A program made the translations under genes and the position numbers. Below, piece after piece: positions 1-64,000 of a stretch of 64,000 nt of DNA. The notes under the pieces were generated by a model. The model was not told where the DNA came from and searched no databases. It saw nothing but the letters and a program-made list of their open reading frames with translations. Source of the DNA: Nostoc sp. PCC 7107 (GTDB lineage Bacteria; Cyanobacteriota; Cyanobacteriia; Cyanobacteriales; Nostocaceae). The DNA lies in the NCBI RefSeq assembly GCF_000316625.1, contig NC_019676.1, forward strand, positions 1,351,001-1,415,000. Reading direction: 5' to 3'. How positions within the stretch are numbered: position 1 is the first letter of the stretch; each line of letters begins with the position of its first letter.

Positions 1-2
1 AA

Positions 3-197
3 TGGCTCAAAATAGAATCAACTGATTACATTGCCGAATGCTTAGAGGCTTGTGAAACTCTAGAAATGGTAGCTGACTTACGGGAAATATTTCCTCGACG
101 GGCGCTCAGTTCGGCAAGTATTAAGGTAGAAGAGGTGCAACGTCAAAGGCTTGTTAACTGGTTGCAGGTGTTGAACCAAGAAGAAAAAGCTGCATAG
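3..197 (+). CDS. C-terminal end of an unknown protein (5' end outside the window)
   Basis: An open frame enters the window at its left edge and ends at the TAG at 195-197. The 64 visible residues are rich in Glu, Leu and Arg, look helical and end in EEKAA. I recognise no family. The codon pattern looks coding and the frame is uninterrupted, but no start is visible, so the reading frame could also be chance. It is followed by a 126-bp gap before the kinase gene on the same strand. Confidence 0.45.
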   Translation, partial: WLKIESTDYIAECLEACETLEMVADLREIFPRRALSSASIKVEEVQRQRLVNWLQVLNQEEKAA

Positions 198-323
198 AAT
201 TTTCAAAAGAGGAAAAGCAAGCATTTTTCTCCATTGTCAATTGAAATTACATTTAGCAAATATCAGCACTCTTCTGCCAAGGAAAGGGGACAATAAAGAC
301 AAGTATCCCTCAGTCCGCAACGC

Positions 324-1469
324 ATGAGCTACTGCCTTAATCCTCGGTGTCCCAAATCTGAAAATCCGGCTGATGTTAATTTCTGTACGACTTGTGGTTC
401 TAAGTTGCTACTCAAAGAACGCTACCGCGCCATTAGGCCGATAGGACAAGGTGGTTTTGGCAGAACTTTTTTGGCTGTAGATGAAGATAAACCGTCAAAA
501 CCATGTTGTGTAATTAAGCAATTTTATCCTCAAGCCCAAGGCACAAACACAGTCAAAAAAGCTGTGGAATTATTTAACCAAGAAGCTGTGCAGTTGGATG
601 AATTGGGTAAACATCCACAAATTCCTGAACTTTTGGCATACTTTACTCAAGATGATCGACAGTATTTAGTCCAAGAATTTATCAATGGGTTAAATTTAGC
701 GCAGGAATTAGCAAAAAATGGAACTTTTAGTGAAACGCGGATTTACCAATTATTGAATGATTTATTATTAGTATTGCAGTTTTGTCATACAAAACAAGTA
801 ATCCACCGCGATATTAAACCAGAAAATATTATTTTACGTGAGAGCGATCGCAAACTAGTTTTAGTTGATTTTGGTGCTGCTAAATCTGCAACTGGCGCAG
901 CATTAAATCAAACTGGTACTAGTATTGGTAGTCCTGAATATGTTGCACCAGAACAAATCAGAGGTAGAGCAGTTTTTGGCAGTGATATTTATAGTTTAGG
1001 AGCTACTTGTATTAACTTATTAACTGGGCGATCGCCTTTTGATTCTTATGATACTAATTACGATACTTGGGTTTGGCAGAAATATTTAACAACTCCTGTG
1101 AATAATCACCTGAGCAGCATTCTCAATAAAATGCTCGAAAGTATCCCAGCTAAACGCTACCAAACAGTCGATGAAGTTCTGCACGACTTAAATACACAGT
1201 CACCAGTAGCCAATCAGCCACAGATATCTGTACAATCTCCTGTTCAGTCATCACCTACCTTACCGCCGACCGTTGTGAGCAATACACCTAGCCAAATTGA
1301 TTTAGAACTAGAAGAACTAAAAACTCAATTTATGGGCGGGAAACCTCAAGCAAATCAAGTTCAGCCAATCAATCCAACATCTCAACCTGCAAGTAAAAGC
1401 GAAATAGATCAAGAGTTAGAAGAATTAAAAGCGAAATACTTAGGTAAAAATAACTCACAAAATCCATGA
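324..1469 (+). CDS. Serine/threonine protein kinase with N-terminal zinc ribbon
   Basis: A 381-residue Hanks-type kinase. Residues 1-30 carry a CxxxxC...CxxC zinc-ribbon typical of cyanobacterial kinases. The kinase domain follows, with the glycine loop (GQGGFGRTF), a VIK lysine, the catalytic loop HRDIKPEN, DFG (DFGAAK) and APEQ. It has no transmembrane segment, so it should be cytosolic. After a Pro/Ser/Gln-rich linker the C-terminus holds two copies of a short acidic motif (IDLELEELK and IDQELEELK, about 35 residues apart), each followed by a basic/Gly stretch. ATG 324 is the first start before the ribbon. Substrate unknown. Confidence 0.93.
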   Translation: MSYCLNPRCPKSENPADVNFCTTCGSKLLLKERYRAIRPIGQGGFGRTFLAVDEDKPSKPCCVIKQFYPQAQGTNTVKKAVELFNQEAVQLDELGKHPQIPELLAYFTQDDRQYLVQEFINGLNLAQELAKNGTFSETRIYQLLNDLLLVLQFCHTKQVIHRDIKPENIILRESDRKLVLVDFGAAKSATGAALNQTGTSIGSPEYVAPEQIRGRAVFGSDIYSLGATCINLLTGRSPFDSYDTNYDTWVWQKYLTTPVNNHLSSILNKMLESIPAKRYQTVDEVLHDLNTQSPVANQPQISVQSPVQSSPTLPPTVVSNTPSQIDLELEELKTQFMGGKPQANQVQPINPTSQPASKSEIDQELEELKAKYLGKNNSQNP

Positions 1470-1760
1470 ATTATGAGTGTGATGCCTCAAGCCCCAGTTA
1501 CGCAACTTTTAAATATTCTTTCTAATATACTCATATTGAAATTTAACTATATGCTTGTGTAGTAATTAACTAAGTAAAGAAAAATTATGATAAATAATTA
1601 GTTGGGCATTATGTGAGAACGCATAAAGATGAAATACATCATATAGAACTCATATTTGACTTTGTAAACATTCCACTATACATACTTAATTTTGTTGTAA
1701 CAATCAAATCTGACTGCTATATAATACCTAAGTCATCCTCAGTTATGAAAATTAAATTTT

Positions 1761-2867
1761 ATGACTAAAAAATATATACCTAACGCTTTTTTGAAAATTG
1801 CAGATTCTCAATTATATGCAATTTTTGCTTGGAGTCAACGCACTGCGGAAGTTGTTCCTAAAAAATCATGGCTCACAATACTTGAAATATTTGTGCATGA
1901 ACATGAATTAGATAAAGCTTACCAAATATTTCAAAAACATCATCTGACTGTCATTACCGATGAAGTTTTTCAAGAACTGAACCAATATGAATGCTTGATT
2001 GAAGATGCGATCGTATTTTTAGCAGATGGGAAATTGACAATATTTGCTAAAGGCTTCCGCAGTTTTATTGAAAAAGAAATGCAATTTGAACTGGGTGAAT
2101 TGAGCCGAAACAATTACCAAATTCTCCAGCAATTATTTTATCAGCTTAATTTGGAAGATGATTTAGCCGATATTAACAACATACAACATTTCCAGCAAAT
2201 AGTAGAGCAACTGGAAAAACTTGGTTTATTATCGCCTGAAACAAATACTATTGACTGGGGAGATTTAAAAAGAACAGTTCCAATTTGTCAAGCATTTGGT
2301 TTAACTAGAGGTACACCAGTAGATAGATATTATCTCAGCAAGTTTTTGCATGAAGTTCAATCACAAATTGGCGGTGATATACTAGAAGTGGGAGGAACGC
2401 CAAAAGATAAAGATTTTTATGCGGTTAACTCAGGCACATCATATAAAATTCTCAATATAGAACCAGGCCTAGGAGTAGATATAGTTGGGGATGTTCATAA
2501 TGTATCCCTTGTAAAAGCAAACTCTTTGGACTCTATCATCATCTTTAATGTTTTAGAACATTGTTATGCACCTTGGGTAGTGGTGGAAAATATCCATAAG
2601 TGGTTAAAACCAGGTGGTAAATGTTTTGCAATGGTTCCCAGTTCTATCAGAATTCATGCTACCCCAATGGACTATTGGCGACCTCTTCCTGATGCTTTTG
2701 CTTGGATGTTTAAAAATTTTTCTCAGCATAAATTATATATTTACGGTAATCCTATTAGTGTCATAGCTAGTTATCATGGAATAGCTCAGGAAGAACTTAC
2801 AACCGAAGAATTAGACGCATTTCATCCTGATTTTCCTGTTGCTACTTGTATAGTGGCGAAAAAATAA
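1761..2867 (+). CDS. SAM-dependent methyltransferase-like protein
   Basis: 368 residues. The C-terminal half is a class I methyltransferase: ILEVGG (motif I position, residues about 208-213), then FNVLEHCYAP and WLKPGGKCFAMVP, the usual motif order in the Methyltransf_11 group. Motif I is EVGGTP rather than the classic E/DxGxGxG, so SAM binding may be atypical. The N-terminal ~190 residues are helical and unrecognised. It is convergent with the GT2 glycosyltransferase gene 35 bp downstream, which suggests a role in glycan or small-molecule modification. That role is inference. Confidence 0.75.
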   Translation: MTKKYIPNAFLKIADSQLYAIFAWSQRTAEVVPKKSWLTILEIFVHEHELDKAYQIFQKHHLTVITDEVFQELNQYECLIEDAIVFLADGKLTIFAKGFRSFIEKEMQFELGELSRNNYQILQQLFYQLNLEDDLADINNIQHFQQIVEQLEKLGLLSPETNTIDWGDLKRTVPICQAFGLTRGTPVDRYYLSKFLHEVQSQIGGDILEVGGTPKDKDFYAVNSGTSYKILNIEPGLGVDIVGDVHNVSLVKANSLDSIIIFNVLEHCYAPWVVVENIHKWLKPGGKCFAMVPSSIRIHATPMDYWRPLPDAFAWMFKNFSQHKLYIYGNPISVIASYHGIAQEELTTEELDAFHPDFPVATCIVAKK

Positions 2868-2902
2868 ATTTTAAACGTTTTTCACTTGATTTTATGCACT
2901 AT

Positions 2903-3565
2903 TTAGCTAGATTGCGAAATTCCTTCTAAAACACTCTTAGTAATACTAGTCTCTGCTCTAGTGTATACATAAGTTTGCAAGTGAGGGATTTTTTGAGTTT
3001 TGAAGACTTTCTCGGCTCTGTCCCAAAAATCGGTATCTTCTCCATAAGCAATATTATGAAAGCCTTTCAATGCAAAAAATACTGCTCTCTTACCAAAGAA
3101 TGTAGGACCTAGTACGCATTCTCGGAGATTAATTGTTTTACCCGGTTGAAAATAATCTGCCACGAAAACCTCTTCTTCTGTGGCAAATCCACCTTCAATT
3201 AAATCAATTTCTGGATGCTCCTGCATATATTTAATGCGTACAGATAGATGTTCTGGTAGGTATGTATCATCGCTATCTAGAAATGTTATGTATCTACCAA
3301 AAGATGCCTGAATACCAGTATTTTTAGCGTGCCAAAGTTTTTTATTTTGATGTTTTAAATAACGAATATTTGGGAAACTTTGAATATATTGATTGACAAC
3401 TTCAAAGGTATTATCAGTACTGCCATCATCCACTATAATCAGTTCCCAATCTTGAAAAGTTTGGGCAATCACACTATTAATACAACGATTTAAGTATTTT
3501 TCTCGGTTGTAAGTACAAAGGATAATTGATATGTCAGGAACTACGTCAAAAATTGCATTAGTCAT
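2903..3565 (-). CDS. Family 2 glycosyltransferase
   Basis: 220 residues with a GT-A fold signature: ISIILCTYNREKYLNRCI at the N-terminus, IIVDDGSTDNT at about residues 43-53 and LDSDD (the DxD metal/nucleotide-sugar site) near residue 97. The later part (GFHNIAYGEDTDFWDRA) holds the ED motif usual in GT2 enzymes. It should transfer a sugar from a nucleotide-sugar donor. The acceptor is unknown. It is a short, single-domain member without membrane segments. Confidence 0.9.
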   Translation of the reverse strand: MTNAIFDVVPDISIILCTYNREKYLNRCINSVIAQTFQDWELIIVDDGSTDNTFEVVNQYIQSFPNIRYLKHQNKKLWHAKNTGIQASFGRYITFLDSDDTYLPEHLSVRIKYMQEHPEIDLIEGGFATEEEVFVADYFQPGKTINLRECVLGPTFFGKRAVFFALKGFHNIAYGEDTDFWDRAEKVFKTQKIPHLQTYVYTRAETSITKSVLEGISQSS

Positions 3566-3671
3566 GATTCAAGAACTCGAAAATATATAACTACTTAGCA
3601 GCAGTGAGCAGTAATAACGAAAATATTGTACAAGATAGTAGTAAGTATTCAGTGTTTTAGGTTTGATCCAT

Positions 3672-3905
3672 ATGACATCAACAGTGCCATTAAATCAGCC
3701 ACCCCCCAACAATCAAACCCAACGCTGGACATTTCTAAACTATTCGGACTGACAAGACGATTTCTCGATGGGCGTTGCGTTGGGTTGTGGTGGGGACGGT
3801 GAGTGGTTTATTTGCCGGGTTGTCCTGGAATGTTTTAGAATTTGATTGTTGCTCAACTAAAGTCTCAACAAGAAGCGATTGATTAACTCAAAAAACAGTC
3901 AATCA
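3672..3905 (+). pseudogene. Decayed 5' part of a membrane-protein gene
   Basis: From ATG 3672 a protein-like start (MTSTVPLNQPPP...RWTFLNYSD) runs to a TGA. Reading then makes sense in another frame, as a hydrophobic helix (RWALRWVVVGTVSGLFAGL), and in the third frame as LIVAQLKSQQEAID followed by a stop. The order fits an N-terminus, a membrane helix and a coiled region of one ancestral protein broken by at least two frameshifts. No family assigned. Confidence 0.4.
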
Positions 3906-3910
3906 ATCCT

Positions 3911-4123
3911 TTACATCTTCAGATGATTTTGAGATTCTTGTTTGGCTGCCAAATATTTTGCGATCGCTGCGGCATTTAGCGGGATAACTTTCGTATTTGG
4001 GCGTATTGTCTGTAAAAATGCGTTCAGGCTGCCACAAGAATGACTAGCCTTACGATATACACGAGCATAACTTACACCAGGCAGACGGAAATAGCTACCT
4101 ATGGCTAATTGTTGAAATGTCAT
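3911..4123 (-). CDS. Small conserved-type protein, function unknown
   Basis: 70 residues beginning MTFQQLAIGSYFRLPG. The pattern (short N-terminal strand pair, FRLPG, YxRVYRKASH, then a polar tail) resembles small cyanobacterial proteins of unknown function. It stands alone between a decayed gene and the gyrA upstream region. No motif allows a functional call. Confidence 0.5.
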   Translation of the reverse strand: MTFQQLAIGSYFRLPGVSYARVYRKASHSCGSLNAFLQTIRPNTKVIPLNAAAIAKYLAAKQESQNHLKM

Positions 4124-4582
4124 CAGAGCTTCAGATAAATAACGACTGGGAAAATCACAATTGATTGACGAACTTAGCTATGATAAGCCGGATAAACTAA
4201 GAACCCAAGATTTTATCCAACTACCTTTAGATTGCCACTTTTTTCGCTCACTGTTTCTATCTCAATCCATAACTAAATGCTATGTCCTACCTCTTGTTGA
4301 TGCAGGCTCAGTCATAACTCGTAATTTGGCAAATTAGCTCTAAATTTAGGGAAAATTTAAAAAATTAACTTCCTTAGCTCAAACTATCTTCGTTAAATCT
4401 TATTTATCGCTTCTAAAAGAGGCATTTGTCGGGCTATTTTAGGTGAGCTTTTCGGGCAGAAAAAAACAATACGTGCTACAATTGTATCAAAATATGTCAA
4501 TTATTCAAGAGTAATTTGGAATAATTTTACGCTTTGCCAACTGTAAAGGCTAAAATATACGATTTTTGGAGTTTTTTAGGTT
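4124..4582. other. Upstream region of gyrA, no gene seen
   Basis: This is 459 bp, AT-rich, without a convincing open frame. It must hold the gyrA promoter. A TACAAT hexamer at 4477-4482 could be a -10 box, but no good -35 stands at the right spacing. Nothing else recognisable. Confidence 0.5.
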
Positions 4583-7171
4583 ATGACAACCTCACAGGAG
4601 AGGATTATCCCCACAGATCTCCGGAACGAAATGTCCCGGTCTTATCTGGAATACGCCATGAGTGTGATAGTGGGTCGGGCGCTACCAGATGCCAGGGATG
4701 GTCTGAAACCTGTGCATCGCCGTATCCTCTACGCTATGCACGAACTAGGTTTACTGCACGATCGCCCATTTAGAAAGTGCGCCCGTGTGGTTGGGGAAGT
4801 GTTGGGTAAATATCACCCCCACGGCGACACAGCAGTATACGATGCCTTGGTGCGGATGGCGCAGGATTTTTCCATGCGATCGCCATTAATTAACGGACAT
4901 GGTAACTTTGGTTCTGTAGATAACGATCCCCCGGCAGCAATGCGATACACAGAATGTCGCTTGCAAGCTTTAACTAGCGCCGCTTTACTCCAAGACATCG
5001 AATCAGAAACTGTAGACTTTGCGGATAACTTCGACGGTTCCCAACAAGAACCCACAGTTTTACCCTCGCGTATCCCCCAACTCCTATTAAATGGTTCATC
5101 GGGAATTGCTGTGGGGATGGCGACGAACATTCCGCCCCACAACTTAGGCGAACTGATTGACGGATTAGTAGCCCTAATTCACAATCCCGAAATCACCGAC
5201 CTCCAGTTGATGCAGTACATCCACGGGCCAGATTTCCCCACTGGGGCGCAAATTCTCGGCACGGCGGCAATTAAAGAAGCATATACCACGGGGCGCGGTT
5301 CCATTACCATGCGTGGTGTCGCCAACATAGAAACCATCGAACAGCGTGGTCGTCCCGAACGGGAAGCAATTATCATCACCGAATTGCCTTATCAAACCAA
5401 TAAGGCCGCATTAATTGAGAAAATAGCCGAATTAGTCAACGACAAGCGGATTGAAGGGATTGCAGATATCCGGGATGAAAGCGATCGCGACGGGATGCGA
5501 ATTGTCATCGAACTCAAGCGCGATGCTTATCCCCGCGTGGTGTTGAACAACCTTTACAAGCAAACCCCACTGCAAGCCAACTTTGGGGCAAATATGCTGG
5601 CGTTGGTCAACGGGGAACCACAAATCCTCACCCTGAAGCAATTTTTAGAAGTCTTCCTCGATTTTCGCATCATCTCCATTACCAGACGTACCCAGTACGA
5701 ACTGCGAAAAGCGGAAGAACGCGACCATCTTTTGCAAGGATTATTGATTGCTTTATCCCATTTAGATACAATCATTAATTTAATTCGTCATGCCCCGGAC
5801 GCGCCCACAGCTAAAGGCGAGTTAATCACAAGCTACGGACTCTCCGAAGTCCAAGCCGACGCGATTTTGCAAATGCAACTGCGGCGCTTGACTGCCTTAG
5901 AAGCAGATAAAATTCGGCTAGAACATGAAGAATTACAAGAACGGATCGGCGATTTGCGAGATATTCTGGCACGGCGAGAAAGAATTTTAGAAATTATTGA
6001 AGCTGAAATTTCGCACATCAAAACCAGCTTTGCCACACCCCGACGCACAATTATTACCCACGCCGAAGGTGAAATCGATGAACGTGACCTGATTGCTAAC
6101 GAAAAAGCAATTATTCTATTAACACAGCAAGGTTACATCAAACGGATGCCCGTCAACACCTTTGAGGCGCAAAGCCGCGCCACTAGAGGGAAGGCCGCCG
6201 CGAAGGTCAAAGATGATGACACAGTAGAACATTTCTTAACTTGTTGCGATCACGATAGTGTTTTATTCTTTAGCGATCGCGGCGTAGTCTACTGCCTCAA
6301 AGCCTATCAAATTCCCGTGGGTTCCCGCACCAGTCGGGGTACACCCATTGTCCAGATGCTACCCATTCCCAAGGAAGAAAAAATCACCTCCATTGTCCCC
6401 GTTGACGAGTTCAGCGACGATGAATATTTAGTCATGCTGACCAAAGGCGGCAATATTAAGAAAACTGCCTTGGCAGCTTTTAGCCATATTCGGGCGAATG
6501 GTTTGATTGCCATTTCCTTAGAAGAAGGGGATCAACTGCGCTGGGTACGCCGCGCTAGAGTTGAAGACAGCATCATCGTTGGTTCTCGTCTGGGGATGGC
6601 AATACACTTTAGATGTACCCACGAACAACTGCGGCCTCTCGGTAGGGCGACGCGGGGTGTCAAATCGATGAAACTCAAAAAGGGTGATGAACTCGTGGGG
6701 ATGGATATTATTCCCGCCGCTATTTTAGAAACACTCGACACGGGAACAGAAGAGTCAGAAATCGAAGAAATCGAAACCGAAGATATCGAAAATGCGGAAG
6801 AAACCACAGAAGTAGAAGTAACCGGGAATGTTGGCCCTTGGGTGCTAGTAATTACAATGGGCGGTTACGGTAAACGCGTACCCGTAGCCCAATTCCGTTT
6901 GCAAAACCGTGCCGGACAAGGTTTAATGGCTACCAAATTCAAAAACCGCAAAACCAAAGACAAATTAGCAACCTTGCAAATTGTCAACAGCGACGATGAA
7001 ATCATGATGGTGACAAATCGCGGTATCATTATCCGTCAGGCTACCAATGCAATTTCCATTCAATCGCGATCGGCTACTGGCGTAAGAGTTCAACGCTTAG
7101 ACGAAGATGACGCAATTACCGGAGTTGCGATCGTTCCGCCTGATACTGGTGATGAAGAAGAAACAGAATGA
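4583..7171 (+). CDS. gyrA: DNA gyrase subunit A (type IIA topoisomerase A subunit)
   Basis: 862 residues, the normal GyrA length. The breakage-reunion domain has the catalytic tyrosine in AAMRYTE (Tyr122) and the quinolone-region sequence [13 protein letters not shown] (Thr83, Asp87 in E. coli numbering). The C-terminal half is a six-bladed DNA-wrapping domain. Where E. coli has the GyrA box QRRGGKG, this protein reads [13 protein letters not shown], a degenerate box. An acidic Glu/Thr-rich insertion (about residues 716-752) separates two blades. Start ATG 4583 gives [13 protein letters not shown]. The stop overlaps lnt (ATGA), implying translational coupling. It could be a ParC-like paralogue, but length and blades favour GyrA. 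Confidence 0.92.
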
Positions 7172-8826
7172 AGGCAAAGGTAAAAAGTAAAAAGGCAAAA
7201 GAAAGAGGCGATAATTCATTTTTAACTTTTGCCTTTTACCTTTTGCTTTCTCTAATTAGTGGGGTTTTGATGGGGCTAACCGTCGCCCCTGTGGGTGCGT
7301 GGTTTCTGGCTTGGATAGCCTTAGCCCCGCTTTGGGTATTAGTTGTTAAACAAAGTAACTCTTGTTTAGAAGGTAAAAAGTCAAAACCATTTTTTTTACC
7401 TTTTACCTCCTTCGGATTTCGCCAGTCGCTCATGGGGGAAACCCCCAAGACCGCGCTGGCTCACTTTTACCTTTTACCTTTATTTTGGGGTGTTGGTTAT
7501 CACAGCGTCGCCCTTTTTTGGATTACTGGGATTCACCCAATGGATTGGTTGGGTGTACCTTGGTGGCCGAGTTTAGCTATTGCTATATTTTGTTGGGGCT
7601 TTATTAGCCTATGGGGTGGGTTATTTGTCACCCTTTGGGCGGCGGGAATGGTATGGCTGAATCAAGGAAAACCTTGGTTGCGAGTTTTAATTGGTACAGC
7701 CCTGTGGTGCGGTTTAGAAAGTTTGTGGAGTTCCGGTTCTTTGTGGTGGAGTGCTTTAGCGTATACGCAATCACCGCATAACTTAGTAATTTTACATCTT
7801 GGGCAACTATCTGGCCCTAATACTGTAACAGCGGCGATCGCCGCCTTCAATGGACTAATCGCCGAAGCTTACCTATCTTCTACACCTCGGCGGTTCGTCA
7901 ATAAATATTTAGCATTAGCCACAGGCCTATTCATCACCTTACATCTAATCGGCTGGTTTTTATATAGCCAACCCATCGCCCAACCAGCAGCAGCCGCCTT
8001 AAAAATTGGCGTTGTGCAAGGTAACATCCCCAACAAAATCAAAGTCAAACCCGAAGGTTATCGCCGTGCCATTACAGGCTACACCAGTGGTTATTTAACT
8101 TTAGCCGAACAAGGTGTAAATGCTGTCCTCACACCCGAAGGCGCGTTACCAATTTTTCAGCGCAATTTTGGAGACACACCCCTATTTGCAGCAGTACAGC
8201 AAAAAGGTGTAGTCGTTTGGGTTGGTGCTTTTGGGGAAAAGGGACGCAGTTATACAAACAGTTTGTTTACCGTTAATAGCCAGGGTGAAACTACCAGCCG
8301 CTACGATAAATCCAAACTCGTACCCTTGGGTGAATATATCCCCTTTGAGGAAATTTTAGGTAAATTAATCAGCCGCTTGTCACCATTGGATGAACACCAA
8401 GTTCATGGTGCAGCCAACCAAATATTTGATACACCTTTTGGGCAAGCAATTGTTGGTATTTGCTACGAATCGGCATTTCCTGAAGTATTTCGCCGTCAAG
8501 CTGCGGCGGGTGGGCAATTTATCCTTAGTTCTTCTAACGATGCCCATTACAGTGCAGCTATGCCATTCCAGCATCATGCTCAGGATATCATGCGAGCGAT
8601 TGAAACTGATAGGTGGTCAGCACGGGCTACTAATACGGGATATTCAGCTTTTGTCGACCCCCACGGCAAAACTTTGTGGATATCTGGCTATAATACCTAC
8701 GAAACTCACGCAGAGACTATATATCGCCGTCAAACGCAGACTTTATATGTGCATTGGGGTGATTGGTTGACACCTTTGTTGTTGGGTTTGGGTGTTGTTG
8801 GTTGGTTTGTGGGGAAAGTATTTTAA
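7168..8826 (+). CDS. lnt: Apolipoprotein N-acyltransferase
   Basis: 552 residues. Lnt N-acylates the N-terminal cysteine of lipoproteins in the inner membrane. An N-terminal multi-helix membrane region is followed from about residue 280 by a nitrilase/CN-hydrolase domain: LTPEGALP (catalytic Glu), [14 protein letters not shown] (catalytic Lys) and [10 protein letters not shown] (catalytic Cys), then a last membrane helix. The ATG overlaps the gyrA stop. Two segments of the N-terminal region (codons around 7173-7245 and 7372-7481) are repeat-derived DNA read in frame: one forms part of the first helix, the other adds a loop with LMGETP. Whether the true start lies further in is uncertain. Confidence 0.9.
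7173..7245. repeat. Imperfect palindrome of Nostoc intergenic type inside the lnt start
   Basis: Left arm 7173-7201 (GGTAAAAAG...AAGGCAAAAG type) and right arm 7223-7245 (CTTTTGCCTTTTACC...) are complementary with a few mismatches. Similar A/T-run palindromes lie in intergenic DNA of this window (62256-62334). Here both arms are translated as the first 26 residues of lnt. Confidence 0.6.
7372..7481. repeat. Dispersed repeat inserted in frame in lnt
   Basis: A/T-run arms (GGTAAAAAG and CTTTTACCTTTTACC) flank a core at 7428-7446, GCTCATGGGGGAAACCCCC, with a perfect GGGGG/CCCCC hairpin. The same 19 bases recur at 13574-13592 between ktrB and ktrA. About 36 codons of lnt come from this segment without breaking the frame. 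Confidence 0.75.
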
Positions 8827-8967
8827 ACGCAGAGGGATGCAGAGTCCGCGCAGAGTTCCGCAAAGGAATAGGGGTTGAGAGAATTAGGAGGAAATGGAAG
8901 CAACAGTACAACAATCAAAAAAGCATTGTGTTTGCAGCATAACGCCTTTTAATTTTACTGGTCACTG

Positions 8968-10158
8968 TTAAACAGGTTTATCTGTTAACTCTGGTTGAGA
9001 TTTATTCGCTTGCAATTGCACCCAAGCAAAGAAGGGAATTGCGAGTAATTGAGTTGCAGTCGAAAATACTACTAATAAGGTGATGGAGCGATCATACAAA
9101 ACACCCATTAAAGTACTGCCTAAAAACCACGCTAAACCATAGCCAGTACTAAAGATACCATAAGCTGTGGCGCGTTTGTGTTTGGGGACGAGTCCGGCGA
9201 TCGCAGCTTTTAAAATTGACTCTTGCGCCCCCATCCCAATACCCCACAATGCTATACCTAACAGTGCTAATTGGGTATTGCCTAAAAATACCAATGGTGC
9301 GAAAAAGGAGGAAATAAACGCCGCAACCATCAAAATCGAAATACCTACGCGGTCAAATAAATAGCCAAATATCAGTGCAGCTACGGCATCAACGCCCATT
9401 GCCAAGGCATAAAATAAAGGAATTGTTTGACCGGAAGCAATATTTCCTTTTTGGAAATGAAAAGCAATTAAGGGAAAATCTGCATAACCAGCCGCAATAA
9501 TCGCCACTGCACCCAGATAAATCCAAAAAGTTCGCGGTATTCCGTCTTCTTGATTAATCTCAGTTTCAATTTCTAAATCGCTGGGGTTGGGATACAAAAA
9601 TTGCAAAACCAATAACACAATCAATCCCAACACCGCAGGTACAATCAAAATTGTGAAGGCATTGCGATACTCTCCTTGGAAATAAATCATTGCTGCTACC
9701 GCTAAAGGCCCCATCACAGCACCGGTTTGATCCATTGCTTCATGCAAACCAAAGCCAAAACCTCTACCAATTTGACTCACACCATGAGACAAGAGTGCAT
9801 CTCGCGGGGGAGTCCGCACGGCTTTACCTGTGCGTTCTGCCATCATCAAACCTGCGGCTACTTCCCATCTCCCAGCAAAGGCTAGTAATGGTACAACGGC
9901 AGTGTTCAAAATAAATCCTAACGTTGTAATACCCCAATACTTGCGAGTCTGGTCGCTGAGATAACCAATAGCTAGGCGCAAACCATAACCAATGAGTTCT
10001 CCAAACCCCGCTACCAAGCCTACCACAGTACCGCTTGCTCCCAAAACCTGTAAATAAGCCCCCGTAATACTACGCGCCCCTTCATAAGTGGCATCAGCAC
10101 AGAGACTAACAAAACCAAGTAAAATCACAAACTTCAAGGCGGCTGATTTCTGTGCCAT
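8968..10158 (-). CDS. MFS-type transporter
   Basis: About 396 residues and roughly twelve hydrophobic helices, a Major Facilitator Superfamily permease of the inner membrane. The loop after helix 2 reads GYLSDQTRKYWG (MFS signature type) and a later loop has ERTGKAVRTPPRDALL. I chose ATG 10158 (MAQKSAALKF). An upstream TTG would only add six residues. Substrate unknown. It is divergent from psb32 across a 313-bp gap in which I see no clear promoter. Confidence 0.85.
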   Translation of the reverse strand: MAQKSAALKFVILLGFVSLCADATYEGARSITGAYLQVLGASGTVVGLVAGFGELIGYGLRLAIGYLSDQTRKYWGITTLGFILNTAVVPLLAFAGRWEVAAGLMMAERTGKAVRTPPRDALLSHGVSQIGRGFGFGLHEAMDQTGAVMGPLAVAAMIYFQGEYRNAFTILIVPAVLGLIVLLVLQFLYPNPSDLEIETEINQEDGIPRTFWIYLGAVAIIAAGYADFPLIAFHFQKGNIASGQTIPLFYALAMGVDAVAALIFGYLFDRVGISILMVAAFISSFFAPLVFLGNTQLALLGIALWGIGMGAQESILKAAIAGLVPKHKRATAYGIFSTGYGLAWFLGSTLMGVLYDRSITLLVVFSTATQLLAIPFFAWVQLQANKSQPELTDKPV

Positions 10159-10471
10159 ACTCTTGTATCTATTCAAATTGCTACTTTAGAGAATTCTGCC
10201 TTCATTGCTAGATTTGAATTTGAAAAAAACAACCCTGTTTTGGAGAAATTGCTGGTTGTAGCAGCTAAGACAGAATTTCGGTTATATCATAAAGTTCTGT
10301 AATAGTTGGCAAAGTTCGCTGTAAACATTTGAATTTAGCCTTAAAGTTGCAAAATTACTAAATTATTTATTTCCTACTGGCAATTTTTTACATAGATAAA
10401 TTACTCAACAGGATGATTTTGTCATTGATTGTGTAGTATTTTTGGTGCTAGTCTGTCTTAGGATCAATCCA

Positions 10472-11212
10472 ATGAAACAGTTCCTCAGAACAGTATTTGG
10501 CATTAAAACATACATCATTTGGCTGCTGACACCAATACTGGCAACTATTCTCGGTGCATCACTTTTGGCTAACCCGGCGTTAGCGACTGGTGTGTATCAA
10601 ATTCCCAACTTAACCCCCGGTGGTGACTGGGTTGTAGACCAAGGTGAAGTGATTAGTCGCATCAACGAAGGTAAGATTAGTAGTGCCTTTGAAGATTTGG
10701 CGAAGAAAACTGGCAATGAAGTGCGATTTGTCACCATTCGCCGTTTAGATTATGGGGAAACACCAGAAAGCTTTACTCAAGGGCTTTTTGAAAAATGGTT
10801 TCCCACAAAAGAAGCACAAGCTAATCAAACTTTGTTGGTGCTAGATACTGTTACTAACAACACGGCTATTATTAGCGGTGATCAAGTCAAGGCTTTGCTA
10901 ACTGATTCTATTGCCGATAGTGTAGCTACAGAAACCTTAGCTGCACCATTACGGGATGGTAACAAATATAATCAGGCATTTTTGGATGCAGGCGATCGCC
11001 TCGTTACAGTTCTCTCTGGTGAACCAGACCCAGGCCCACCAAAAATTACTGAGAACGTTCAGGTAGAAGGTACTTTCACAAAAGCGGAAGACACCGACAA
11101 AGGTAATGCTACGGCTTGGGTGATAGGACTGGTAATTGCTGCAACCGTTATCCCGATGGCGACTTACTACATCTATCAAGTAAATCAGCCACAGCCACCA
11201 TCTAACGGCTAA
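10472..11212 (+). CDS. psb32: Psb32-type TPM-domain protein (photosystem II repair)
   Basis: 246 residues from ATG 10472 (MKQFLRTVFG). An N-terminal signal/anchor helix ends in ANPALA. The TPM domain follows (VVDQGEVISRINE...LVLDTVTNNTAIISGDQVKALL) and a C-terminal membrane helix (TAWVIGLVIAATVIPMATYYIY) closes the protein, the architecture of cyanobacterial Psb32. Family knowledge: thylakoid-associated, protects photosystem II and helps its repair after light damage. A TTG ten codons upstream is less likely as start. A strong terminator follows 38 bp after the stop. Confidence 0.85.
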   Translation: MKQFLRTVFGIKTYIIWLLTPILATILGASLLANPALATGVYQIPNLTPGGDWVVDQGEVISRINEGKISSAFEDLAKKTGNEVRFVTIRRLDYGETPESFTQGLFEKWFPTKEAQANQTLLVLDTVTNNTAIISGDQVKALLTDSIADSVATETLAAPLRDGNKYNQAFLDAGDRLVTVLSGEPDPGPPKITENVQVEGTFTKAEDTDKGNATAWVIGLVIAATVIPMATYYIYQVNQPQPPSNG

Positions 11213-11224
11213 TTGTAAAGTCTG

Positions 11225-11251
11225 TTCGCCCTTGGCGTTCCCGCAAGGTAG
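11225..11251. repeat. 27-bp dispersed repeat (copy 1)
   Basis: Starts TTCGCCCTTGGCGTTCCC. The same 27 bases with two changes stand at 61250-61276. Both copies lie in intergenic DNA beside GTATGAAGT- or GTGTGAATT-type inverted repeats. Confidence 0.7.
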
Positions 11252-11288
11252 TATGAAGTGTGAAAATTTCAGACTTCATACTTTTTTT
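11251..11288 (+). terminator. Rho-independent terminator of psb32
   Basis: Perfect 9-bp stem GTATGAAGT (11251-11259) / ACTTCATAC (11273-11281), 13-base loop, then seven T residues (11282-11288). Confidence 0.8.
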
Positions 11289-11386
11289 ATTTTAGAGGCT
11301 ATTTATAAAGTAAATCTAAAAGCGAAAAGAAAAGAGTTATGACAACGATAAGATACATTAAACGTAGTGTATTTACATAGTTAGGT

Positions 11387-11770
11387 ATGGCGCGAAAGTC
11401 TTACCCCACAGACTTAACAGATATGGAGTGGGAAATCCTAGCCCCCTTGATTCCACCAGCGAAAGAAGGAGGACACCCGCGCACAACTGATATGCGGGAG
11501 GTATGCAACGCTATCTACTATCACCTGAAGACAGGATGCCAATGGAATATGCTTCCGGGAGACTTCCCGCCCAGCTCAACTGTATACAACTACTACCGCA
11601 AATGGCAGCGCAAAGGGGTATGGGAAAAATTAAACCATTCATTACGCGGTCAGGTTCGCTTAAAATTAGGTAAATCAACACAACCCAGCGCCCTCGCCGC
11701 AGACAGTCAGTCAGTTAAAACTGACCAAAAAAGGGGGATGTGTACGGTTTTGATGGCGGTAAAAAGGTAA
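11387..11770 (+). CDS. IS5-family transposase, first frame (orfA)
   Basis: 127 residues in this frame: an N-terminal DUF4096-type region (YPTDLTDMEWEILAPLIPP, then GCQWNMLPGDFPPSSTVYNYY), up to the first catalytic Asp region (ADSQSVKT). The protein is continued by the second frame. At 11727-11738 the sequence CCAAAAAAGGGGG lets ribosomes slip back one base, giving ...KKGDVYGFDGG..., the conserved family sequence. Without slippage the frame ends after LMAVKR. Confidence 0.88.
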   Translation: MARKSYPTDLTDMEWEILAPLIPPAKEGGHPRTTDMREVCNAIYYHLKTGCQWNMLPGDFPPSSTVYNYYRKWQRKGVWEKLNHSLRGQVRLKLGKSTQPSALAADSQSVKTDQKRGMCTVLMAVKR

Positions 11771-12180
11771 AAGGGCGAAAGCGACAGACTTTGGTTGATA
11801 GCCTGGGATTATTGTTGAAAGTGGTTGTAAGTGAAGCAAATGCCCCAGAGCGAGTGCTTGCTGCCTATGCTTTGATGGAATTGTTAGAGGAGCGTCCTGA
11901 ATTACTTGAGAAAGTTGAAGTTTTATGGGTTGATTCCGGTTATGACGGTGATAAGTTTGCTCTTTGTGTTTGGTTGATGATCCAAGCTCATGTTGAAGTC
12001 ATACGGCGTACCGAGTCAGAATTTCAGGTTTTACCGAAACGTTGGGTAGTCGAAAGAACATTTGGGTGGTTTAACCAATATCATCGTCTCAGCAAAGATT
12101 ATGAGCGCCTACCCGAAATGAGTGAAGCTGCTATATATGCTGTTATGACTCGGATTATGTTGCGTCGTCTTGTCGTCTAA
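11740..12180 (+). CDS. IS5-family transposase, second frame (orfB)
   Basis: Continues the transposase: VYGFDGGKKVKGRKRQ, the second Asp in VLWVDSGYDG and the Glu of the DDE triad in WVVERTFGWFNQYHRLSKDYE. It ends one base before the right inverted repeat begins. It is probably made only as a fusion with the first frame by -1 frameshifting. The ATG at 11740 is not expected to be a real start. Confidence 0.88.
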   Translation: MYGFDGGKKVKGRKRQTLVDSLGLLLKVVVSEANAPERVLAAYALMELLEERPELLEKVEVLWVDSGYDGDKFALCVWLMIQAHVEVIRRTESEFQVLPKRWVVERTFGWFNQYHRLSKDYERLPEMSEAAIYAVMTRIMLRRLVV

Positions 12181-12203
12181 AGATTTACTTTATAAATAGT
12201 CTC

Positions 12204-12587
12204 TTAGTCTTGAACATACTCTTGTCCCGTCACTAAAGCCATCTCAGCGCGGACAAATTCTCGTCCTAAATAAGCTGCATGGTCTAACTGTGTGACTGGA
12301 CAGGTTTGAGTTTGTTCAAAAATTTTGATACTGAGTTCCTTGGCGGTTCTCCCACTAAAAACTGTTGTATAAGTTCTTTCCACCTTACCCCGTGCAGGAA
12401 TTACTTTGCCTGTTTCTGGATCTACGGCTAAACCATGCTCATCAATTACATTAGTAAAATGCTTGGCATAGATTAATCCCTCGCCTCTATCTAAATAGAC
12501 GATGAAATATCCAGCCGGGTCAAGGTCAATATGACGCTGAGAAAGTCTATCATCAATTGCCGCTAAATCTTGAACTATTAAATCCAT
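12204..12587 (-). CDS. DUF4346 family protein
   Basis: 127 residues from ATG 12587 (MDLIVQDLAA). The sequence (DLDPAGYFIVYLDR, HFTNVIDEHGLAVDPETGK, then PVTQLDHAAYLGREFVRAE) matches the DUF4346 pattern widespread in cyanobacteria. Function unknown. A longer start at 12605 adds only MFLIVV. Its TAA stop is exactly the target duplication of the IS5 element, so the insertion left the protein intact but replaced all of its downstream DNA. Confidence 0.85.
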   Translation of the reverse strand: MDLIVQDLAAIDDRLSQRHIDLDPAGYFIVYLDRGEGLIYAKHFTNVIDEHGLAVDPETGKVIPARGKVERTYTTVFSGRTAKELSIKIFEQTQTCPVTQLDHAAYLGREFVRAEMALVTGQEYVQD

Positions 12588-12671
12588 AACCACTATCAAA
12601 AACAAAATTCTTTCTTCAGGGTTTTTACACCATATACTTAAGTGTAGTTCTTATTTTCCTCAGTATGAACA

Positions 12672-13367
12672 TTAAATCGGTAAGCGATTAATATCTTTGT
12701 TGCAGCCAATTACCACCATTGCTGAACCACGTTCTAAGCGCCTATTAGGTTCTGGATTAATGGCAAATTTACCCTCTTGACTCACAGCCAACAAATTTAA
12801 ACCATAACGATTCCGCAGTTGAATTTCTGTGATAGTCTTACCATGAAATTCATCTGGGACAATCATCTCAACAATACTGTGATCTGGGTCGAGGTCAAAT
12901 CTGTCTAATATAGATGGTTTGGTGAGAGTACGCGCTAAAGCACAACCAGCTTCGTATTCTGGAAAAACAACGTGGTCTGCGCCGACTTTTTTTAACAACT
13001 TGCGGTGAACTTCACTAGATGCTTTAGCCACAACGTGCGGTACACCACCTTCTTTGACATTGAGAGTGGTAATAATACTTTCTTGAATGTAATTACCAAT
13101 GGCGACAATTACCGTATCAAATTCAAAAATTCCGGCCTCTCTCAGCGCAGCAGGTTCAGTTGAATCTAGTTGCAAAGCGTGACCAACTATTTGTTCTGTC
13201 AAGGCTTCTGAAACTCTTTTTTCATCAATATCTGTGGCTAGTACTTGATAACCTAAATTATGCAGTGTTGAACTGACAGAACGACCAAAACGACCTAAAC
13301 CAATAATGGCAAATTGGTTGTTATCTTTACGTAAACTGCGAAAAAACCCTAGTGATGCAAGATTCAC
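12672..13367 (-). CDS. ktrA: Potassium channel/transporter regulatory subunit KtrA (TrkA-type)
   Basis: 231 residues. RCK/TrkA-N Rossmann domain at 18-140 with the nucleotide motif GLGRFGRS, then TrkA-C from about residue 155 (HSIVEMIVPDEFHGKTI). It forms the cytosolic ring that gates KtrB, with ATP/ADP or NAD binding. It follows ktrB on the same strand after a 363-bp gap filled largely with a dispersed repeat. Cyanobacterial Ktr systems take up K+ with Na+ dependence (family knowledge). Confidence 0.9.
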   Translation of the reverse strand: MNLASLGFFRSLRKDNNQFAIIGLGRFGRSVSSTLHNLGYQVLATDIDEKRVSEALTEQIVGHALQLDSTEPAALREAGIFEFDTVIVAIGNYIQESIITTLNVKEGGVPHVVAKASSEVHRKLLKKVGADHVVFPEYEAGCALARTLTKPSILDRFDLDPDHSIVEMIVPDEFHGKTITEIQLRNRYGLNLLAVSQEGKFAINPEPNRRLERGSAMVVIGCNKDINRLPI

Positions 13368-13544
13368 AGTTGCTATCCTTGTTAAGGCTCCCTGGATTTA
13401 GAACAAAAAATACTTAAATCTAACTCAAAGTAACAATTTTTATTTTTTGCCTAGTGTTTCATATTTTATCAGTTTAAGTTAATGGCATTGATACTAAGTG
13501 CGGTTATCTCACCAGTAAGTTTTTGTCATCTTCACTCCTGCCTT

Positions 13545-13680
13545 CTGCCTTCTGCCCTTCGGGTTCAGCAGTTGCTCATGGGGGAAACCCCCTACAGCCC
13601 TTTGGGCATCCTACGGCGGGCGTTAGCCTCTCCCTTTGGGAGAAGAAAGATCGCACTGCTTCACCTCCTGCCTTGTCCTA
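13545..13680. repeat. Dispersed palindromic repeats between ktrB and ktrA
   Basis: This 136-bp stretch is a mosaic: CTTCTGCC heptamer-like units, the core GCTCATGGGGGAAACCCCC (13574-13592, identical to one in lnt) and CTCTCCCTTTGGGAGAAG, another short hairpin. The apparent 78-residue open frame across it is repeat-derived, not a gene. Confidence 0.75.
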
Positions 13681-13730
13681 GTGATAAATATTCACACCGA
13701 CTTAACTTAAGGTTCTAGGTTTTTACTAGA

Positions 13731-15065
13731 TTATCCTACCAATAAATTTTCTTCAGGATAGTGAATTCTGGTGGGACGAGGATCACCAAGAACGGCTGAC
13801 ATGAGTAGTAAAACTCCAACTCTACCTATATACATCGTCAGAATTAAAATGAGCTTGGCTGCGGTAGAAACACTGCTTGTAATACCTGTAGAAAGACCAA
13901 CAGTAGCAAAAGCAGATACTATTTCAAATAAAATTTGAATAAAATCTAATTTTGGATCTGTTAAGGAGATGAGAATAGTTGCCAAAACTACAGTAGCTAC
14001 AGACCCAACTAAAACACCAACTGCTTTCAAAATTAAATTTATGGCTATCTTTCGGTCATACAATAAAACATCTTCTTTACCTTGAAGAATTGCTTTTGTG
14101 CAACTAGTAAGAACTCGCAAAGTTGTAGTTTTCATCCCCCCGCCTGTACCACCAGGACTAGCACCAATAAACATCAGCGCTATGGTAATAAATAGACCAG
14201 CAGTGGTCATTTTGCTAATATCAATAGTATTAAATCCGGCAGTTCGCGGAGTCACAGATTGGAACCAAGCTACTAAGAATTGACCGCCAATATTTAGGTC
14301 GCCAAAAGTCTCTGGATTTCTAAATTCTATACAGAAAAAAGCAATTGTCCCGACGACTAAAAGGATGATAGTTGTACTAGTGGCAACTTTAAAATCTAAA
14401 GAAAATACTACACAGGTGTTTTTTTTGAGTAGGCGATCGCGCAACCAAAGATACATTTCTAAAATTACTTGATAGCCAATGCCGCCAAAAATAATTAATG
14501 TAGTCACTGTGAAAACAACTAACCCAGATGTTTGATAACCAATTAAGCTATCTTTAAATAAACTAAAACCTGCATTATTCCAAGCATTAACACTATGAAA
14601 AATTGCTAACCACAGTCCTTGTGACCAACCATATTTCGGCACGAAAGCAGGCAAAAGTAGAAATACGCCTGTAATTTCAAAAATTAAAGTCGTGGCAATA
14701 ATTGAGCGAATTACTTGGGCGCTACCTTGCATTCCTGGCCTATCTAATGCTTGTTGAATTGCCATTTTTTGGCGCATGTCAAATCTGCGCCCAATGAGCA
14801 AAATTAAAAAGGTAGTGGTTGTCATATAGCCCAACCCACCAATTTGAGCTAACAGGACAATAAACAACTGACCCCAAAAAGAAAAATAAGTCCCAGGATC
14901 AACTACTGATAAGCCCGTCACACAAACGGCAGATGTTGAGGTGAATAATGCCACAACTAAATTATTCCAACTACCGTCGCTAGTTGAAATCGGCAGCATC
15001 AACAACATCGTCCCGACAGCTATGACAGCCAAAAATCCCAAGCAAATTGTCCGCGAAACAGTCAT
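13731..15065 (-). CDS. ktrB: Potassium uptake membrane subunit KtrB (TrkH/KtrB family)
   Basis: 444 residues with many membrane helices. The four pore-loop filter segments are visible: VTGLSVVD, NAWNNAGFSLF, RTAGFNTID and TVGLSTGI, each with its conserved glycine. It is the ion-conducting subunit that pairs with KtrA. Starts at ATG 15065 (MTVSRTICLGF). The ~150-bp gap to the divergent methyltransferase gene should hold both promoters. Confidence 0.92.
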   Translation of the reverse strand: MTVSRTICLGFLAVIAVGTMLLMLPISTSDGSWNNLVVALFTSTSAVCVTGLSVVDPGTYFSFWGQLFIVLLAQIGGLGYMTTTTFLILLIGRRFDMRQKMAIQQALDRPGMQGSAQVIRSIIATTLIFEITGVFLLLPAFVPKYGWSQGLWLAIFHSVNAWNNAGFSLFKDSLIGYQTSGLVVFTVTTLIIFGGIGYQVILEMYLWLRDRLLKKNTCVVFSLDFKVATSTTIILLVVGTIAFFCIEFRNPETFGDLNIGGQFLVAWFQSVTPRTAGFNTIDISKMTTAGLFITIALMFIGASPGGTGGGMKTTTLRVLTSCTKAILQGKEDVLLYDRKIAINLILKAVGVLVGSVATVVLATILISLTDPKLDFIQILFEIVSAFATVGLSTGITSSVSTAAKLILILTMYIGRVGVLLLMSAVLGDPRPTRIHYPEENLLVG

Positions 15066-15216
15066 ATTAAAGTAGAGCCTCTAAATTATTCCAGGTAGGG
15101 TCTACACCATAGATTCTTCCTGGAAAAGAAAAACATCCTGATTTAATTAAAAACACACATGGTAGCCTACCAGTATGTTTATTTAAACTCTGTCTTGTCT
15201 TAACACTATTTGTTTT

Positions 15217-16059
15217 ATGAGTACAACACTATATCAGCAAATTCAGCAGTTTTACGATGCTTCTTCTGGTTTATGGGAAGAAGTTTGGGGCGAACACATG
15301 CACCACGGTTTCTACGGTGCAGATGGCACGCAAAAAAAAGAGCGCCGTCAGGCACAAATTGATTTAATTGAAGAAATACTTCATTGGGCAGATGTCAAAA
15401 CAGCAACTAACATTTTGGATGTGGGTTGTGGTATTGGTGGTAGTTCTTTATACTTGGCTGAAAAGTTTCATGCTAGGGCTACAGGTATTACTTTAAGTCC
15501 TGTGCAAGCCGCCAGAGCGACAGAACGCGCCCAAGAAATGTTGTTACATCTAAGAAGTAAGTTTTTAGTAGCTAATGCTCAAGCAATGCCTTTTGCAGAT
15601 GATACTTTTGACTTAGTTTGGTCGCTGGAAAGTGGCGAACACATGCCCGATAAAACCCAGTTTTTGCAAGAATGTTATCGCGTATTAAAACCGGGTGGGA
15701 CTTTAATTATGGCGACTTGGTGTCATCGACCGACGAATGAAACGCCATTAACAGCAGATGAACAAAAGCATTTGCAAGATATTTACCGCGTGTATTGTTT
15801 GCCTTATGTGATTTCGTTGCCAGAGTATGAAGCGATCGCCCATCAACTACCATTAAAAAATATCCGCACTGCTGATTGGTCAGTTGCTGTCGCGCCATTC
15901 TGGAATATAGTTATTGATTCCGCAGTTACTCCAGGCGCGATTTTTGGCTTGTTGCGTTCTGGCTGGAGTACCATTCAAGGAGCCTTAGCACTGGGGTTAA
16001 TGAGCCGCGGTTATGAACGTGGGTTAATTAAGTTTGGGTTGGTGTGCGGGAATAAATAG
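15217..16059 (+). CDS. Tocopherol-type (gamma-tocopherol) methyltransferase
   Basis: 280 residues, a soluble class I methyltransferase. Motif I is ILDVGCGIGGSS (about 67-78), followed by GITLSPVQAARA, a post-I region MPFADDTFDLVWSLESGEHM and LKPGGTLIMATWCHR. The length, the HGFY near the start and the C-terminal RSGWSTIQGALALGLMSRGY match cyanobacterial gamma-tocopherol methyltransferases, which use SAM to make alpha-tocopherol. A related MPBQ or other quinone methyltransferase cannot be excluded by eye. No signal peptide. Confidence 0.8.
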   Translation: MSTTLYQQIQQFYDASSGLWEEVWGEHMHHGFYGADGTQKKERRQAQIDLIEEILHWADVKTATNILDVGCGIGGSSLYLAEKFHARATGITLSPVQAARATERAQEMLLHLRSKFLVANAQAMPFADDTFDLVWSLESGEHMPDKTQFLQECYRVLKPGGTLIMATWCHRPTNETPLTADEQKHLQDIYRVYCLPYVISLPEYEAIAHQLPLKNIRTADWSVAVAPFWNIVIDSAVTPGAIFGLLRSGWSTIQGALALGLMSRGYERGLIKFGLVCGNK

Positions 16060-16078
16060 CCGTCATAAACCAATAAGG

Positions 16079-16750
16079 TTAATTATTCTGTTGAATTAAT
16101 CCTTTTTGTAAAGCCATCATCACAGCTTGGGTGCGATCGCTTACCTCTAATTTCTGTAAAATTGCATGAATATGAACTCGCACTGTTCCCGGTGCAATAT
16201 ATAGTGTATGCGCGATTTCTTGATTGGTTTTGCCAGCTGCTAACAGCAAAAGAATTTCTTGTTCGCGCCCAGTTAAGGGATTGGTAAGCTTGGAGATATT
16301 ATCTAATTGAGGCGACGGTTCAGACGCAAACGAAGAGCGAATTTCTCTAGTTGCAGTTGCATCCCACCAAGAAGCCCCAGCCGCCACAGAACGCAATGCT
16401 AATACTAATTTTTCCGCCGCAATGCCTTTCAGGCAATAACCTTGAGCGCCTGCTTCTATCAACTGCGAAATTAAAGGCTTTTGCCAATGGGAGGTGAGAA
16501 TTAAAATTGGCAATAGAGGATTTTGCTGCTTAATTTGTCTACAAGTTTCAATTCCACCAATTCCCGGTAAACCCACATCTAACAGCACAATATCTAGAGG
16601 ATGTTCTTTGACTAACTCAATAGCTGTTTCACCATCTTCAGTCTCAGCAATAATTTCTAACCCAGGTTCTTGCTGCAATCGTACTTGCAAACCTAAGCGA
16701 AAAAGTTCATCATCTTCAACTAACAAAATTTTGATGGGGTTAGAAGACAT
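16079..16750 (-). CDS. NarL/LuxR-family response regulator
   Basis: 223 residues: receiver domain with acidic pocket EDDE and phosphoacceptor Asp58 (IVLLDVGLPG), Thr/Ser at LTS and Lys in CLKG, then a LuxR-type helix-turn-helix (LTGREQEILLLLAAGKTNQEIAHTL...VRVHIHAILQKLEV). It lies downstream of the histidine kinase gene on the same strand (111-bp gap), so the two probably form a pair. kdpA is divergent from the kinase, making kdp regulation a reasonable guess. Confidence 0.92.
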   Translation of the reverse strand: MSSNPIKILLVEDDELFRLGLQVRLQQEPGLEIIAETEDGETAIELVKEHPLDIVLLDVGLPGIGGIETCRQIKQQNPLLPILILTSHWQKPLISQLIEAGAQGYCLKGIAAEKLVLALRSVAAGASWWDATATREIRSSFASEPSPQLDNISKLTNPLTGREQEILLLLAAGKTNQEIAHTLYIAPGTVRVHIHAILQKLEVSDRTQAVMMALQKGLIQQNN

Positions 16751-16817
16751 TGCACACAGGTAAAGGAAACAAGGAACACTTTGACAGGCTCATATACCGA
16801 CTAACTTAGAATCAAAG

Positions 16818-16873
16818 GCTTTGAACCCGCGCAGGCGGGTTTTGTCTGTGTAGCCGCGACTTCAGTCGCTAGG
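16818..16873. repeat. Dispersed hairpin repeat overlapping the kinase stop codon
   Basis: AACCCGC (16824-16830) / GCGGGTT (16835-16841) forms a GC-rich hairpin, followed by GCGACT/AGTCGC around 16856-16869. The second palindrome supplies the last codons and TGA stop (16862-16864) of the kinase gene. Confidence 0.6.
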
Positions 16874-17983
16874 CGCAAAATGTGGATAAACAGGTAGTTT
16901 AAAAGCAAACACAGCACCACTCGGCACTTTGTTTTCTGCCCAGATTATACCCCCGTGGGCTTCAATAATTTGCCGAGATAAATAAAGCCCCAAGCCTGAA
17001 CCTTTGGCTTGGCGTTGGTAAAACCCGCCACAGGCATCGCTATGACCTTGATAAAATCTTTCAAATAAGTGAGAAAATTGTTCTGGCTGAATGCCTGCAC
17101 CCGTATCTAAAATTTTCACTACTTGATAAGAAGTTTGCGGTTCTAAAAAAACTTCCACCTTTCCACCACGCCGAGAATGATTAATCGCATTCACTAAAAG
17201 ATTATGAAACACTCTTTGCAGTTGCAGCGCATCACCATGCACCCACAACGATTGTCGCCAATCAGAATCACCATAACTTACCGACAGATGAACACGACGA
17301 TTCACCGCTAATTCCATCAAATCACCAGCCGCTTCCTCTGCCAAAACAGTTAAATCTACTGGTGCTAAATCTAGCCTTAAACCTTCAATATCATTGCGAT
17401 AAACATCTAAAAGCGTTTCTACCAGTTGTAGGGAAGTTTGGTGACTACGTGCCATTGTAGACAAAACTTGTTGCTGCGTTGGTAGAACTGGGCCAAATTT
17501 TTCTTGTTGAAAAGCTTTGATGGTTTCAATCGCCCCTAGTAACGGTGTTTTTAAATCATGGGTAAGAGTGGAAGCAAAATCTTCCCGTACCTTAACTAAC
17601 TCCTCTTGAGATTCTAACTTAGCGCGAGTTAGGGCGATCGCCTCTTGAGAACGACGCAGGCGATCGCTTAAAATACCAGTCACAATCAACGCCATCACTG
17701 CAATTAATCGGCTGGCTACAGTGGATATCTTAACTAATTCATCCCCTGGTACAACCAGATTCAACAGCGTTAAGCACACTGCAACTACAGTCGCCTGAAA
17801 AGTTGCCATCCCCCCAAACCAGTAGTTTGTTAATAAGATTGCACCTGTATAAAGATATCCAAACACATATTCTGTGGGTGTCTTAAACTCCATCACTATC
17901 ACAGCAGAAAACAAACATAATATGACAATAAGTCTGCCTAATCGTGAGTTATTAGCTAGAATTTTTTTGGTAAGTAACCTCAT
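16862..17983 (-). CDS. Membrane sensor histidine kinase
   Basis: 373 residues. The N-terminal ~105 residues hold about four membrane helices, resembling the DUF4118-type membrane region found in KdpD. A short coiled linker, then HisKA with His142 (ASTLTHDLKTPLLG), N box (HNLLVNAINHS), G1 (DTGAGI) and G2 (GSGLGLYL). No USP or KdpD sensor domain is present. The final two residues and the stop come from a dispersed repeat. It is divergent from kdpA and is the nearest candidate for sensing K+ or turgor here. That role is inference. Confidence 0.9.
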   Translation of the reverse strand: MRLLTKKILANNSRLGRLIVILCLFSAVIVMEFKTPTEYVFGYLYTGAILLTNYWFGGMATFQATVVAVCLTLLNLVVPGDELVKISTVASRLIAVMALIVTGILSDRLRRSQEAIALTRAKLESQEELVKVREDFASTLTHDLKTPLLGAIETIKAFQQEKFGPVLPTQQQVLSTMARSHQTSLQLVETLLDVYRNDIEGLRLDLAPVDLTVLAEEAAGDLMELAVNRRVHLSVSYGDSDWRQSLWVHGDALQLQRVFHNLLVNAINHSRRGGKVEVFLEPQTSYQVVKILDTGAGIQPEQFSHLFERFYQGHSDACGGFYQRQAKGSGLGLYLSRQIIEAHGGIIWAENKVPSGAVFAFKLPVYPHFAPSD

Positions 17984-18042
17984 TTAATTTAGTTAATATT
18001 CTCTTAAATTATATTTAATATACTAAAAGCCTAGAGATTTAG

Positions 18043-18071
18043 ATCCCCGACTTCTTTAAGAGGTCGGGGAT
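18043..18071. repeat. Hairpin repeat in the kinase-kdpA gap
   Basis: Perfect 9-bp stem ATCCCCGAC (18043-18051) / GTCGGGGAT (18063-18071), 11-base loop, no T tract. It lies between two divergent genes, so it is not a terminator for either. Probably a dispersed cyanobacterial hairpin element. The rest of the 271-bp gap is AT-rich and must contain both promoters. Confidence 0.65.
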
Positions 18072-18254
18072 ATGATTTGTTATGTCAACTCGGCGTTTAG
18101 CAGCTAACTAAACGCTAGATATAGAAAAAATAAACGCTGTATATATCAAAAACACGTATAAATTTATATCCTCCAACCCTTGTTTTTTCTTCATAAAAAA
18201 TCGATGATCTAAATTAATCCAAGTAATTGCAAACTGTCTCAATAACCAATATTT

Positions 18255-20000
18255 ATGCTCCAAGGATGGATTCAAATTGGACTAACGCTACTCATTTTAG
18301 TAGCAATAACTCCATTTTTCGGGCGATATATGGCGCGTGTGTATCAAGAACAACGCACATTTTTCGACCCAATTCTCAACCCAATTGAAAGAATACTTTA
18401 CTCTTTAGTTGGAGTACAAACTAAAGCAGAAATGACAGGCTGGCAATATGCCAGAGCCATTCTCTACAGTAATTTAGTCATGGGTTTGCTGATATTCTTG
18501 ATTATCATGAATCAAGGATGGCTGCCCTTTAACCCGACAAAAATTCCTGCACCAACTTGGGATACAGCCTTACACACAACAATTTCCTTTATTACTAACA
18601 CCAACCAACAACATTATTCTGGTGAAACCTATCTGAGTTACGCCAGTCAAATGTGGGGACTTGGTTATCACATGTTCACCTCAGCCGCCACTGGGTTAGC
18701 GGTGGGAATTGCGTTTATTCGTGGGTTAACTGGGAGACCATTAGGTAACTTTTATGTTGATTTAATTCGCTCAATTACGCGAGTTTTGTTACCTATTTGT
18801 ATTGTTGGTGGAATTGCCTTGATGGCGGCTGGTGTTCCCGAAACATTGGCAGGGCCAGTTGTATTCCCGACTTTAGAAGATTCTAATATTAGTCAGGCGA
18901 TCGCACGCGGCCCTGTTGCCCATTTTGAAATTATCAAACAACTCGGAGAAAACGGCGGCGGCTTTTTTGCCATCAACTCAGCCCATCCCTTTGAAAATCC
19001 CAATGGGTTTTCTAACTTAATTCAAATTGTGGCGATGTTGTCAATTCCCACATCCTTGATTTATACCTACGGCTTGTTTGCTAACAACACCAAGCAAGCC
19101 TGGTTAGTCTACGGTATGGTGGGCGTAATCTACATCACATTTATTATCATCACCGCCATTGGTGAATATAACGGCAACCCAGCAGTCAACGCACTCTTAG
19201 GTAGTACCCAACCCAATCTAGAAGGTAAAGAAGTCCGGTTTGGTTGGGCGCAATCAGCCTTATTTGCCGTCAGTACCACTGGAACCATGTGCGGTGCAGT
19301 CAACAGTTTACACGACTCCTTCATGCCCAACGGTGGTTTTGTCACCCTCTCCAATATGTTTTTACAAATCATCTGGGGTGGACAAGGTACAGGCACAGCT
19401 TATTTATTTGCCTACCTGATTTTGGCAGTATTCGTCACAGGCTTAATGGTAGGACGCACACCAGAATTTCTCGGACGCAAAATCGAAAAGCGTGAGGTAG
19501 TACTAGCGAGTTTCTTGATTCTCTTAGTTCACCCCATCTCCATTATGATTCCCGCTGGTATTGCTTTAGCCTTCCCCGACCAACTAGCAGGCATCAGCAA
19601 CCCCGGCTTTCATGGCTTTGCCCAAGTCCTTTATGAATATGCTTCGGCTGCGGCTAACAACGGCTCAGGCTTTGAAGGCTTAGGTGACTCCCAACCATCA
19701 CCCATTGCTATTGCAGCAGGCGCAAAAACCACCGCAACTGCCCTCTGGTGGAACCTCAGTACTTGCTTCAGCCTCCTCGCCGGACGCTATATCCCCATCA
19801 TCGGCTTACTCTTACTCGCCGATAGTATGTCTCGCAAACCCCAAGTCCCCTTCACAGTCGGCACATTACGCACCGACACCGGACTATTTACAGGCGTAAC
19901 CGCAGGCGTAATTTTAATTCTCGGCGCACTCACATTCTTCCCCGTCCTGGCCTTCGGCCCCATCGGCGAAGCCTTCTGGATAGCCAAAGGTATCGGCTAA
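18255..20000 (+). CDS. kdpA: K+-transporting ATPase subunit A
   Basis: 581 residues, slightly longer than E. coli KdpA. Membrane subunit with K+-channel-like pore segments, for example [45 protein letters not shown] and [12 protein letters not shown]. Part of the high-affinity KdpFABC pump. First gene of the kdp operon. A 63-84-bp gap to kdpB contains a short CGCGTCTCTGCG repeat-like stretch. Confidence 0.97.
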
Positions 20001-20084
20001 CCCAATTTTGGATTTTGGATTGAACATTCCTTTCTCCTCTCCTTTGCGCCTCCGCGTCTCTGCGTGAAACAATTCTCTCTTTAT

Positions 20085-22217
20085 ATGAAAACCAACACAA
20101 CACCTCGTCTACCTCAAGGAACCCGTGACTCCCGCAGACATACCCCCAAAACAGATATGCGGGGACTCTATCAAAGAGCCATTAAGGATTCATTTGTCAA
20201 GCTGAATCCGAAAATAGCTGTCAAAAACCCAGTCATGTTTATCGTTTGGGTAGGCACAATTGTTACCTTCCTCGTCACCCTTGACCCCAATTTATTCGGC
20301 ACTATTCAAGCAGATGTTAATCAACAACGCTTATTAAACGGGTTAATTACATTCATTCTCTTTTTCACAGTGGTATTTGCCAACTTTGCCGAAGCCGTGG
20401 CCGAAGGACGAGGTAAAGCCCAGGCTGATTCCTTACGCTCCACCCGTTCTGATACCATTGCCAGTAAGATTCTCCCCGATGGTTCAATTCAAAAAGTCAA
20501 TTCTACAGAACTGCGACGCGGGGATTTAGTCAAAGTAGTAGCCAATAACATGATTCCCGCCGATGGCGAAGTGATTCAAGGGATTGGTTCTGTAGATGAA
20601 TCGGCAATTACCGGAGAATCAGCCCCAGTACTCAAACAACCAGGTACAGATATTGCCAGTTCCGTTACAGGCGGTACACGCTTACTCTCAGATGAATTGA
20701 CAATTCGGATTACAGCTGATCCTGGTAAAGGCTTTATCGATCGCATGATTTCTTTGGTGGAAGGAGCAGAACGCAGCAAGACACCAAATGAAATAGCCCT
20801 GACAGTCTTGTTAGCAGTACTGACACAAGTATTTTTAATTGTTGTTGCAACTATGCCGCCCTTTGTCAACTATATTGCTAACTTTATCAGTACTGTATTC
20901 GGAACAGAAGCCGGAAATAGTTTAAGGGCAGGTGCAAGTGTTGCTATTTTGATTTCATTGTTAGTCGCTTTGATACCAACAACTATCGGTGGTTTATTAA
21001 GTGCGATCGGCATTGCGGGGATGGATAGAGTGGCTCAGTTTAACGTGATTGCCACCTCTGGACGCGCCGTTGAAGCCTGTGGTGATATCAATACCCTGGT
21101 GCTAGATAAAACAGGCACAATCACCTTGGGCAACCGGATGGCGGATGAGTTCATCCCTGTCAATAGTTACACCATCGAAGATGTCGCCAGAGTTGCCTAT
21201 GCTGGCAGTGTATTTGATGAAACACCCGAAGGTAGATCAATTGTCAAACTGGCAGAGACTTATCACGTTGGTTTAGATTTCAATATCAACCAAGCAGAAG
21301 GTGTAGAATTTTCTGCCAAAACCCGGATGAGTGGGACAAATCTCCCCAACGGTAAGCAAGTCCGTAAAGGGGCGGTAGATGCAATTAAAAGTTTTGTTCG
21401 CTCTCGTGGAGGCCATATTGCTAGTGATGTTGATGCAGCCTACGAGCGAGTTTCGCGGTTAGGGGGTACACCCTTAGCCGTTTGTCAAGATGACCAAATT
21501 TTCGGGGTTATCTATCTCAAAGATATTGTCAAACCAGGTTTAAGCGAAAGATTTGACCAACTCCGACGGATGGGTGTTAAGACAATTATGCTCACAGGTG
21601 ATAACCGCATTACGGCTGGTGTCATTGCTCAGGAAGCTGGTGTTGATGATTTTATCGCTGAAGCCACACCAGAAGACAAAATTGGTGTAATTCGCGCTGA
21701 ACAATCTCAAGGTAAGTTAGTAGCGATGACTGGAGATGGTACCAATGATGCACCAGCATTAGCTCAAGCCAACGTGGGTTTAGCCATGAACTCCGGGACA
21801 CAAGCTGCTAAAGAAGCCGCTAACATGGTGGATTTAGATTCTGACCCCACCAAGTTAATTGATTTGGTGACTATTGGTAAACAGTTACTCATTACCCGTG
21901 GGGCATTAACTACTTTTTCTATTGCTAACGATATTGCTAAGTATTTCGCAATTATTCCCACTATCTTTGCAGCAGCAGGAATTGGCGCACTAAATATTAT
22001 GGGACTGAAAAGCGCCCAGTCGGCAATTATCTCAGCCCTAATTTACAACGCTTTGATTATTCCGGTACTCATTCCTTTAGCACTAACTGGAGTAAAATTC
22101 CGTCCGCTGACGGCAGATCAACTATTAAAACGTAACATTTTTATTTATGGTTTGGGCGGGATTGTTGCACCTTTTATTGCCATTAAATTGATTGATGTGA
22201 TTTTACCTTTATCTTAA
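20085..22217 (+). CDS. kdpB: K+-transporting ATPase ATP-binding subunit B
   Basis: 710 residues, P-type ATPase. Actuator motif AITGESAPV, phosphorylation site [11 protein letters not shown], nucleotide domain with KGAVDA and hinge [16 protein letters not shown]...[18 protein letters not shown] 20085 ([10 protein letters not shown]) is preferred. A GTG at 20064 would extend the protein by seven residues, but it lies in repeat-like DNA. It couples ATP hydrolysis to K+ import with KdpA. Confidence 0.96.
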
Positions 22218-22230
22218 TTTCTCAATTGTT

Positions 22231-22482
22231 ATGAAATCTCCTTGTTTACCTCAAATATTCACAGAAATAATTGCAATCGTCGCAGATGGACGCTTGCCAA
22301 AACTTCCTTTGTATATCTTTCTGGGAATGTGTTTCAACCTTTTGGTTGCACCTGTTGTTTATGCTGCCACCGGAGAAAATTTTTCCCATTTTCAAGCTTG
22401 GTCTTTAGGTCTGTTAGGTTTAGTAACTTTAAGCCTTGCTACTTATTTATTTTTTGTTATGTTTGTACCGGAGAAATTCTAA
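22231..22482 (+). CDS. kdpG: KdpG-like small membrane protein of the kdp operon
   Basis: 83 residues with two hydrophobic segments (YIFLGMCFNLLVAPVVYA and SLGLLGLVTLSLATYLFFVMF). It sits between kdpB and kdpC, the position of kdpG in the Anabaena kdpABGCD operon. The second helix and the FVPEKF end resemble the short KdpF peptide, so it may replace KdpF. Its TAA stop overlaps the kdpC ATG (TAATG). Role in complex stability is inference. Confidence 0.8.
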   Translation: MKSPCLPQIFTEIIAIVADGRLPKLPLYIFLGMCFNLLVAPVVYAATGENFSHFQAWSLGLLGLVTLSLATYLFFVMFVPEKF

Positions 22483-23126
22483 TGAGTTTTGCACGCGAAG
22501 TTAACAGAGCCATTCGTTCTACTTTAGTTCTTTGGGTAATTGGCGCTATTATCTATCCCTTTGTGATGATTACCATTGGACAGATTGTCTTTCCATTTCA
22601 AGTCAATGGTAGTCTGATGAAGAATAGCCAAGGTCAAGTGATAGGCTCTAGTTTAATTGGTCAACCTTTCACTTCCGAAAGATACTTTAATAGTCGTCCT
22701 AGTACCACAAGTTACAGCACTGCTGACCCGAAAAAAGATGACGCTGGAGTATTAAAAACTGGGGTTTCTGGTGCAAGTAATTTAGCCCCTAGTAATTCGG
22801 CATTAATCGAACGTATCAAAGGTAAAGATGACCCCGACCCCAGCAAACGGATTGAAGGTGATTTAAATCGGTTAAAAACAGCAGGTATCCAACCTACCGC
22901 CGATTTAGTTTACACTTCTGCTTCTAGCCTCGACCCCCACATTACCCCGGAAGCTGCCAAAGCACAAGTTAACCATGTAGCCAAAGCGCGAGGACTCCAA
23001 CCCCAACAGTTAGAAACTTTGATTGCTCAAAATACCGATGGTCGCTTTCTGGGTATTTTTGGTGAGCCTGGGGTCAATGTGTTGAAATTAAATTTAGCTT
23101 TGGATGCTTTGAAGTCGGCAAGTTAG
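22482..23126 (+). CDS. kdpC: K+-transporting ATPase subunit C
   Basis: 214 residues. One N-terminal membrane helix (LVLWVIGAIIYPFVMITIGQI), then a periplasmic domain with GSSLIGQPFTSERYFNSRPS and the C-terminal LDPHITPEAAKAQ...GRFLGIFGEPGVNVLKLNLAL typical of KdpC. The start at 22482 overlaps the kdpG stop. It is longer than E. coli KdpC (190) because of a Lys/Asp-rich loop. Confidence 0.95.
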   Translation: MSFAREVNRAIRSTLVLWVIGAIIYPFVMITIGQIVFPFQVNGSLMKNSQGQVIGSSLIGQPFTSERYFNSRPSTTSYSTADPKKDDAGVLKTGVSGASNLAPSNSALIERIKGKDDPDPSKRIEGDLNRLKTAGIQPTADLVYTSASSLDPHITPEAAKAQVNHVAKARGLQPQQLETLIAQNTDGRFLGIFGEPGVNVLKLNLALDALKSAS

Positions 23127-23128
23127 TT

Positions 23129-23401
23129 ATGATTTTCTGCCCAAAACTTTTCCTGTTCATACCCGACAAAATGAAGTTAATTATCTGCTTGAGCTTTATT
23201 GCGTGGATGGTAACAATATCTGGTTATTCATGGTTGATTTTAGGTATAAAACATCAATACTTTTCACGATTAGCAGATGCTAACTTGATCCCAGATACCC
23301 CAGAAACAAAATTTTTGCAACGAGAGCGTGGTGGTATTCGACGTGTAAGAAATCAAGGGATTGCTAATAAAATGAATGCTACTTTGAGCAAATTAGTATA
23401 A
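23129..23401 (+). CDS. Unknown small membrane protein downstream of kdpC
   Basis: 90 residues from ATG 23129, two bases after the kdpC stop, or 76 from ATG 23171 (MKLIICLSF). One membrane helix (IICLSFIAWMVTISGYSWLIL), then a basic tail (FLQRERGGIRRVRNQGIANKMN). I recognise no family. The position, where some Anabaena operons carry the truncated kdpD, suggests co-transcription with kdp. It shows no KdpD features. Confidence 0.6.
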   Translation: MIFCPKLFLFIPDKMKLIICLSFIAWMVTISGYSWLILGIKHQYFSRLADANLIPDTPETKFLQRERGGIRRVRNQGIANKMNATLSKLV

Positions 23402-23464
23402 GTTACTGTTTGCAGGGGATTTTATGTTGCGATCTCACCTCTATCTAGTCAACCAAAGATACTT

Positions 23465-24925
23465 ATGAGACAGAAAGAAACTATCTTCGTTATTCCTACT
23501 CACCGCCTCAGAGATGTAGCCGAAACTATTGAAAAATACGATGAAAATTTTTGGGCTAATGGTCACGCAGTCAAAATGATCATTTTTGATGATTCCAGTA
23601 TTGCCAATTACGAGAAATACTATCCACTTCTTGAACAAACAAAAACTGTCAATGATGTGTTTTATGTCGGCCCCCACGAAAAAGAACAATTTATTAATTT
23701 CTTAAATGAGAGACTACGGGATAAAAAACTAGAGTCGCTTGTCAAAAATTTATTTCGGCCTAGTTATGGTGGAAATCGTAACTTTACACTCATATATACT
23801 CTGGGACACTTAATGGTCAGCGCCGATGATGATATGCGCCCAGATGCACTCATTGAAACTAGCCCAGAGTCTTTATCAAATGATGAAATATGTCGAGGTA
23901 AACTAATCAAAGCAGAACAGAAAGACGGCTATATCCATAAATCTTTTGACATCCTCACAGCTTTTGGTGATGTTCTCGGAAAAAAAGTTAGTCATGTCCC
24001 CGAAAACTTTGAGATGGGAGACTATTTGATTGATACAGCAATGGATTTAGAAACCAACACAACAAAAGGTTACTTTACTGAAAACTCTCTTTTAGTCCAA
24101 AAGGGAACAGTTTTTAATAATGCTGTTGTCAAAATTGCCCAAACATTCCGCACCGGGACTAATGATATTGATACACTTGATTTTGTTCATCTGTATCTCA
24201 ATGATGAAAATCAAATTAGTCCTAATGACCTGAATGATTTTTATATTTTGACTAATTTTAGACCTGTAATTACTAATAAAAACTGGCGGATGGATTGTGG
24301 CGTAGCTGGATATGATAATCAGCTAGGTTTACCGCCATTTTTTCCAACTCGGTTAAGGTTTGAAGATTACATATATCGATTGTGGATACAGCAAGAAGGT
24401 ATTGTAGCGGCTCACGTTGATGCTGTTCAGAACCATATTCGGAATAACTACATGCGAAATCCACTCGCCAGTGAAATATTTAATGAAGAAATATGCAGTC
24501 TACTCAAAAAGAAAATTAAAGATAGCTTATATTATCTTGATGATTTGAGTATCAAATTTGACTATTCTGGTGAAGTTACTTTACTAGATTCTGAGGAAAT
24601 TCTTGAAAAAATTTCGGCTATTTATCATCAAGTTATCAAAGAATCACAGTCTACCCAAAATGAAGAAAGGAAAAAATCTCTACAGTTATTTGCTAATAAC
24701 TTATCAAGAGTATTTTATGGGTTTGAGCCAGATTTCTTTCAACAAAATGTCTCCCGCATTGTTGATGATGTAATTAGTCAGTTTCATGCTTCTTTAGAAA
24801 TTTGGCCAACTTTAGTAGAAATCTGTTACTTGTATAAAGATAAAAAGAACCTACCGCAAGTTCGTGTAAAAAACAATAAGCTGAAATCAAGGAATGGTTC
24901 GAGATTTGGTGAAGTTTTAGTCTAA
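23465..24925 (+). CDS. Glycosyltransferase-like protein (GT-A fold), unknown
   Basis: 486 residues. The N-terminus (TIFVIPTHRLRD...MIIFDDSS) and GGNRNFTLIYT...HLMVSADDDMRPDA look like a GT-A nucleotide-sugar transferase with a DDD metal site near residue 122. The remaining ~350 residues (EMGDYLIDTAMD, NWRMDCGVAGYDNQLGLPPFFP, FEDYIYRLWIQQ) match no family I know. FEDYIYRLW could act as the catalytic ED region. Followed four bases later by a DUF7219-type gene. Confidence 0.65.
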   Translation: MRQKETIFVIPTHRLRDVAETIEKYDENFWANGHAVKMIIFDDSSIANYEKYYPLLEQTKTVNDVFYVGPHEKEQFINFLNERLRDKKLESLVKNLFRPSYGGNRNFTLIYTLGHLMVSADDDMRPDALIETSPESLSNDEICRGKLIKAEQKDGYIHKSFDILTAFGDVLGKKVSHVPENFEMGDYLIDTAMDLETNTTKGYFTENSLLVQKGTVFNNAVVKIAQTFRTGTNDIDTLDFVHLYLNDENQISPNDLNDFYILTNFRPVITNKNWRMDCGVAGYDNQLGLPPFFPTRLRFEDYIYRLWIQQEGIVAAHVDAVQNHIRNNYMRNPLASEIFNEEICSLLKKKIKDSLYYLDDLSIKFDYSGEVTLLDSEEILEKISAIYHQVIKESQSTQNEERKKSLQLFANNLSRVFYGFEPDFFQQNVSRIVDDVISQFHASLEIWPTLVEICYLYKDKKNLPQVRVKNNKLKSRNGSRFGEVLV

Positions 24926-24929
24926 ATAT

Positions 24930-25181
24930 ATGCCGGAATATCATCAGCCAGAGAAAAATAATTTTCTTTATCCTTGCACTCGCTACTACGGAAAAGTCAA
25001 ACCAGAAAATTTGGTTTTTCATAGCAATCTGCAAGAATTTGCTCAAAAAGTGGGTTATATAGCTGGATTAGAGACAGGTGGAAAACTATCTTTAGAAGAA
25101 GCATACGAACAAATTAATAAGCTTTGGCAACAATTACAATACAGCAAGCAAGAATTGGGTGTTGGTGCAGAGTTCAAATAA
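24930..25181 (+). CDS. DUF7219-type conserved cyanobacterial protein
   Basis: 83 residues: FLYPCTRYYGKVKPENLVFHSNLQEFAQKV then GLETGGKLSLEEAYEQINKLWQQL, a compact helical pattern I associate with the DUF7219 family of cyanobacteria. Soluble, no known function. Four-base gap after the glycosyltransferase-like gene, so probably co-transcribed. Confidence 0.7.
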   Translation: MPEYHQPEKNNFLYPCTRYYGKVKPENLVFHSNLQEFAQKVGYIAGLETGGKLSLEEAYEQINKLWQQLQYSKQELGVGAEFK

Positions 25182-25533
25182 ATATTTAGGTTGATATTGG
25201 CAGGAATTACCTAAATACTTTATTGCTCAAAATTGCATATTTAAATTAAGAGTTCAGAAGTCAGAAGTCAGAATCCAGAATTAGAGTGAATCAAGGCTGT
25301 ACTAGACAGAGATTTTCATTTTCTAGAACCATGATTCATCAACTGTGATCGCTTCTGACTTTTGTATTCTAAATACTTACATCAAGGTCATCGTAAAATA
25401 TATCAGATGTTTAGTTATAACTAAACATCTGTTTATTTTATTTATAACGTTTAATTTTCAGGAATATATATCCTTATATCTAGATTTTTAGTTTAAAAAA
25501 ATGCAGAATAATATCTAGAATTAAAAATACTTT
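25182..25533. other. 352-bp intergenic region with heptamer repeats and a palindrome
   Basis: Contains TCAGAAG heptamers (25254-25274, three units, the last with one change), typical heterocystous short tandem repeats, and a perfect 28-bp palindrome described separately. No gene seen. Confidence 0.7.
25404..25431. terminator. Perfect 28-bp palindrome, terminator- or operator-like
   Basis: Half-site CAGATGTTTAGTTA is followed at once by its exact complement TAACTAAACATCTG. A T/A-rich tract (TTTATTTTATTTAT) follows on the plus strand, so it may terminate the upstream operon. Zero spacing would equally suit a dimeric repressor site 100 bp before the next start codon. Confidence 0.5.
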
Positions 25534-25866
25534 ATGCTTGAAAATCAAAGTTTTATCGAGCCTAGCTTATTTGGTGTTTCCATTCAATCAAATAGTATTT
25601 ACTGTGGGATTCATTTAACTAAGGTTACTTTACCTGAGCAATGTGCTTTTCTCGGTATTTTAAGAGCAGGTCAAATCATTCCCCTAGAATCTAATCCAGA
25701 GATTTATTCTGGAGATTATATCCTGGCGATCGCACTTAATCCCATGATGGTTCCAGCACTCAAAGTTACTCTCAAAAAAATTCATTCTGTTTACTATTCT
25801 CTCAGTAACTGCTTACTAGAAGCTCGACCACGTTACATTAGTAATTACTCCCATGATTTTAATTAA
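25534..25866 (+). CDS. Stand-alone TrkA_C (RCK_C)-like protein
   Basis: 110 residues. VTLPEQCAFLGILRAGQIIPLESNPEIYSGDYILAIALN follows the pattern of the RCK_C/TrkA_C ligand-binding domain (start of strands, gly-x-Ile, GD-hAIA end). No Rossmann domain and no membrane helix. Its location near kdp and ktr suggests a K+-transport regulator. This is inference. Confidence 0.6.
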   Translation: MLENQSFIEPSLFGVSIQSNSIYCGIHLTKVTLPEQCAFLGILRAGQIIPLESNPEIYSGDYILAIALNPMMVPALKVTLKKIHSVYYSLSNCLLEARPRYISNYSHDFN

Positions 25867-25926
25867 ATCTCTATTCTTGGCTAATGTAATGTGAAGCTAA
25901 AATAATAATAATATGTAGATAAAAGC

Positions 25927-26178
25927 ATGTCTTTTTTAATAGTATGTTTAGCATCTGCTTTTTTGGTTGCATTTTTGGCATTTTTGGTGTTTATTGTTTT
26001 AGAGATTTGTCTCATTATCCAAAAGAGAATTAAAAAAACAACAGTAAATCAAATTCGGAAATGTCCTTGTTATAATTGTCGTTTCTTTGACGCGAACCCT
26101 TACATTAAATGTGTGGTTAATCCTTCACTGGTTTTAACAAAAAAAGCTTTCAACTGCTTAGATTACCAATCTAAATAA
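25927..26178 (+). CDS. Small membrane protein with Cys cluster
   Basis: 83 residues: an N-terminal hydrophobic helix (about 1-32, LIVCLASAFLVAFLAFLVFIV), a basic stretch, then CPCYNCRFFDANPYIKCVVNP...CLDY with five cysteines spaced for metal or disulphide. The pattern recurs in short cyanobacterial proteins of unknown function. Likely a single-span membrane protein. Confidence 0.6.
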   Translation: MSFLIVCLASAFLVAFLAFLVFIVLEICLIIQKRIKKTTVNQIRKCPCYNCRFFDANPYIKCVVNPSLVLTKKAFNCLDYQSK

Positions 26179-26219
26179 ATTATTATAGCTATTTTTATAA
26201 GTTCTTTGGATTGGAGAAT

Positions 26220-26738
26220 ATGATTATTATGTTGAGATTTATAGGTGTTATCAGTTGTTTGATAATCACTTCATTGGTGAGCCAAGATAATAATTTAATT
26301 TGGCAAAGTCCAGTTAAAAAGCTGCAATCAACCAGAAAATGTCCTAGCTGTGACCTATCAGGGTTAAATTTCTCAGGTGCTAATTTAGAAAAAGTTGATT
26401 TGCGTTCGGCGGATTTGCAAAGAACAAACCTCAGTCATACGAATCTACGGTATGCCAATTTAGAGTGGGCAGATTTACGCAATGCCAATTTACAAGGAGC
26501 CGATTTAACAGGGGCAAACCTCAGCATAGCCTCTTTAGGTGGAGCTAATTTGCAAGGAGCTAATCTCGAAGCCTCGAATTTAAAAATGGCTAGTCTTAGA
26601 AGTAGTAATCTGAGTAATGCTAATCTTTTGAAAGCAGCAATGAATCAGGATTTACAAAACAGTAATTCGGTGATTTTGTGCAAAACAAGATTACCCAATG
26701 GAGTTACATCACGGCGCTGTAATAGTCAGTTAAATTAA
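26220..26738 (+). CDS. Pentapeptide-repeat protein with signal peptide
   Basis: 172 residues from ATG 26220. A hydrophobic N-terminus (IGVISCLIITSLVSQ) suggests export or anchoring. From about residue 40 there are some 20 A(N/D)Lxx pentapeptides (LNFSGANLEKVDLRSADLQRTNL...), which form a right-handed beta-helix. Two Cys pairs (CPSCDLSG and the C-terminal CKT...RRC) flank the repeats. A GGAG lies very close to this ATG, and the ATG at 26229 has better spacing. Function unknown. Confidence 0.85.
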   Translation: MIIMLRFIGVISCLIITSLVSQDNNLIWQSPVKKLQSTRKCPSCDLSGLNFSGANLEKVDLRSADLQRTNLSHTNLRYANLEWADLRNANLQGADLTGANLSIASLGGANLQGANLEASNLKMASLRSSNLSNANLLKAAMNQDLQNSNSVILCKTRLPNGVTSRRCNSQLN

Positions 26739-26753
26739 GACTAAAATAATGAA

Positions 26754-26779
26754 GCGATCGCATCACACAGAGCGATCGC
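26754..26779. other. Pair of HIP1 octamers between convergent genes
   Basis: GCGATCGC at 26754-26761 and again at 26772-26779. As the octamer is self-complementary the pair can fold into one stem with a 10-base loop. It sits between the pentapeptide gene and the convergent RNase gene, followed by CTTTT. Possibly a bidirectional terminator. Confidence 0.35.
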
Positions 26780-26812
26780 CCTAATCTTTTATAATTGACT
26801 TAACAACTTTAA

Positions 26813-27820
26813 TTAATTACGTGCATCGTCAATTAAGCAAGACTTGAACTTCTCAAGTTTGGCTTTTGGGCTATTGGTTAGCAAGTCACTAATTAAAGTG
26901 TTAGGGGTAATGTCACCTCTGAGGTTAAACCACAGTTCTCCTAATACTGTATTGGTGCATTTAACCTCTGTCTTGTCCCCAGCATTAGCCGCAAAAGATG
27001 ACAAGGCTTGATCAATATCTTTGAGGGTAACTTGGCGACCGATATTATTAGCCACTAATGCTTGAATAGGCGATTTATTTAAGGCATCAATCAGGGCAAT
27101 TGACTCAGCATAATATTCTTCTGGTGTACCTTGATAGCAAGTACCATGCTTAATCCATTCATGCCTGTGCAAATTGGAAGCTGTTCCTGGCATCACTACT
27201 TGTAGCCTTTCCCAAGTTTCAGGGGAAAGTTCTGATTCTACAGCTGGTAATTTTGACCAAGTTTTTGCTTTATCAAAACGGATATCACTCTGACTGACTC
27301 CGCAGTAAATATTAGATTCTGGCTGAGGCCACAAACCGTGTAAAGCGAAATTGGTAGCTTCAGGACGGTTTGGGTTTTTCGCTAAAGTTTGGCACTCGGT
27401 TTTTTCGGGTTTGGTCTCACAGAAAGCCGGTTGCCAACTCACTGCTAATAAATAGTCTTGACCTACAGCAACGGGAATTACAGGCGGTATGTTTCCTGTA
27501 GTGTCAGCAGGTAAACCATCGGCACTAACGCAACTAGTAAGAACCCAACGCCGAGAAGGGCTGGCACTGGCAATTTCTAGCAGGTAGTGAGAAGGGTTAT
27601 CTTTATTTTGACCGACGATTTGATAAGTCTGTCCTGGCTGTAATCTGACATTGCCGGGATTTGTGCCTTTTTTAATCGAGATTACGGCTTCACAAGCACC
27701 AACAGCAGTGGTGAATTGCCCTGCCGAAGGAACCAAAGCTAGAGCAGAATTAGGTAATAGGATCAAGGAAAACGCTAACAAAATGACTAATGCCAGCTTT
27801 TGTTTGAGCGATCGCAGCAT
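26813..27820 (-). CDS. Secreted ribonuclease T2-family protein
   Basis: 335 residues from ATG 27820 (MLRSLKQKLAL), chosen because a signal peptide (LVILLAFSLILLPNSALA) starts there and GGAG stands upstream. After an ~85-residue N-terminal domain that looks SH3-like, the RNase T2 domain shows both active-site blocks: NFALHGLWPQ and HEWIKHGTC, with catalytic histidines. Cysteines suggest disulphides in the periplasm. It should cleave RNA non-specifically to 2',3'-cyclic ends. Confidence 0.88.
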   Translation of the reverse strand: MLRSLKQKLALVILLAFSLILLPNSALALVPSAGQFTTAVGACEAVISIKKGTNPGNVRLQPGQTYQIVGQNKDNPSHYLLEIASASPSRRWVLTSCVSADGLPADTTGNIPPVIPVAVGQDYLLAVSWQPAFCETKPEKTECQTLAKNPNRPEATNFALHGLWPQPESNIYCGVSQSDIRFDKAKTWSKLPAVESELSPETWERLQVVMPGTASNLHRHEWIKHGTCYQGTPEEYYAESIALIDALNKSPIQALVANNIGRQVTLKDIDQALSSFAANAGDKTEVKCTNTVLGELWFNLRGDITPNTLISDLLTNSPKAKLEKFKSCLIDDARN

Positions 27821-28039
27821 AAAATACTCCTTATATCTATACCTAATATCCATAGACAAGTTATGCTTTTCCTGATTTTTGTCGGAACTTGGTTTATGGG
27901 AATAAATATTTCTGAAAATTTCTCATGTAAAAACTTGTTGTTCTTTAGTCCGTGAGTGTATTTGTAGTTCAAAATTTGGAATAAAACTACCAAACTCCAA
28001 GCACTCACACCAGCGACTTTCATCACAAAATCGGATTTG

Positions 28040-29986
28040 ATGGCTAAATCAATGTTCTCAACAAAACGGCTCAGTAGACGGTTTATGCGCTGGCTATTGG
28101 CAGAAAACCGCAGCGAAAAGGAAGGGCCTTACCAGAAGGAAGAAGCTCACCGCCAGCATCCTTGGTGGCAGGTTATGTGCTTAACGGGTGTAGATTATTT
28201 TTCTACTCTCGGCTATCAACCGGGAATTGCCGCACTGGCAGCGGGTGCGCTTTCTCCTATTGCTACGCTTATTTTGGTTTTATTAACGCTATTTGGTGCA
28301 TTGCCCATCTACCGCCGTATTGCTGCTAAAAGCCCACATGGTGAAGGTTCTATTGCTATGTTGGAGCATTTGCTTTCTTGGTGGCAAGGCAAATTATTAG
28401 TGCTGTGTTTACTTGGCTTTGTGGGAACCGACTTTATTATTACGATTACTCTATCTGCTGCTGATGCCACAGCCCACATTATCGAAAATCCTCTGACACC
28501 AAGTTTGCTGCACAGTCAAAGTATTGCTATTACCCTGATGTTAATTGCTTTACTTGGTGCAGTTTTCTTACGAGGTTTTAAAGAAGCAATTGGAATTGCC
28601 GTATTTTTGGTGGCATTTTATCTGCTGTTGAATTTGATTGTCATTAGCATTGGGTTATATCAGATTGCAATTAACCCAAGTGCGATCGCTAACTGGCAAA
28701 CAGCACTTTTCGCCCGCCACTCGAATTTCTTTGTCGTCATCGGCCTAGCTATCCTCTTGTTTCCTAAGCTGGCCTTGGGTTTGTCTGGGTTTGAGACTGG
28801 CGTAACTGTGATGCCCCTTGTCCAAGGTAGCAATAGCGATACCCCAGAAATGCCCAGAGGACGAATTCAAAATACCCGCAAGCTTCTAACTGCTGCTGCT
28901 GTTATTATGAGCTTCTTTTTACTCACCAGCAGTTTTGTCACTACTCTGTTAATTCCTACCACAGAATTTGCCACAGGTGGTAAAGCCAATGGCCGCGCCC
29001 TTGCTTATCTAGCACATCTTTATTTGGGTAATGGCTTTGGCACAATCTATGATTTAAGCACCATTTCTATTTTGTGGTTTGCCGGTGCATCCGCAATGGC
29101 AGGGCTACTAAATATTGTGCCTCGCTATTTACCACGTTATGGCATGGCACCAAGTTGGGCGCTATTAACCAGACCTTTGGTATTGGTTTATATCACTATT
29201 GCCTTTGTGGTGACAGTGATTTTCCGGGCTAATGTAGAAGCACAGGGTGGTGCTTATGCAACGGGTGTACTGGTATTAATAAGTTCTGCCGCCTTTGCTG
29301 TTACCCTATCAGCCCATCGTCAACGCTCTCCAAAGGGAAGACTGATTTTTGCACTGATAACGCTAGTCTTTATCTATACAACAATTGTAAATATTATTGA
29401 GAGACCAGAAGGAATCAAAATCGCGGCTTTCTTCATTGGTGCAATCATTGTAACTTCCCTAGTTTCCCGCGTTTGGCGCTCCACAGAACTGCGAGTAGAA
29501 CAAATAGAAGTTGATGAAAATGCCCGCCAATTCATTGCTCAAGAAAGCCAAGGCGCGATTCGCATCATTGCTAATCGGTTAAATGAAGGTAATGAACAAG
29601 AATATTTGTTAAAGGAAAAAGAGGTAAGAGAAGATAACCACATTCCGCCGACAGATCCCATAATCTTTCTAGAAATCTTGATATCTGATGCGTCAGACTT
29701 TGCTGAGGTAATTCGAGTCAAAGGTGTACAAGTTGGTGATTATCGAATTTTGCGGGCTGAAAGTGCCGCAGTACCCAATGCGATCGCTGCTTTGCTACTG
29801 TATATTCGTGACCAAACTGGTAAAATTCCTCATGCGTACTTTGGCTGGGTAGAAGGAAATCCCATTCAATATTTACTGCGATTTATCTTATTTGGTGAAG
29901 GTGATATTGCTGTAGTTACCCGTGAAGTACTGCGTCGAGCCGAAAAAAATCCCCACAGGCGACCAGGAATCCATGTCGGTGGTTGA
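28040..29986 (+). CDS. APC-superfamily amino-acid permease-like transporter
   Basis: 648 residues from ATG 28040 (the TTG before it is unneeded). About twelve helices at residues 45-480 start with [20 protein letters not shown], the APC helix-1 pattern with unwound glycine. The C-terminal ~170 residues are soluble and Glu-rich ([16 protein letters not shown]...[26 protein letters not shown]), resembling the cytosolic tails of KUP- and APC-like transporters. Substrate unknown. Confidence 0.8.
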
Positions 29987-29993
29987 GAAAAAG

Positions 29994-30017
29994 TAGAGAC
30001 GCTGCAATGCGTCTCTA
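29994..30017. repeat. Hairpin repeat after the permease gene
   Basis: TAGAGACGC (29994-30002) / GCGTCTCTA (30009-30017), loop TGCAAT, eight bases after the stop codon. A matching half (GCAACGTCTCTACA) cuts into the higB relic near 32465-32478, so this is a dispersed element. Confidence 0.6.
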
Positions 30018-30021
30018 TATA

Positions 30022-30116
30022 ATAGGACTTACGCAAAACACCTCTCAAACTCTCATTTCTCCGTGACCTCTGCGTCTCTGTGGTTCGATTTTCCGTAGCC
30101 TGTGCGTAAGTCCTAT
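30022..30116. mobile_element. Short MITE-like element
   Basis: 95 bp with perfect 14-bp terminal inverted repeats ATAGGACTTACGCA (30022-30035) and TGCGTAAGTCCTAT (30103-30116), no coding capacity, and an inner CTGCGTCTCTGTGG stretch. This looks like a miniature inverted-repeat element. Confidence 0.65.
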
Positions 30117-30213
30117 ATAAGATTAAACAAGTGCTAAATTTTTACGTAATTAGTTAGTACGCTGTGTTGTACTAGTTTAGTAGTTTGTGCATCCCTCACC
30201 CTGAATCAAGACA

Positions 30214-30876
30214 ATGGATACAAAGAGCAAAGTCAATATTTGGTGGAGATACGCTGTTTTATTGACGGTAGTTTTAGCATTTAGGCCAACTACCTATTTC
30301 ATCCACCAGGCTTTGCGGGGACACCCACTGGATATTAATTATTTTTGGACAGAACTTTCCCCCTTTGGACTGCTAAAACAAGGTCTTTATAACGGGAATG
30401 GTGGTGCTGATTGGAAAATTGGCCAGCCAAAAGTCACAATTTGGAATGCCCAACAGTTGCGTGATGAGCCAGAGTTAAGCAAGTTTGCCCTAGAATTGGT
30501 AAATCGCGATCGCACAATCAATAATTTAAAACCTTTAACAGCCGACTCGTTACTATCTCTAGCAGCACAACTCCACGCTCAAGATATGCTGGAACGGCAA
30601 TATTTTAATCATATTTCCCTCAATGGCAAAAATCCCCGCGATCGCTATATTGCCGTTGGCGGTAATCGGCGTGTCGGAGTTGGCGAAAACATTATTAAAG
30701 ATCGTGTCCAAGGTTTAGGATTAACTTACGGCACAGTTGAAGATTTTCAACGCGGTTGGATGTACAGCAATAGTCATCGGGAAAACCTCCTCACCCGTGA
30801 ATACAAAAAATTTGGCTATGGTGTAGCAATTGGTAAAAATGGTCAAATTTATGCAGTGCAAATGTTTAGTGATTAA
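30214..30876 (+). CDS. CAP/SCP-domain protein
   Basis: 220 residues. N-terminal membrane anchor (YAVLLTVVLAFRPTTYFI), then a CAP domain: FALELVNRDRTIN, LAAQLHAQDMLERQYFNH, VGVGENI, WMYSNSHRENLLTREYKKFGYGVAI. Histidines and Glu of the CAP cleft are present. Bacterial CAP (YkwD-like) proteins act outside the membrane. Substrate unknown. Confidence 0.88.
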   Translation: MDTKSKVNIWWRYAVLLTVVLAFRPTTYFIHQALRGHPLDINYFWTELSPFGLLKQGLYNGNGGADWKIGQPKVTIWNAQQLRDEPELSKFALELVNRDRTINNLKPLTADSLLSLAAQLHAQDMLERQYFNHISLNGKNPRDRYIAVGGNRRVGVGENIIKDRVQGLGLTYGTVEDFQRGWMYSNSHRENLLTREYKKFGYGVAIGKNGQIYAVQMFSD

Positions 30877-31129
30877 GTTTTGATATTCTCACCGGAGATT
30901 TTCTGATTTCGTCCTAGGAATCTCTGTGGTATGAGAACATTTTGAGAAACCACTTTAAATTCATGGTGATCGCAATTTTTTCTCCATCCAATGAATAATA
31001 AATGAATAATTTAATATTTATTTAATTACGCCAATTCATAAAAACATATAATCTGATTATTAGTTTTTTTCACTAAAATTACTGTTTTATTCCTATTTCA
31101 TTTAGTATTTATCTCATTTAATAATTAAT

Positions 31130-31972
31130 ATGAATAATTTTTCACCAATAGAAAGATTTATAAACCGAGGATTTTTTGATAGAGAAGATCCGCAAGAATT
31201 AAGAGGTTATTATTTAGGAAATTTTAGTATTTCTCTAAATCAAACTGTTGCTTTAGATGATCAACATAAACTTATTAATATTAGACAAGATTTATATGAA
31301 GAAATATGTCGAAGATTAAATGAATTTAAAAATACTGACGCTTATCTTGCAGATAAATTATATTTTAAAATGGTTAGATATACGGATTATAAATATCAAG
31401 GTTCTGATAGAGATAGACTATATATAGAAATTGTATTAGACACTTTAAGAGGCACAAAAATTTCCACTATATGTAGATTTTTTATTCATGGAAATAACTT
31501 GTATATTGCGGCTGATTCTTATGCTTTAGGAAAGCTAAACATCTGCGGTCTGATAATTCAAACTATTTTTTTATTCATATTACTAACATCCTTACCTGCT
31601 CTCTTAGCTCTGTTTATTATTCCTGGAATTATTGCTGGATTATACTTATATTCTACCTGGATTAAGTTCATTAGAGCTTTGTTTCAAAGGGAATCATTTG
31701 TGTATGCACTCAGAATAAACTTTCCTAGACCACTCAGGAGCAATTTTTTTGATTTAGATGATTGTTTTATGTTCTTAAAAAGCATACTTCCCATGATTAT
31801 TGAATCTTTAAGGAAAGTACTAGAACAACATGAGTTGCTCGATAAAACTATGGAACAATATTTAAATGAAATCAGTAAGAATATTAGCGGACAAACAATT
31901 AATGTTAACACAGGTGGTGGAAATATTATTGGTGCAATATTAGGAGGTGGAAACAATACAGTTAATAATTAG
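31130..31972 (+). CDS. Unknown membrane protein with C-terminal Gly/Asn motif
   Basis: 280 residues, AT-rich gene. Residues 1-135 are soluble and unrecognised (ELRGYYLGNFSISLNQTVAL, FKMVRYTDYKYQGSDRDRLYIEIVLDT). Two strong membrane helices lie at about 138-178 (LIIQTIFLFILLTSLPALLALFIIPGIIAGLYLY). A helical segment follows and the protein ends INVNTGGGNIIGAILGGGNN plus four residues. The same motif begins the next gene's protein, 41 bp downstream. Probably a two-gene system. Family unknown. Confidence 0.7.
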   Translation: MNNFSPIERFINRGFFDREDPQELRGYYLGNFSISLNQTVALDDQHKLINIRQDLYEEICRRLNEFKNTDAYLADKLYFKMVRYTDYKYQGSDRDRLYIEIVLDTLRGTKISTICRFFIHGNNLYIAADSYALGKLNICGLIIQTIFLFILLTSLPALLALFIIPGIIAGLYLYSTWIKFIRALFQRESFVYALRINFPRPLRSNFFDLDDCFMFLKSILPMIIESLRKVLEQHELLDKTMEQYLNEISKNISGQTINVNTGGGNIIGAILGGGNNTVNN

Positions 31973-32013
31973 TGGTAAGTACAACATAAGGTTAATAACT
32001 GAGGCTCAATTTT

Positions 32014-32394
32014 ATGGAATCTAAGATAATTGTAAATACTGGTGGTGGTTCTTTTGAAGGGAACAATGTAGGCGGAGAGGGCAATATAATTAATAACTAT
32101 AAATCTATACGTCAAAATGAACAAACCCTAGCAGAAGCCGCCGCCGAGATTCAAAAGTTACTTGAACAGCTAGAAAAGTCATATCCTGCTACAACTACAG
32201 TCGGAAAGATGGCGATCGCTACTGAAACCATTAGCCAAATTGATAGCAACCCAACTTTAGCTGCAAGAATACTCAGTGCATTACAAGCAGGTGGCATCTC
32301 AGCTTTCGAGCAACTACTGAATCACCCCGCAGCTAGTTTTTTCATTAGTGCTTTGGGAGATTGGCAATCAACTAAGAGACAAATTTCATCATAA
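32014..32394 (+). CDS. Gly/Asn-motif plus helical adaptor-like domain protein
   Basis: 126 residues. Begins MESKIIVNTGGGSFEGNNVG, which aligns with the C-terminus of the upstream membrane protein (13 identities in 24 positions). Then a helical domain, TLAEAAAEIQKLLEQLEKSY...AARILSALQAGGISAFEQLL...HPAASFFISAL. This helical pattern is common in Nostocales, often next to glycine/asparagine motifs and in conflict-type proteins, but I know no proven function. Soluble. Confidence 0.7.
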   Translation: MESKIIVNTGGGSFEGNNVGGEGNIINNYKSIRQNEQTLAEAAAEIQKLLEQLEKSYPATTTVGKMAIATETISQIDSNPTLAARILSALQAGGISAFEQLLNHPAASFFISALGDWQSTKRQISS

Positions 32395-32477
32395 CTGTTC
32401 CAAAATAATACACCTCAATCTATGGAATTAGAGAGGTAGATCATTAGGGAAAGATATTGCATTGCAACGTCTCTACA

Positions 32478-32591
32478 AATATTATTGGCAGGTATTACAA
32501 TGTCTACGAAAATCAAAGGATCTACATCAAATATGTCCTGACTCACGCAGACTATGATAAGGATAAATGGAAAAATGACCCGTACTTTTAA
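32478..32591 (+). pseudogene. 5'-truncated HigB-type toxin
   Basis: The frame ending at the TAA 32589-32591 reads YENQRIYIKYVLTHADYDKD then KWKNDPYF, the C-terminal third of HigB-family (HigB_toxin) mRNA interferases. Upstream it runs into a dispersed repeat half (GCAACGTCTCTACA) and a stop at 32445. No start or N-terminal part is present. Confidence 0.7.
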
Positions 32592-32985
32592 TCCTGAATC
32601 CTACGGTAAATTACTAGCTCAGTATCAACCAAAAACAATTACTACAGAAGAAGAAAACGAAAAAGCAATAGCTCTTGTCCAAGACTTAGAACATCGTGCC
32701 AATCGTATACCAGAAGAAGAAATACTATTGGAACTGTTAGTGACATTAATTGAGAAATTTGAAGAAACCCATTATCCAATCCCTCAAGGTACACCACATT
32801 CGATGTTAGTCCATCTAATGGACGCACGTGATATTTCTCCAGAAGTATTAGCTGAGACAGTTGGATCATTGGAGGTTGTGCAGGAAATCTTAAATGGCGA
32901 TCGCACGATTAATCAAGCAGAGGCAGAAGCGCTTGCTGAGTATTTTCATGTAAGTGCAAATTTATTTTTGACAACGAAAGGTTAA
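32575..32985 (+). CDS. HigA-type antitoxin/regulator, toxin partner truncated
   Basis: 136 residues from ATG 32575 (MTRTFNPESYG), which overlaps the end of the higB relic as in intact higBA pairs. An ATG at 32554 gives seven extra residues. C-terminal helix-turn-helix (DISPEVLAETVGSLEVVQEILNGDRTINQAEAEALAEYF) as in the COG5499 HigA group. The gene is intact though its toxin is not. Confidence 0.8.
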   Translation: MTRTFNPESYGKLLAQYQPKTITTEEENEKAIALVQDLEHRANRIPEEEILLELLVTLIEKFEETHYPIPQGTPHSMLVHLMDARDISPEVLAETVGSLEVVQEILNGDRTINQAEAEALAEYFHVSANLFLTTKG

Positions 32986-33090
32986 AAATTCGTACTGCCA
33001 GATGCAAAGGAATTTAACCAAAGGCAAAACTCGGTAGAGTTTCTGGGATATCCTAAGATAAGTGAGAGATTTGCCAAAGAATAAGTAAGA

Positions 33091-34257
33091 ATGAAACTGG
33101 CAGCAAGAGTAAGTCAGGTAAAACCTTCTTTAACCTTAGCGATCGCAGCTAAAGCTAAGGCCATGAAGGCAGAAGGTATAGATGTTTGTAGTTTTAGCGC
33201 TGGCGAACCAGATTTTGACACCCCAGCGCACATTAAAGCCGCAGCAGCAAAAGCTTTGGAAGAAGGCAAAACCAAGTATGGCCCCGCAGCTGGAGAACCA
33301 AAGTTAAGGGAAGCGATCGCCCAGAAGCTGAAAACTGATAATGGTTTAGATTACAAGTCAGAAAATGTCATCGTCACTAATGGCGGTAAACATTCTTTGT
33401 ACAACTTGATATTGGCACTCATCGATCCGGGTGATGAGGTGATTATTCCGGCTCCCTATTGGCTGAGTTATCCCGAAATGGTAACGTTGGCTGGTGGTGT
33501 ATCCGTAATTGTCAACACTGATGTTTCCACTGGCTATAAAATTACACCAGAACAACTGCGCCAAGCTATTACCCCCAAAACAAAGTTATTTGTCCTCAAC
33601 TCCCCATCTAACCCCACAGGGATGGTGTACACGCCAGAGGAAATTAAAGCTTTGGCTCAAGTAGTAGTTGATGCAGATATCTATGTAGTTTCCGATGAGA
33701 TTTACGAAAAAATTCTCTACGACGGTGCAGAACACATTAGCATTGGTTCTCTCGGTCAAGAAATTTTTCAGCGTACCTTTATTAGTAACGGCTTTGCGAA
33801 AGCTTACTCCATGACAGGTTGGCGAATCGGTTACTTAGCCGGGCCAATAGAAATTATTAAAGCCGCCAATTCCATTCAAGGGCATAGTACATCTAACGTG
33901 TGTACCTTTGCTCAATATGGAGCGATCGCCGCCTTACAAGAATCGCAAGACTGTGTAGCCGAAATGCTCCAAGCTTTTACCAAACGGCGACAAGTGATGC
34001 TAGAGAGAATCAACGCCATTCCTGGCCTGAATTGTCCCAAACCAGATGGTGCTTTTTATCTGTTTCCCGATATCAGTAAAACCGGACTTAAATCCTTAGA
34101 CTTTTGCAACGCTTTGATTGAAGAACATCAAGTTGCAGTCATTCCCGGAATTGCCTTTGGTGCAGATAATAACATTCGCCTTTCCTACGCCACTGATTTA
34201 ACCACAATTGAAAAGGGATTGGATAGGTTAGAAAAATTTGTGCGGACTCGTATTTAA
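33091..34257 (+). CDS. aspC: Aspartate aminotransferase (class I/II PLP enzyme)
   Basis: 388 residues. Class I fold: [59 protein letters not shown] and the PLP lysine in [16 protein letters not shown], then IRLSYA with the substrate arginine. It transfers amino groups between aspartate/glutamate and 2-oxo acids. The Thermus-type subgroup (Ib) can also use prephenate. Starts at ATG 33091. Confidence 0.92.
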
Positions 34258-34489
34258 AGTTGTCATTTGTTATTGGTCATTGGTCATTTGTTATGATCAA
34301 TGACCAAAATCCTATATCCCATTCCCCAGATAAGTTAAAAAATATTGGTATAGCAGGAGGCAGAGAGCAGCGCGTTGCGGGGGTTTTCCCCGTTGTAGCG
34401 ACTGCGGAGAGGCAGAAGGAAAAGTCTTACTATTCCTGGAATTCAAGCTTTCAAATTATCCTAAGATATCTGACTAAGTAGCCGTCATG
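34258..34489. repeat. Tandem and dispersed repeats after aspC
   Basis: Holds TTGGTCATTGGTCATTTG-like heptamer units (34263-34310) and a mosaic repeat at 34351-34423 with GGGGGTTTTCCCC hairpin and GGCAGA/TCTGCC-type ends. No gene seen. The short frame here is repeat-derived. Confidence 0.6.
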
Positions 34490-34716
34490 AACTGCGTACA
34501 GCAGAACGCATGAAAAAGGGATAATAAAAGGAGCATGGTGTTCTACAGAGTTCGTTCGTTCTTGGTGCGTAAAAGCCTGTTAAATAGCCAGAACCAGATA
34601 CCCGCAAGAACCGGTAACTGTTGCGCCTGTTAAAGAGGAAAGCACGTAAGTCAGATTATGACTCATGGGTATCAACAGGACACTGTGCCTTGTCGCCAAG
34701 ATCAGGTGAGGTAGTT
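34490..34716 (+). other. Non-coding 5' region of the IS110-type element (possible bridge-RNA locus)
   Basis: 227 bp with no open frame before the transposase relic. IS110-family elements are known to carry a structured guide (bridge) RNA in a long non-coding end, and the 5' position fits the IS110 group. Self-complementary stretches are visible (GAACTGCG.../CAGAACGC...; AACAGGACACTG...). Element end not determined. Confidence 0.3.
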
Positions 34717-35555
34717 ATGGAAATAGTATATTCCCGTTGTGCAGGTCTGGATGTCCATAAAAAGACAGTAGTGGCTTGTGCAATCACACCCAAATCGAGT
34801 GGTGGTTGTCACAAAGAAATTCAAACATTTGGAACAATGACCAGGGATTGACTACATTTGTCAGATTGGTTGATGGCAAGGGAATGTACTCACGTAGCGA
34901 TGGAAAGCACGGGAGAGTATTGGCGGCCAGTATTTAATATCTTGGAGGCAAATTTTCAAGTATTACTGGTGAATGCTCACCACATCAAAAACGTACCTGG
35001 ACGGAAAACTGATACCAAGGATGCTCAATAGATTGGAGAATTACTGATGCACGGACTGTTGCGTGCTAGTTTTATTCCACCGATAGAGCAAAAGGATTTG
35101 CGTGACTTGATTCGCCATCGGACAAATTTCATTCGTGAGCGAGCAACGTTAGTCAATCGAGTCCAAAAGGTGTTAGAAGGGGCGAATATCAAACTAGCGG
35201 CAGTGGTATCAGATGTCATGGGAGTATCAGCAAGAATGATACTGGATGCTATTGTCAAGGGAGAAACTAACCCACAACTGATGGCTGAACTGGCATCCAA
35301 GCGTTTAAAAGACAAACGCGAGCAACTCATACAAGCCCTGGATGGAAAAGTGCGATAATCGCTGTTGCACATTCGATTTGAAAAATCGCCTACTACTTAA
35401 TTTTGCGTCAGGAGACTTATCAAGATTTAGGAGGTGATTATTTCGATAAACAAAAGCCAGAGGCGACAAAAAACGTTTAGTTAAACGTTTGCAAAAACTA
35501 GGATATGAAGTTTCACTGACTCAGCTAGAAACTGCGTCGCCAACGCTTGCCTGAT
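34717..35555 (+). pseudogene. Degenerate IS110-family transposase
   Basis: From ATG 34717: SRCAGLDVHKKTVVACAI (the DEDD-type first Asp), then an in-frame TGA at 34849 (expected Leu), MESTGEYWRPVFNILE, AHHIKNVPGRKTDTKDAQ, a TAG at 35029 (expected Trp), IGELLMHGLLRASFIPP..., and the frame ends at 35358. About 35400-35555 the C-terminal end (LRQETYQDLGGDYFDKQKPE...) returns in other frames, so the middle, including the catalytic Ser domain, is deleted. Inactive. Confidence 0.8.
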
Positions 35556-35999
35556 TGAAATAACCTGTCTTTACTTGAGTTCGGATTGTCAAACACAGTC
35601 TGTACCGTCATTTTTTCTGCTTAATTTCAGCGCAAAGTATTTTCAAGTCAGAACAATACTTTTGGCCATTTAACCTCTATTCTGAACTTGGCGATTGCTA
35701 CTCTGTTGAGTGTCACAATCAACGGTTCTCATACCTTGCACCTAGCCCCGACTAATTCCATTCGTCAATCAATTTTAGATTTACGATTTTGGATTTTGGA
35801 TTGACTCAACCTTAAAGTGTCGAGCTTGATAGCGCAGCATTAACGAGTTATCGAGCGTCGGACTTTAGATTGGCGTTAGCGAAGCGTAAGCACCACAGCG
35901 AGTATTTTGGATTAATTCTGCCCTGAAGGGGTGGGGCTTGTACCGAAAATCCCCCATCCAAAATCTCAAATTTTTCGTTCAGATGCAAGACTCAATTGC
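35556..35999. other. Repeat-rich intergenic region left of the IS4 element
   Basis: TTTGGAT heptamers (35788-35801), GGCGTTAGCGAAGCGTAAGC (about 35871-35890) and CCCTGAAGGGGTGGGG (about 35921), all dispersed-repeat types. Target duplication CTCAATTGC ends the region. No gene. Confidence 0.6.
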
Positions 36000-37271
36000 C
36001 TGAAGGGGTGACAAAGCGGCTGAAGCCAAGAAAATAGAGGAGCGTGACCGTTTTGGGGTAAAAAAAGATAGGTCAGGTATTCTCAACAAGACCTATCAAA
36101 TGATAATGTTACCTAAATTCTACCAAAACTGCTTTCAAAATGTACTGACACCCGCACAGTACAAGATGCTAGAAATCTTACTAATGCTATTGCAATTTCA
36201 TAAAACTGTGACAATTGAGAAACTAGCAACAGTATTTCCACAACCGATAAAATTTGAAAGTCGGAGGCGGAGTATACAAAGATTTTTACTACTACCTCAG
36301 TTGTCGATTCCATATCTGTGGTTTCCCCTGCTCAAACGATGGGTGAAAAATAGTCTGAAAAGAGGAGAGAAACGGCTAATATTTGCGATTGATAGAACAC
36401 AATGGCGTTCACAAAATGTATTTGTAATTAGTTTAATAGAACAAAAAAGAGCAATACCTGTGTACTGGCTATTGTTACCTAAAAAAGGATGTAGCAATTT
36501 GGGAGAGCAGAAAAAATTAATTCGTCCACTATTGCAGTTATTTAAGGGATATCAAATGCTGGTACTGGGAGATAGAGAATTCCACAGTATAAAACTAGCA
36601 AATTGGTTACATAGCAAGGGCATTGACTTTGTATTGCGTCAGAAACAAGGTACTTATATTCGGCAAGAAAACCAATCACACCAACGCTTACAATCTTTGG
36701 GATTAACTCCTGGCATCTCGTTTTTTTTGACAGGGATTCAAGCAACTAAACAGAAAGGGTTTGCCAATTTTAATCTCGCCGGATATTACAAGCGCAAATA
36801 TCGTGGAGTTGTTGAGCCTGCTGGCTGGTTTTTATTAACTAACCTTGATAGTCTCAAAGATGCCATTAAAGCATTTAAGTTGCGGAGTGGTATCGAAGCC
36901 ATGTTTAAAGATTGTAAAACTGGAGGGTATAATCTCGAATCTACTTATGCTGATGGTCAACGTTTGATAGCACTGATTTTATTAATTGCTATTGCCTATA
37001 CTTGTGCTATTTTAGTTGGTCGTAATTCTCGCTCCTCTGGACTACAAAAATATGTTGGTCGTCTGAAGGAGTTACAACGATTGCACCGCCGACATAGTGC
37101 TTTTTGGATTGGTTTGTATGGTCAGTTATGGGTAGGGGCAATGGAATTTTGGGCTGATTTAGCTCATGAATTGATGCGCCTCAAGCCCAGTAAACTGCCA
37201 TATTTTCAACAAGGTCTACGGGCTATGACTCTTATCCAGTCTGCTTTATAACTTTTTTGTCACCCCTTCAG
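36000..37271 (+). mobile_element. Intact IS4-family insertion sequence
   Basis: 1272 bp. Perfect 16-bp inverted repeats CTGAAGGGGTGACAAA (36000-36015) and complement (37256-37271). A 9-bp target duplication CTCAATTGC on both sides (35991-35999 and 37272-37280), typical of IS10-like members. One complete transposase gene inside. Perfect duplications imply a recent insertion. Confidence 0.95.
36100..37251 (+). CDS. IS4-family transposase
   Basis: 383 residues. DDE triad: Asp in LIFAIDRTQWRS, Asp in MLVLGDREFHS and Glu in the LRSGIEAMFKDCK version of the YREK motif. Full length, no internal stop. It ends five bases before the right inverted repeat. Confidence 0.93.
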   Translation: MIMLPKFYQNCFQNVLTPAQYKMLEILLMLLQFHKTVTIEKLATVFPQPIKFESRRRSIQRFLLLPQLSIPYLWFPLLKRWVKNSLKRGEKRLIFAIDRTQWRSQNVFVISLIEQKRAIPVYWLLLPKKGCSNLGEQKKLIRPLLQLFKGYQMLVLGDREFHSIKLANWLHSKGIDFVLRQKQGTYIRQENQSHQRLQSLGLTPGISFFLTGIQATKQKGFANFNLAGYYKRKYRGVVEPAGWFLLTNLDSLKDAIKAFKLRSGIEAMFKDCKTGGYNLESTYADGQRLIALILLIAIAYTCAILVGRNSRSSGLQKYVGRLKELQRLHRRHSAFWIGLYGQLWVGAMEFWADLAHELMRLKPSKLPYFQQGLRAMTLIQSAL

Positions 37272-37280
37272 CTCAATTGC

Positions 37281-37634
37281 TTTTATCAGCAACTACTAAT
37301 ACCAATTTGAAAAATGATTGCGACAAATGGATTTCTGAACAGCTTACCAGTAAACCCTTTCTCAATCCAAAATCCAAAATCTAAAATCCAAAATTGTATA
37401 AGTCTGCGTTTTCGAGCGCTGTGTTGTCTTGCTGATGAATGTGGTAAAGATGTAACTGTTTATTGTTAAACTTTGAAAGTCACAAATAGCAGCTATCGGT
37501 ATTTACAGATGCACACTTGTTATCTTATTCCATCTATACTAAGCTGTTTTAGAACTAATTAGATATGTGTCGACCTGGTTCTCAGTCTGTATCAATTACT
37601 GCCTTACTTTGCTGAAATCATTAAAATCATCAAT
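37281..37634. other. Intergenic region with AATCCAA heptamers
   Basis: Four AATCCAA-type units at 37364-37391 (one with a change), complementary to the TTTGGAT units left of the IS4 element. The rest should include the promoter of the following response regulator. I see no gene. Confidence 0.6.
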
Positions 37635-38309
37635 ATGACACACATCTTACTTGTAGAAGATGAGGTCAAACTGGCGCGATTCATCGAATTGGAACTGAAT
37701 TACGAAGGTTATCAAGTCAGTGTCGCCTACGATGGATTAACTGCGCTTACTGCGGCGCGGGAATTACATCCAGATTTAGTTATTTTAGATTGGATGTTAC
37801 CTGGGTTATCAGGATTAGAAATTTGCCGTCGCCTACGGAGTACTGGTGATAAAGTCCCAGTAATATTATTAACTGCTAAAGATGAAGTCAGCGATCGCGT
37901 TGCCGGTTTAGATGCTGGTGCTGATGATTATGTAGTAAAACCGTTTAGCGTTGAAGAACTCTTAGCCAGAGTCCGCGCTCATCTGCGTCGCAATCAAGAA
38001 GCAGACGCAGCAGATATCTTAGAATTTGAAGACCTCAGCTTAAATCGCCGGACTAGAGAAGTTTATCGCGGCAATAGATTAATTGAATTAACCGCCAAAG
38101 AATTTGACTTGCTCGATTATTTACTTTCCCATCCCCGACAGGTAATTACCCGCGATCGCATTTTAGAAGAAGTCTGGGGTTACGACTTTATGGGCGATTC
38201 CAACATTATCGAAGTTTACGTCCGTTACTTGCGCCTCAAACTCGAAATCAATCAAGAAAAGCGCCTGATTCAAACCGTCCGAGGTGTTGGCTACGTCCTA
38301 CGAGAGTAG
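37635..38309 (+). CDS. OmpR-family response regulator
   Basis: 224 residues: receiver with Asp52 ([10 protein letters not shown]), Thr (LLTAKD) and Lys (VVKPF), then a winged helix ([49 protein letters not shown]). Highly similar in feel to the NrrA/RpaB-like regulators of cyanobacteria, and NrrA (nitrogen/sugar control) is the specific possibility I would test. No kinase next to it. Confidence 0.92.
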
Positions 38310-38310
38310 A

Positions 38311-38394
38311 AGTATGAAGTGTGAAGTATGAAGTATGAAGGGTTGTCAAGTGACACCCTAAACTCTCACCTGATAACCTCTAACCTCTAACCTC
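38311..38394. repeat. Two heptamer tandem repeats
   Basis: AGTATGA-type units 38311-38340 (four, one AGTGTGA) and TAACCTC three times at 38374-38394. Short tandem heptamers are typical of heterocyst-forming cyanobacteria. Confidence 0.8.
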
Positions 38395-38447
38395 ATTGCA
38401 AACAACCGTTAAACTTCATTGCAAAATAAAAAGGTTATCCGAGCAAC

Positions 38448-38702
38448 ATGATAAGTTTTGATGATGTGAAGCAACAGCGCTATAAGGAGAACACAGTGGC
38501 AATGGAATCCAACTTACTCACGGGCAAAGCTGTACAAAACGAAGATTTTAGCGAATATGTCGCCCACTTACAGCTGCACATGACTCTACAAGCTCGCAAT
38601 CTGATTCCAACCCTCCACCACACCGTAGAAGATAGTCGGCAACAACTCCTGCATCAAACTCAAGCCAACTTTGAAAAGTTAATTTCTCGGCAAGGTTTGT
38701 AA
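38448..38702 (+). CDS. Small conserved-type helical protein
   Basis: 84 residues from ATG 38448. A shorter start at 38502 (MESNLLTGKAV) is possible, preceded by AAGGAG at 38484-38489. Helical pattern YVAHLQLHMTLQARNLIPTLHHTVEDSRQQLL. No family recognised. Probably a real gene as a terminator-like hairpin follows. Confidence 0.55.
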   Translation: MISFDDVKQQRYKENTVAMESNLLTGKAVQNEDFSEYVAHLQLHMTLQARNLIPTLHHTVEDSRQQLLHQTQANFEKLISRQGL

Positions 38703-38735
38703 ATATAGGAAATTTAACTAAAAGTCAAATAAAAT

Positions 38736-38800
38736 AAAAGCAGGTATTGTTGGGTTAACGCCTATAGCGCACTCATCAAATCTGCTTTTTTTACTTTTTT
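38736..38800 (+). terminator. Terminator-like hairpin
   Basis: AAAAGCAG (38736-38743) pairs with CTGCTTTT (38782-38789) and a T-rich tract follows (TTTACTTTTTTT). The 38-base loop is long, hence moderate confidence. Confidence 0.45.
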
Positions 38801-38926
38801 TAAGTATTCAATCACCAAAATCAACCTTTTGAAGCAATAGCCCACAACGGAAAGCCGTTAAAATTATTATTGCATCAGTTCCACCCAAGAGCAGTTAGTT
38901 AAGGCTACATGGCCGCTTGAATCAAA

Positions 38927-40165
38927 ATGACTTCATTACTTCCTCGAAATCTCAGCGTTGTCATCCGGCCAGTCCACTTTCGGGATCTGGATGGAATTGA
39001 GCGATTAACCCAGGAGTCATTCACAGCAATGACTCCTGACGAATCTAGTTGTGCCAACCATCAGATGCAATCCCTGCGTCGCTGGTATGGATTACTCAAA
39101 TTTTTGAGTTGGTTTCCTAATCCCCTACAGTATCGTTTCTGTGCATTCGTAGCTGAACAGGGACGGATGCTTTTAGGCATGATTCAGGTGTCACCATTTA
39201 ACCGCACCCGTAGTACTTGGCGCATTGATCGGGTGCTGCTAGATCGCACCGCGGATAAGCAAGGAATTGGCTCACAATTGTTGCGTCACTGTTTTGAGTC
39301 GATTTTAGAAGCTCGGACTTGGTTATTAGAAGTAAATATTAATGATGTCGATGCCCTGGCACTGTATCGGCAAAATGGATTTCAACGTCTAGCAGAAATT
39401 ACATACTGGAAAATTGAAGCTGATTTACTAGCGGAATTAGCACAAGCAGAACCAGATTTACCTAACTTGCTCCCAGTCAGTAACGCAGATGCTCAGTTGC
39501 TCTATCAACTAGATACAGCATCTATGCCGCCTTTAGTGCGTCAGGTATTTGACCGCAACACCCGCGATTTTAAAACTAGCTTGTTCGGAGCCTTAACTGA
39601 TGCAGTCAAGCAGTGGATAACCAAAACTGAAGTTGTCAGTGGTTATGTGTTTGAACCTCAACGTAAAGCCGCAATTGGCTATTTTCAAGTGCAGCTTGAC
39701 CGCAAAGGCGAAACTCCTCATGTAGCTACGCTGACAGTTCATCCTGCATACACTTGGTTGTATCCAGAATTGCTGTCGCAATTGGCGCGGATAGCACAAG
39801 ACTTTCCCCAAAAGGGTTTGCGGCTGGCTTCTTTAGACTACCAGCCAGAAAGAGAAGAATATTTAGAACGGATTGGTGCGAAACGTACTGAACACACTTT
39901 GATCATGTCTCGCTCAGTGTGGCACAAACTCCGAGAATCAAAATTTGTCTCCCTAGAAGGCATTCAATGGACTGATGTACTGCAAGGTTTGCAACCAGCA
40001 CGTAAGCCAATTCCAGGTGGTATGTCTTGGGTAAAAACAGTACAGCCACAATCCTCAGATATACCAGTGCCAAATAAATCAGAGTCTATTACCTTTAAGT
40101 GCAACAACTGTAACATTGAAGCCTCTTGCCAAAATGAATCTGTAGATGGTCAGCAGGAAAAGTAG
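38927..40165 (+). CDS. GNAT-type N-acetyltransferase
   Basis: 412 residues. N-terminal GNAT fold (IRPVHFRDLDGIERLTQESF, then LDRTADKQGIGSQLLRHCFE, the acetyl-CoA loop) and a second, weaker GNAT-like half (HVATLTVHPAYTWLYPELLSQLA...LERIGAKRTEHTLIMSR). A short Cys cluster (CNNCNIEASC) ends the protein. Substrate unknown. It lies 93 bp before ruvX. Confidence 0.8.
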   Translation: MTSLLPRNLSVVIRPVHFRDLDGIERLTQESFTAMTPDESSCANHQMQSLRRWYGLLKFLSWFPNPLQYRFCAFVAEQGRMLLGMIQVSPFNRTRSTWRIDRVLLDRTADKQGIGSQLLRHCFESILEARTWLLEVNINDVDALALYRQNGFQRLAEITYWKIEADLLAELAQAEPDLPNLLPVSNADAQLLYQLDTASMPPLVRQVFDRNTRDFKTSLFGALTDAVKQWITKTEVVSGYVFEPQRKAAIGYFQVQLDRKGETPHVATLTVHPAYTWLYPELLSQLARIAQDFPQKGLRLASLDYQPEREEYLERIGAKRTEHTLIMSRSVWHKLRESKFVSLEGIQWTDVLQGLQPARKPIPGGMSWVKTVQPQSSDIPVPNKSESITFKCNNCNIEASCQNESVDGQQEK

Positions 40166-40258
40166 TGAAATCAACAGGATAGCCGAGGAATTATATATTA
40201 CTCAGCACTCACTACTCAGCGTTCGACTGAGCGCTCAAGCCGAAGTTACTCAAGACTT

Positions 40259-40732
40259 ATGACAATGACCACAAAGCAGTACATTTCAGCATTAGGATTA
40301 GACGTTGGCAGCAAGCGAATCGGCGTAGCTGGATGCGATCGCACTGGTTTAATTGCGACCGGAATTACAACAGTTGAACGCTCATCTTTTGAGCGCGATG
40401 TTGAGCAGTTCCAAAATATAGTTGATGAACGTGAAGTAGAAATCTTAGTAGTTGGTTTACCTTATTCAATGGATGGCTCTTTGGGATTTCAGGCGCGTCA
40501 AGTGCAGAAATTTGCCAATAGACTGGGTAAGGCTCTGAAACTACCCATAGAATATGTTGATGAGCGCTTAACCTCTTATCAAGCAGAGCAAATGCTCATT
40601 GCAGAAAAAGTCTCACCATCTCGGAATAAAGGTTTAATTGACCGCAAAGCAGCAGCATTAATTTTACAACAATGGCTAGATACTCGACGATCTACCGCAG
40701 TTAAGATGCTGTCGAGTATGGATAGCTTTTGA
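40259..40732 (+). CDS. ruvX: YqgF/RuvX pre-16S rRNA nuclease (resolvase-like)
   Basis: 157 residues. RNase H-like fold with GLDVGSKRIGVAGCD (first catalytic Asp), LVVGLPYSMDGS and YVDERLTSYQAEQ, ending with a DRKAAALILQQWL helix. Family knowledge: processes the 5' end of 16S rRNA. ATG 40259 chosen. Slightly longer than the usual 135-150 residues at the C-terminus. Confidence 0.93.
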   Translation: MTMTTKQYISALGLDVGSKRIGVAGCDRTGLIATGITTVERSSFERDVEQFQNIVDEREVEILVVGLPYSMDGSLGFQARQVQKFANRLGKALKLPIEYVDERLTSYQAEQMLIAEKVSPSRNKGLIDRKAAALILQQWLDTRRSTAVKMLSSMDSF

Positions 40733-40863
40733 CATGATATTCTGAAAGCAATTACCTAGTAGTTGTGTCTGAATGTGAAACTGTTGGCTTGATATTATTT
40801 GTCATTCAACAGAAAAGCAATTTTCACAGTTGCGGGTAAAGATTAAAGTTTAACTAATCGGCT

Positions 40864-41436
40864 ATGTTTTCCTCTCCATTTTCTGAAGATAACGATCGCG
40901 ATCCTACAGGTTCCATCACCTTAACTGATGACACAGGGCGAACTCTCGAATGTTACATAGAACATTCGCTCTCTGTAGATGGGCAAGAATACGTCTTACT
41001 TCTTCCTGTGGACTCACCCATAGAAGTTTTCGCTTGGGAAGGTGAAGACGAGGAAGAAGAAGCCGTTTTAGTAGAAGATGATGCTATCTTGGACGAAATT
41101 TTTGGCACCGCCCAAGCAGTTTTATCTGAGCAAAACTTGATTCTCAAAAATACGGCTTACGCTTTAACTGTTGCTGGTGAATTACCCGCTGTAGATGAGT
41201 CGGAGCTTTTTACATTAGAAATAGAAGACGACGAAACCGATTTAGAACCAGAGCAATTACAGTTACTCGCCAGCTTCTATCACGAAGAACAGGAGTATGC
41301 TATTTATACCCCCCTCGACCCCTTGCTATTTTTTGCCAGAATTACAAAAGAAGGTAATCCTGAATTACTCTCTCCCGAAGAATTTCGCCAAGTACAACCA
41401 CTGCTAGAAGAACAACTTTTTAACGAAGTGGAATAA
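40864..41436 (+). CDS. DUF3727 family protein
   Basis: 190 residues, very acidic. ITLTDDTGRTLECYIEHSL and EYVLLLPVDSPIEVFAW, then EEQEYAIYTPLDPLLFFAR as a second, DUF1292-like strand set. This duplicated pattern is the DUF3727 family, conserved in cyanobacteria and plastids. It follows ruvX after 131 bp. Function unknown. Confidence 0.85.
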   Translation: MFSSPFSEDNDRDPTGSITLTDDTGRTLECYIEHSLSVDGQEYVLLLPVDSPIEVFAWEGEDEEEEAVLVEDDAILDEIFGTAQAVLSEQNLILKNTAYALTVAGELPAVDESELFTLEIEDDETDLEPEQLQLLASFYHEEQEYAIYTPLDPLLFFARITKEGNPELLSPEEFRQVQPLLEEQLFNEVE

Positions 41437-41788
41437 AATTTTGAAAATTCAAAATTAAAAACTAAAGTGTCACAGTTTTAGATTTTTAATGGCGAATTTT
41501 TACCAGCATAATTACGCAGGAATTTAAGCACTTTCCATAAAAAACGCGTAAAACAATTTTTCCCTGGGCGCTAACCAGAGGGGCAAAGCTCTACTCCTCT
41601 GGTTAAAATTGAATCATACCAATTCTCTGAAAACTCCCAATCAGCGCTCAATGCCTTAATGATGAATTGGTATAAATTATTTCTTGACAGTCAATTGTCA
41701 TCAAGTGACTGTTAAATCTCAATTGCTGACTATTAAACAAATGCTCATGATTCAGAGCATTTCTCATTGTGATCCTTAAATATTGTCT
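41437..41788. other. Intergenic region with two inverted repeats
   Basis: AACCAGAGG (41573-41581) pairs with CCTCTGGTT (41596-41604). ATACCAATTC (41616-41625) pairs with GAATTGGTAT (41664-41673), a 58-bp MITE-like unit. No gene seen. Confidence 0.65.
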
Positions 41789-42328
41789 ATGACCTGGAAC
41801 AATCTCTTACAGCCTGACTTGATTTTACACGGTTCAGTATTGCGATTGACAAAAGAAATTATTCAACAATATGGGCTGAAGGGACTAGTGTTAGATGTGG
41901 ATGAAACTTTAGTTCCCTTTACAGTGGGGACTACTTCGCCCGAATTGAGACAATGGGTAGAAGAAATCCGCATCAATGTTGATTTGTGGTTAGTGAGCAA
42001 TAACTTAAGTGAATCTCGCATTGGCAGCATTGCTCGTTCTTTGAACTTACCTTACTACTTGGGTGCAGCCAAGCCCTCTCGCCGGAAAATTAGGGCGGCT
42101 CTACAATCAATGGATTTACCTGCACATCAAGTGGGTATGGTGGGCGATCGCTTATTTACTGATGTTTTAGCTGGGAATCGTCTGGGAATGTTTACAATTC
42201 TCGTAGAACCGATTATTCACCCAGATGCTGCGCTACGTTCTCATCCTGTGAGGAATTTTGAAGTTTGGTTTTCCGAAATCTTGGGAGCCTCTATCATTTC
42301 CAAGCAAAATACAATTCACAAAAAGTAA
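41789..42328 (+). CDS. YqeG-family HAD phosphatase
   Basis: 179 residues from ATG 41789 (MTWNNLLQPD). HAD motif I LVLDVDETLVPF, motif II LVSNN, motif III/IV GMVGDRLFTDVLAGNRLGM. YqeG enzymes are HAD IIIA phosphatases. The plant and cyanobacterial members dephosphorylate phosphatidylglycerophosphate, which is a possible role here. A terminator lies 135 bp downstream. Confidence 0.88.
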   Translation: MTWNNLLQPDLILHGSVLRLTKEIIQQYGLKGLVLDVDETLVPFTVGTTSPELRQWVEEIRINVDLWLVSNNLSESRIGSIARSLNLPYYLGAAKPSRRKIRAALQSMDLPAHQVGMVGDRLFTDVLAGNRLGMFTILVEPIIHPDAALRSHPVRNFEVWFSEILGASIISKQNTIHKK

Positions 42329-42462
42329 CAAATCGTCAGGAAAAGAAAGCTAAAGAAATAATTAAGGATTATTTAGAAACACAAAAAATGGGAGATTATA
42401 AGTATTAATAACATGGGGTCAGCCAAAAAAGACCCTAGTAAATAGCGAATAACTATAAACTG

Positions 42463-42507
42463 GTAAAGCGTCACCTTCACTATAGAAGGATTGGCGCTTT
42501 ACTTTTT
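42463..42507 (+). terminator. Rho-independent terminator
   Basis: GTAAAGCG (42463-42470) / CGCTTTAC (42495-42502) with an inner CCTTC/GAAGG stem, then TTTTT. Ends transcription after the YqeG gene and insulates proB. Confidence 0.8.
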
Positions 42508-42578
42508 AGTCCAGAGTTCATAGTCTAAAAAGATGAAGTGAAGATTTTTCGATACAAAAAAGTATTTCAGACTTCATC

Positions 42579-42620
42579 CTAGCCTGCGGCAAGCCGCTGC
42601 GCGTCTACAGACTTCATACT
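42579..42620. repeat. Dispersed repeat upstream of proB
   Basis: Core CTAGCCTGCGGCAAGCC (42579-42595), present in inverted orientation at 56587-56603. It is flanked by two CAGACTTCAT-type units. Confidence 0.75.
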
Positions 42621-42630
42621 TCAATAGACC

Positions 42631-43740
42631 ATGACCAAAACGATTGTCGTCAAAATCGGCACTTCTAGCCTTACCCAACCAGAAACGGGGCAATTAGCAC
42701 TTTCTACGATCGCCACTTTAACAGAAACACTGTGTAATTTAAGACAGCAGGGCAATCGAGTGATTTTAGTTTCATCTGGTGCTGTGGGTGTGGGTTGTGC
42801 CAGATTAGGCTTAACCGAACGCCCCAGAGCGATCGCGCTCAAACAGGCAGTAGCCGCAGTTGGTCAAGGGCGGTTAATGCGGATATATGATGATTTATTT
42901 ACTACCTTGCAACAGCCAATTGCCCAAGTTTTGCTAACTCGCAGCGATTTAGTACAGCGTAGTCGATATCTTAACGTTTACAACACCTTTCAAGAACTCT
43001 TAGGGCTGGGTGTAATTCCGGTAGTGAATGAAAATGACACCGTGGCCGTAGAGGAACTGAAATTTGGTGATAACGATACCCTGTCAGCATTGGTGGCTAG
43101 TTTAGTAGAAGCAGATTGGCTGTTTTTACTCACCGACGTAGACAGATTATACTCAGCCGATCCCCGTTCTGTACCCGATGCCAAACCAATTTCCTTGGTC
43201 AGTAATATTAAAGAATTAGCACAACTGCAAATCCAAACAGGCGGTCAAGGTTCACAATGGGGTACTGGTGGGATGGTAACAAAAATCTCCGCCGCCCGAA
43301 TTGCGATCGCCGCAGGAGTGCGAACAGTAATCACCCAAGGGCGATTTCCGCGCAATCTGGAAAAAATTTTACAAGGGGAACCTTTAGGGACGCACTTTGA
43401 ACCGCAACCAGAACCCACATCAGCTAGGAAACGCTGGATAGCTTATGGTTTAGTCCCATCTGGTAAATTGTATTTAGATCCCGGTGCGATCGCTGCAATA
43501 TCCCAAGCCGGAAAATCATTATTAGCCGCAGGTATCAAAACAGTAGAAGGAGAATTTGACAACCAAGCGGCTGTGCAGTTGTGCGATACTAACGGCAACG
43601 AAATTGCCAGAGGACTAGTAAACTACACCAGCGATGAATTGCAAAAAATCTCTGGTCGTCACTCCAGAGAAATTCCCGAAATTTTAGGGTATGTTGGCAC
43701 AGATACCGTAGTGCATCGAGATAACTTGGTTTTGACTTAA
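42631..43740 (+). CDS. proB: Glutamate 5-kinase
   Basis: 369 residues: amino-acid kinase domain ([52 protein letters not shown]) and C-terminal PUA domain from about residue 275. First step of proline synthesis, glutamate plus ATP to glutamyl phosphate, feedback-inhibited by proline. Start ATG 42631 lies 11 bases after repeat DNA, so the ribosome site (no clear GGAG) is weak. Confidence 0.95.
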
Positions 43741-43778
43741 ATAGAATTAGAATATCGGGAAAGTATAGATACATACAA

Positions 43779-44414
43779 ATGGTACAAATAATCGCTGCGG
43801 AGAAGATGACGCTCTATGATTTGGAGCAGCGTTTCAAATTGCAACAAACGCAAGATGAGTCATTTTTCTCTGAATGGCAAGAAAGTTTACCTGAGCCAAC
43901 TGATACTGAAAAACAGCGGCTTGTAAGAGTAGAGGCCATAGTTGCTAATTTAGAACGCCGTTCTTTGCTAGAAAATACAGTTAAGCTGGCTGTGGTTGCT
44001 CCCTTATTGGATTTATCAGGGCTGTTTTTGCCTCCGTTTTACGTCAGCACAGAAGACTCAGTAGAAATTGCTGCTACTGATGAGGACATCGTAGTCTGGG
44101 GGCGAATTGATGTCCTAGTTCTTAAAGAGCAACTTTGGGTATTAGTGATTGAATCAAAACGGGCAGAATTTTCACTAAAAGTCGTTATCCCACAAGTATT
44201 GTCCTATATGCTGGCGGCTCCAAACGGTAATCTTCCCCGTTATGGGCTTGTTACCAATGGCACAGATTTCATATTTTTGAAACTCCTTTGTCAAGATGTG
44301 CCAAGATATGGGCGATCGCGCCAGTTTATCTTAAGACAAGATCATGACCTATATCGAGTGCTGCAAATCTTAAAGCGATTGGCTGAGATTGTTGGACAAG
44401 ACCATTTGGATTAA
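43779..44414 (+). CDS. Orphan restriction-enzyme R-subunit N-terminal-like protein
   Basis: 211 residues. A PD-(D/E)xK nuclease pattern, GRIDVLVLKEQLWVLVIESKRAE, stands at about 109-131, and YGLVTNGTDFIFLKL follows, as in type I HsdR N-terminal domains. No helicase part and no HsdM/S partner nearby. Its stop overlaps the stop of the convergent ABC gene over TTAA (44411-44414). No terminator lies between. Confidence 0.75.
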   Translation: MVQIIAAEKMTLYDLEQRFKLQQTQDESFFSEWQESLPEPTDTEKQRLVRVEAIVANLERRSLLENTVKLAVVAPLLDLSGLFLPPFYVSTEDSVEIAATDEDIVVWGRIDVLVLKEQLWVLVIESKRAEFSLKVVIPQVLSYMLAAPNGNLPRYGLVTNGTDFIFLKLLCQDVPRYGRSRQFILRQDHDLYRVLQILKRLAEIVGQDHLD

Positions 44415-46066
44415 GTACGAGCTAAAAGAGGAGCCGCAGCTAGTAGTGTTTGAGTATAAGGATGTTGTGGATTGGCAAAAATTTGTTTTGTTGGGCCGAG
44501 TTCAACGATTTTGCCGCCATTCATTACCGCAATGCGATCGCACAAAAATCGTGCTAACCACAAGTCATGAGTAATAAATAGATAAGTTAACTCAAATTCT
44601 TCTTTTAACTGCAACATCAAATCCAACACCTGCGATTGCACACTTGCATCTAACATACTCACAGGTTCATCGCAAATCAACAGTTTAGGACGAGTAATTA
44701 AAGCCCGTGCGATCGCTACCCGTTGCTGCTGTCCGCCAGATAAATCTGATGGGTAACGTCGATAATAAACTTCTGGCGGTGTTAACCCAACTTTTTGTAA
44801 CATCCACAATACTTCTTCTTTGGCTTTTGCTGCATCAGCCAGATTGTGAATTAACAAAGGATCACCTATACTTTGCCCTACAGTCATCGCTGGATTTAGA
44901 CAAGCATGAGGGTCTTGAAACACCATTTGCATCTGTCGGCGGGAGGAGCGAATTTCTTGCCGTGATAGCTTGGTTAAATCCTGTCCCAAAAATTCTACTT
45001 TGCCAGATGTCGGACGAATTAACTGTAAAATAGTCCGCGACAGTGTACTTTTACCACAGCCCGACTCACCAACTAAGCCTAAAATTTCTCCTTGGTAGAG
45101 TTCAAGGTTAATACCATCTACAGCTTTAATTGTTTGATTCTCAGCTTTAAACAATCGTTCAATCAAATTAGGCTCTATGGTGTAGTGTTGCTTGAGTTCT
45201 GTAACCCGTAAAAGTGGAGATGGGGAAATCTTGTCCTCATTACCTAAACCCCAGTCCTCCGTTACCTCATCCACAGATTGAATATGCAAAGCGGCTTGCA
45301 GAAGCGATCGCGTATATTCATGTTGAGGATTGCCAAATACTGATGTCGTCGCCCCCATTTCTACCATTTTGCCGCGGTACATTACACCAATGCGATCGCA
45401 ATATTCCGCTACCATTGCCAAATCGTGAGAAATCAGCAGCAGCGCCATATTTTCTTCCGCACACAGACGCGTTAATTCTTGTAAAATCTGGGCTGAGACA
45501 GTCACATCTAAACTAGTGGTAGGTTCATCAGCCACAATTAATTTAGGATTGAGGAGGAGAGCGAGGGCGATCGCTACCCGTTGTCGCATCCCACCACTAA
45601 ACTCATGCGGATACTGACTCCACCGACTCGCCGGGATTTTTACCTTTGCCAAAGTCGCCAGTGCTTTTTCCTTTGCTTCCTTGGCGGATAATTCTGGGGA
45701 ATGTGCTTGAAGCGTTTCGATGCAATGCTTACCAATAGTCATCAACGGGTCAAGACGCGTCATTGGGTCTTGGAAAATTAATGCTACTACTTCCCCACGA
45801 AATTTCCGCAACTGAGTTGGTGTTAAATCAAATACTGGCTGTCCTTGAAAAGTTACTCGTCCCTCTATCTTGCTGGATAACGGTAACAACCGCATTACCG
45901 CCCTTCCCAAAGTAGATTTACCACAACCAGACTCCCCCACCAAACCCATTCTTTCCCCAGGTTGTAGTGTAAAAGATACATCGTCCACAGCCCAACTGAG
46001 TTCTTCCCCACCACGCTGAGGATAAGCAACTCGTAAATTTTCTATACAAAATAAAGCTTCACTCAT
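44411..46066 (-). CDS. Oligopeptide/dipeptide-type ABC transporter, fused double ATPase
   Basis: 551 residues with two complete ATPase domains. First: GESGCGKST, SGGMRQRVAIA, LIVADEPTTSLD. Second: GESGCGKST, SGGQQQRVAIA, LLICDEPVSMLD. Each ends with an oligopeptide-type HPYT/HEYTRSLL tail. Equivalent to DppD plus DppF in one chain. The permease and binding protein are not in the window. It energises peptide or related uptake in the membrane. Confidence 0.92.
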   Translation of the reverse strand: MSEALFCIENLRVAYPQRGGEELSWAVDDVSFTLQPGERMGLVGESGCGKSTLGRAVMRLLPLSSKIEGRVTFQGQPVFDLTPTQLRKFRGEVVALIFQDPMTRLDPLMTIGKHCIETLQAHSPELSAKEAKEKALATLAKVKIPASRWSQYPHEFSGGMRQRVAIALALLLNPKLIVADEPTTSLDVTVSAQILQELTRLCAEENMALLLISHDLAMVAEYCDRIGVMYRGKMVEMGATTSVFGNPQHEYTRSLLQAALHIQSVDEVTEDWGLGNEDKISPSPLLRVTELKQHYTIEPNLIERLFKAENQTIKAVDGINLELYQGEILGLVGESGCGKSTLSRTILQLIRPTSGKVEFLGQDLTKLSRQEIRSSRRQMQMVFQDPHACLNPAMTVGQSIGDPLLIHNLADAAKAKEEVLWMLQKVGLTPPEVYYRRYPSDLSGGQQQRVAIARALITRPKLLICDEPVSMLDASVQSQVLDLMLQLKEEFELTYLFITHDLWLARFLCDRIAVMNGGKIVELGPTKQIFANPQHPYTQTLLAAAPLLART

Positions 46067-46187
46067 ATTTATTTATCAGCCTAGAGCTACCAGCTAGAAT
46101 AATTTCAAATTTTAGCTAGTGTATCAAATTCCCTAAAGTTCCTGCTCCCAGTGGCTGTTAAAATGCACAAAATTCTCAACCCTAAAC

Positions 46188-46220
46188 TAAAAAGGCGCTC
46201 TCCGCAAGGAGAGCGCCTTT
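46188..46220 (-). terminator. Strong terminator of psbA
   Basis: AAAGGCGCTCTCC (46191-46203) / GGAGAGCGCCTTT (46208-46220), GCAA tetraloop, 13-bp perfect stem. Read on the minus strand it is followed by T residues (complement of 46188-46193), 37 bp after the psbA stop. Confidence 0.92.
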
Positions 46221-46256
46221 CATTCACACATTAATTATTGCTTCTAGGTCAGATGA

Positions 46257-47369
<1,113 letters not shown>

Positions 47370-47395
47370 TCAGGTGTTTTTACCTGTTGTTACAT

Positions 47396-47425
47396 ATCTT
47401 AAAGGTATCTATTGCTTTTTGTAAA
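47396..47425 (-). promoter_or_regulatory. psbA promoter
   Basis: On the minus strand TTTACA (47425-47420), 18-base spacer, TAAGAT (47401-47396), giving a start near 47389 and a leader of about 50 bases. CAGGT/ACCTG (47371-47375 and 47382-47386) forms a small hairpin at the very 5' end of the predicted mRNA. The rest of the gap to 47672 shows no gene. Confidence 0.65.
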
Positions 47426-47672
47426 GGGGTTTCAGAAATATTTACTTAACAAAGCCATAAGTTAAATTTATAACTACTGGTAGAGACTGTTTTGGCTCTA
47501 AAAATTGTAGGGTGAGCTTTGGAAAAATCTATCGCTCACCCCAAGAGGGTTATTCAGGAATTGTGTAATATTGTGAGAGATTAACGATCGCACAATCTTT
47601 AAGACTGCGCCCTCATTAACATCACCAGCAGCAAGCAAGCATCTGCATATCATACTGACGATTCAGATATAG

Positions 47673-48254
47673 TCAGTCGGTTACTTCGGCTTCAAAATCA
47701 ACTTGGCGGTACAAATCAGCGATCGCTATTTCGACATTCACCGATTCTAATAGCAATCTGTCACCCAAATTATAATCAGACAATACCCATTTTCCCTGTT
47801 CGTTGCGGCGAAAGACTTCTACACCAGGTTGTGCTACTTGTACTAAGACATATTCTTGCAAGGTGGGACATTGACGATACGCAGCAAACTTCTTACCCCG
47901 ATCAGCTGCTTCCGTTGATGGTGATAACACTTCAATAATTAAGCAGGGAAAGTTGATGAATTGTGGATCATCATCGCGATCGTCGCAAGTCACCACCACA
48001 TCAGGATAAAAATACTTCTGCCCCGGTTTTACCTGCACTTTTACATCTACAATGTAGACTTCACAAGAGCGATCGCCTAGGGCATCATCTAAAAGCTTCG
48101 AGAAATTGAGAGAAACTCGATTGTGGTTGCGCGTACCGCCACTCATGGCGATAACTTCACCATCCCAATATTCGTAGCGTTGTTCTTGGGTGGGTTCCCA
48201 AGCCAGGTATTCCTCCGCGCTCATTAAAATGTGATCGGGTAAAGCAACCATCAT
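47673..48254 (-). CDS. Uma2-family (DUF820) nuclease-like protein, copy 1
   Basis: 193 residues. MSAEEYLAWEPTQEQRYEYWDGEVIAMSGG, then KYFYPDVVVTCDD and FPCLIIEVLSPSTEAADRGKKFAAYRQ, the PD-(D/E)xK pattern of Uma2 proteins. Abundant in cyanobacteria, biological role unclear. It lies 19 bp after a paralogue of the same strand. Confidence 0.85.
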   Translation of the reverse strand: MMVALPDHILMSAEEYLAWEPTQEQRYEYWDGEVIAMSGGTRNHNRVSLNFSKLLDDALGDRSCEVYIVDVKVQVKPGQKYFYPDVVVTCDDRDDDPQFINFPCLIIEVLSPSTEAADRGKKFAAYRQCPTLQEYVLVQVAQPGVEVFRRNEQGKWVLSDYNLGDRLLLESVNVEIAIADLYRQVDFEAEVTD

Positions 48255-48273
48255 TTAATCCTTTTTCAGAGAA

Positions 48274-48846
48274 TCAAATATCAATATTTTCATAGATATC
48301 GATGATTGGAATATGAGCATCAAAAGTATTCAAAGACAGGGTGACATGAGGATCATAGTATTCTGAGAGTAGCCATTGATTAGCAGCAGTTTTCACATAA
48401 TGTTCTACATTAATATTGTATTGATCGATGAGTAGATATTCGCAGAAACTCTCAATGGTACGGTATGCCGAAAACTTTTCGCCGTGATCGTAATCTTGTG
48501 TTGATTTAGAAAGAACTTCAGCAATCAAACAAGGATTGATCACTGTATCACTACGTCCTGTTTGTAGTTGTAAAGGTTTTTCTACAACCATGACATCAGG
48601 ATAAGTATAGATATTCCGATTGGGAACCCAAAGGCGTTGATCAGTGGCAAAAATACGGTAGGGTTTGCCGCGTAAACTAGATTTTAAAAGGGCAGCAAGG
48701 TTAATTGCTAATTCATTATTGTCAGGAGTACCGCCAGTCATGGGAATAATTGCTCCGTTACGATACTCGCTACGCGTTTGGGAGGCAATTTCCAGTTCAA
48801 GATACTCCTGGGATGTGTAGATTTTTGGTTCAAGTGCCTGTGTCAT
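48274..48846 (-). CDS. Uma2-family (DUF820) nuclease-like protein, copy 2
   Basis: 190 residues. SQEYLELEIASQTRSEYRNGAIIPMTGG, YPDVMVVEKP and NPCLIAEVLSKSTQDYDHGEKFSAYRTI. Same order of motifs as the next gene, but clearly diverged. The two probably share a transcript. Confidence 0.85.
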   Translation of the reverse strand: MTQALEPKIYTSQEYLELEIASQTRSEYRNGAIIPMTGGTPDNNELAINLAALLKSSLRGKPYRIFATDQRLWVPNRNIYTYPDVMVVEKPLQLQTGRSDTVINPCLIAEVLSKSTQDYDHGEKFSAYRTIESFCEYLLIDQYNINVEHYVKTAANQWLLSEYYDPHVTLSLNTFDAHIPIIDIYENIDI

Positions 48847-48966
48847 AGTTTAATTTTAACTTTGATGACCAGTTGCGATCGCCCTGAGCATAAATTATTA
48901 CCTTTGCTCAACTAACTGTCAGGCTAAAGGCTGATTTTCCTAAGATGCGATCGCTGTTCACATCTA

Positions 48967-50094
48967 TTAAACTATAGCCGCACTTTTGTTACTGAATTGG
49001 GGCTGTTGATAAGCAGATACAATTGCCTTGAACTTATCAGCATACTGATAAATTTCATTAACATTATCTATAGAAACTTTCTCCGAAACTTTATTGCCAT
49101 TTGTATCTAGAGAAAAAATCTCTAACTTTTTAGAATTAGAGTTATTAAAATAAAAACGAACAATCTGTCTCCAACTATTCCCGTCTAGCAGAATATTACA
49201 ATAACTAGCTGTATCTTTGTGTGTTATCCTTGCTGGCTCTACTACTTGGCACAAAATCGACTTAAGAATGTAATATCCCTCTTTTTCTTCATCTGAAAAA
49301 TCAGTTTGTTTAGTTGTCAGTTCTGTTTCTGTTTGTGGTTCCGTTGGGATGGGAGTTTCTTGTTTTGTTTTTGAACGTCCTGTTGCTTCGTCTAAAAGAC
49401 TTTCAATTTCCTCTCGAATAAATTCCTTAATAGCCCTTTGTGTATATCCAGTAAACTCGTCTTTCAATTGGCCTACAAAATTATTTTCAGGACATAACTC
49501 TTTAAAAAAATATTTAACAAACTCGCTCTTAGGTTCTTCAACTTGTTTTTTGAGCAGAGCCTTGATCCCACCAACATATTTTAGCTCTGAAGCGGCTGTA
49601 ATAGCTTCAGCAACGTTAAATGCTGATTTAGTTAACTTAGAAAATTCACGGATTGCTGATTCATTTAAATTTAGTAAATTTAATTCTAAAAAGGGAGTTT
49701 TATCCATTTTATTAGTCCTTTCCAAATCAGCATAGAATTTGTATATTACTCCATCTGTTAATACACCAATTCGCGCGTCAGTCGCCATAAAATAAGCAAA
49801 TAACTGACTCCATTCACGATCATTTTTAAAATCAGTACCGTAGCGTTTACACTCAATCAGAATTGCTGGTTGCCCATTTTGAAATATTGCATAATCTAGT
49901 TTGTAATTTGTCGAAGCCCCCACATTTGCATCATATTCAGGCATGACTTCATCTGGGTTAAAGGCATCATACCCTAAGATTTGCTGAATAAAAGGCATGA
50001 TGAGGAAGTGCTTTGTAGCTTCTTCGGTTTTGATGCTGCCTAATTTTGCAGGAATTGTAGATGCAAAGGCTCTGACTTGATCAACAAAATCCAT
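48967..50094 (-). CDS. Restriction-type N-domain protein (COG4748-like)
   Basis: 375 residues from ATG 50094 (MDFVDQVRAF). N-terminal nuclease-like half: EATKHFLIMPFIQQILGYD, NYKLDYAIFQNGQPAILIECKRYG (D-x-ECK), GVLTDGVIYKFYAD. A helical middle and a C-terminal domain (GYYILKSILCQVVEPARI...) follow. It resembles the stand-alone HsdR N-type proteins (COG4748), possibly anti-phage. No methylase lies beside it. An upstream start at 50145 is unlikely. Confidence 0.75.
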   Translation of the reverse strand: MDFVDQVRAFASTIPAKLGSIKTEEATKHFLIMPFIQQILGYDAFNPDEVMPEYDANVGASTNYKLDYAIFQNGQPAILIECKRYGTDFKNDREWSQLFAYFMATDARIGVLTDGVIYKFYADLERTNKMDKTPFLELNLLNLNESAIREFSKLTKSAFNVAEAITAASELKYVGGIKALLKKQVEEPKSEFVKYFFKELCPENNFVGQLKDEFTGYTQRAIKEFIREEIESLLDEATGRSKTKQETPIPTEPQTETELTTKQTDFSDEEKEGYYILKSILCQVVEPARITHKDTASYCNILLDGNSWRQIVRFYFNNSNSKKLEIFSLDTNGNKVSEKVSIDNVNEIYQYADKFKAIVSAYQQPQFSNKSAAIV

Positions 50095-50245
50095 GATGCA
50101 ATACTCCAAGATGATGCCAATGTGGACTGTAATGTTATAGTTCACACAAAATCTTAAGAAATAACAGAATTTTGAATGAAACCTATGATTTAAGCTGATG
50201 CTCTTAATCTTGTGAGTCTTGAGCTTTCTAATGAGGCGATGTTGC

Positions 50246-50355
50246 GTGAAAATTTGCTCAAGCCTAGATCACTCACCAAGAATTTCTGGTGAAAAAACGG
50301 ATCTGCTGGGAGAATACACCAGCATAATTAACCTTTGTAGTTTTGAGCGATCGCC
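50246..50355. repeat. Direct repeat A bracketing the toxin-antitoxin module
   Basis: About 110 bp, starting GTGAAAATTTGCTCAAGCC. The second copy is at 51170-51276, same orientation, roughly three-quarters identical by eye (shared blocks CAAGAATTT, GGTGAAAAAAC, GCATAATTAACCTTT). Each lies upstream of a minus-strand gene. Confidence 0.75.
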
Positions 50356-50383
50356 TGTCCCTGATCTCTAGCGATTACTTTCT

Positions 50384-50773
50384 TCATGTCCACATTCGGT
50401 GAACATTAGTATAAGCATCAAATTTTGTATCCCTACTAACGATAATTAAGGAGTGATTAACCGCCTGTGCGATTAGCATCCGATCAAATGGATCACCATG
50501 ATGTAGCGGAAGATTACAGACTAAAACTGTATCATCAAACGAGATTCCCAATATGAGAATATCTGAAGCTTCAATTGCAGAACCTATAGTTTCATAGCTG
50601 CTTTGCAATGATAATTTGCCAAGTTTTAATTTGATAGCAATTTCCCAAAGACTAGCTATGCTTAGATAAACCACATCTGCGTTATCAATTATCGCCCTCA
50701 GATCATCTCTAAGGTTAGAGTCATTTTCAGTCAGCCAGATAAAGGCATGAGTATCTAACAGAAAATTACTCAT
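50384..50773 (-). CDS. PIN-domain toxin (VapC-like)
   Basis: 129 residues. PIN acidic residues Asp7 (FLLDTHAF), the Glu of SLWEIAIK, Asp in HHGDPFDRML and Asp in VSRDTKF. A ribonuclease toxin by family. Overlaps its antitoxin gene at ATGA (50770-50773). Confidence 0.9.
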   Translation of the reverse strand: MSNFLLDTHAFIWLTENDSNLRDDLRAIIDNADVVYLSIASLWEIAIKLKLGKLSLQSSYETIGSAIEASDILILGISFDDTVLVCNLPLHHGDPFDRMLIAQAVNHSLIIVSRDTKFDAYTNVHRMWT

Positions 50774-51000
50774 TCCATATATTCCTGAAAATCTGAGAGA
50801 GGTTCATCAAAATCATCCGGTAAAGGTAAAATAAAAGTGCCTTTTAAGATGCCAGAACGGCGCTTTTTTCGTAATGAACTGTCCTGAGAACTAGTTTTTG
50901 AATAATTCTCAACTAAATATTTGGCATAATGCAAGAGTTCTTGTTTTAGTGGCTCTGGCATTTGCTCTAGTGTTTGTAAAATTTCTGTATCAACAGTCAT
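50770..51000 (-). CDS. DUF2281-type antitoxin
   Basis: 76 residues: LEQMPEPLKQELLHYAKYLVENY then a basic linker and GTFILPLPDDFDEPLSDFQEY, the DUF2281 pattern usual upstream of PIN toxins. Coupled translation with the toxin. Confidence 0.85.
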   Translation of the reverse strand: MTVDTEILQTLEQMPEPLKQELLHYAKYLVENYSKTSSQDSSLRKKRRSGILKGTFILPLPDDFDEPLSDFQEYME

Positions 51001-51169
51001 AGCTTTTTTCTGGCGGATTGATCAAACTTTTGGTATTTAGATGGAGATTGCTTACCTACCCCAATGAGCAGAGATACATATCTTAAATAGTAAATAATAA
51101 TCGGGTTTTACTCAGTCACATTCTTAATTAAATCATGCTCTTTAGCGATCACTCTTAATGCACTTGTTT

Positions 51170-51276
51170 GTGAAAATTTATTCAAGCCTCGCCTACCCAG
51201 CAAGAATTTACGGTGAAAAAACTGATCTGGGTGGATAATAAAGCATAATTAACCTTTATAGCTTCGAGCAGTCGCC
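51170..51276. repeat. Direct repeat B bracketing the toxin-antitoxin module
   Basis: Diverged copy of 50246-50355. It occupies most of the gap between the antitoxin start and the next gene. Nothing else is seen in 51001-51330. Confidence 0.75.
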
Positions 51277-51330
51277 ATCAGCCAAGATGGTTGAGACTCA
51301 AAGCTTGTGATTCAACTTAAGTAATTGACT

Positions 51331-52335
51331 ATGAGTACAGCAAATATTACGCCAGCGCTACGTGTGGGAGTATTAGGTTTCGGTGGACTCGGACAAGCAG
51401 CCGCCAAGGTACTTGCTGGTAAACGAGAAATGACTTTAGTCGCAGTGGCAGATCAAAAAGGTTACGCCTACGCTGCTGAAGGTTTAAATTTTCAAGAAAA
51501 CATTGCCGCTTATCAGTCTCAAGGTTCAGTAGGTTATTTAGAACCAGTTGGTACATTAACCAACAATAGTATTCAAGATTTAATCGATAGCGCCCAACCT
51601 GTAGACGGGTATTTTTTAGCTTTACCCAACCTACCCAATGACTTTATTCCATCTGTAGCCAGACAGTTTATTCAATCTGGTTGGCGTGGTGTGTTAGTCG
51701 ATGCAATCAAGCGCACCAGTGCGGTAGAACAGCTAATTGCCATGAAAGCAGAACTGCAAGCAGCAGGTATTACCTACATGACAGGCTGTGGTGCAACACC
51801 AGGACTCTTAACCGCTGCTGCGGCTTTAGCAGCCCAAAGCTATGCCGAAATTCACAAAGTAGAAATTACCTTTGGTGTAGGTATTGCCAACTGGGAAGCT
51901 TACCGCGCCACCGTGAGGGAAGATATTGGTCATATGCCTGGTTATACCGTAGAAGTTGCGCGGGCAATGACTGATGCAGAGGTAGAAACATTATTAGATA
52001 AAACAAACGGCGTGCTTACCTTAGAGAACATGGAACACGCTGATGATGTGATGTTAGAGTTAGCCGGAATTGTATCACGCGATCGCGTGACTGTAGGTGG
52101 TGTAGTTGATACCCGCAATCCCAAAAAACCTCTCAGCACCAACGTTAAAGTTACTGGGCGCACCTTTGAAGGTAAGATTTCCACCCATACCTTTACATTA
52201 GGAGATGAAACTAGCATGGCAGCAAACGTCTGCGGCCCTGCTTTTGGTTATCTCAAAGCTGGTATGCAACTACATCAACGTGGCATTTACGGCATATTCA
52301 CCGCTGCCGAAATCATGCCTCAATTTGTGAAATAA
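51331..52335 (+). CDS. Saccharopine dehydrogenase-like oxidoreductase
   Basis: 334 residues from ATG 51331 ([10 protein letters not shown]). Rossmann motif [17 protein letters not shown], then [15 protein letters not shown] and [20 protein letters not shown]. Annotated in cyanobacteria as saccharopine-dehydrogenase-like, but lysine metabolism is not implied. The true substrate is unknown. NAD(P)-dependent, cytosolic. Confidence 0.78.
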
Positions 52336-52349
52336 GCGACTAGAGGTAT

Positions 52350-52468
52350 CCCTGTCAAGGTAGATAAAAATTCTCCGAAACTTACCATATCTCTTTTCTC
52401 TGTGTCTTTTTTAGTTAAATAAATAGCGGATAGAGAAACAAGAGATGTTTCGAGTTACCTTGACAGGG
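52350..52468. mobile_element. MITE-like element upstream of the CHAT-NACHT gene
   Basis: 119 bp with perfect 13-bp inverted ends CCCTGTCAAGGTA (52350-52362) and TACCTTGACAGGG (52456-52468), non-coding inside. Target duplication not clear. Confidence 0.6.
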
Positions 52469-52523
52469 CTAATGATCGCACTTACAAAAGACTTGACACA
52501 GAAGCAATTCGAGAAGTTGTTCA

Positions 52524-52546
52524 TGTTATAAGCCGGCGTTATAACA
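52524..52546. promoter_or_regulatory. Inverted repeat, possible operator
   Basis: TGTTATAA (52524-52531) and TTATAACA (52539-52546), perfect 8-bp arms, spacer GCCGGCG, 46 bp before the predicted start of the CHAT-NACHT gene. Could bind a dimeric regulator. Confidence 0.4.
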
Positions 52547-52591
52547 CCGCAGATATCTGGTAAGTTGTGCGCCTCAAAGGAGATTCAGAAC

Positions 52592-55516
52592 TTGGCTCAA
52601 CCAGAAGAAAATCTTCAAAGTAGTTCATACAAAACAATTTTAGTGTTAGCATCCAGCCCAACAAATGGAGCTAGATTACGCCTAGATCAAGAAGTGCGAG
52701 AAATTGATGCGGGTTTGCGAAGATCGCAGCACAGAGACAAGTTTAATTTGCAGACAAAATGGGCAGTTACTCCTGATTCTTTGCGTCGTGCTTTGTTGGA
52801 GTTTAATCCAGAGATTGTTCACTTTTGTGGGCATGGTTCAGAAGATGATGGATTATTTCTGGAAAATGATGCAGGGTTAACACAACTTGTCCCAACAGAA
52901 GCCTTAGCAAACTTATTTAAACGATTTGCTCCACGAGGGTTAGAGTGTGTTGTTCTCAACGCTTGTTATTCTGAGATTCAAGCAGATGCGATCGCGGAAC
53001 ACATCGATTATGTAATTGGGATGAATAACAAAATTGGAGACAATGCAGCGATTAAGTTTGCAGTTGGTTTTTATGATGAATTAGGTGCTGGGTGGTCGTA
53101 TGAAGATGCTTATCATGGTGGTTGTGATGCGATCGCATTGCAAGGAATAACAGAGGAACATACCCCAGAATTCAAAAATATCAAAAAAAAGGCCCAATTA
53201 AAGGCACAAAATCCGGTTGATGACTTAGTGCAGCAAGTGCGTCACCGTCTCCACGATGATATTCAAAGTTCGCATGGTGTCATGCCTTTATGGGGAATAG
53301 ACCGTTTGGTTTCTTTAGGTGATTTATTTGTAGATGTGAATATCCTGGAGTCACTCAGCAACAACCACAGGTCGGAACTAGATGATTTATGGCAGGATTT
53401 TACAAAGGGTAATTTTAGCGATCGCAGTTTAGAACGAATTGGTTTGGGTAGACAACAGCAACGCATATCAGGGTTAGCTGTGCTGGAACGGAATACAAAT
53501 TTGATGGTAGTGGGTAAACCTGGTTCGGGGAAAACGACATATTTGCAAAGAATCGTCACCGAATGCAATGATGGCAAACTACAACCACAGCGAATTCCCG
53601 TATTGATTAAACTGCGGTATTTTGTAGACGATGGAAATAAGTATGGATATAATTTAGAGCCGTTTTTGGCACACCTTTGGCGGTTGAGTGATGCAGACGT
53701 TGAATTGATCCTCCGTCAAGGAAGAGCCTTGGTATTGCTGGATGGCTTGGATGAAGTAACAGGAGAAGCAGCAAAGCAAATCGCCAAAACAATTAAGCGT
53801 TTCGCCCGTATTTATCCGCAGGTGCAAGTAGTGGTGACTTGTCGTACACAAACCCTACCAGACTTATTCGATTGGAAATCACAACACTTCACCTGTGTAG
53901 AAGTGGCAGATTTTAATGAGGAGCAGGTAAGAGCATTTGCAGCGCATTGGTTTGAGATAGTGTGTACTGATGCAGAGGAAGAAAAGACGAAAACGCGCGA
54001 ATTTTTAGAAAAGTTGTTTCTAGAGGAAAACAAAACAATTCGAGAACTGGCGATTACGCCAATTTTGCTGAGTTTGACTTGTGCAGTCTTCCATCAAACA
54101 AGGAAATTTTACTTCAAGCGTTCCAAGTTATATGAAGAAGGGTTGGAATTACTCTTAGAAAAGTGGGATCAATCGCGCTCAATTGAGAGAGATGAGATTT
54201 ATCGAGATTTATCTGTGGAACGTAAGTTAGAGCTTTTAAGCTTTTTAGCAGTGAAAAAGTTTGTGCAGCAGCAGTATGTATTGTTTGAGCAGGAGGAGTT
54301 AGAAGGGTATATCGGAGAGTTTTTGGGAATTGAACAAAGGGAAAGTCGAGGAGTTTTAAAAGCAATTGAGTCTCAGCATGGCTTGTTGATTGAAAGAGCG
54401 CAGAAGGTGTGGTCATTTTCACACCTAACTTTTCAAGAATATCTTGTTTCAGAAGTGTTGACCCGGAACTATGAACCTGTAAATTTAACTACTCAAAAAA
54501 CATCAGCTAACATCTCACAGTATATAACTGAAAAGCATTGGAGAGAGGTTTGTTTAATGACAGCAGAGAAGTTAGAAGATCCATTCAACTTTCTCATAGA
54601 TATACAAACCAAGACAAATGAATTTCTTAAATCAGATGAAGATATACAAAGTTATATGCAATGGGTTTATGACAAATCTAATTCTATCGGAATGCCCAAT
54701 ATATTGGTAGCGTTAAGGGCATTTTATTTTGCCTTTTCAAAAACATATCAATGTGAGTGTGTAAAAGATTATGAGTATGATTTTGTAATGATTTATGACG
54801 GCTTACCCTACAATATATATTCATATAATTATGATAGAACACCATACTTTATAGAACTCCAAACTTTTGCTATGGAATCATCTATCTCTTTTTGGCTTTC
54901 ACTATATCTTGGACTGAATCTAGAGGTTAGAGGTGGAACAAATGATAGGAATTCAATATTTGGAATATCATATTCATTAAAATCCAAAGATGATCTACAA
55001 CAAGTTAAGATTGATCTTTGTGTGAAATATGTTATGGATATAGTTGAAAATTTATCTCAAGGCCGTGTTATTGGCGGGTCTGATGAATACAGTGGACTAT
55101 ATTTTTTTCATTCTGACTTAAAGTCTATAATTGAAGATATATGTGAGCTTGATTTTGGTTCAGAAACAGCCGAACTGATGAAAATTAATGAGCAAATTCC
55201 AAAAGAAATACATGGTGTGTCTGGCAGAGAAAAAAAAGAAAAACGAGAATTATTAAGAATTTTTTGGCGAGAAAATGGCAAGAGTGTGCTTAAAAAACTA
55301 CGAGAAGTATTTATTAAGAGTCGTCAGATTGGATATGATTGGCAGTTTAATGATATCCGAACAAAAAAACTTGAACAATACTATTCTTTCAACAAACTTC
55401 TTTTAGATTGCTTGAGTCAAAGCGAGATTGACTTAGATAAGAAAAAGACAATTGAGGGAGGGCTTTTACTCCCGAACGCTGAAATTGAAAAACGCAACCG
55501 CGAAACAGCCGAATAA
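52592..55516 (+). CDS. CHAT-NACHT protein (caspase-like protease plus STAND NTPase)
   Basis: 974 residues from TTG 52592, chosen because AAAGGAG lies 9 bases before. The longer TTG 52565 has no ribosome site. CHAT protease at about 15-185: His81 in IVHFCGHG and Cys125 in VVLNACYS. NACHT domain from about 305: GKPGSGKTT (308-316) and LVLLDGLDEV, ending near WSFSHLTFQEYL. The last ~340 residues are AT-rich, repeat-free and unrecognised, probably the sensor. Architecture of bacterial NLR-like defence proteins: sensing, oligomerisation, then proteolysis. Role here is inference. Confidence 0.88.
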   Translation: MAQPEENLQSSSYKTILVLASSPTNGARLRLDQEVREIDAGLRRSQHRDKFNLQTKWAVTPDSLRRALLEFNPEIVHFCGHGSEDDGLFLENDAGLTQLVPTEALANLFKRFAPRGLECVVLNACYSEIQADAIAEHIDYVIGMNNKIGDNAAIKFAVGFYDELGAGWSYEDAYHGGCDAIALQGITEEHTPEFKNIKKKAQLKAQNPVDDLVQQVRHRLHDDIQSSHGVMPLWGIDRLVSLGDLFVDVNILESLSNNHRSELDDLWQDFTKGNFSDRSLERIGLGRQQQRISGLAVLERNTNLMVVGKPGSGKTTYLQRIVTECNDGKLQPQRIPVLIKLRYFVDDGNKYGYNLEPFLAHLWRLSDADVELILRQGRALVLLDGLDEVTGEAAKQIAKTIKRFARIYPQVQVVVTCRTQTLPDLFDWKSQHFTCVEVADFNEEQVRAFAAHWFEIVCTDAEEEKTKTREFLEKLFLEENKTIRELAITPILLSLTCAVFHQTRKFYFKRSKLYEEGLELLLEKWDQSRSIERDEIYRDLSVERKLELLSFLAVKKFVQQQYVLFEQEELEGYIGEFLGIEQRESRGVLKAIESQHGLLIERAQKVWSFSHLTFQEYLVSEVLTRNYEPVNLTTQKTSANISQYITEKHWREVCLMTAEKLEDPFNFLIDIQTKTNEFLKSDEDIQSYMQWVYDKSNSIGMPNILVALRAFYFAFSKTYQCECVKDYEYDFVMIYDGLPYNIYSYNYDRTPYFIELQTFAMESSISFWLSLYLGLNLEVRGGTNDRNSIFGISYSLKSKDDLQQVKIDLCVKYVMDIVENLSQGRVIGGSDEYSGLYFFHSDLKSIIEDICELDFGSETAELMKINEQIPKEIHGVSGREKKEKRELLRIFWRENGKSVLKKLREVFIKSRQIGYDWQFNDIRTKKLEQYYSFNKLLLDCLSQSEIDLDKKKTIEGGLLLPNAEIEKRNRETAE

Positions 55517-55536
55517 AACATTTTATGGCAATCAGA

Positions 55537-55927
55537 TCAAGCTGACTGATTCTCCTCTAAGGAAGCATCATAAGCAGCGACTTCTGCATCTAATTCCTGT
55601 CGATATGCAGCAATATTTTCGACAAAATCATCAAAAAGCGGATCATCTTGGAAAACACCTGCAAACTTTATCCAAGGATTGGATTCTGCTGATGGAATTT
55701 CCTCTGACTTTCTCATCTTTTTCGAGAGCATATCTGTAATTCGTGCTTGCAGGGCTGGATCTGATACTTCAGCCACAATCTCTTTCAAAAAAGCTAGATA
55801 CTTCCTCTGATAACAATTTCTGTTTTTCTTCTGATTGCATAGCATTGAAAATTGAAGACTTAATAATTTCAAGAGATGTATCTCTGTCATTATTAATTCT
55901 AATATCTCCTAGAAGAAACAACTTCAC
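55537..55927 (-). pseudogene. Frameshifted unknown (antitoxin-like) gene
   Basis: From GTG 55927 one frame reads VKLFLLGDIRINNDRDTSLE... to SEEVSSF. At a run of six T the coding sense moves to the next frame, LKEIVAEVSDPALQARITDM... to the TGA at 55537. Removing one T joins them smoothly. The C-terminal part (WIKFAGVFQDDPLFDDF) resembles cyanobacterial antitoxin tails. The C-terminal frame alone (to 55890) is open. Convergent with the CHAT-NACHT gene, 20 bp apart. Confidence 0.5.
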
Positions 55928-55989
55928 AGCAATACTATAATTTTAATTGATTATCAGCCTCGGCTGTCATACCTTGTACTGTTAAAACT

Positions 55990-56547
55990 CTATTCCCTCG
56001 CCTCTAGCCCCTCTTCCACTCTTCGTTCCTCTTCCAATAGCAAATATGATGTTTGCATCACAAATGGTAATTCTGCACCGATAAGACCTCGTTGAATGCG
56101 TTCTGATGTTTCACTAAACACGACAAACAACGGATATATAGTATTCGCCCCTTCACTTAAAACATGATTATGGCGAGGAGGCATTAACCATTCATAGTCT
56201 TGATCTAACCACACCTGCGTTTGTCGCCAACGTCCCAACAAATCAGAAAAATCTTCATGGGGACGGTGAATAAATATTAAAATTTCCGCTCCAGTTTTAA
56301 TTTTCCATTCTGGATCGCACATTAAAATTGCTACATCACAGGGTAGACAAATAGCTTGGGGAACCTCGGAAACAGTTTTACGCAGACGAACAATAGGTAG
56401 AGGAATAGTAATTACGCTTTCATCGGGGCGACGCAAACTAGGAATCATTTCTAGGTATGGTCGGTGTTGTTTGAGGAGAGCGATCGCCGCTTGATGATTA
56501 CTGTACTCTGCCAAGCTGGCTTCGTAATGAGATTGTTGTACAGGCAT
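55990..56547 (-). CDS. Unknown cyanobacterial-type protein
   Basis: 185 residues from ATG 56547 (MPVQQSHYEAS). Features: VPQAICLPCDVAILMCDPEWK, DLLGRWRQTQVWLDQDYEWLMPP, ELPFVMQTSYLLLEEER. No motif I can assign, no membrane helix. It lies downstream of pilC, separated by a repeat (56587-56603), so it need not belong to the pilus operon. Confidence 0.6.
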   Translation of the reverse strand: MPVQQSHYEASLAEYSNHQAAIALLKQHRPYLEMIPSLRRPDESVITIPLPIVRLRKTVSEVPQAICLPCDVAILMCDPEWKIKTGAEILIFIHRPHEDFSDLLGRWRQTQVWLDQDYEWLMPPRHNHVLSEGANTIYPLFVVFSETSERIQRGLIGAELPFVMQTSYLLLEEERRVEEGLEARE

Positions 56548-56586
56548 AATTTTATCAAGTATGAAGTATTTAGACACCCTTTAGGT

Positions 56587-56603
56587 GGCTTGCCGCAGGC
56601 TAG
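56587..56603. repeat. Dispersed repeat core, inverted copy
   Basis: GGCTTGCCGCAGGCTAG, exact reverse complement of 42579-42595, beside GTGTGAAGGATGAAG units. Confidence 0.7.
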
Positions 56604-56641
56604 TGTGAAGGATGAAGAATCAAACTTCATCCTTTCGCCTT

Positions 56642-57865
56642 TTATCCCAGCTTTTCAAACACTTTGAATAGTGGCAGATACATCGACATCAAAATAGTAC
56701 CAACCATACTTCCTAAAACCAAAATCATAATTGGTTCTAGAACGCTAGTTAGGGCTTTTACTGCTTGTTCAACTTCATCTTCATAGAAATCGGCAACTTT
56801 CATCAACATTCCATCTAATTCTCCAGTTTCTTCCCCAATGCTAATCATTTGTATTGACATTGGTGGAAAGACATTCGCTTTTTGTAAAGCAACACTAATC
56901 ATCCCGCCTTGTTGAATTTCTACACGAGCAGAATCAATGGCATTAGCAATTACTTGATTTCCTGATGTATCTCTTACAATTTCTAAAGAGGTCAAAATTG
57001 GCACACCGGAACGAGTCAAAGAACCAAAGGTACGGCTAAATCTGGCTACAGCAGATTTTTGAATCAAATCACCAAATAAAGGCATTTTGAGAGATAAACG
57101 ATCAATCGTTTCTCTGCCGACGCGTGTTTTGTAGTATTGTGCATAAGCAAATTTTCCGGCAACAAATGCACCAACGATGAAAAAAGATTTCCAACTTCTT
57201 AAGATTTCACTACACGTCATCAAAAATTGCGTTAAAGGAGGTAATTCTGTACCTATTTCTATGAAGATTTTGGCAAAAATAGGCAAGAGAAAAACTGTCA
57301 TCCCGACAAAGATACTCACAGCAATAAAACCTACCACTGTTGGATAAGCTAGTGCTGATTTAATTTGGTTTTGTAATCTAGCGACATCCTCTAATAATTT
57401 CGCTAAACGATTGAGTACTTCATCTAAAACCCCCCCAACTTCACCAGCTTGAATCATACTGACATACAAACCATCAAAACAGTCAGGATGCTTCCGCATT
57501 GAATCAGAAAGATTGACACCGCTTTGTACATCATTACTAATATCAATGAGTGCTTGTTTCATTTTAGGATTGGTACACTGATCGGCTAGTACTCCCAAAC
57601 CTCTGACAATTGCTACTCCAGCATTTACCAAGGTAGCAAGTTGTCGAGAAAAAACAGCTTTTTCCTTAATCGGAACCTTAACAAAGGAATTCTGAAATTT
57701 TTTAAAGTCAAAACTGAGTGACAAGCCTTGAGATTGTTTGAGTTCTTGAACTACAAAACCTTTATCTCTGAGATTAGTTCGAGCTTGTGCTAAAGATTCA
57801 GCAACAACTTTTTCAGTTCGAGATTTTCCTTGGGAATCTCGAATGCGGGCAACAAAGGTTGGCAT
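56642..57865 (-). CDS. pilC: Type IV pilus inner-membrane platform protein
   Basis: 407 residues. Two GspF/T2SSF repeats (FSRQLATLVNAGVAIVRGL and FSRTFGSLTRSGVPILTSLEIV), each with membrane helices, and ISIGEETGELDGML at the C-terminal repeat. It forms the platform that the PilB and PilT motors act on. Third gene of the pilB-pilT-pilC set. Confidence 0.96.
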   Translation of the reverse strand: MPTFVARIRDSQGKSRTEKVVAESLAQARTNLRDKGFVVQELKQSQGLSLSFDFKKFQNSFVKVPIKEKAVFSRQLATLVNAGVAIVRGLGVLADQCTNPKMKQALIDISNDVQSGVNLSDSMRKHPDCFDGLYVSMIQAGEVGGVLDEVLNRLAKLLEDVARLQNQIKSALAYPTVVGFIAVSIFVGMTVFLLPIFAKIFIEIGTELPPLTQFLMTCSEILRSWKSFFIVGAFVAGKFAYAQYYKTRVGRETIDRLSLKMPLFGDLIQKSAVARFSRTFGSLTRSGVPILTSLEIVRDTSGNQVIANAIDSARVEIQQGGMISVALQKANVFPPMSIQMISIGEETGELDGMLMKVADFYEDEVEQAVKALTSVLEPIMILVLGSMVGTILMSMYLPLFKVFEKLG

Positions 57866-57968
57866 AGATATATAAATTCAAAATTTTAAATTTGGTTAAT
57901 AAATCAGTAATTAATAGCGAAGACAAATAGTGACTATTAATTACTGACTTTCTGACTCTCGACAAAAT

Positions 57969-59087
57969 CTAGTGGGCTTTAGCAGCACCAGGTTTTGCTC
58001 CGGCTGGGGGTGCTGTAGCACCAATAAGACGTTGAATTTCATCTGGCTTGGAAGTTTTAGACATGGCTGCTTCAAAAGAAATAGTGCCAGCTTTGTAATA
58101 ATCTGCTAAAACTTTCTCCAAAGTTTGCATTCCTAATTTGCCCCCAGTCTGAATAGCTGAGTAAATTTGTGAAGTTTTGCCTTCTCTAATCAAGTTAGAA
58201 ATAGCAGGAGTAACAATCAGAATTTCTTGAGCCATGACTCGGCCATATTCCCCAGGTTTAGGGTTTTTCTTGGATACTAAAGTTTGGCTAAATACAGCTA
58301 CGAGAGAGTTAGATAACTGTACCCGTACTTGAGTTTGTCTTTCATGGGGAAAAACGTCGATAATCCGGTCAACTGTTTGGGCGGCTGAACTGGTGTGTAG
58401 TGTTCCAAAGACCAAGTGTCCAGTTTCTGCGGCTGAAATCGCCAAAGAAATTGTTTCTAAATCCCGCATTTCTCCCACCAGCACAATATCTGGGTCTTCA
58501 CGCAAAGCTGCTTTTAAGGCATTAGCAAAGCTTTTTGTATCTTCGCCCAATTGTCTTTGGTGAACTAAGCTTTTAATTGGCTCGTAAACAAATTCAATTG
58601 GGTCTTCTACAGTCAAAATATGCTCTGCTTTAGTGCGGTTAATTAAGTCGATAATTGCGGCTAGGGTAGTTGTTTTACCTGAACCTGTAGGGCCTGTCAC
58701 CAAAATTAATCCTCTGGGCTTATCTGCCATTTCCCGCACTACATCTGGCAGACCCAATTTTTCAAAGTTAGGAATCTTAGAACTTAACGCCCGTAAACAA
58801 GCAGCGTAAGAGCCTCGTTCTTTGTAAACATTCACCCGAAAACGAGCCAAACCCTTCACACCATAAGAGCAATCTAACTCCCAGGTTTGTTCTAAAGTTT
58901 TACGCTGGGTATTGTTGAGCATACTAAAGATCAATCTTTGGCATTGATCATTAGTCAAGATTTCCTCTCCGATAGGTGTCAGTTTGCCACTGATGCGAAA
59001 GTAAGGAGGCAAACCTGCGGATAAGTGCATATCCGAACCACCCATTTCAATCATTTGTTCCATCAAGTCTTCAATCATCATTTCCAT
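57969..59087 (-). CDS. pilT: Twitching motility retraction ATPase
   Basis: 372 residues. GGSDMHLSAGLPPYFRI, Walker A GPTGSGKTTTLAA, Asp box LTVEDPIEF, Walker B DIVLVGEMRD and a His box GHLVFGTLHTSSA, all typical of PilT. The end is Ala/Pro/Gly-rich. It depolymerises pili. ATG 59087 has GGAA upstream. Confidence 0.95.
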   Translation of the reverse strand: MEMMIEDLMEQMIEMGGSDMHLSAGLPPYFRISGKLTPIGEEILTNDQCQRLIFSMLNNTQRKTLEQTWELDCSYGVKGLARFRVNVYKERGSYAACLRALSSKIPNFEKLGLPDVVREMADKPRGLILVTGPTGSGKTTTLAAIIDLINRTKAEHILTVEDPIEFVYEPIKSLVHQRQLGEDTKSFANALKAALREDPDIVLVGEMRDLETISLAISAAETGHLVFGTLHTSSAAQTVDRIIDVFPHERQTQVRVQLSNSLVAVFSQTLVSKKNPKPGEYGRVMAQEILIVTPAISNLIREGKTSQIYSAIQTGGKLGMQTLEKVLADYYKAGTISFEAAMSKTSKPDEIQRLIGATAPPAGAKPGAAKAH

Positions 59088-59125
59088 AGTTCTGCGTTCC
59101 TTTTGTTATTTGGTTTGACTAATGA

Positions 59126-61138
59126 CTAATCTTGAAATCTGGGTGTCATACAGTAGGGGCAATCCAGCCATTCTGGTTGAAGTTCGGCACTGCAAGTTCG
59201 ACAAGTAAGTCCACTCTTACGTTTGGCTCTTAACTCGGCCTCTAAGCCTGTATCGGTAAATGTCACCCGATCAACTTCTTCTAAGGTGGTAGCTCCTTGA
59301 CGCACTAAATCTAAGCTGTAAGCCAACAGGGTTTTCATACCTTCTTCTACTGCAACTTCTTTAATGCGTTCTGTCGGTGCTTCTTGGTTGATCAGGGTTT
59401 GCAGATTTTCGGTGACGCGCATGACTTCATAAACACCACAGCGTCCTTTGTACCCAATACCATTACATGTTTGGCAAAGATGGTTTTTAGCTTTGGCTTC
59501 TGCTACGGCTTCTGTGGTTAAAGTATTAGCTTTGTAAAATGTGAGTTCGACCTCACCAGCAGCAGATAGACCATAGCGAGCTAGTTCTTCTGTAGTTGGA
59601 GTGTAAGGAATGCGGCATTCAGAACAGACGCGTCGCACTAAACGTTGTGCCAACACACCAATTAAAGAACTAGAAACCATGAATGGCTCAATGCCCATTT
59701 CACCTAAACGAGCGATCGCACCTGGTGCGTCGTTTGTGTGTAAGGTAGTTAATACTAAGTGACCTGTTAAGGCAGCCTCAATCGCTGTTTTAGCGGTTTC
59801 TTTATCCCGCGTTTCACCAACTAGCAACACATCTGGGTCTTGCCGCAAGAAGGCTCGCAGTGCTGTGGCAAAATCCAGTCCTTTTTCCCGAATTACCTGT
59901 ACTTGAGTAATCCCCGGCAAACTATACTCAATTGGGTCTTCAACCGTACTGATATTAATTCCCGGTGAGTTCTTTTCTGATAATGCCGAATACAGGGAAG
60001 TTGTTTTACCAGAACCTGTCGGCCCAGTTACCAAAATTAGGCCAAAGGGACGACTAACCATCTCTTGAACAATACCCAGTGTTTCTGGATCGGTGATTAA
60101 CTTATTCAATCCCAATTGAGTAGATGAGTTATCCAAAATCCGCAGTACTACTTTTTCCCCATAGCGACTGGGTAAGGTATTCACACGAAAGTCAACTTTT
60201 CTACCTTCAAACATCCGACGTATGCGTCCATCTTGAGGCATACGTCGTTCGGCAATATCTAGGCTGGCGATAATTTTAAATCGGGCTGTGACCGCCGGAA
60301 TAATTTTTTTCGGTAAGGGATCGAAGGCTTCACTCAATACACCATCCTTACGAAAGCGAATGCGTAAGTTTTCTTCTTGAGGTTCAACGTGAATATCCGA
60401 AACCTTCTCGTGTAAAGCCTTAGCCAAGATTCTATTAACTAGGTTGATTACTGGAGCATCTTCTGCTCCTTTCATCGCAGATCCTAGATCAGCTTCCATT
60501 TCATCCGGTGCATCTTGGATATCCAGATTACCAAGATTTTCTAAATCCTGATTAATATCTGTAAACTTTTCTTGTTCCAGATGCTTTTGCTTCACAGCCA
60601 TCTCATCTAAAAATTGGTTGATGAGTTGCTGATAATCTTCCTGAGTGATCACCATCCGCTGCAATGCCAAGCCTTGAGGGCGCAAGATGCGATTTAGGTC
60701 ATCGGAAGCTTCCAAGTTATCCGGATCGACCATCGCCACTAAAACGCTCGGTGGGTTTTGGTCTTCACTTTTAGATAGCGGTACTAAGCGATGGCGACGA
60801 CAAATATCTACCGGGATCAAGGTTTCAATCAGGCTGCCGACATTTGTATTACCAATGCTGTTGACTTCCGGATCTAGAGATTCAACGCCGTATAGTATTT
60901 TAAGTTCAAATAACTGTTGTTTTTTATACTGCCTGAGAAATTCAGGCGATAGTTGTCGCCCAGTGATCGACTCCAGCACTTCCGTCAGGGGCCTGCCAGA
61001 TTTGCGACTTTCAATCAGTGCCTGTCTCATCTGTTCGCTATTAACATAGCCAGATTGCACTAGCTTACTGCCGAATGGCGAAAACTCTGTTCTGGTCGTG
61101 AGAGCGGTACTGCGCCGTTGTGGTGACGATTGAGTCAT
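59126..61138 (-). CDS. pilB: Type IV pilus assembly ATPase
   Basis: 670 residues. N-terminal GspE N-domain (MSHE), catalytic part with GPTGSGKTTSLYSALS, STVEDPIEYSLPGITQV, LLVGETRD and TTLHTNDAPGA. A CSEC...CQTCNGIGYKGRCG zinc site follows. An additional C-terminal CRTCSAEL...CPYC zinc ribbon is a cyanobacterial-type extension. It extends pili, with PilC. Confidence 0.95.
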   Translation of the reverse strand: MTQSSPQRRSTALTTRTEFSPFGSKLVQSGYVNSEQMRQALIESRKSGRPLTEVLESITGRQLSPEFLRQYKKQQLFELKILYGVESLDPEVNSIGNTNVGSLIETLIPVDICRRHRLVPLSKSEDQNPPSVLVAMVDPDNLEASDDLNRILRPQGLALQRMVITQEDYQQLINQFLDEMAVKQKHLEQEKFTDINQDLENLGNLDIQDAPDEMEADLGSAMKGAEDAPVINLVNRILAKALHEKVSDIHVEPQEENLRIRFRKDGVLSEAFDPLPKKIIPAVTARFKIIASLDIAERRMPQDGRIRRMFEGRKVDFRVNTLPSRYGEKVVLRILDNSSTQLGLNKLITDPETLGIVQEMVSRPFGLILVTGPTGSGKTTSLYSALSEKNSPGINISTVEDPIEYSLPGITQVQVIREKGLDFATALRAFLRQDPDVLLVGETRDKETAKTAIEAALTGHLVLTTLHTNDAPGAIARLGEMGIEPFMVSSSLIGVLAQRLVRRVCSECRIPYTPTTEELARYGLSAAGEVELTFYKANTLTTEAVAEAKAKNHLCQTCNGIGYKGRCGVYEVMRVTENLQTLINQEAPTERIKEVAVEEGMKTLLAYSLDLVRQGATTLEEVDRVTFTDTGLEAELRAKRKSGLTCRTCSAELQPEWLDCPYCMTPRFQD

Positions 61139-61465
61139 AGGTGAGCAATTAGTGGGGAAAACCTCTGCTTAAAGTATTCCCAAGCTACGGCACAGAATTT
61201 TCATTTAAACTTAATAAAATTTCGATTGAAGTCTGAAGTGTGAATTATGTTCGCCTTTGGCGTTCCCGCAGGGTAGTCTGAAATTTATACTTCATAATTC
61301 ACACTTTATCCTTGATCGTTCGGGTTCCCGTCCTCAGCGTACATACGCTATGATGTTCACCATTTGTCACAATAAAATGGCGGTAACATCACTTCCAGAA
61401 AAATATTGGCAAGAAAATCTACCTTTACGGTGATTTATTGTCCTCAATAGTATCTGGAAGAGACA
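61139..61465. other. Divergent pilB-grpE gap with repeats
   Basis: 14-bp inverted repeat, AAGTGTGAATTATG (61236-61249) and its complement (61293-61306), encloses the 27-bp repeat at 61250-61276 also found at 11225. No CIRCE element is seen. Promoters of both operons must lie here. Confidence 0.65.
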
Positions 61466-62215
61466 ATGATGGACGAAAATAAACAGGTAAACAATACAAG
61501 CCAGCAATTGGGTGAACCAATAGAGGTAAAGCAAGAAATGATGAGCGACTCCCCAGCCCAAATAGACTCCAACGAATCTGGCAGCGAGGTTACTGAGCAA
61601 GTGGCAGCCACAAGCAATGTATCAGGAGATACGGCTGCGCTCAATCAAGAAGATGGCTTCGCTGCAACCGAGAAAACACCAACAGAAACAGCCGCTTTGA
61701 CAGAATTGACTCAACAAATTGAGTCTCTCAAGGTGCAGGTAGAAGAACGTAGTACTCAGTACATGCGGATTGCGGCAGATTTTGAGAATTACCGCAAACG
61801 TACTAGCAAAGAAAAAGAAGAGCTAGATGCACAAGTGAAGCGGAATACAATTCTGGAATTACTGCCAGTGGTCGATAATTTTGAACGAGCGCGAGCGCAC
61901 CTGAAACCACAAACTGATGGTGAGATGACAATTCACAAAAGTTATCAAGGAGTTTATAAACAATTAGTCGATTCCTTAAAACGCTTAGGTGTATCACCGA
62001 TGCGACCTGAAGGTGAACAGTTTGATCCTAACCTCCATGAAGCAGTAATGCGCGAACCTACGGATGAACATCTAGAAGGAACAGTGTTAGAAGAGTTAGT
62101 ACGCGGATATTATATAGGCGATCGCGTGCTACGTCATGCAATGGTCAAGGTGGCTGCTCCCAAGGAGGATACACCGTCTGCACAAGAAGATCAGTCGAGT
62201 CCAGCTAACAGTTAG
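61466..62215 (+). CDS. grpE: Nucleotide exchange factor GrpE
   Basis: 249 residues. An acidic, disordered N-terminus (~75 residues), a coiled-coil ([38 protein letters not shown]), and the GrpE C-terminal region ([35 protein letters not shown]). Releases ADP from DnaK. Starts ATG 61466. Confidence 0.96.
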
Positions 62216-62572
62216 ACTGTATTTGTCTGCCTCGCTGACTGTCCCTTCGCCCGAAGTAAAAAAGCCAAAGTTAAAAGAATCATGAATAAAGTTTTTCTCT
62301 TTACCTTTTGAATTTTTACTTTTACGAAGTAAGTGCTTAGGTCACAGCACAGACGAGCAGTGTATATTTCAATAAGGAAAGGGCTGTTGACGGTTTGCCG
62401 CAGTTTAGCAGCCCGCCCTCTAGCAGCAACTTGCACATAGGGACTGGTTTTGTGGCAAACGGCCGACACTCAGGTTAGTGCGTTTCACAGACTTAGCCCT
62501 TAGCTTTAGCCCGTACAAAAATATCCCGCGCAATAACACACGCTAAAAGCATTCAGTACAAATACTGTAAGT
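62216..62572. other. grpE-dnaK gap with an A/T-run palindrome
   Basis: 357 bp, unusually long for a grpE-dnaK pair. Repeat-like palindrome 62256-62334 (AAAAAGCCAAAG.../...TTTTTACTTTTACG). A GTTTGCCGC...GGCAAAC inverted pair lies around 62392-62461. No CIRCE and no gene seen. Confidence 0.55.
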
Positions 62573-64000
62573 ATGGGAAAAGTTATAGGGATCGACTTAG
62601 GCACGACTAATAGTTGCGTCGCAGTTTTAGAAGGTGGTCAACCGATTGTGATCGCTAATTCTGAAGGCGGACGAACCACTCCTAGTATTGTGGGATTCGG
62701 CAAGGGTGGCGATCGCTTGGTCGGTCAGCTGGCGAAACGTCAAGCAGTAACTAATGCCGAAAATACAGTCTACAGTATTAAAAGATTCATCGGTCGTCGT
62801 TGGGAAGATACGGAAGAAGAACGCGATCGCGTTCCTTATAATTGTGTCAAAGGTCGAGATGAAACTGTTGATGTGCAAATTCGTGGCAAGAACTACACAC
62901 CACAAGAAATCTCGGCGATGATTCTGCAAAAATTGAAGCAGGATGCAGAAAATTTTTTGGGTGAAACTGTCACACAAGCAGTAATTACCGTACCAGCATA
63001 TTTTACTGATGCCCAACGGCAAGCCACCAAAGACGCTGGCACAATCGCCGGCTTAGAAGTATTACGCATCATTAATGAACCGACTGCTGCGGCTTTAGCC
63101 TTTGGCTTAGATAAGCAAGACCAAGAACAACTAATTCTAGTTTTTGACTTGGGTGGTGGTACTTTTGATGTCTCCATTCTGCAATTAGGAGATGGAGTTT
63201 TTGAAGTTAAAGCTACTAGTGGAAATAATCAACTTGGTGGTGATGACTTCGATAATTGTATTGTCCGCTGGATGATTGAACGCTTCCAGGAACAAGAAAA
63301 AATTAACCTCGCCCAAGACAAGATGGCTTTACAGCGTCTACGAGAAGCAGCAGAAAAAGCCAAAATTGAACTATCCAGTATGGCAAGTACCTCGATTAAC
63401 TTGCCTTTTATTACGGCTGATGACTCTGGGCCAAAGCATCTAGAGACGGAACTTAGCCGTTCTAAATTTGAGGAACTGGCTGCAACTTTGATTGAAGCTA
63501 CCATCGAACCGATGATTCAATCCCTTAAAGATGCTGACCTTAAACCACAAAATATTGACAGAATTATTTTAGTTGGTGGTTCTACCCGCATTCCCGCCGT
63601 TCAAAACGCTTTAATTAAGTTTTTTAATGGTAAAACCCCTGATCGTTCGATCAACCCTGATGAAGCTGTAGCGTTGGGCGCTGCAATTCAAGCTGGAGTT
63701 CTGGGTGGCGAAGTTGATAATCTTTTGTTATTGGATGTTACTCCTCTGTCTTTGGGTATTGAAACCCTGGGCGAAGTATTTACTAAAATTATCGAACGCA
63801 ACACCACAATTCCTACTAGTAAATCTCAAGTTTTTTCCACTGCTATTGATGGGCAAACTTCGGTAGAAATTCATGTTCTCCAAGGGGAACGGGCAATGTC
63901 GCGGGATAATAAAAGTCTGGGTAAGTTTTTGTTGGCGGGGATTCCCCCGGCTCCCCGTGGTGTCCCGCAAATCGAAGTGTCTTTTGAAATCGATGTTAAC
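62573..64000 (+). CDS. dnaK: Chaperone DnaK (3' end outside the window)
   Basis: 476 codons visible, from ATG 62573 ([18 protein letters not shown]). ATPase domain with phosphate 1 site DLGTTN, phosphate 2 [11 protein letters not shown], adenosine [11 protein letters not shown], then the start of the substrate domain ([20 protein letters not shown]). Works with GrpE and DnaJ. Reading frame continues to the last base. Confidence 0.98.

What the first reader, a model, noticed from the sequence alone, without database searches (positions are those of the whole stretch)
31130..32394. Two-gene cassette whose products share a Gly/Asn-rich end-motif
The membrane protein (31130-31972) ends with INVNTGGGNIIG... 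and the next protein (32014-32394) begins IIVNTGGGSFEG.... They align without gaps over 24 residues with 13 identities. One has the motif at its C-terminus after two membrane helices, the other at its N-terminus before a helical domain. This looks like a homotypic docking (beta-type) motif that joins a membrane-bound and a soluble part. Neither protein belongs to a family I know. The genes are AT-rich and accessory-like. Seen: the motif and gene order. Inference: partner binding and a signalling or conflict role.
Basis: partly seen in the sequence, partly recalled or inferred. Interest (0 to 1): 0.75.

Follow-up and report, generated by a model that had tools for sequence, protein, structure and literature searches.

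The report
Matched-tail membrane and partner proteins
Two neighbouring genes of a cyanobacterium make a membrane protein and a small soluble protein that end and begin with the same 24-residue stretch, and in relatives the stretch changes while both partners still match, so it probably plugs the two proteins together in a prion-like switch related to those used in cell-death and immune signalling.

Summary
Gene 1 (31130-31972) ends and gene 2 (32014-32394) begins with a 24-residue Gly/Asn-rich stretch with 13 identities. A profile of it hits only these two places in the complete genome. All ten gene-1 loci examined, the window included, have a nearby small gene whose N-terminus matches that locus's tail. 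The stretch differs between loci (four classes), and the partner's remaining domain differs too. The match exceeds all 200,000 re-pairings. Gene 2's other half is a four-helix domain common in cyanobacteria. Most other stand-alone copies of it also lie beside a gene with a matching stretch: NACHT, NACHT-HEAT, TPR, pentapeptide, GUN4 or DUF6232 proteins. The cassette is AT-rich and absent from a same-genus genome, where most of a higB toxin gene lies instead. Best reading: a cognate homotypic beta-motif pair that works like NLR/BELL bacterial amyloid signalling (BASS), but here without an NLR and with a membrane protein that does not look like BELL. Cognate pairing is well supported. Amyloid formation, binding, which partner executes, and a defence role are inferred. 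It is a new variant of a known kind.

The parts
31130..31972 (+). Gene 1: 280-aa membrane protein (alpha/beta domain, TM hairpin, two helices, C-terminal motif)
   Evidence: ORF; AlphaFold2 model pLDDT 77, pTM 0.76; no curated family; 28.4% GC
31130..31534 (+). N-terminal alpha/beta domain of gene 1 (residues 1-135)
   Evidence: best PDB fold match weak: cyanobacterial PsbP E 0.067, DcrB E 0.21
31541..31684 (+). Predicted transmembrane hairpin (residues 138-185)
   Evidence: model helices 138-161 and 163-185; Kyte-Doolittle peak 2.8
31898..31969 (+). C-terminal 24-aa motif INVNTGGGNIIGAILGGGNNTVNN
   Evidence: profile hit E 1.5e-7, one of only two in the genome; disordered in the model
32014..32394 (+). 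Gene 2: 126-aa soluble partner (N-terminal motif plus four-helix domain)
   Evidence: ORF; model
32026..32097 (+). N-terminal 24-aa motif IIVNTGGGSFEGNNVGGEGNIINN
   Evidence: profile hit E 3.5e-7; matches the gene 1 tail, score 64 vs shuffle maximum 47
32128..32388 (+). Four-helix domain (residues 39-125), widespread in cyanobacteria
   Evidence: no PDB fold match
30885..32512 (.). 1,628-bp segment carrying both genes, absent from a same-genus genome
   Evidence: G136 aligns on both sides (92% and 95%) and has 290 bp with most of a higB gene in its place
32513..32579 (+). 3' remnant of the replaced higB toxin gene (...RIYIKYVLTHADYDKDKW)
   Evidence: translation; the G136 counterpart hits HigB_toxin PF09907 E 2.7e-20

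Best explanation
The cassette encodes a cognate pair joined by a homotypic beta-forming motif. Gene 1 is a membrane protein: a cytosolic alpha/beta domain, a membrane hairpin, and helices that carry an unstructured 24-residue tail back into the cytosol. Gene 2 is a soluble protein whose unstructured head is the same motif, followed by a four-helix domain. Proposed mechanism: the gene 2 head, once concentrated or released by a signal (possibly self-association or another contact of the four-helix domain), templates the gene 1 tail into a shared cross-beta stack. This clusters the membrane protein, which then acts on the membrane as an executioner or anchor, as in HET-S, HELLP and BELL systems. 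Matching of the pair is private to each locus or motif class, which would keep parallel circuits apart. Shown by computation: the shared motif, its uniqueness in the genome, within-locus matching across loci, modular swapping of what lies behind the motif, and recent acquisition of the cassette. Inferred: physical binding, the amyloid nature, the direction of signalling, and a cell-death or defence role.
For: Ten gene-1 loci, the window's and nine found with searches on the protein core or whole protein, all have a small gene close by whose head matches that locus's tail. The summed pair score is 635, against 358.5 +/- 52.9 for re-pairings, with none of 200,000 reaching it. Tails fall into four classes, and heads follow tails rather than the domain behind the head: window, Gloeothece, Phormidium and G588 partners share one helical domain but carry motifs of two classes, while five other kinds of partner carry the matching motif in front of other domains. 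Stand-alone relatives of gene 2 with 65-76% identical helical domains carry motifs unlike the window's (27-32 against the gene 1 tail) that match their own neighbours (57-130). Before any selection on motif match, 15 of 24 stand-alone copies have a neighbour within 1 kb whose match ranks 1-3 of 40 loci. Those partners include NACHT proteins with the motif at the N-terminus, NACHT-HEAT, TPR, pentapeptide, GUN4 and two DUF6232 membrane proteins with C-terminal motif, and the helical domain is also fused to EAD1, TPR-Macro-CHAT and LRR-Roc-COR: the company of predicted bacterial immune and cell-death proteins (PMC8195603). The layout, C-terminal motif on a membrane protein and N-terminal motif on the neighbour, is that of BASS/BELL and HET-S systems (PMC7889193). 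Gene 1 is broken in three loci, with gene 2 intact in two of them, and none of the nine loci with intact gene 1 lacks a matching partner; this is a weak hint that gene 1 is the harmful partner.
Against: No NLR or other NTPase lies in the cassette, and no third copy of the motif is detectable in the genome, so the trigger is unknown. AlphaFold2 leaves both motifs disordered, which neither supports nor excludes amyloid. The re-pairing test does not correct for relatedness: only about four motif classes are independent among the gene-1 loci, and inside a class the pairing is barely specific (the window tail scores higher with the Gloeothece head, 88, than with its own, 64). About nine of the 24 stand-alone gene 2 relatives have no clearly matching neighbour. 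Two pairs are weak (G777 and G588, score 38). No published BASS profile was available to test the motif.
Confidence: 0.6

Rival explanations
1. Reverse roles: the membrane protein is the sensor or anchor, and the small four-helix protein is the constant adaptor or executioner that is recruited through the motif.
For: The four-helix domain is the constant element, while its partners are sensor-like and varied (NACHT, TPR, HEAT, pentapeptide, GUN4, DUF6232). The Gloeothece gene 1 is fused to an FHA domain and lies beside a protein kinase gene, which suggests phospho-signal input at gene 1.
Against: Gene 1 proteins pair with at least five unrelated kinds of partner, so they are as constant as the helical domain. 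The complete genome has no second helical-domain protein for the domain to recruit. The helical domain has no TM segment or enzyme signature.
Confidence: 0.22
2. Toxin-antitoxin-like pair: the gene 1 membrane protein is toxic, and gene 2 neutralises it by capping its tail with a mimic of the motif.
For: Self-contained two-gene unit with no third motif protein in the genome; found on plasmids; replaced most of higB in a TA locus; gene 1 decays while gene 2 stays intact in two of three damaged loci.
Against: Neither protein hits a TA family. The gene 2 helical domain sits in large signalling proteins (CHAT, Roc-COR, EAD1) and beside NACHT genes, which suits signalling better than antidote function.
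Confidence: 0.15
3. The motif is an ordinary non-amyloid beta clasp in a constitutive membrane complex without any immune or cell-death role.
For: No direct evidence of amyloid; no PADLOC defence family hit for either protein; models show no beta structure in the motif.
Against: Patchy distribution (7 of 391 genomes of the order including the window's own), plasmid location, recent insertion and motif turnover between loci are typical of conflict systems rather than housekeeping complexes.
Confidence: 0.15
4. Chance or low-complexity resemblance of Gly/Asn-rich termini.
For: The motif is rich in G and N.
Against: Scores exceed every composition shuffle in 8 of 10 pairs (in the other two, 1 and 3 of 2,000 shuffles reach the score) and every re-pairing; the motif is unique in the genome.
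Confidence: 0.02

Closest known systems
NLR/BELL bacterial amyloid signalling sequences, BASS1-10 (Dyrka et al. 2020, described in PMC7889193 and PMC8086366)
   Same: A motif of about 20-25 residues shared by the products of adjacent genes, at the C-terminus of a membrane-linked protein and the N-terminus of its partner; many unrelated motif families; known from cyanobacteria.
   Different: No NLR in this cassette; the membrane protein is predicted alpha/beta plus TM hairpin rather than a small helical BELL bundle; the partner is a 126-aa four-helix protein. Whether the motif belongs to a published BASS family could not be tested.
HET-S/NWD2, HELLP/PNT1 and PUASM pairs of fungi (PMC7889193, PMC9815663)
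   Same: Two-gene layout with cognate motifs that template the effector.
   Different: Fungal NLR receptors; HeLo/HELL or PNP_UDP effectors; no Pfam amyloid-motif model was among the hits here.
Effector-associated domains (EADs) and TRADD-N networks (Kaur et al. 2021, PMC8195603)
   Same: Small adaptor domains exchanged between effectors and sensors in multicellular bacteria, proposed to act homotypically; the four-helix domain is fused to EAD1 and a Phormidium neighbour has a weak TRADD-like match.
   Different: The gene 2 helical domain hits no Pfam EAD model; pairing lies in a short variable motif rather than a folded domain.

Membership tests
BASS/BELL-NLR amyloid signalosome | Short motif shared by adjacent genes | tested here: met
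BASS/BELL-NLR amyloid signalosome | Motif at the C-terminus of the membrane-side protein and the N-terminus of its partner | tested here: met
   ten loci
BASS/BELL-NLR amyloid signalosome | Partner is an NLR (NACHT/NB-ARC NTPase) | tested here: not met
   gene 2 is 126 aa with no NTPase. Relatives of gene 2 do lie beside NACHT genes with matching motifs
BASS/BELL-NLR amyloid signalosome | Effector is a BELL domain (small all-helical bundle with a TM helix) | tested here: not met
   the model shows a beta-rich alpha/beta domain plus TM hairpin. No BELL profile was at hand for a sequence test
BASS/BELL-NLR amyloid signalosome | Motif belongs to one of the published BASS1-10 families | not testable with these tools
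   profiles not held
BASS/BELL-NLR amyloid signalosome | Motif forms amyloid and seeds its partner | not testable with these tools
   needs peptides or an in vivo prion assay
Pfam amyloid-motif families (RHIM, HET-s, Ses_B, NACHT_sigma) | Match to the family profile | tested here: not met
   none among hits at E<=1; short profiles are insensitive
Effector-associated domains (EAD) | Match to a Pfam EAD model | tested here: not met
   gene 2
Effector-associated domains (EAD) | Small helical domain exchanged among effector and sensor proteins | tested here: met
   fused to EAD1, CHAT-TPR-Macro, LRR-Roc-COR, GUN4 and pentapeptide proteins
Type II toxin-antitoxin | Known toxin or antitoxin fold | tested here: not met
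Type II toxin-antitoxin | Partner neutralises the toxic protein | not testable with these tools
   needs expression tests

The most novel reading that the evidence does not exclude
Cyanobacteria hold a large plug-and-socket system in which short, fast-changing beta motifs wire interchangeable parts (membrane proteins, four-helix adaptors, NACHT, TPR, HEAT, GUN4 and pentapeptide proteins) into private prion-like circuits, each locus with its own key, and NLRs are only one optional input. The window pair would be a minimal, NLR-free circuit of this kind.
Probability: 0.35. Interest if true: 0.82.

Novelty: new variant of a known kind. Interest (0 to 1): 0.66.

Why it matters
If the motif pairs as proposed, amyloid-type signalling in bacteria is wider than the NLR/BELL pairs described so far, includes minimal two-protein circuits, and uses many orthogonal motif pairs. 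These could be tested directly as cross-seeding sets for the question of what sets prion specificity. It also gives a probable wiring role to a very common cyanobacterial four-helix domain and to a membrane protein family, neither of which has a curated name.

Tried and rejected
Pfam, NCBIfam and PADLOC scans of both proteins gave nothing above cut-off. Three weak hits of the first gene-1 search (L005, L006, L007) are chance: no gene-1 ORF there. No gene-1 relative was found in viral contigs, and the helical domain was not found in phage records; one viral contig carries it in a 496-aa protein. The TRADD-N idea for the gene-1 alpha/beta domain was not supported: no Pfam hit, and the fold search gave only weak PsbP/DcrB-like matches. 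The four-helix domain has no PDB fold match. A motif-bearing sensor elsewhere in the genome was sought and not found. Repeats at the insertion ends and promoter/terminator patterns were uninformative. One genome search was wasted on a sample of 10 genomes. The 13 non-gene-1 pairs in the 23-pair test were chosen for a high within-locus match, so that permutation result is not used; searches are the fair tests.

Full report
WHAT IS THERE. Gene 1 (31130-31972, +) encodes 280 aa and gene 2 (32014-32394, +) encodes 126 aa, 41 bp apart. The last 24 residues of gene 1 and residues 5-28 of gene 2 align without gaps with 13 identities. The score of 64 compares with a maximum of 47 in 2,000 composition shuffles. 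The identical residues mostly use different codons (4 of 13 the same; 44 of 72 nt), so the likeness is held at the protein level. A profile of this motif class finds exactly two places in the 6.33 Mb single-contig genome, these two. A profile of gene 2 finds only gene 2 (next best E 0.49). Neither protein meets the cut-off of a Pfam, NCBIfam or PADLOC family.

ANATOMY. The AlphaFold2 model of gene 1 (eight sequences, pLDDT 77, pTM 0.76) has an alpha/beta domain (1-135), two hydrophobic helices (138-161, 163-185), further helices (190-253) and a disordered tail (258-280) that is the motif. The hairpin places both ends on one side of the membrane; the basic stretch after it (KFIRALFQR) suggests the cytosol (inference). 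The gene 2 model has a disordered head with the motif (1-35) and four helices (39-125). Fold searches gave no significant PDB match for either (best for gene 1 is cyanobacterial PsbP at E 0.067).

RELATIVES OF GENE 1. Gene 1 is rare: 7 of 391 genomes in the order, the window's own included, and 4 of 218 in the family, again including its own, one of these a weak partial hit. Except for the first scans, which used the whole protein, the profiles used left out the tail. With the window this makes ten. In each, a small gene nearby starts with a stretch matching that locus's own tail. In eight it lies directly downstream (15-57 bp); in Gloeothece one gene intervenes; in Phormidium it is divergent, about 0.8 kb away. 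Pairs (tail / head): window INVNTGGGNIIGAILGGGNNTVNN / IIVNTGGGSFEGNNVGGEGNIINN; Gloeothece SINIDTGGGGIIGSVISGLNNTINN / SISVQTGGGTVVGSAIGGMNNTIDN; Phormidium INQTFTGSVGSVAAKVHGNVTNIN / ITMNFTGSVSGVAGEVHGNQININ; Dendronalium NFTGPVGGVTGTGVVKV / TFHAPVGGVTGTGDVNV; Microcystis NFTGSVGGVTATGSV / NFYGPVGGVTAKGDV; Brasilonema ISLNNSGIMSNVLIGNNNFQ / ITVDNSGVITNSVFGNNNIQ.

TEST OF PAIRING. All gene 1 tails (last 34 residues) were scored against all partner heads (first 60). The sum for true pairs is 635; re-paired sums average 358.5 (sd 52.9), and none of 200,000 reached 635 (maximum 616). Caveat: the ten loci form about four motif classes, and specificity lies mainly between classes. The domain behind the head does not explain the match. 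Window, Gloeothece, Phormidium and G588 partners share one helical domain yet carry motifs of two classes; the Dendronalium/Microcystis, Brasilonema, G543b and G777 partners have other helical regions, and the G543a partner has a TM segment instead, yet all match their own gene 1.

THE PARTNER DOMAIN IS A COMMON MODULE. The gene 2 helical domain occurs in 45 of 80 sampled genomes of the family and on 32 plasmids, as stand-alone proteins of about 120 aa and as parts of larger proteins, usually preceded by a Gly/Asn-rich stretch. For stand-alone copies the rest of the locus was searched for the best match to that stretch. In a first set of 16, the own locus ranked first of 20 in ten cases and second in three. 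In an enlarged set of 24, it ranked 1-3 of 40 with a gap below 1 kb in 15 cases. Matching neighbours are NACHT proteins with the motif at the N-terminus (L076, L077), a NACHT-HEAT protein, TPR proteins, a pentapeptide protein, a GUN4 protein and DUF6232 membrane proteins with C-terminal motifs (L074, L091). The domain is also fused to EAD1, to TPR-Macro-CHAT and to LRR-Roc-COR. This ties the module to the predicted immune and cell-death network of multicellular bacteria (PMC8195603) and to NLR-linked signalling.

MOBILITY AND DECAY. A same-genus genome (G136) aligns at 92-95% on both sides but lacks the cassette. In place of window 30885-32512 it has 290 bp with most of a higB gene (PF09907, E 2.7e-20) upstream of the same higA. 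The window keeps a higB 3' end and an intact higA. Gene 1 has 28.4% GC against about 42-44% in flanking genes. Gene 1 is broken in three loci (G762, G777 C290, G543 C135), with gene 2 intact in two; all nine loci with intact gene 1 keep a matching partner. The numbers are small, but the direction fits gene 1 being the dangerous member.

MECHANISM. The layout, a C-terminal motif on a membrane protein and an N-terminal motif on the neighbour, is that of fungal HET-S, HELLP and bacterial BASS/BELL systems, where the receptor-side motif templates the effector-side motif into amyloid (PMC7889193). I propose the same for this pair: gene 2 presents the seed, and gene 1 is clustered at the membrane. 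Shown: shared motif, uniqueness, within-locus matching, module swapping, acquisition. Inferred: binding, cross-beta structure, direction, outcome. The main doubts are the missing NLR, so that the trigger is unknown, and the nearly equal plausibility that gene 1 senses (FHA fusion next to a kinase gene in Gloeothece) while the four-helix protein acts.

PLACE AMONG KNOWN SYSTEMS. It works like BASS but fails two defining features in the window itself (no NLR, no BELL-like domain) and could not be tested for two others (BASS family profiles, amyloid formation). It is therefore filed as a new variant, not a member. No description of this motif-plus-four-helix module or of this membrane family was found in the papers searched; subscription papers and supplements, including the original BASS paper, were not available, so priority cannot be excluded.

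Noticed in passing
window 32513-32985: HigA-like antitoxin gene (32554-32985) preceded by only the 3' end of a higB toxin gene; G136 has most of higB (PF09907) at the same place but with an in-frame stop near its end, so the antitoxin looks orphaned.
   Followed up: yes
L022 16-3381 (Gloeothece plasmid pP742405): Gene 1 relative fused to an N-terminal FHA domain, divergent from a protein kinase gene, with an extra 218-aa TM protein between gene 1 and its matching partner; a shortened copy of the same extra gene persists in the decayed locus L029.
   Followed up: partly
L026 7890-9008 (Phormidium plasmid): Next to the gene 2 relative: a protein with a Gly-rich N-terminal stretch, a weak TRADD-like_N match and pentapeptide repeats; another motif-bearing ORF lies at 4928-5290.
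   Followed up: partly
L030 1649-1885: Chimeric remnant joining the start of a gene 1 to the end of a gene 2, i.e. a deletion through the cassette.
   Followed up: no
L112 2843-4333: Viral-collection contig (IMGVR_UViG_3300022536_000055) with the four-helix domain at the end of a 496-aa multi-TM protein, beside a vWA-like protein and a gene that looks like a phage terminase (named by eye, not scanned).
   Followed up: no
L084 767-5365: 1532-aa protein: motif, four-helix domain, TPR repeats, Macro domain and CHAT protease-like domain in one chain.
   Followed up: partly
L086 6231-9473: Bacterial LRR-Roc-COR (ROCO) protein ending in a Gly-rich stretch and the four-helix domain.
   Followed up: partly
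window 34621-37251: Transposase-like ORFs, some apparently broken, downstream of the cassette (34621-35358 and 36100-37251); named by eye, not scanned.
   Followed up: no

Follow-up and report, generated by a model that had tools for sequence, protein, structure and literature searches.

What kind of protein is encoded by a Nostoc sp. PCC 7107 gene that joins a caspase-like protease to a NACHT ATPase, and how did the two come to share a reading frame? The gene lies in a 64,000-nt stretch of contig NC_019676.1 (hereafter the window) and starts at a TTG with AAGGAG a short distance before it, with the same frame extended upstream to a TTG at 52565 by the ORF-listing program (Table 1). The protein has a CHAT protease domain with a caspase-like fold (residues 32–173; Pfam, 1.6e-8; PADLOC ‘chat’, 8e-18), in which His and Cys occupy HxxGH(G) and NAC motifs; His81 falls within HFCGHG and Cys125 within LNAC, and in an alignment with 8tl0, a SAVED-CHAT protease of solved structure, this dyad coincides with the HFIGHG and LNAC motifs. 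A NACHT domain (residues 304–455; Pfam, 4e-19) with a Walker A-type GKPGSGKTT and a Walker B-type LLDGLDEV sits between this N-terminal effector and a putative C-terminal sensor, the layout of bacterial NACHT (NLR-related) STAND receptors. The AF2 model (mean pLDDT, 72) comprises CHAT at residues 14–182, the NACHT module up to about residue 627, confident helices up to 717, a stretch mostly of pLDDT <50 at 718–831, and then helices to the C-terminus. Its best PDB matches were NLRC4, NOD2, and NLRP3 over the NACHT part, and its CHAT part matched the SAVED-CHAT filament. An NCBIfam search of the protein returned no equivalog, with a match to EruA far under its cut-off. The first-pass annotation, made from the letters alone, had proposed the protease and ATPase in one frame, the His81/Cys125 dyad, and the NLR-type architecture, all of which are borne out by the domain searches, the motif alignment with 8tl0, and the model.

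Table 1. Features of the CHAT-NACHT gene and its surroundings, in window coordinates (a dot marks features given without a strand)
Feature	Position	Strand	Remarks
Accessory insertion between bioU and an ORF beside pilC	52347..55990	.	Present in 2/11 and absent from 7/11 genomes of the genus
Inverted repeat, 16-nt arms (52347-52362 / 52456-52471)	52347..52471	.	Left end of the insertion
Shine-Dalgarno-like AAAGGAGA	52576..52583	+	Upstream of TTG 52592, by sequence
CHAT-NACHT-variable helical-NCH2 protein	52592..55516	+	974 aa, TTG start
CHAT caspase-like protease domain	52631..53137	+	Residues ~14-182 in the model; dyad His81 + Cys125
A8-G tract, codons 198-200 (AAA AAA AAG)	53183..53191	+	Holds the in-frame heptamer A_AAA_AAG
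NACHT module from VDDLVQQVR (residue 209)	53216..54400	+	Walker A-type motif from 308, Walker B-type from 382
End of NACHT module and conserved helical repeats	54401..54748	+	Residues ~604-719, modelled confidently by AF2
Hypervariable AT-rich putative sensor segment	54749..55231	+	Residues ~720-880; mostly low model confidence
NCH2, NACHT C-terminal helical domain 2	55175..55474	+	Residues 862-961
117-aa ORF, probable remnant inside the insertion	55537..55890	-	Weak partial DUF7380 match (9e-5, below cut-off)

The gene is part of an insertion between bioU, which ends at 52335, and the pil gene cluster. Elsewhere in the genus, seven genomes have the bioU flank next to window positions 55985–56005, directly or within about 120 bp, which identifies the segment from 52347 to ~55990 as inserted DNA; in the closest genome lacking it (BioU 99% identical), the two flanks lie 8 bp apart. 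The one relative with the insertion at the identical place was the MAG Nostoc sp. TH1S01 (G164), while two of the 11 genomes surveyed could not be judged. The accessory setting that had been suggested is thus confirmed by the absence of the segment between the same flanks. Of the MITE-like element and inverted repeat described upstream of the gene, the repeat stands and its start coincides with the left edge of the insertion, but the MITE was rejected as the 263-bp region upstream of the gene occurs once in this genome (arm motif CCCTGTCAAGGTA found only there) where a MITE should be multi-copy. What had been described as a frameshifted gene downstream is instead the reverse-strand ORF with the DUF7380 match. 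Beside bioU, on the reverse strand at 50384–51000, a PIN-domain toxin-like ORF (50384–50773) and a small ORF immediately upstream of it are probably a toxin-antitoxin pair; sequence similar to the PIN-ORF region also adjoins bioU in genome G163.

The C-terminal part of the protein had been called unrecognised, which holds in part, since residues 862–961 belong to the NCH2 family (PF22727, 3.3e-21; 75.7 bits, with the cut-off at 27). A domain search of the window protein found no TPR, WD40, or LRR, as had been stated, and residues 608–974 modelled alone were all-helical (pLDDT, 64) with no meaningful PDB match (best Foldseek E, 0.66). Across homologues mostly 60–90% identical over NACHT, identity fell to 0–15% at residues 721–880 and partly returned within NCH2, while dN/dS between two same-locus orthologues was 0.15–0.24 to residue 720, 0.77 at 720–880, and 0.49 at 880–975. 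By these two measures the protein has the variable C-terminal segment typical of NLR-related receptors behind a conserved NACHT, as the first-pass annotation had supposed, and residues ~720–880 carry the signature of a diversifying recognition segment that is a putative sensor. The DNA of the last third is indeed more AT-rich, with GC dropping from 0.41–0.44 to 0.30–0.35 from about 54350 onward in a profile along the gene. The recent sensor swap that had been read from this composition is, however, not supported, since the last third was AT-rich in 13/13 homologues compared (22–40% GC against 37–55% in most upstream bins) and a family-wide property is no evidence of a local or recent exchange.

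The best relatives match the window protein in two frames, CHAT in frame 0 and the receptor in frame −1, overlapping at residues 192–201, where the window gene holds an A-run that the first-pass annotation had passed over. In most relatives CHAT and NACHT switch frame at the position of this tract. In about 20 of them CHAT ends at a run of 8–10 A's with a stop about 10 nt further on (CTA AAA AAA AAG TCC AAT TAA) and the receptor resumes at −1 (GTC CAA TTA ...), whereas the window junction (ATC AAA AAA AAG GCC CAA TTA) has one net extra base, which places its NACHT in frame with CHAT. The −1 relation was observed at L073, L074, L075, L076, L078, L080, L082, L083, L084, L089, L090, L092, L095, L100, and L119–L122, the last four from four other families of the order, and in L160 and L172 (two Nostoc C057 plasmids), so that annotated plasmids are among the carriers. 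The phase was the same with A-runs of 8, 9, and 10 (L119, L120, and L160 with edge substitutions) because substitutions at the edge alter the run and not the frame.

In-frame alleles were scattered (the window, L077, L079, L081, L088, and L090_6175), and on the CHAT tree five of these tips had −1 sisters (window/L073, L077/L078, L081/L082, L090_6175/L095, and L088/L080), a pattern of repeated fusion. Four alleles were at +1 (L086, L091, L093, and L094), with the partner broken in all four, and some −1 loci also had a broken partner (L074, L078, L083, and L120). Among loci with an intact partner, 15 were at −1, five in frame, and none at +1 (Fisher p = 0.008, for loci that are not independent). 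When the slip motif AAAAAAAAGNCCNATTA was searched for as a pattern outside the clade, no new partner appeared among the other matches inspected; these either carried the motif in frame by chance or were degenerate or decayed versions of this junction. Several junctions have further peculiarities. An identical A9 junction occurs on plasmids of Tolypothrix PCC 7712, Tolypothrix PCC 7601, and Fremyella NIES-3275 (L159, L185, and L186), with CHAT intact and a decayed NACHT broken by a stop 16 codons past the slip. The split-locus NACHT frame at L196:6420–11105 (G104) is interrupted by an insertion that carries an ORF of 423 aa, with the remaining C-terminus on its far side, and at L085:2996–4597 (G026) an A9-tract CHAT runs on in the zero frame into an FGE-sulfatase-like domain, the slip not being used.

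Selection on the −1 frame suggests that it is translated, probably into protein joined to CHAT, as far as codon-level comparisons can tell. The NACHT frames of split loci had dN/dS of 0.09–0.20, similar to their CHATs, and most intact NACHT-type −1 frames ran for 668–776 codons without a stop. At codons 8–30 past the slip, upstream of the first ATG, pooled w was 0.15 for the −1 reading, compared with 0.94 for the shifted one (from pairs that are not independent), and at codons 0–10 codon-level constraint was absent (w = 1.42). No ATG, GTG, or TTG occurs in the first 55 or 74 codons of the −1 frame at SAVED loci or in the first 28–29 codons at NB-ARC loci, so far downstream that independent initiation could not make complete modules of these types; NACHT-type −1 frames hold a TTG or GTG 11–15 codons past the slip, where the reference annotation starts NACHT and where re-initiation is thus possible. 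The relatives therefore combine an in-phase A_AAA_AAG with a −1 open frame under selection, as expected of dnaX-type programmed −1 frameshifting. Stimulators of the dnaX type are missing, as z-scores for a downstream RNA stimulator were near 0 for most loci, with no conserved or shared stem, and no well-spaced Shine-Dalgarno upstream of the slip site was seen by eye. Polymerases, too, tend to slip on A9 runs, and the bare A-run appears to fit the addition of one A during transcription as well as it fits ribosomal −1 slippage.

Three receptor modules were found behind the same slip site: NACHT-NCH2 at most loci, NB-ARC-EAD10-GUN4 (L122, and L120, where it is cut short), and SAVED (7e-39; at −1 in L092 and L095, in frame in L090_6175). 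At L092 a PADLOC cyclase (2e-204) lies directly downstream of the SAVED frame, the adjoining of cyclase and SAVED effector expected of CBASS, and this CHAT-SAVED therefore looks like a CBASS effector; a close homologue of the L092 cyclase follows the fused gene at L090. These CBASS-type loci (L092:2944–5813, L095, and L090:4602–7472) consist of CHAT with an A9 slip, SAVED at −1, and a cyclase (shown for L092), with the L090 pair hard-fused in frame by A10. Most slippery CHATs also carry an N-terminal EAD, the zero-frame ORF usually being EAD10-CHAT or EAD8-CHAT, whereas the CHATs of the window and L073 are without one. Relatives also encode NACHT proteins that bear these EADs and no CHAT (L021, L027, L029, and L031). 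A search for EAD10 found none in the window’s genome, G164, or G163 and recovered it in G104, G185, and G190. One contig of G104 (G104:C59, with L195 and L196) encodes about ten EAD10 proteins in ~33 kb, in the forms NACHT-HEAT-NCC-H, NB-ARC-TPR, NB-ARC, WD40, NACHT-NCH2, and EAD10-CHAT/slip/NACHT, the last being an EAD10-CHAT slip locus; this island looks like a network of receptors built around a single slippery CHAT.

We consider it likely that the window gene encodes a single-chain, NLR-related defence receptor from a clade in which the CHAT-receptor junction was ancestrally recoded. Phase variation would account for the same A-run by replication slippage at a contingency tract, A9 being OFF (CHAT only) and A10 or A7 ON (fusion), with no recoding. 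Run lengths of 7–10 and the A9/A10 differences between sister loci (L077/L078, L081/L082, and L090_6175/L095) are what it predicts, although homopolymer runs are indel-prone and some of these differences may be ordinary mutation. A tract drifting at random should also reach +1 as often as −1, which the intact partners contradict, and the low dN/dS and long stop-free −1 frames argue against long OFF states. The separately deposited Tolypothrix and Fremyella plasmid records, all three of them A9, argue against fast switching as well as against sequencing error, and we regard phase variation as unlikely.

Alternatively, CHAT and the receptor could be two proteins from overlapping genes that meet in a non-covalent complex, the receptor being re-initiated after the CHAT stop. 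The TTG or GTG of NACHT-type loci lies about 22 nt or more past that stop and is already used as a start by the reference annotation. The SAVED and NB-ARC receptors have the same arrangement with no start for 28–74 codons, however, no Shine-Dalgarno was seen at the TTG/GTG codons, the NACHT module was N-terminally fused to something in the other loci examined, and hard fusions arose repeatedly, all of which make independent translation improbable. By far the least credible account treats the split loci as pseudogenes or homopolymer sequencing errors and the intact window gene as the normal state: homopolymers are error-prone and some partners are truncated, but a shared phase in about 20 loci from five families, in complete genomes and plasmids, and in long −1 frames at w of 0.09–0.20 would be difficult to obtain by decay or misreading.

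Under the favoured reading of a recoded junction, the zero frame of the ancestral arrangement would stop just after CHAT and release a free effector, usually EAD-CHAT, and slippage to −1 on the A-run, whether by the ribosome or through one A added in transcription, would join CHAT to an interchangeable receptor module (NACHT-NCH2, NB-ARC-EAD10-GUN4, or a CBASS SAVED). As most slippery CHATs carry an N-terminal EAD, normal decoding would yield free EAD-CHAT and slippage the receptor-tethered form, and we infer that both products are made. The window copy would be an EAD-less, hard-fused derivative, its fusion made without slippage, such that slippage at its remaining A8 would yield CHAT alone. 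In such a receptor, residues ~720–880 with NCH2 may sense an invader-derived or invader-altered ligand, NACHT would bind ATP and oligomerise, and the clustered CHAT proteases would switch on and cleave cell proteins in an abortive-infection type of response. A more tentative extension, which we hold with more doubt than belief, is that slippage acts as a ratio switch: a mostly free EAD-CHAT executioner would be shared by many EAD-bearing NLR-like receptors, a minority of CHAT-tethered receptor would possibly nucleate activation, and the slip would set the stoichiometry of effector to sensor, while lineages without an EAD network, such as that of the window, would have lost the EAD and locked the fusion in frame.

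Among known systems, the bNACHT antiphage proteins (bNACHT25, PMC12169576) share with the window gene the effector-NACHT-C-terminal sensor layout, helical NCH-family domains, and an accessory location. The window protein, a putative defence receptor, differs in having CHAT rather than a PD-(D/E)XK nuclease and NCH2 rather than NCH1, and in its relatives the effector is separated from NACHT by a −1 slip site. The SAVED-CHAT protease, a type III CRISPR effector (PMC11417357), can be aligned with the window protein in CHAT fold and dyad (8tl0; phmmer, 9e-15; Foldseek, 6e-9), and CHAT-SAVED is also one partner type of the clade, although the sensor of the window protein is NACHT-NCH2. In 8tl0, CHAT is at the C-terminal end of a single frame (residues 289–457 of 496), whereas in L092 and L095 it precedes SAVED, joined across the −1 frame beside a CBASS cyclase. 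The heptamer A_AAA_AAG is the slip site of E. coli dnaX (PMC5009743), and two products per mRNA would be expected here as there; the window allele has the dnaX polarity (slip to the short product), and in its relatives the slip would lead to the long product, with no downstream hairpin detected and with interchangeable modules behind it.

The EAD-based conflict systems (PMC8195603) are matched by the EAD10 and EAD8 of the slippery CHATs and by the EAD-capped STAND sensors of relatives, which in G104 share a contig with a slippery CHAT, and are unlike the window protein in that it has no EAD and that no EAD10 was found in its genome. The EAD principle (PMC8195603) would allow EAD-bearing receptors to recruit free EAD-CHAT, and by this analogy it may serve receptors other than its own; no description of recoding to make free and tethered effector was found in that paper. 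A literature search of partial coverage found no frameshifting described in CHAT, NACHT, or caspase-like bacterial genes, and the slip-joined CHAT-receptor arrangement is provisionally new for such receptors. Bacterial NLR-like and CBASS proteins have so far been regarded either as one chain or as the products of separate genes. If the reading is correct, CHAT and NACHT genes annotated as separate would often be one receptor, and the ratio of effector to sensor in bacterial immunity would become open to direct testing. Killing by EAD receptors that lack CHAT would then be explained by free EAD-CHAT. A ligand search has a defined target in the hypervariable segment.

The slippery CHAT also occurs in larger contexts. 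At L090:9971–12982 and L160:730–5061, a large protein of several domains (annotated in L160 as a metallophosphoesterase) ends in a slippery CHAT with NACHT at −1, and on the reverse strand of L120:7088–9133 (G288) the zero-frame ORF has an apparent second CHAT-like domain (HFIGHG ... LQACEGG) ahead of EAD10-CHAT.
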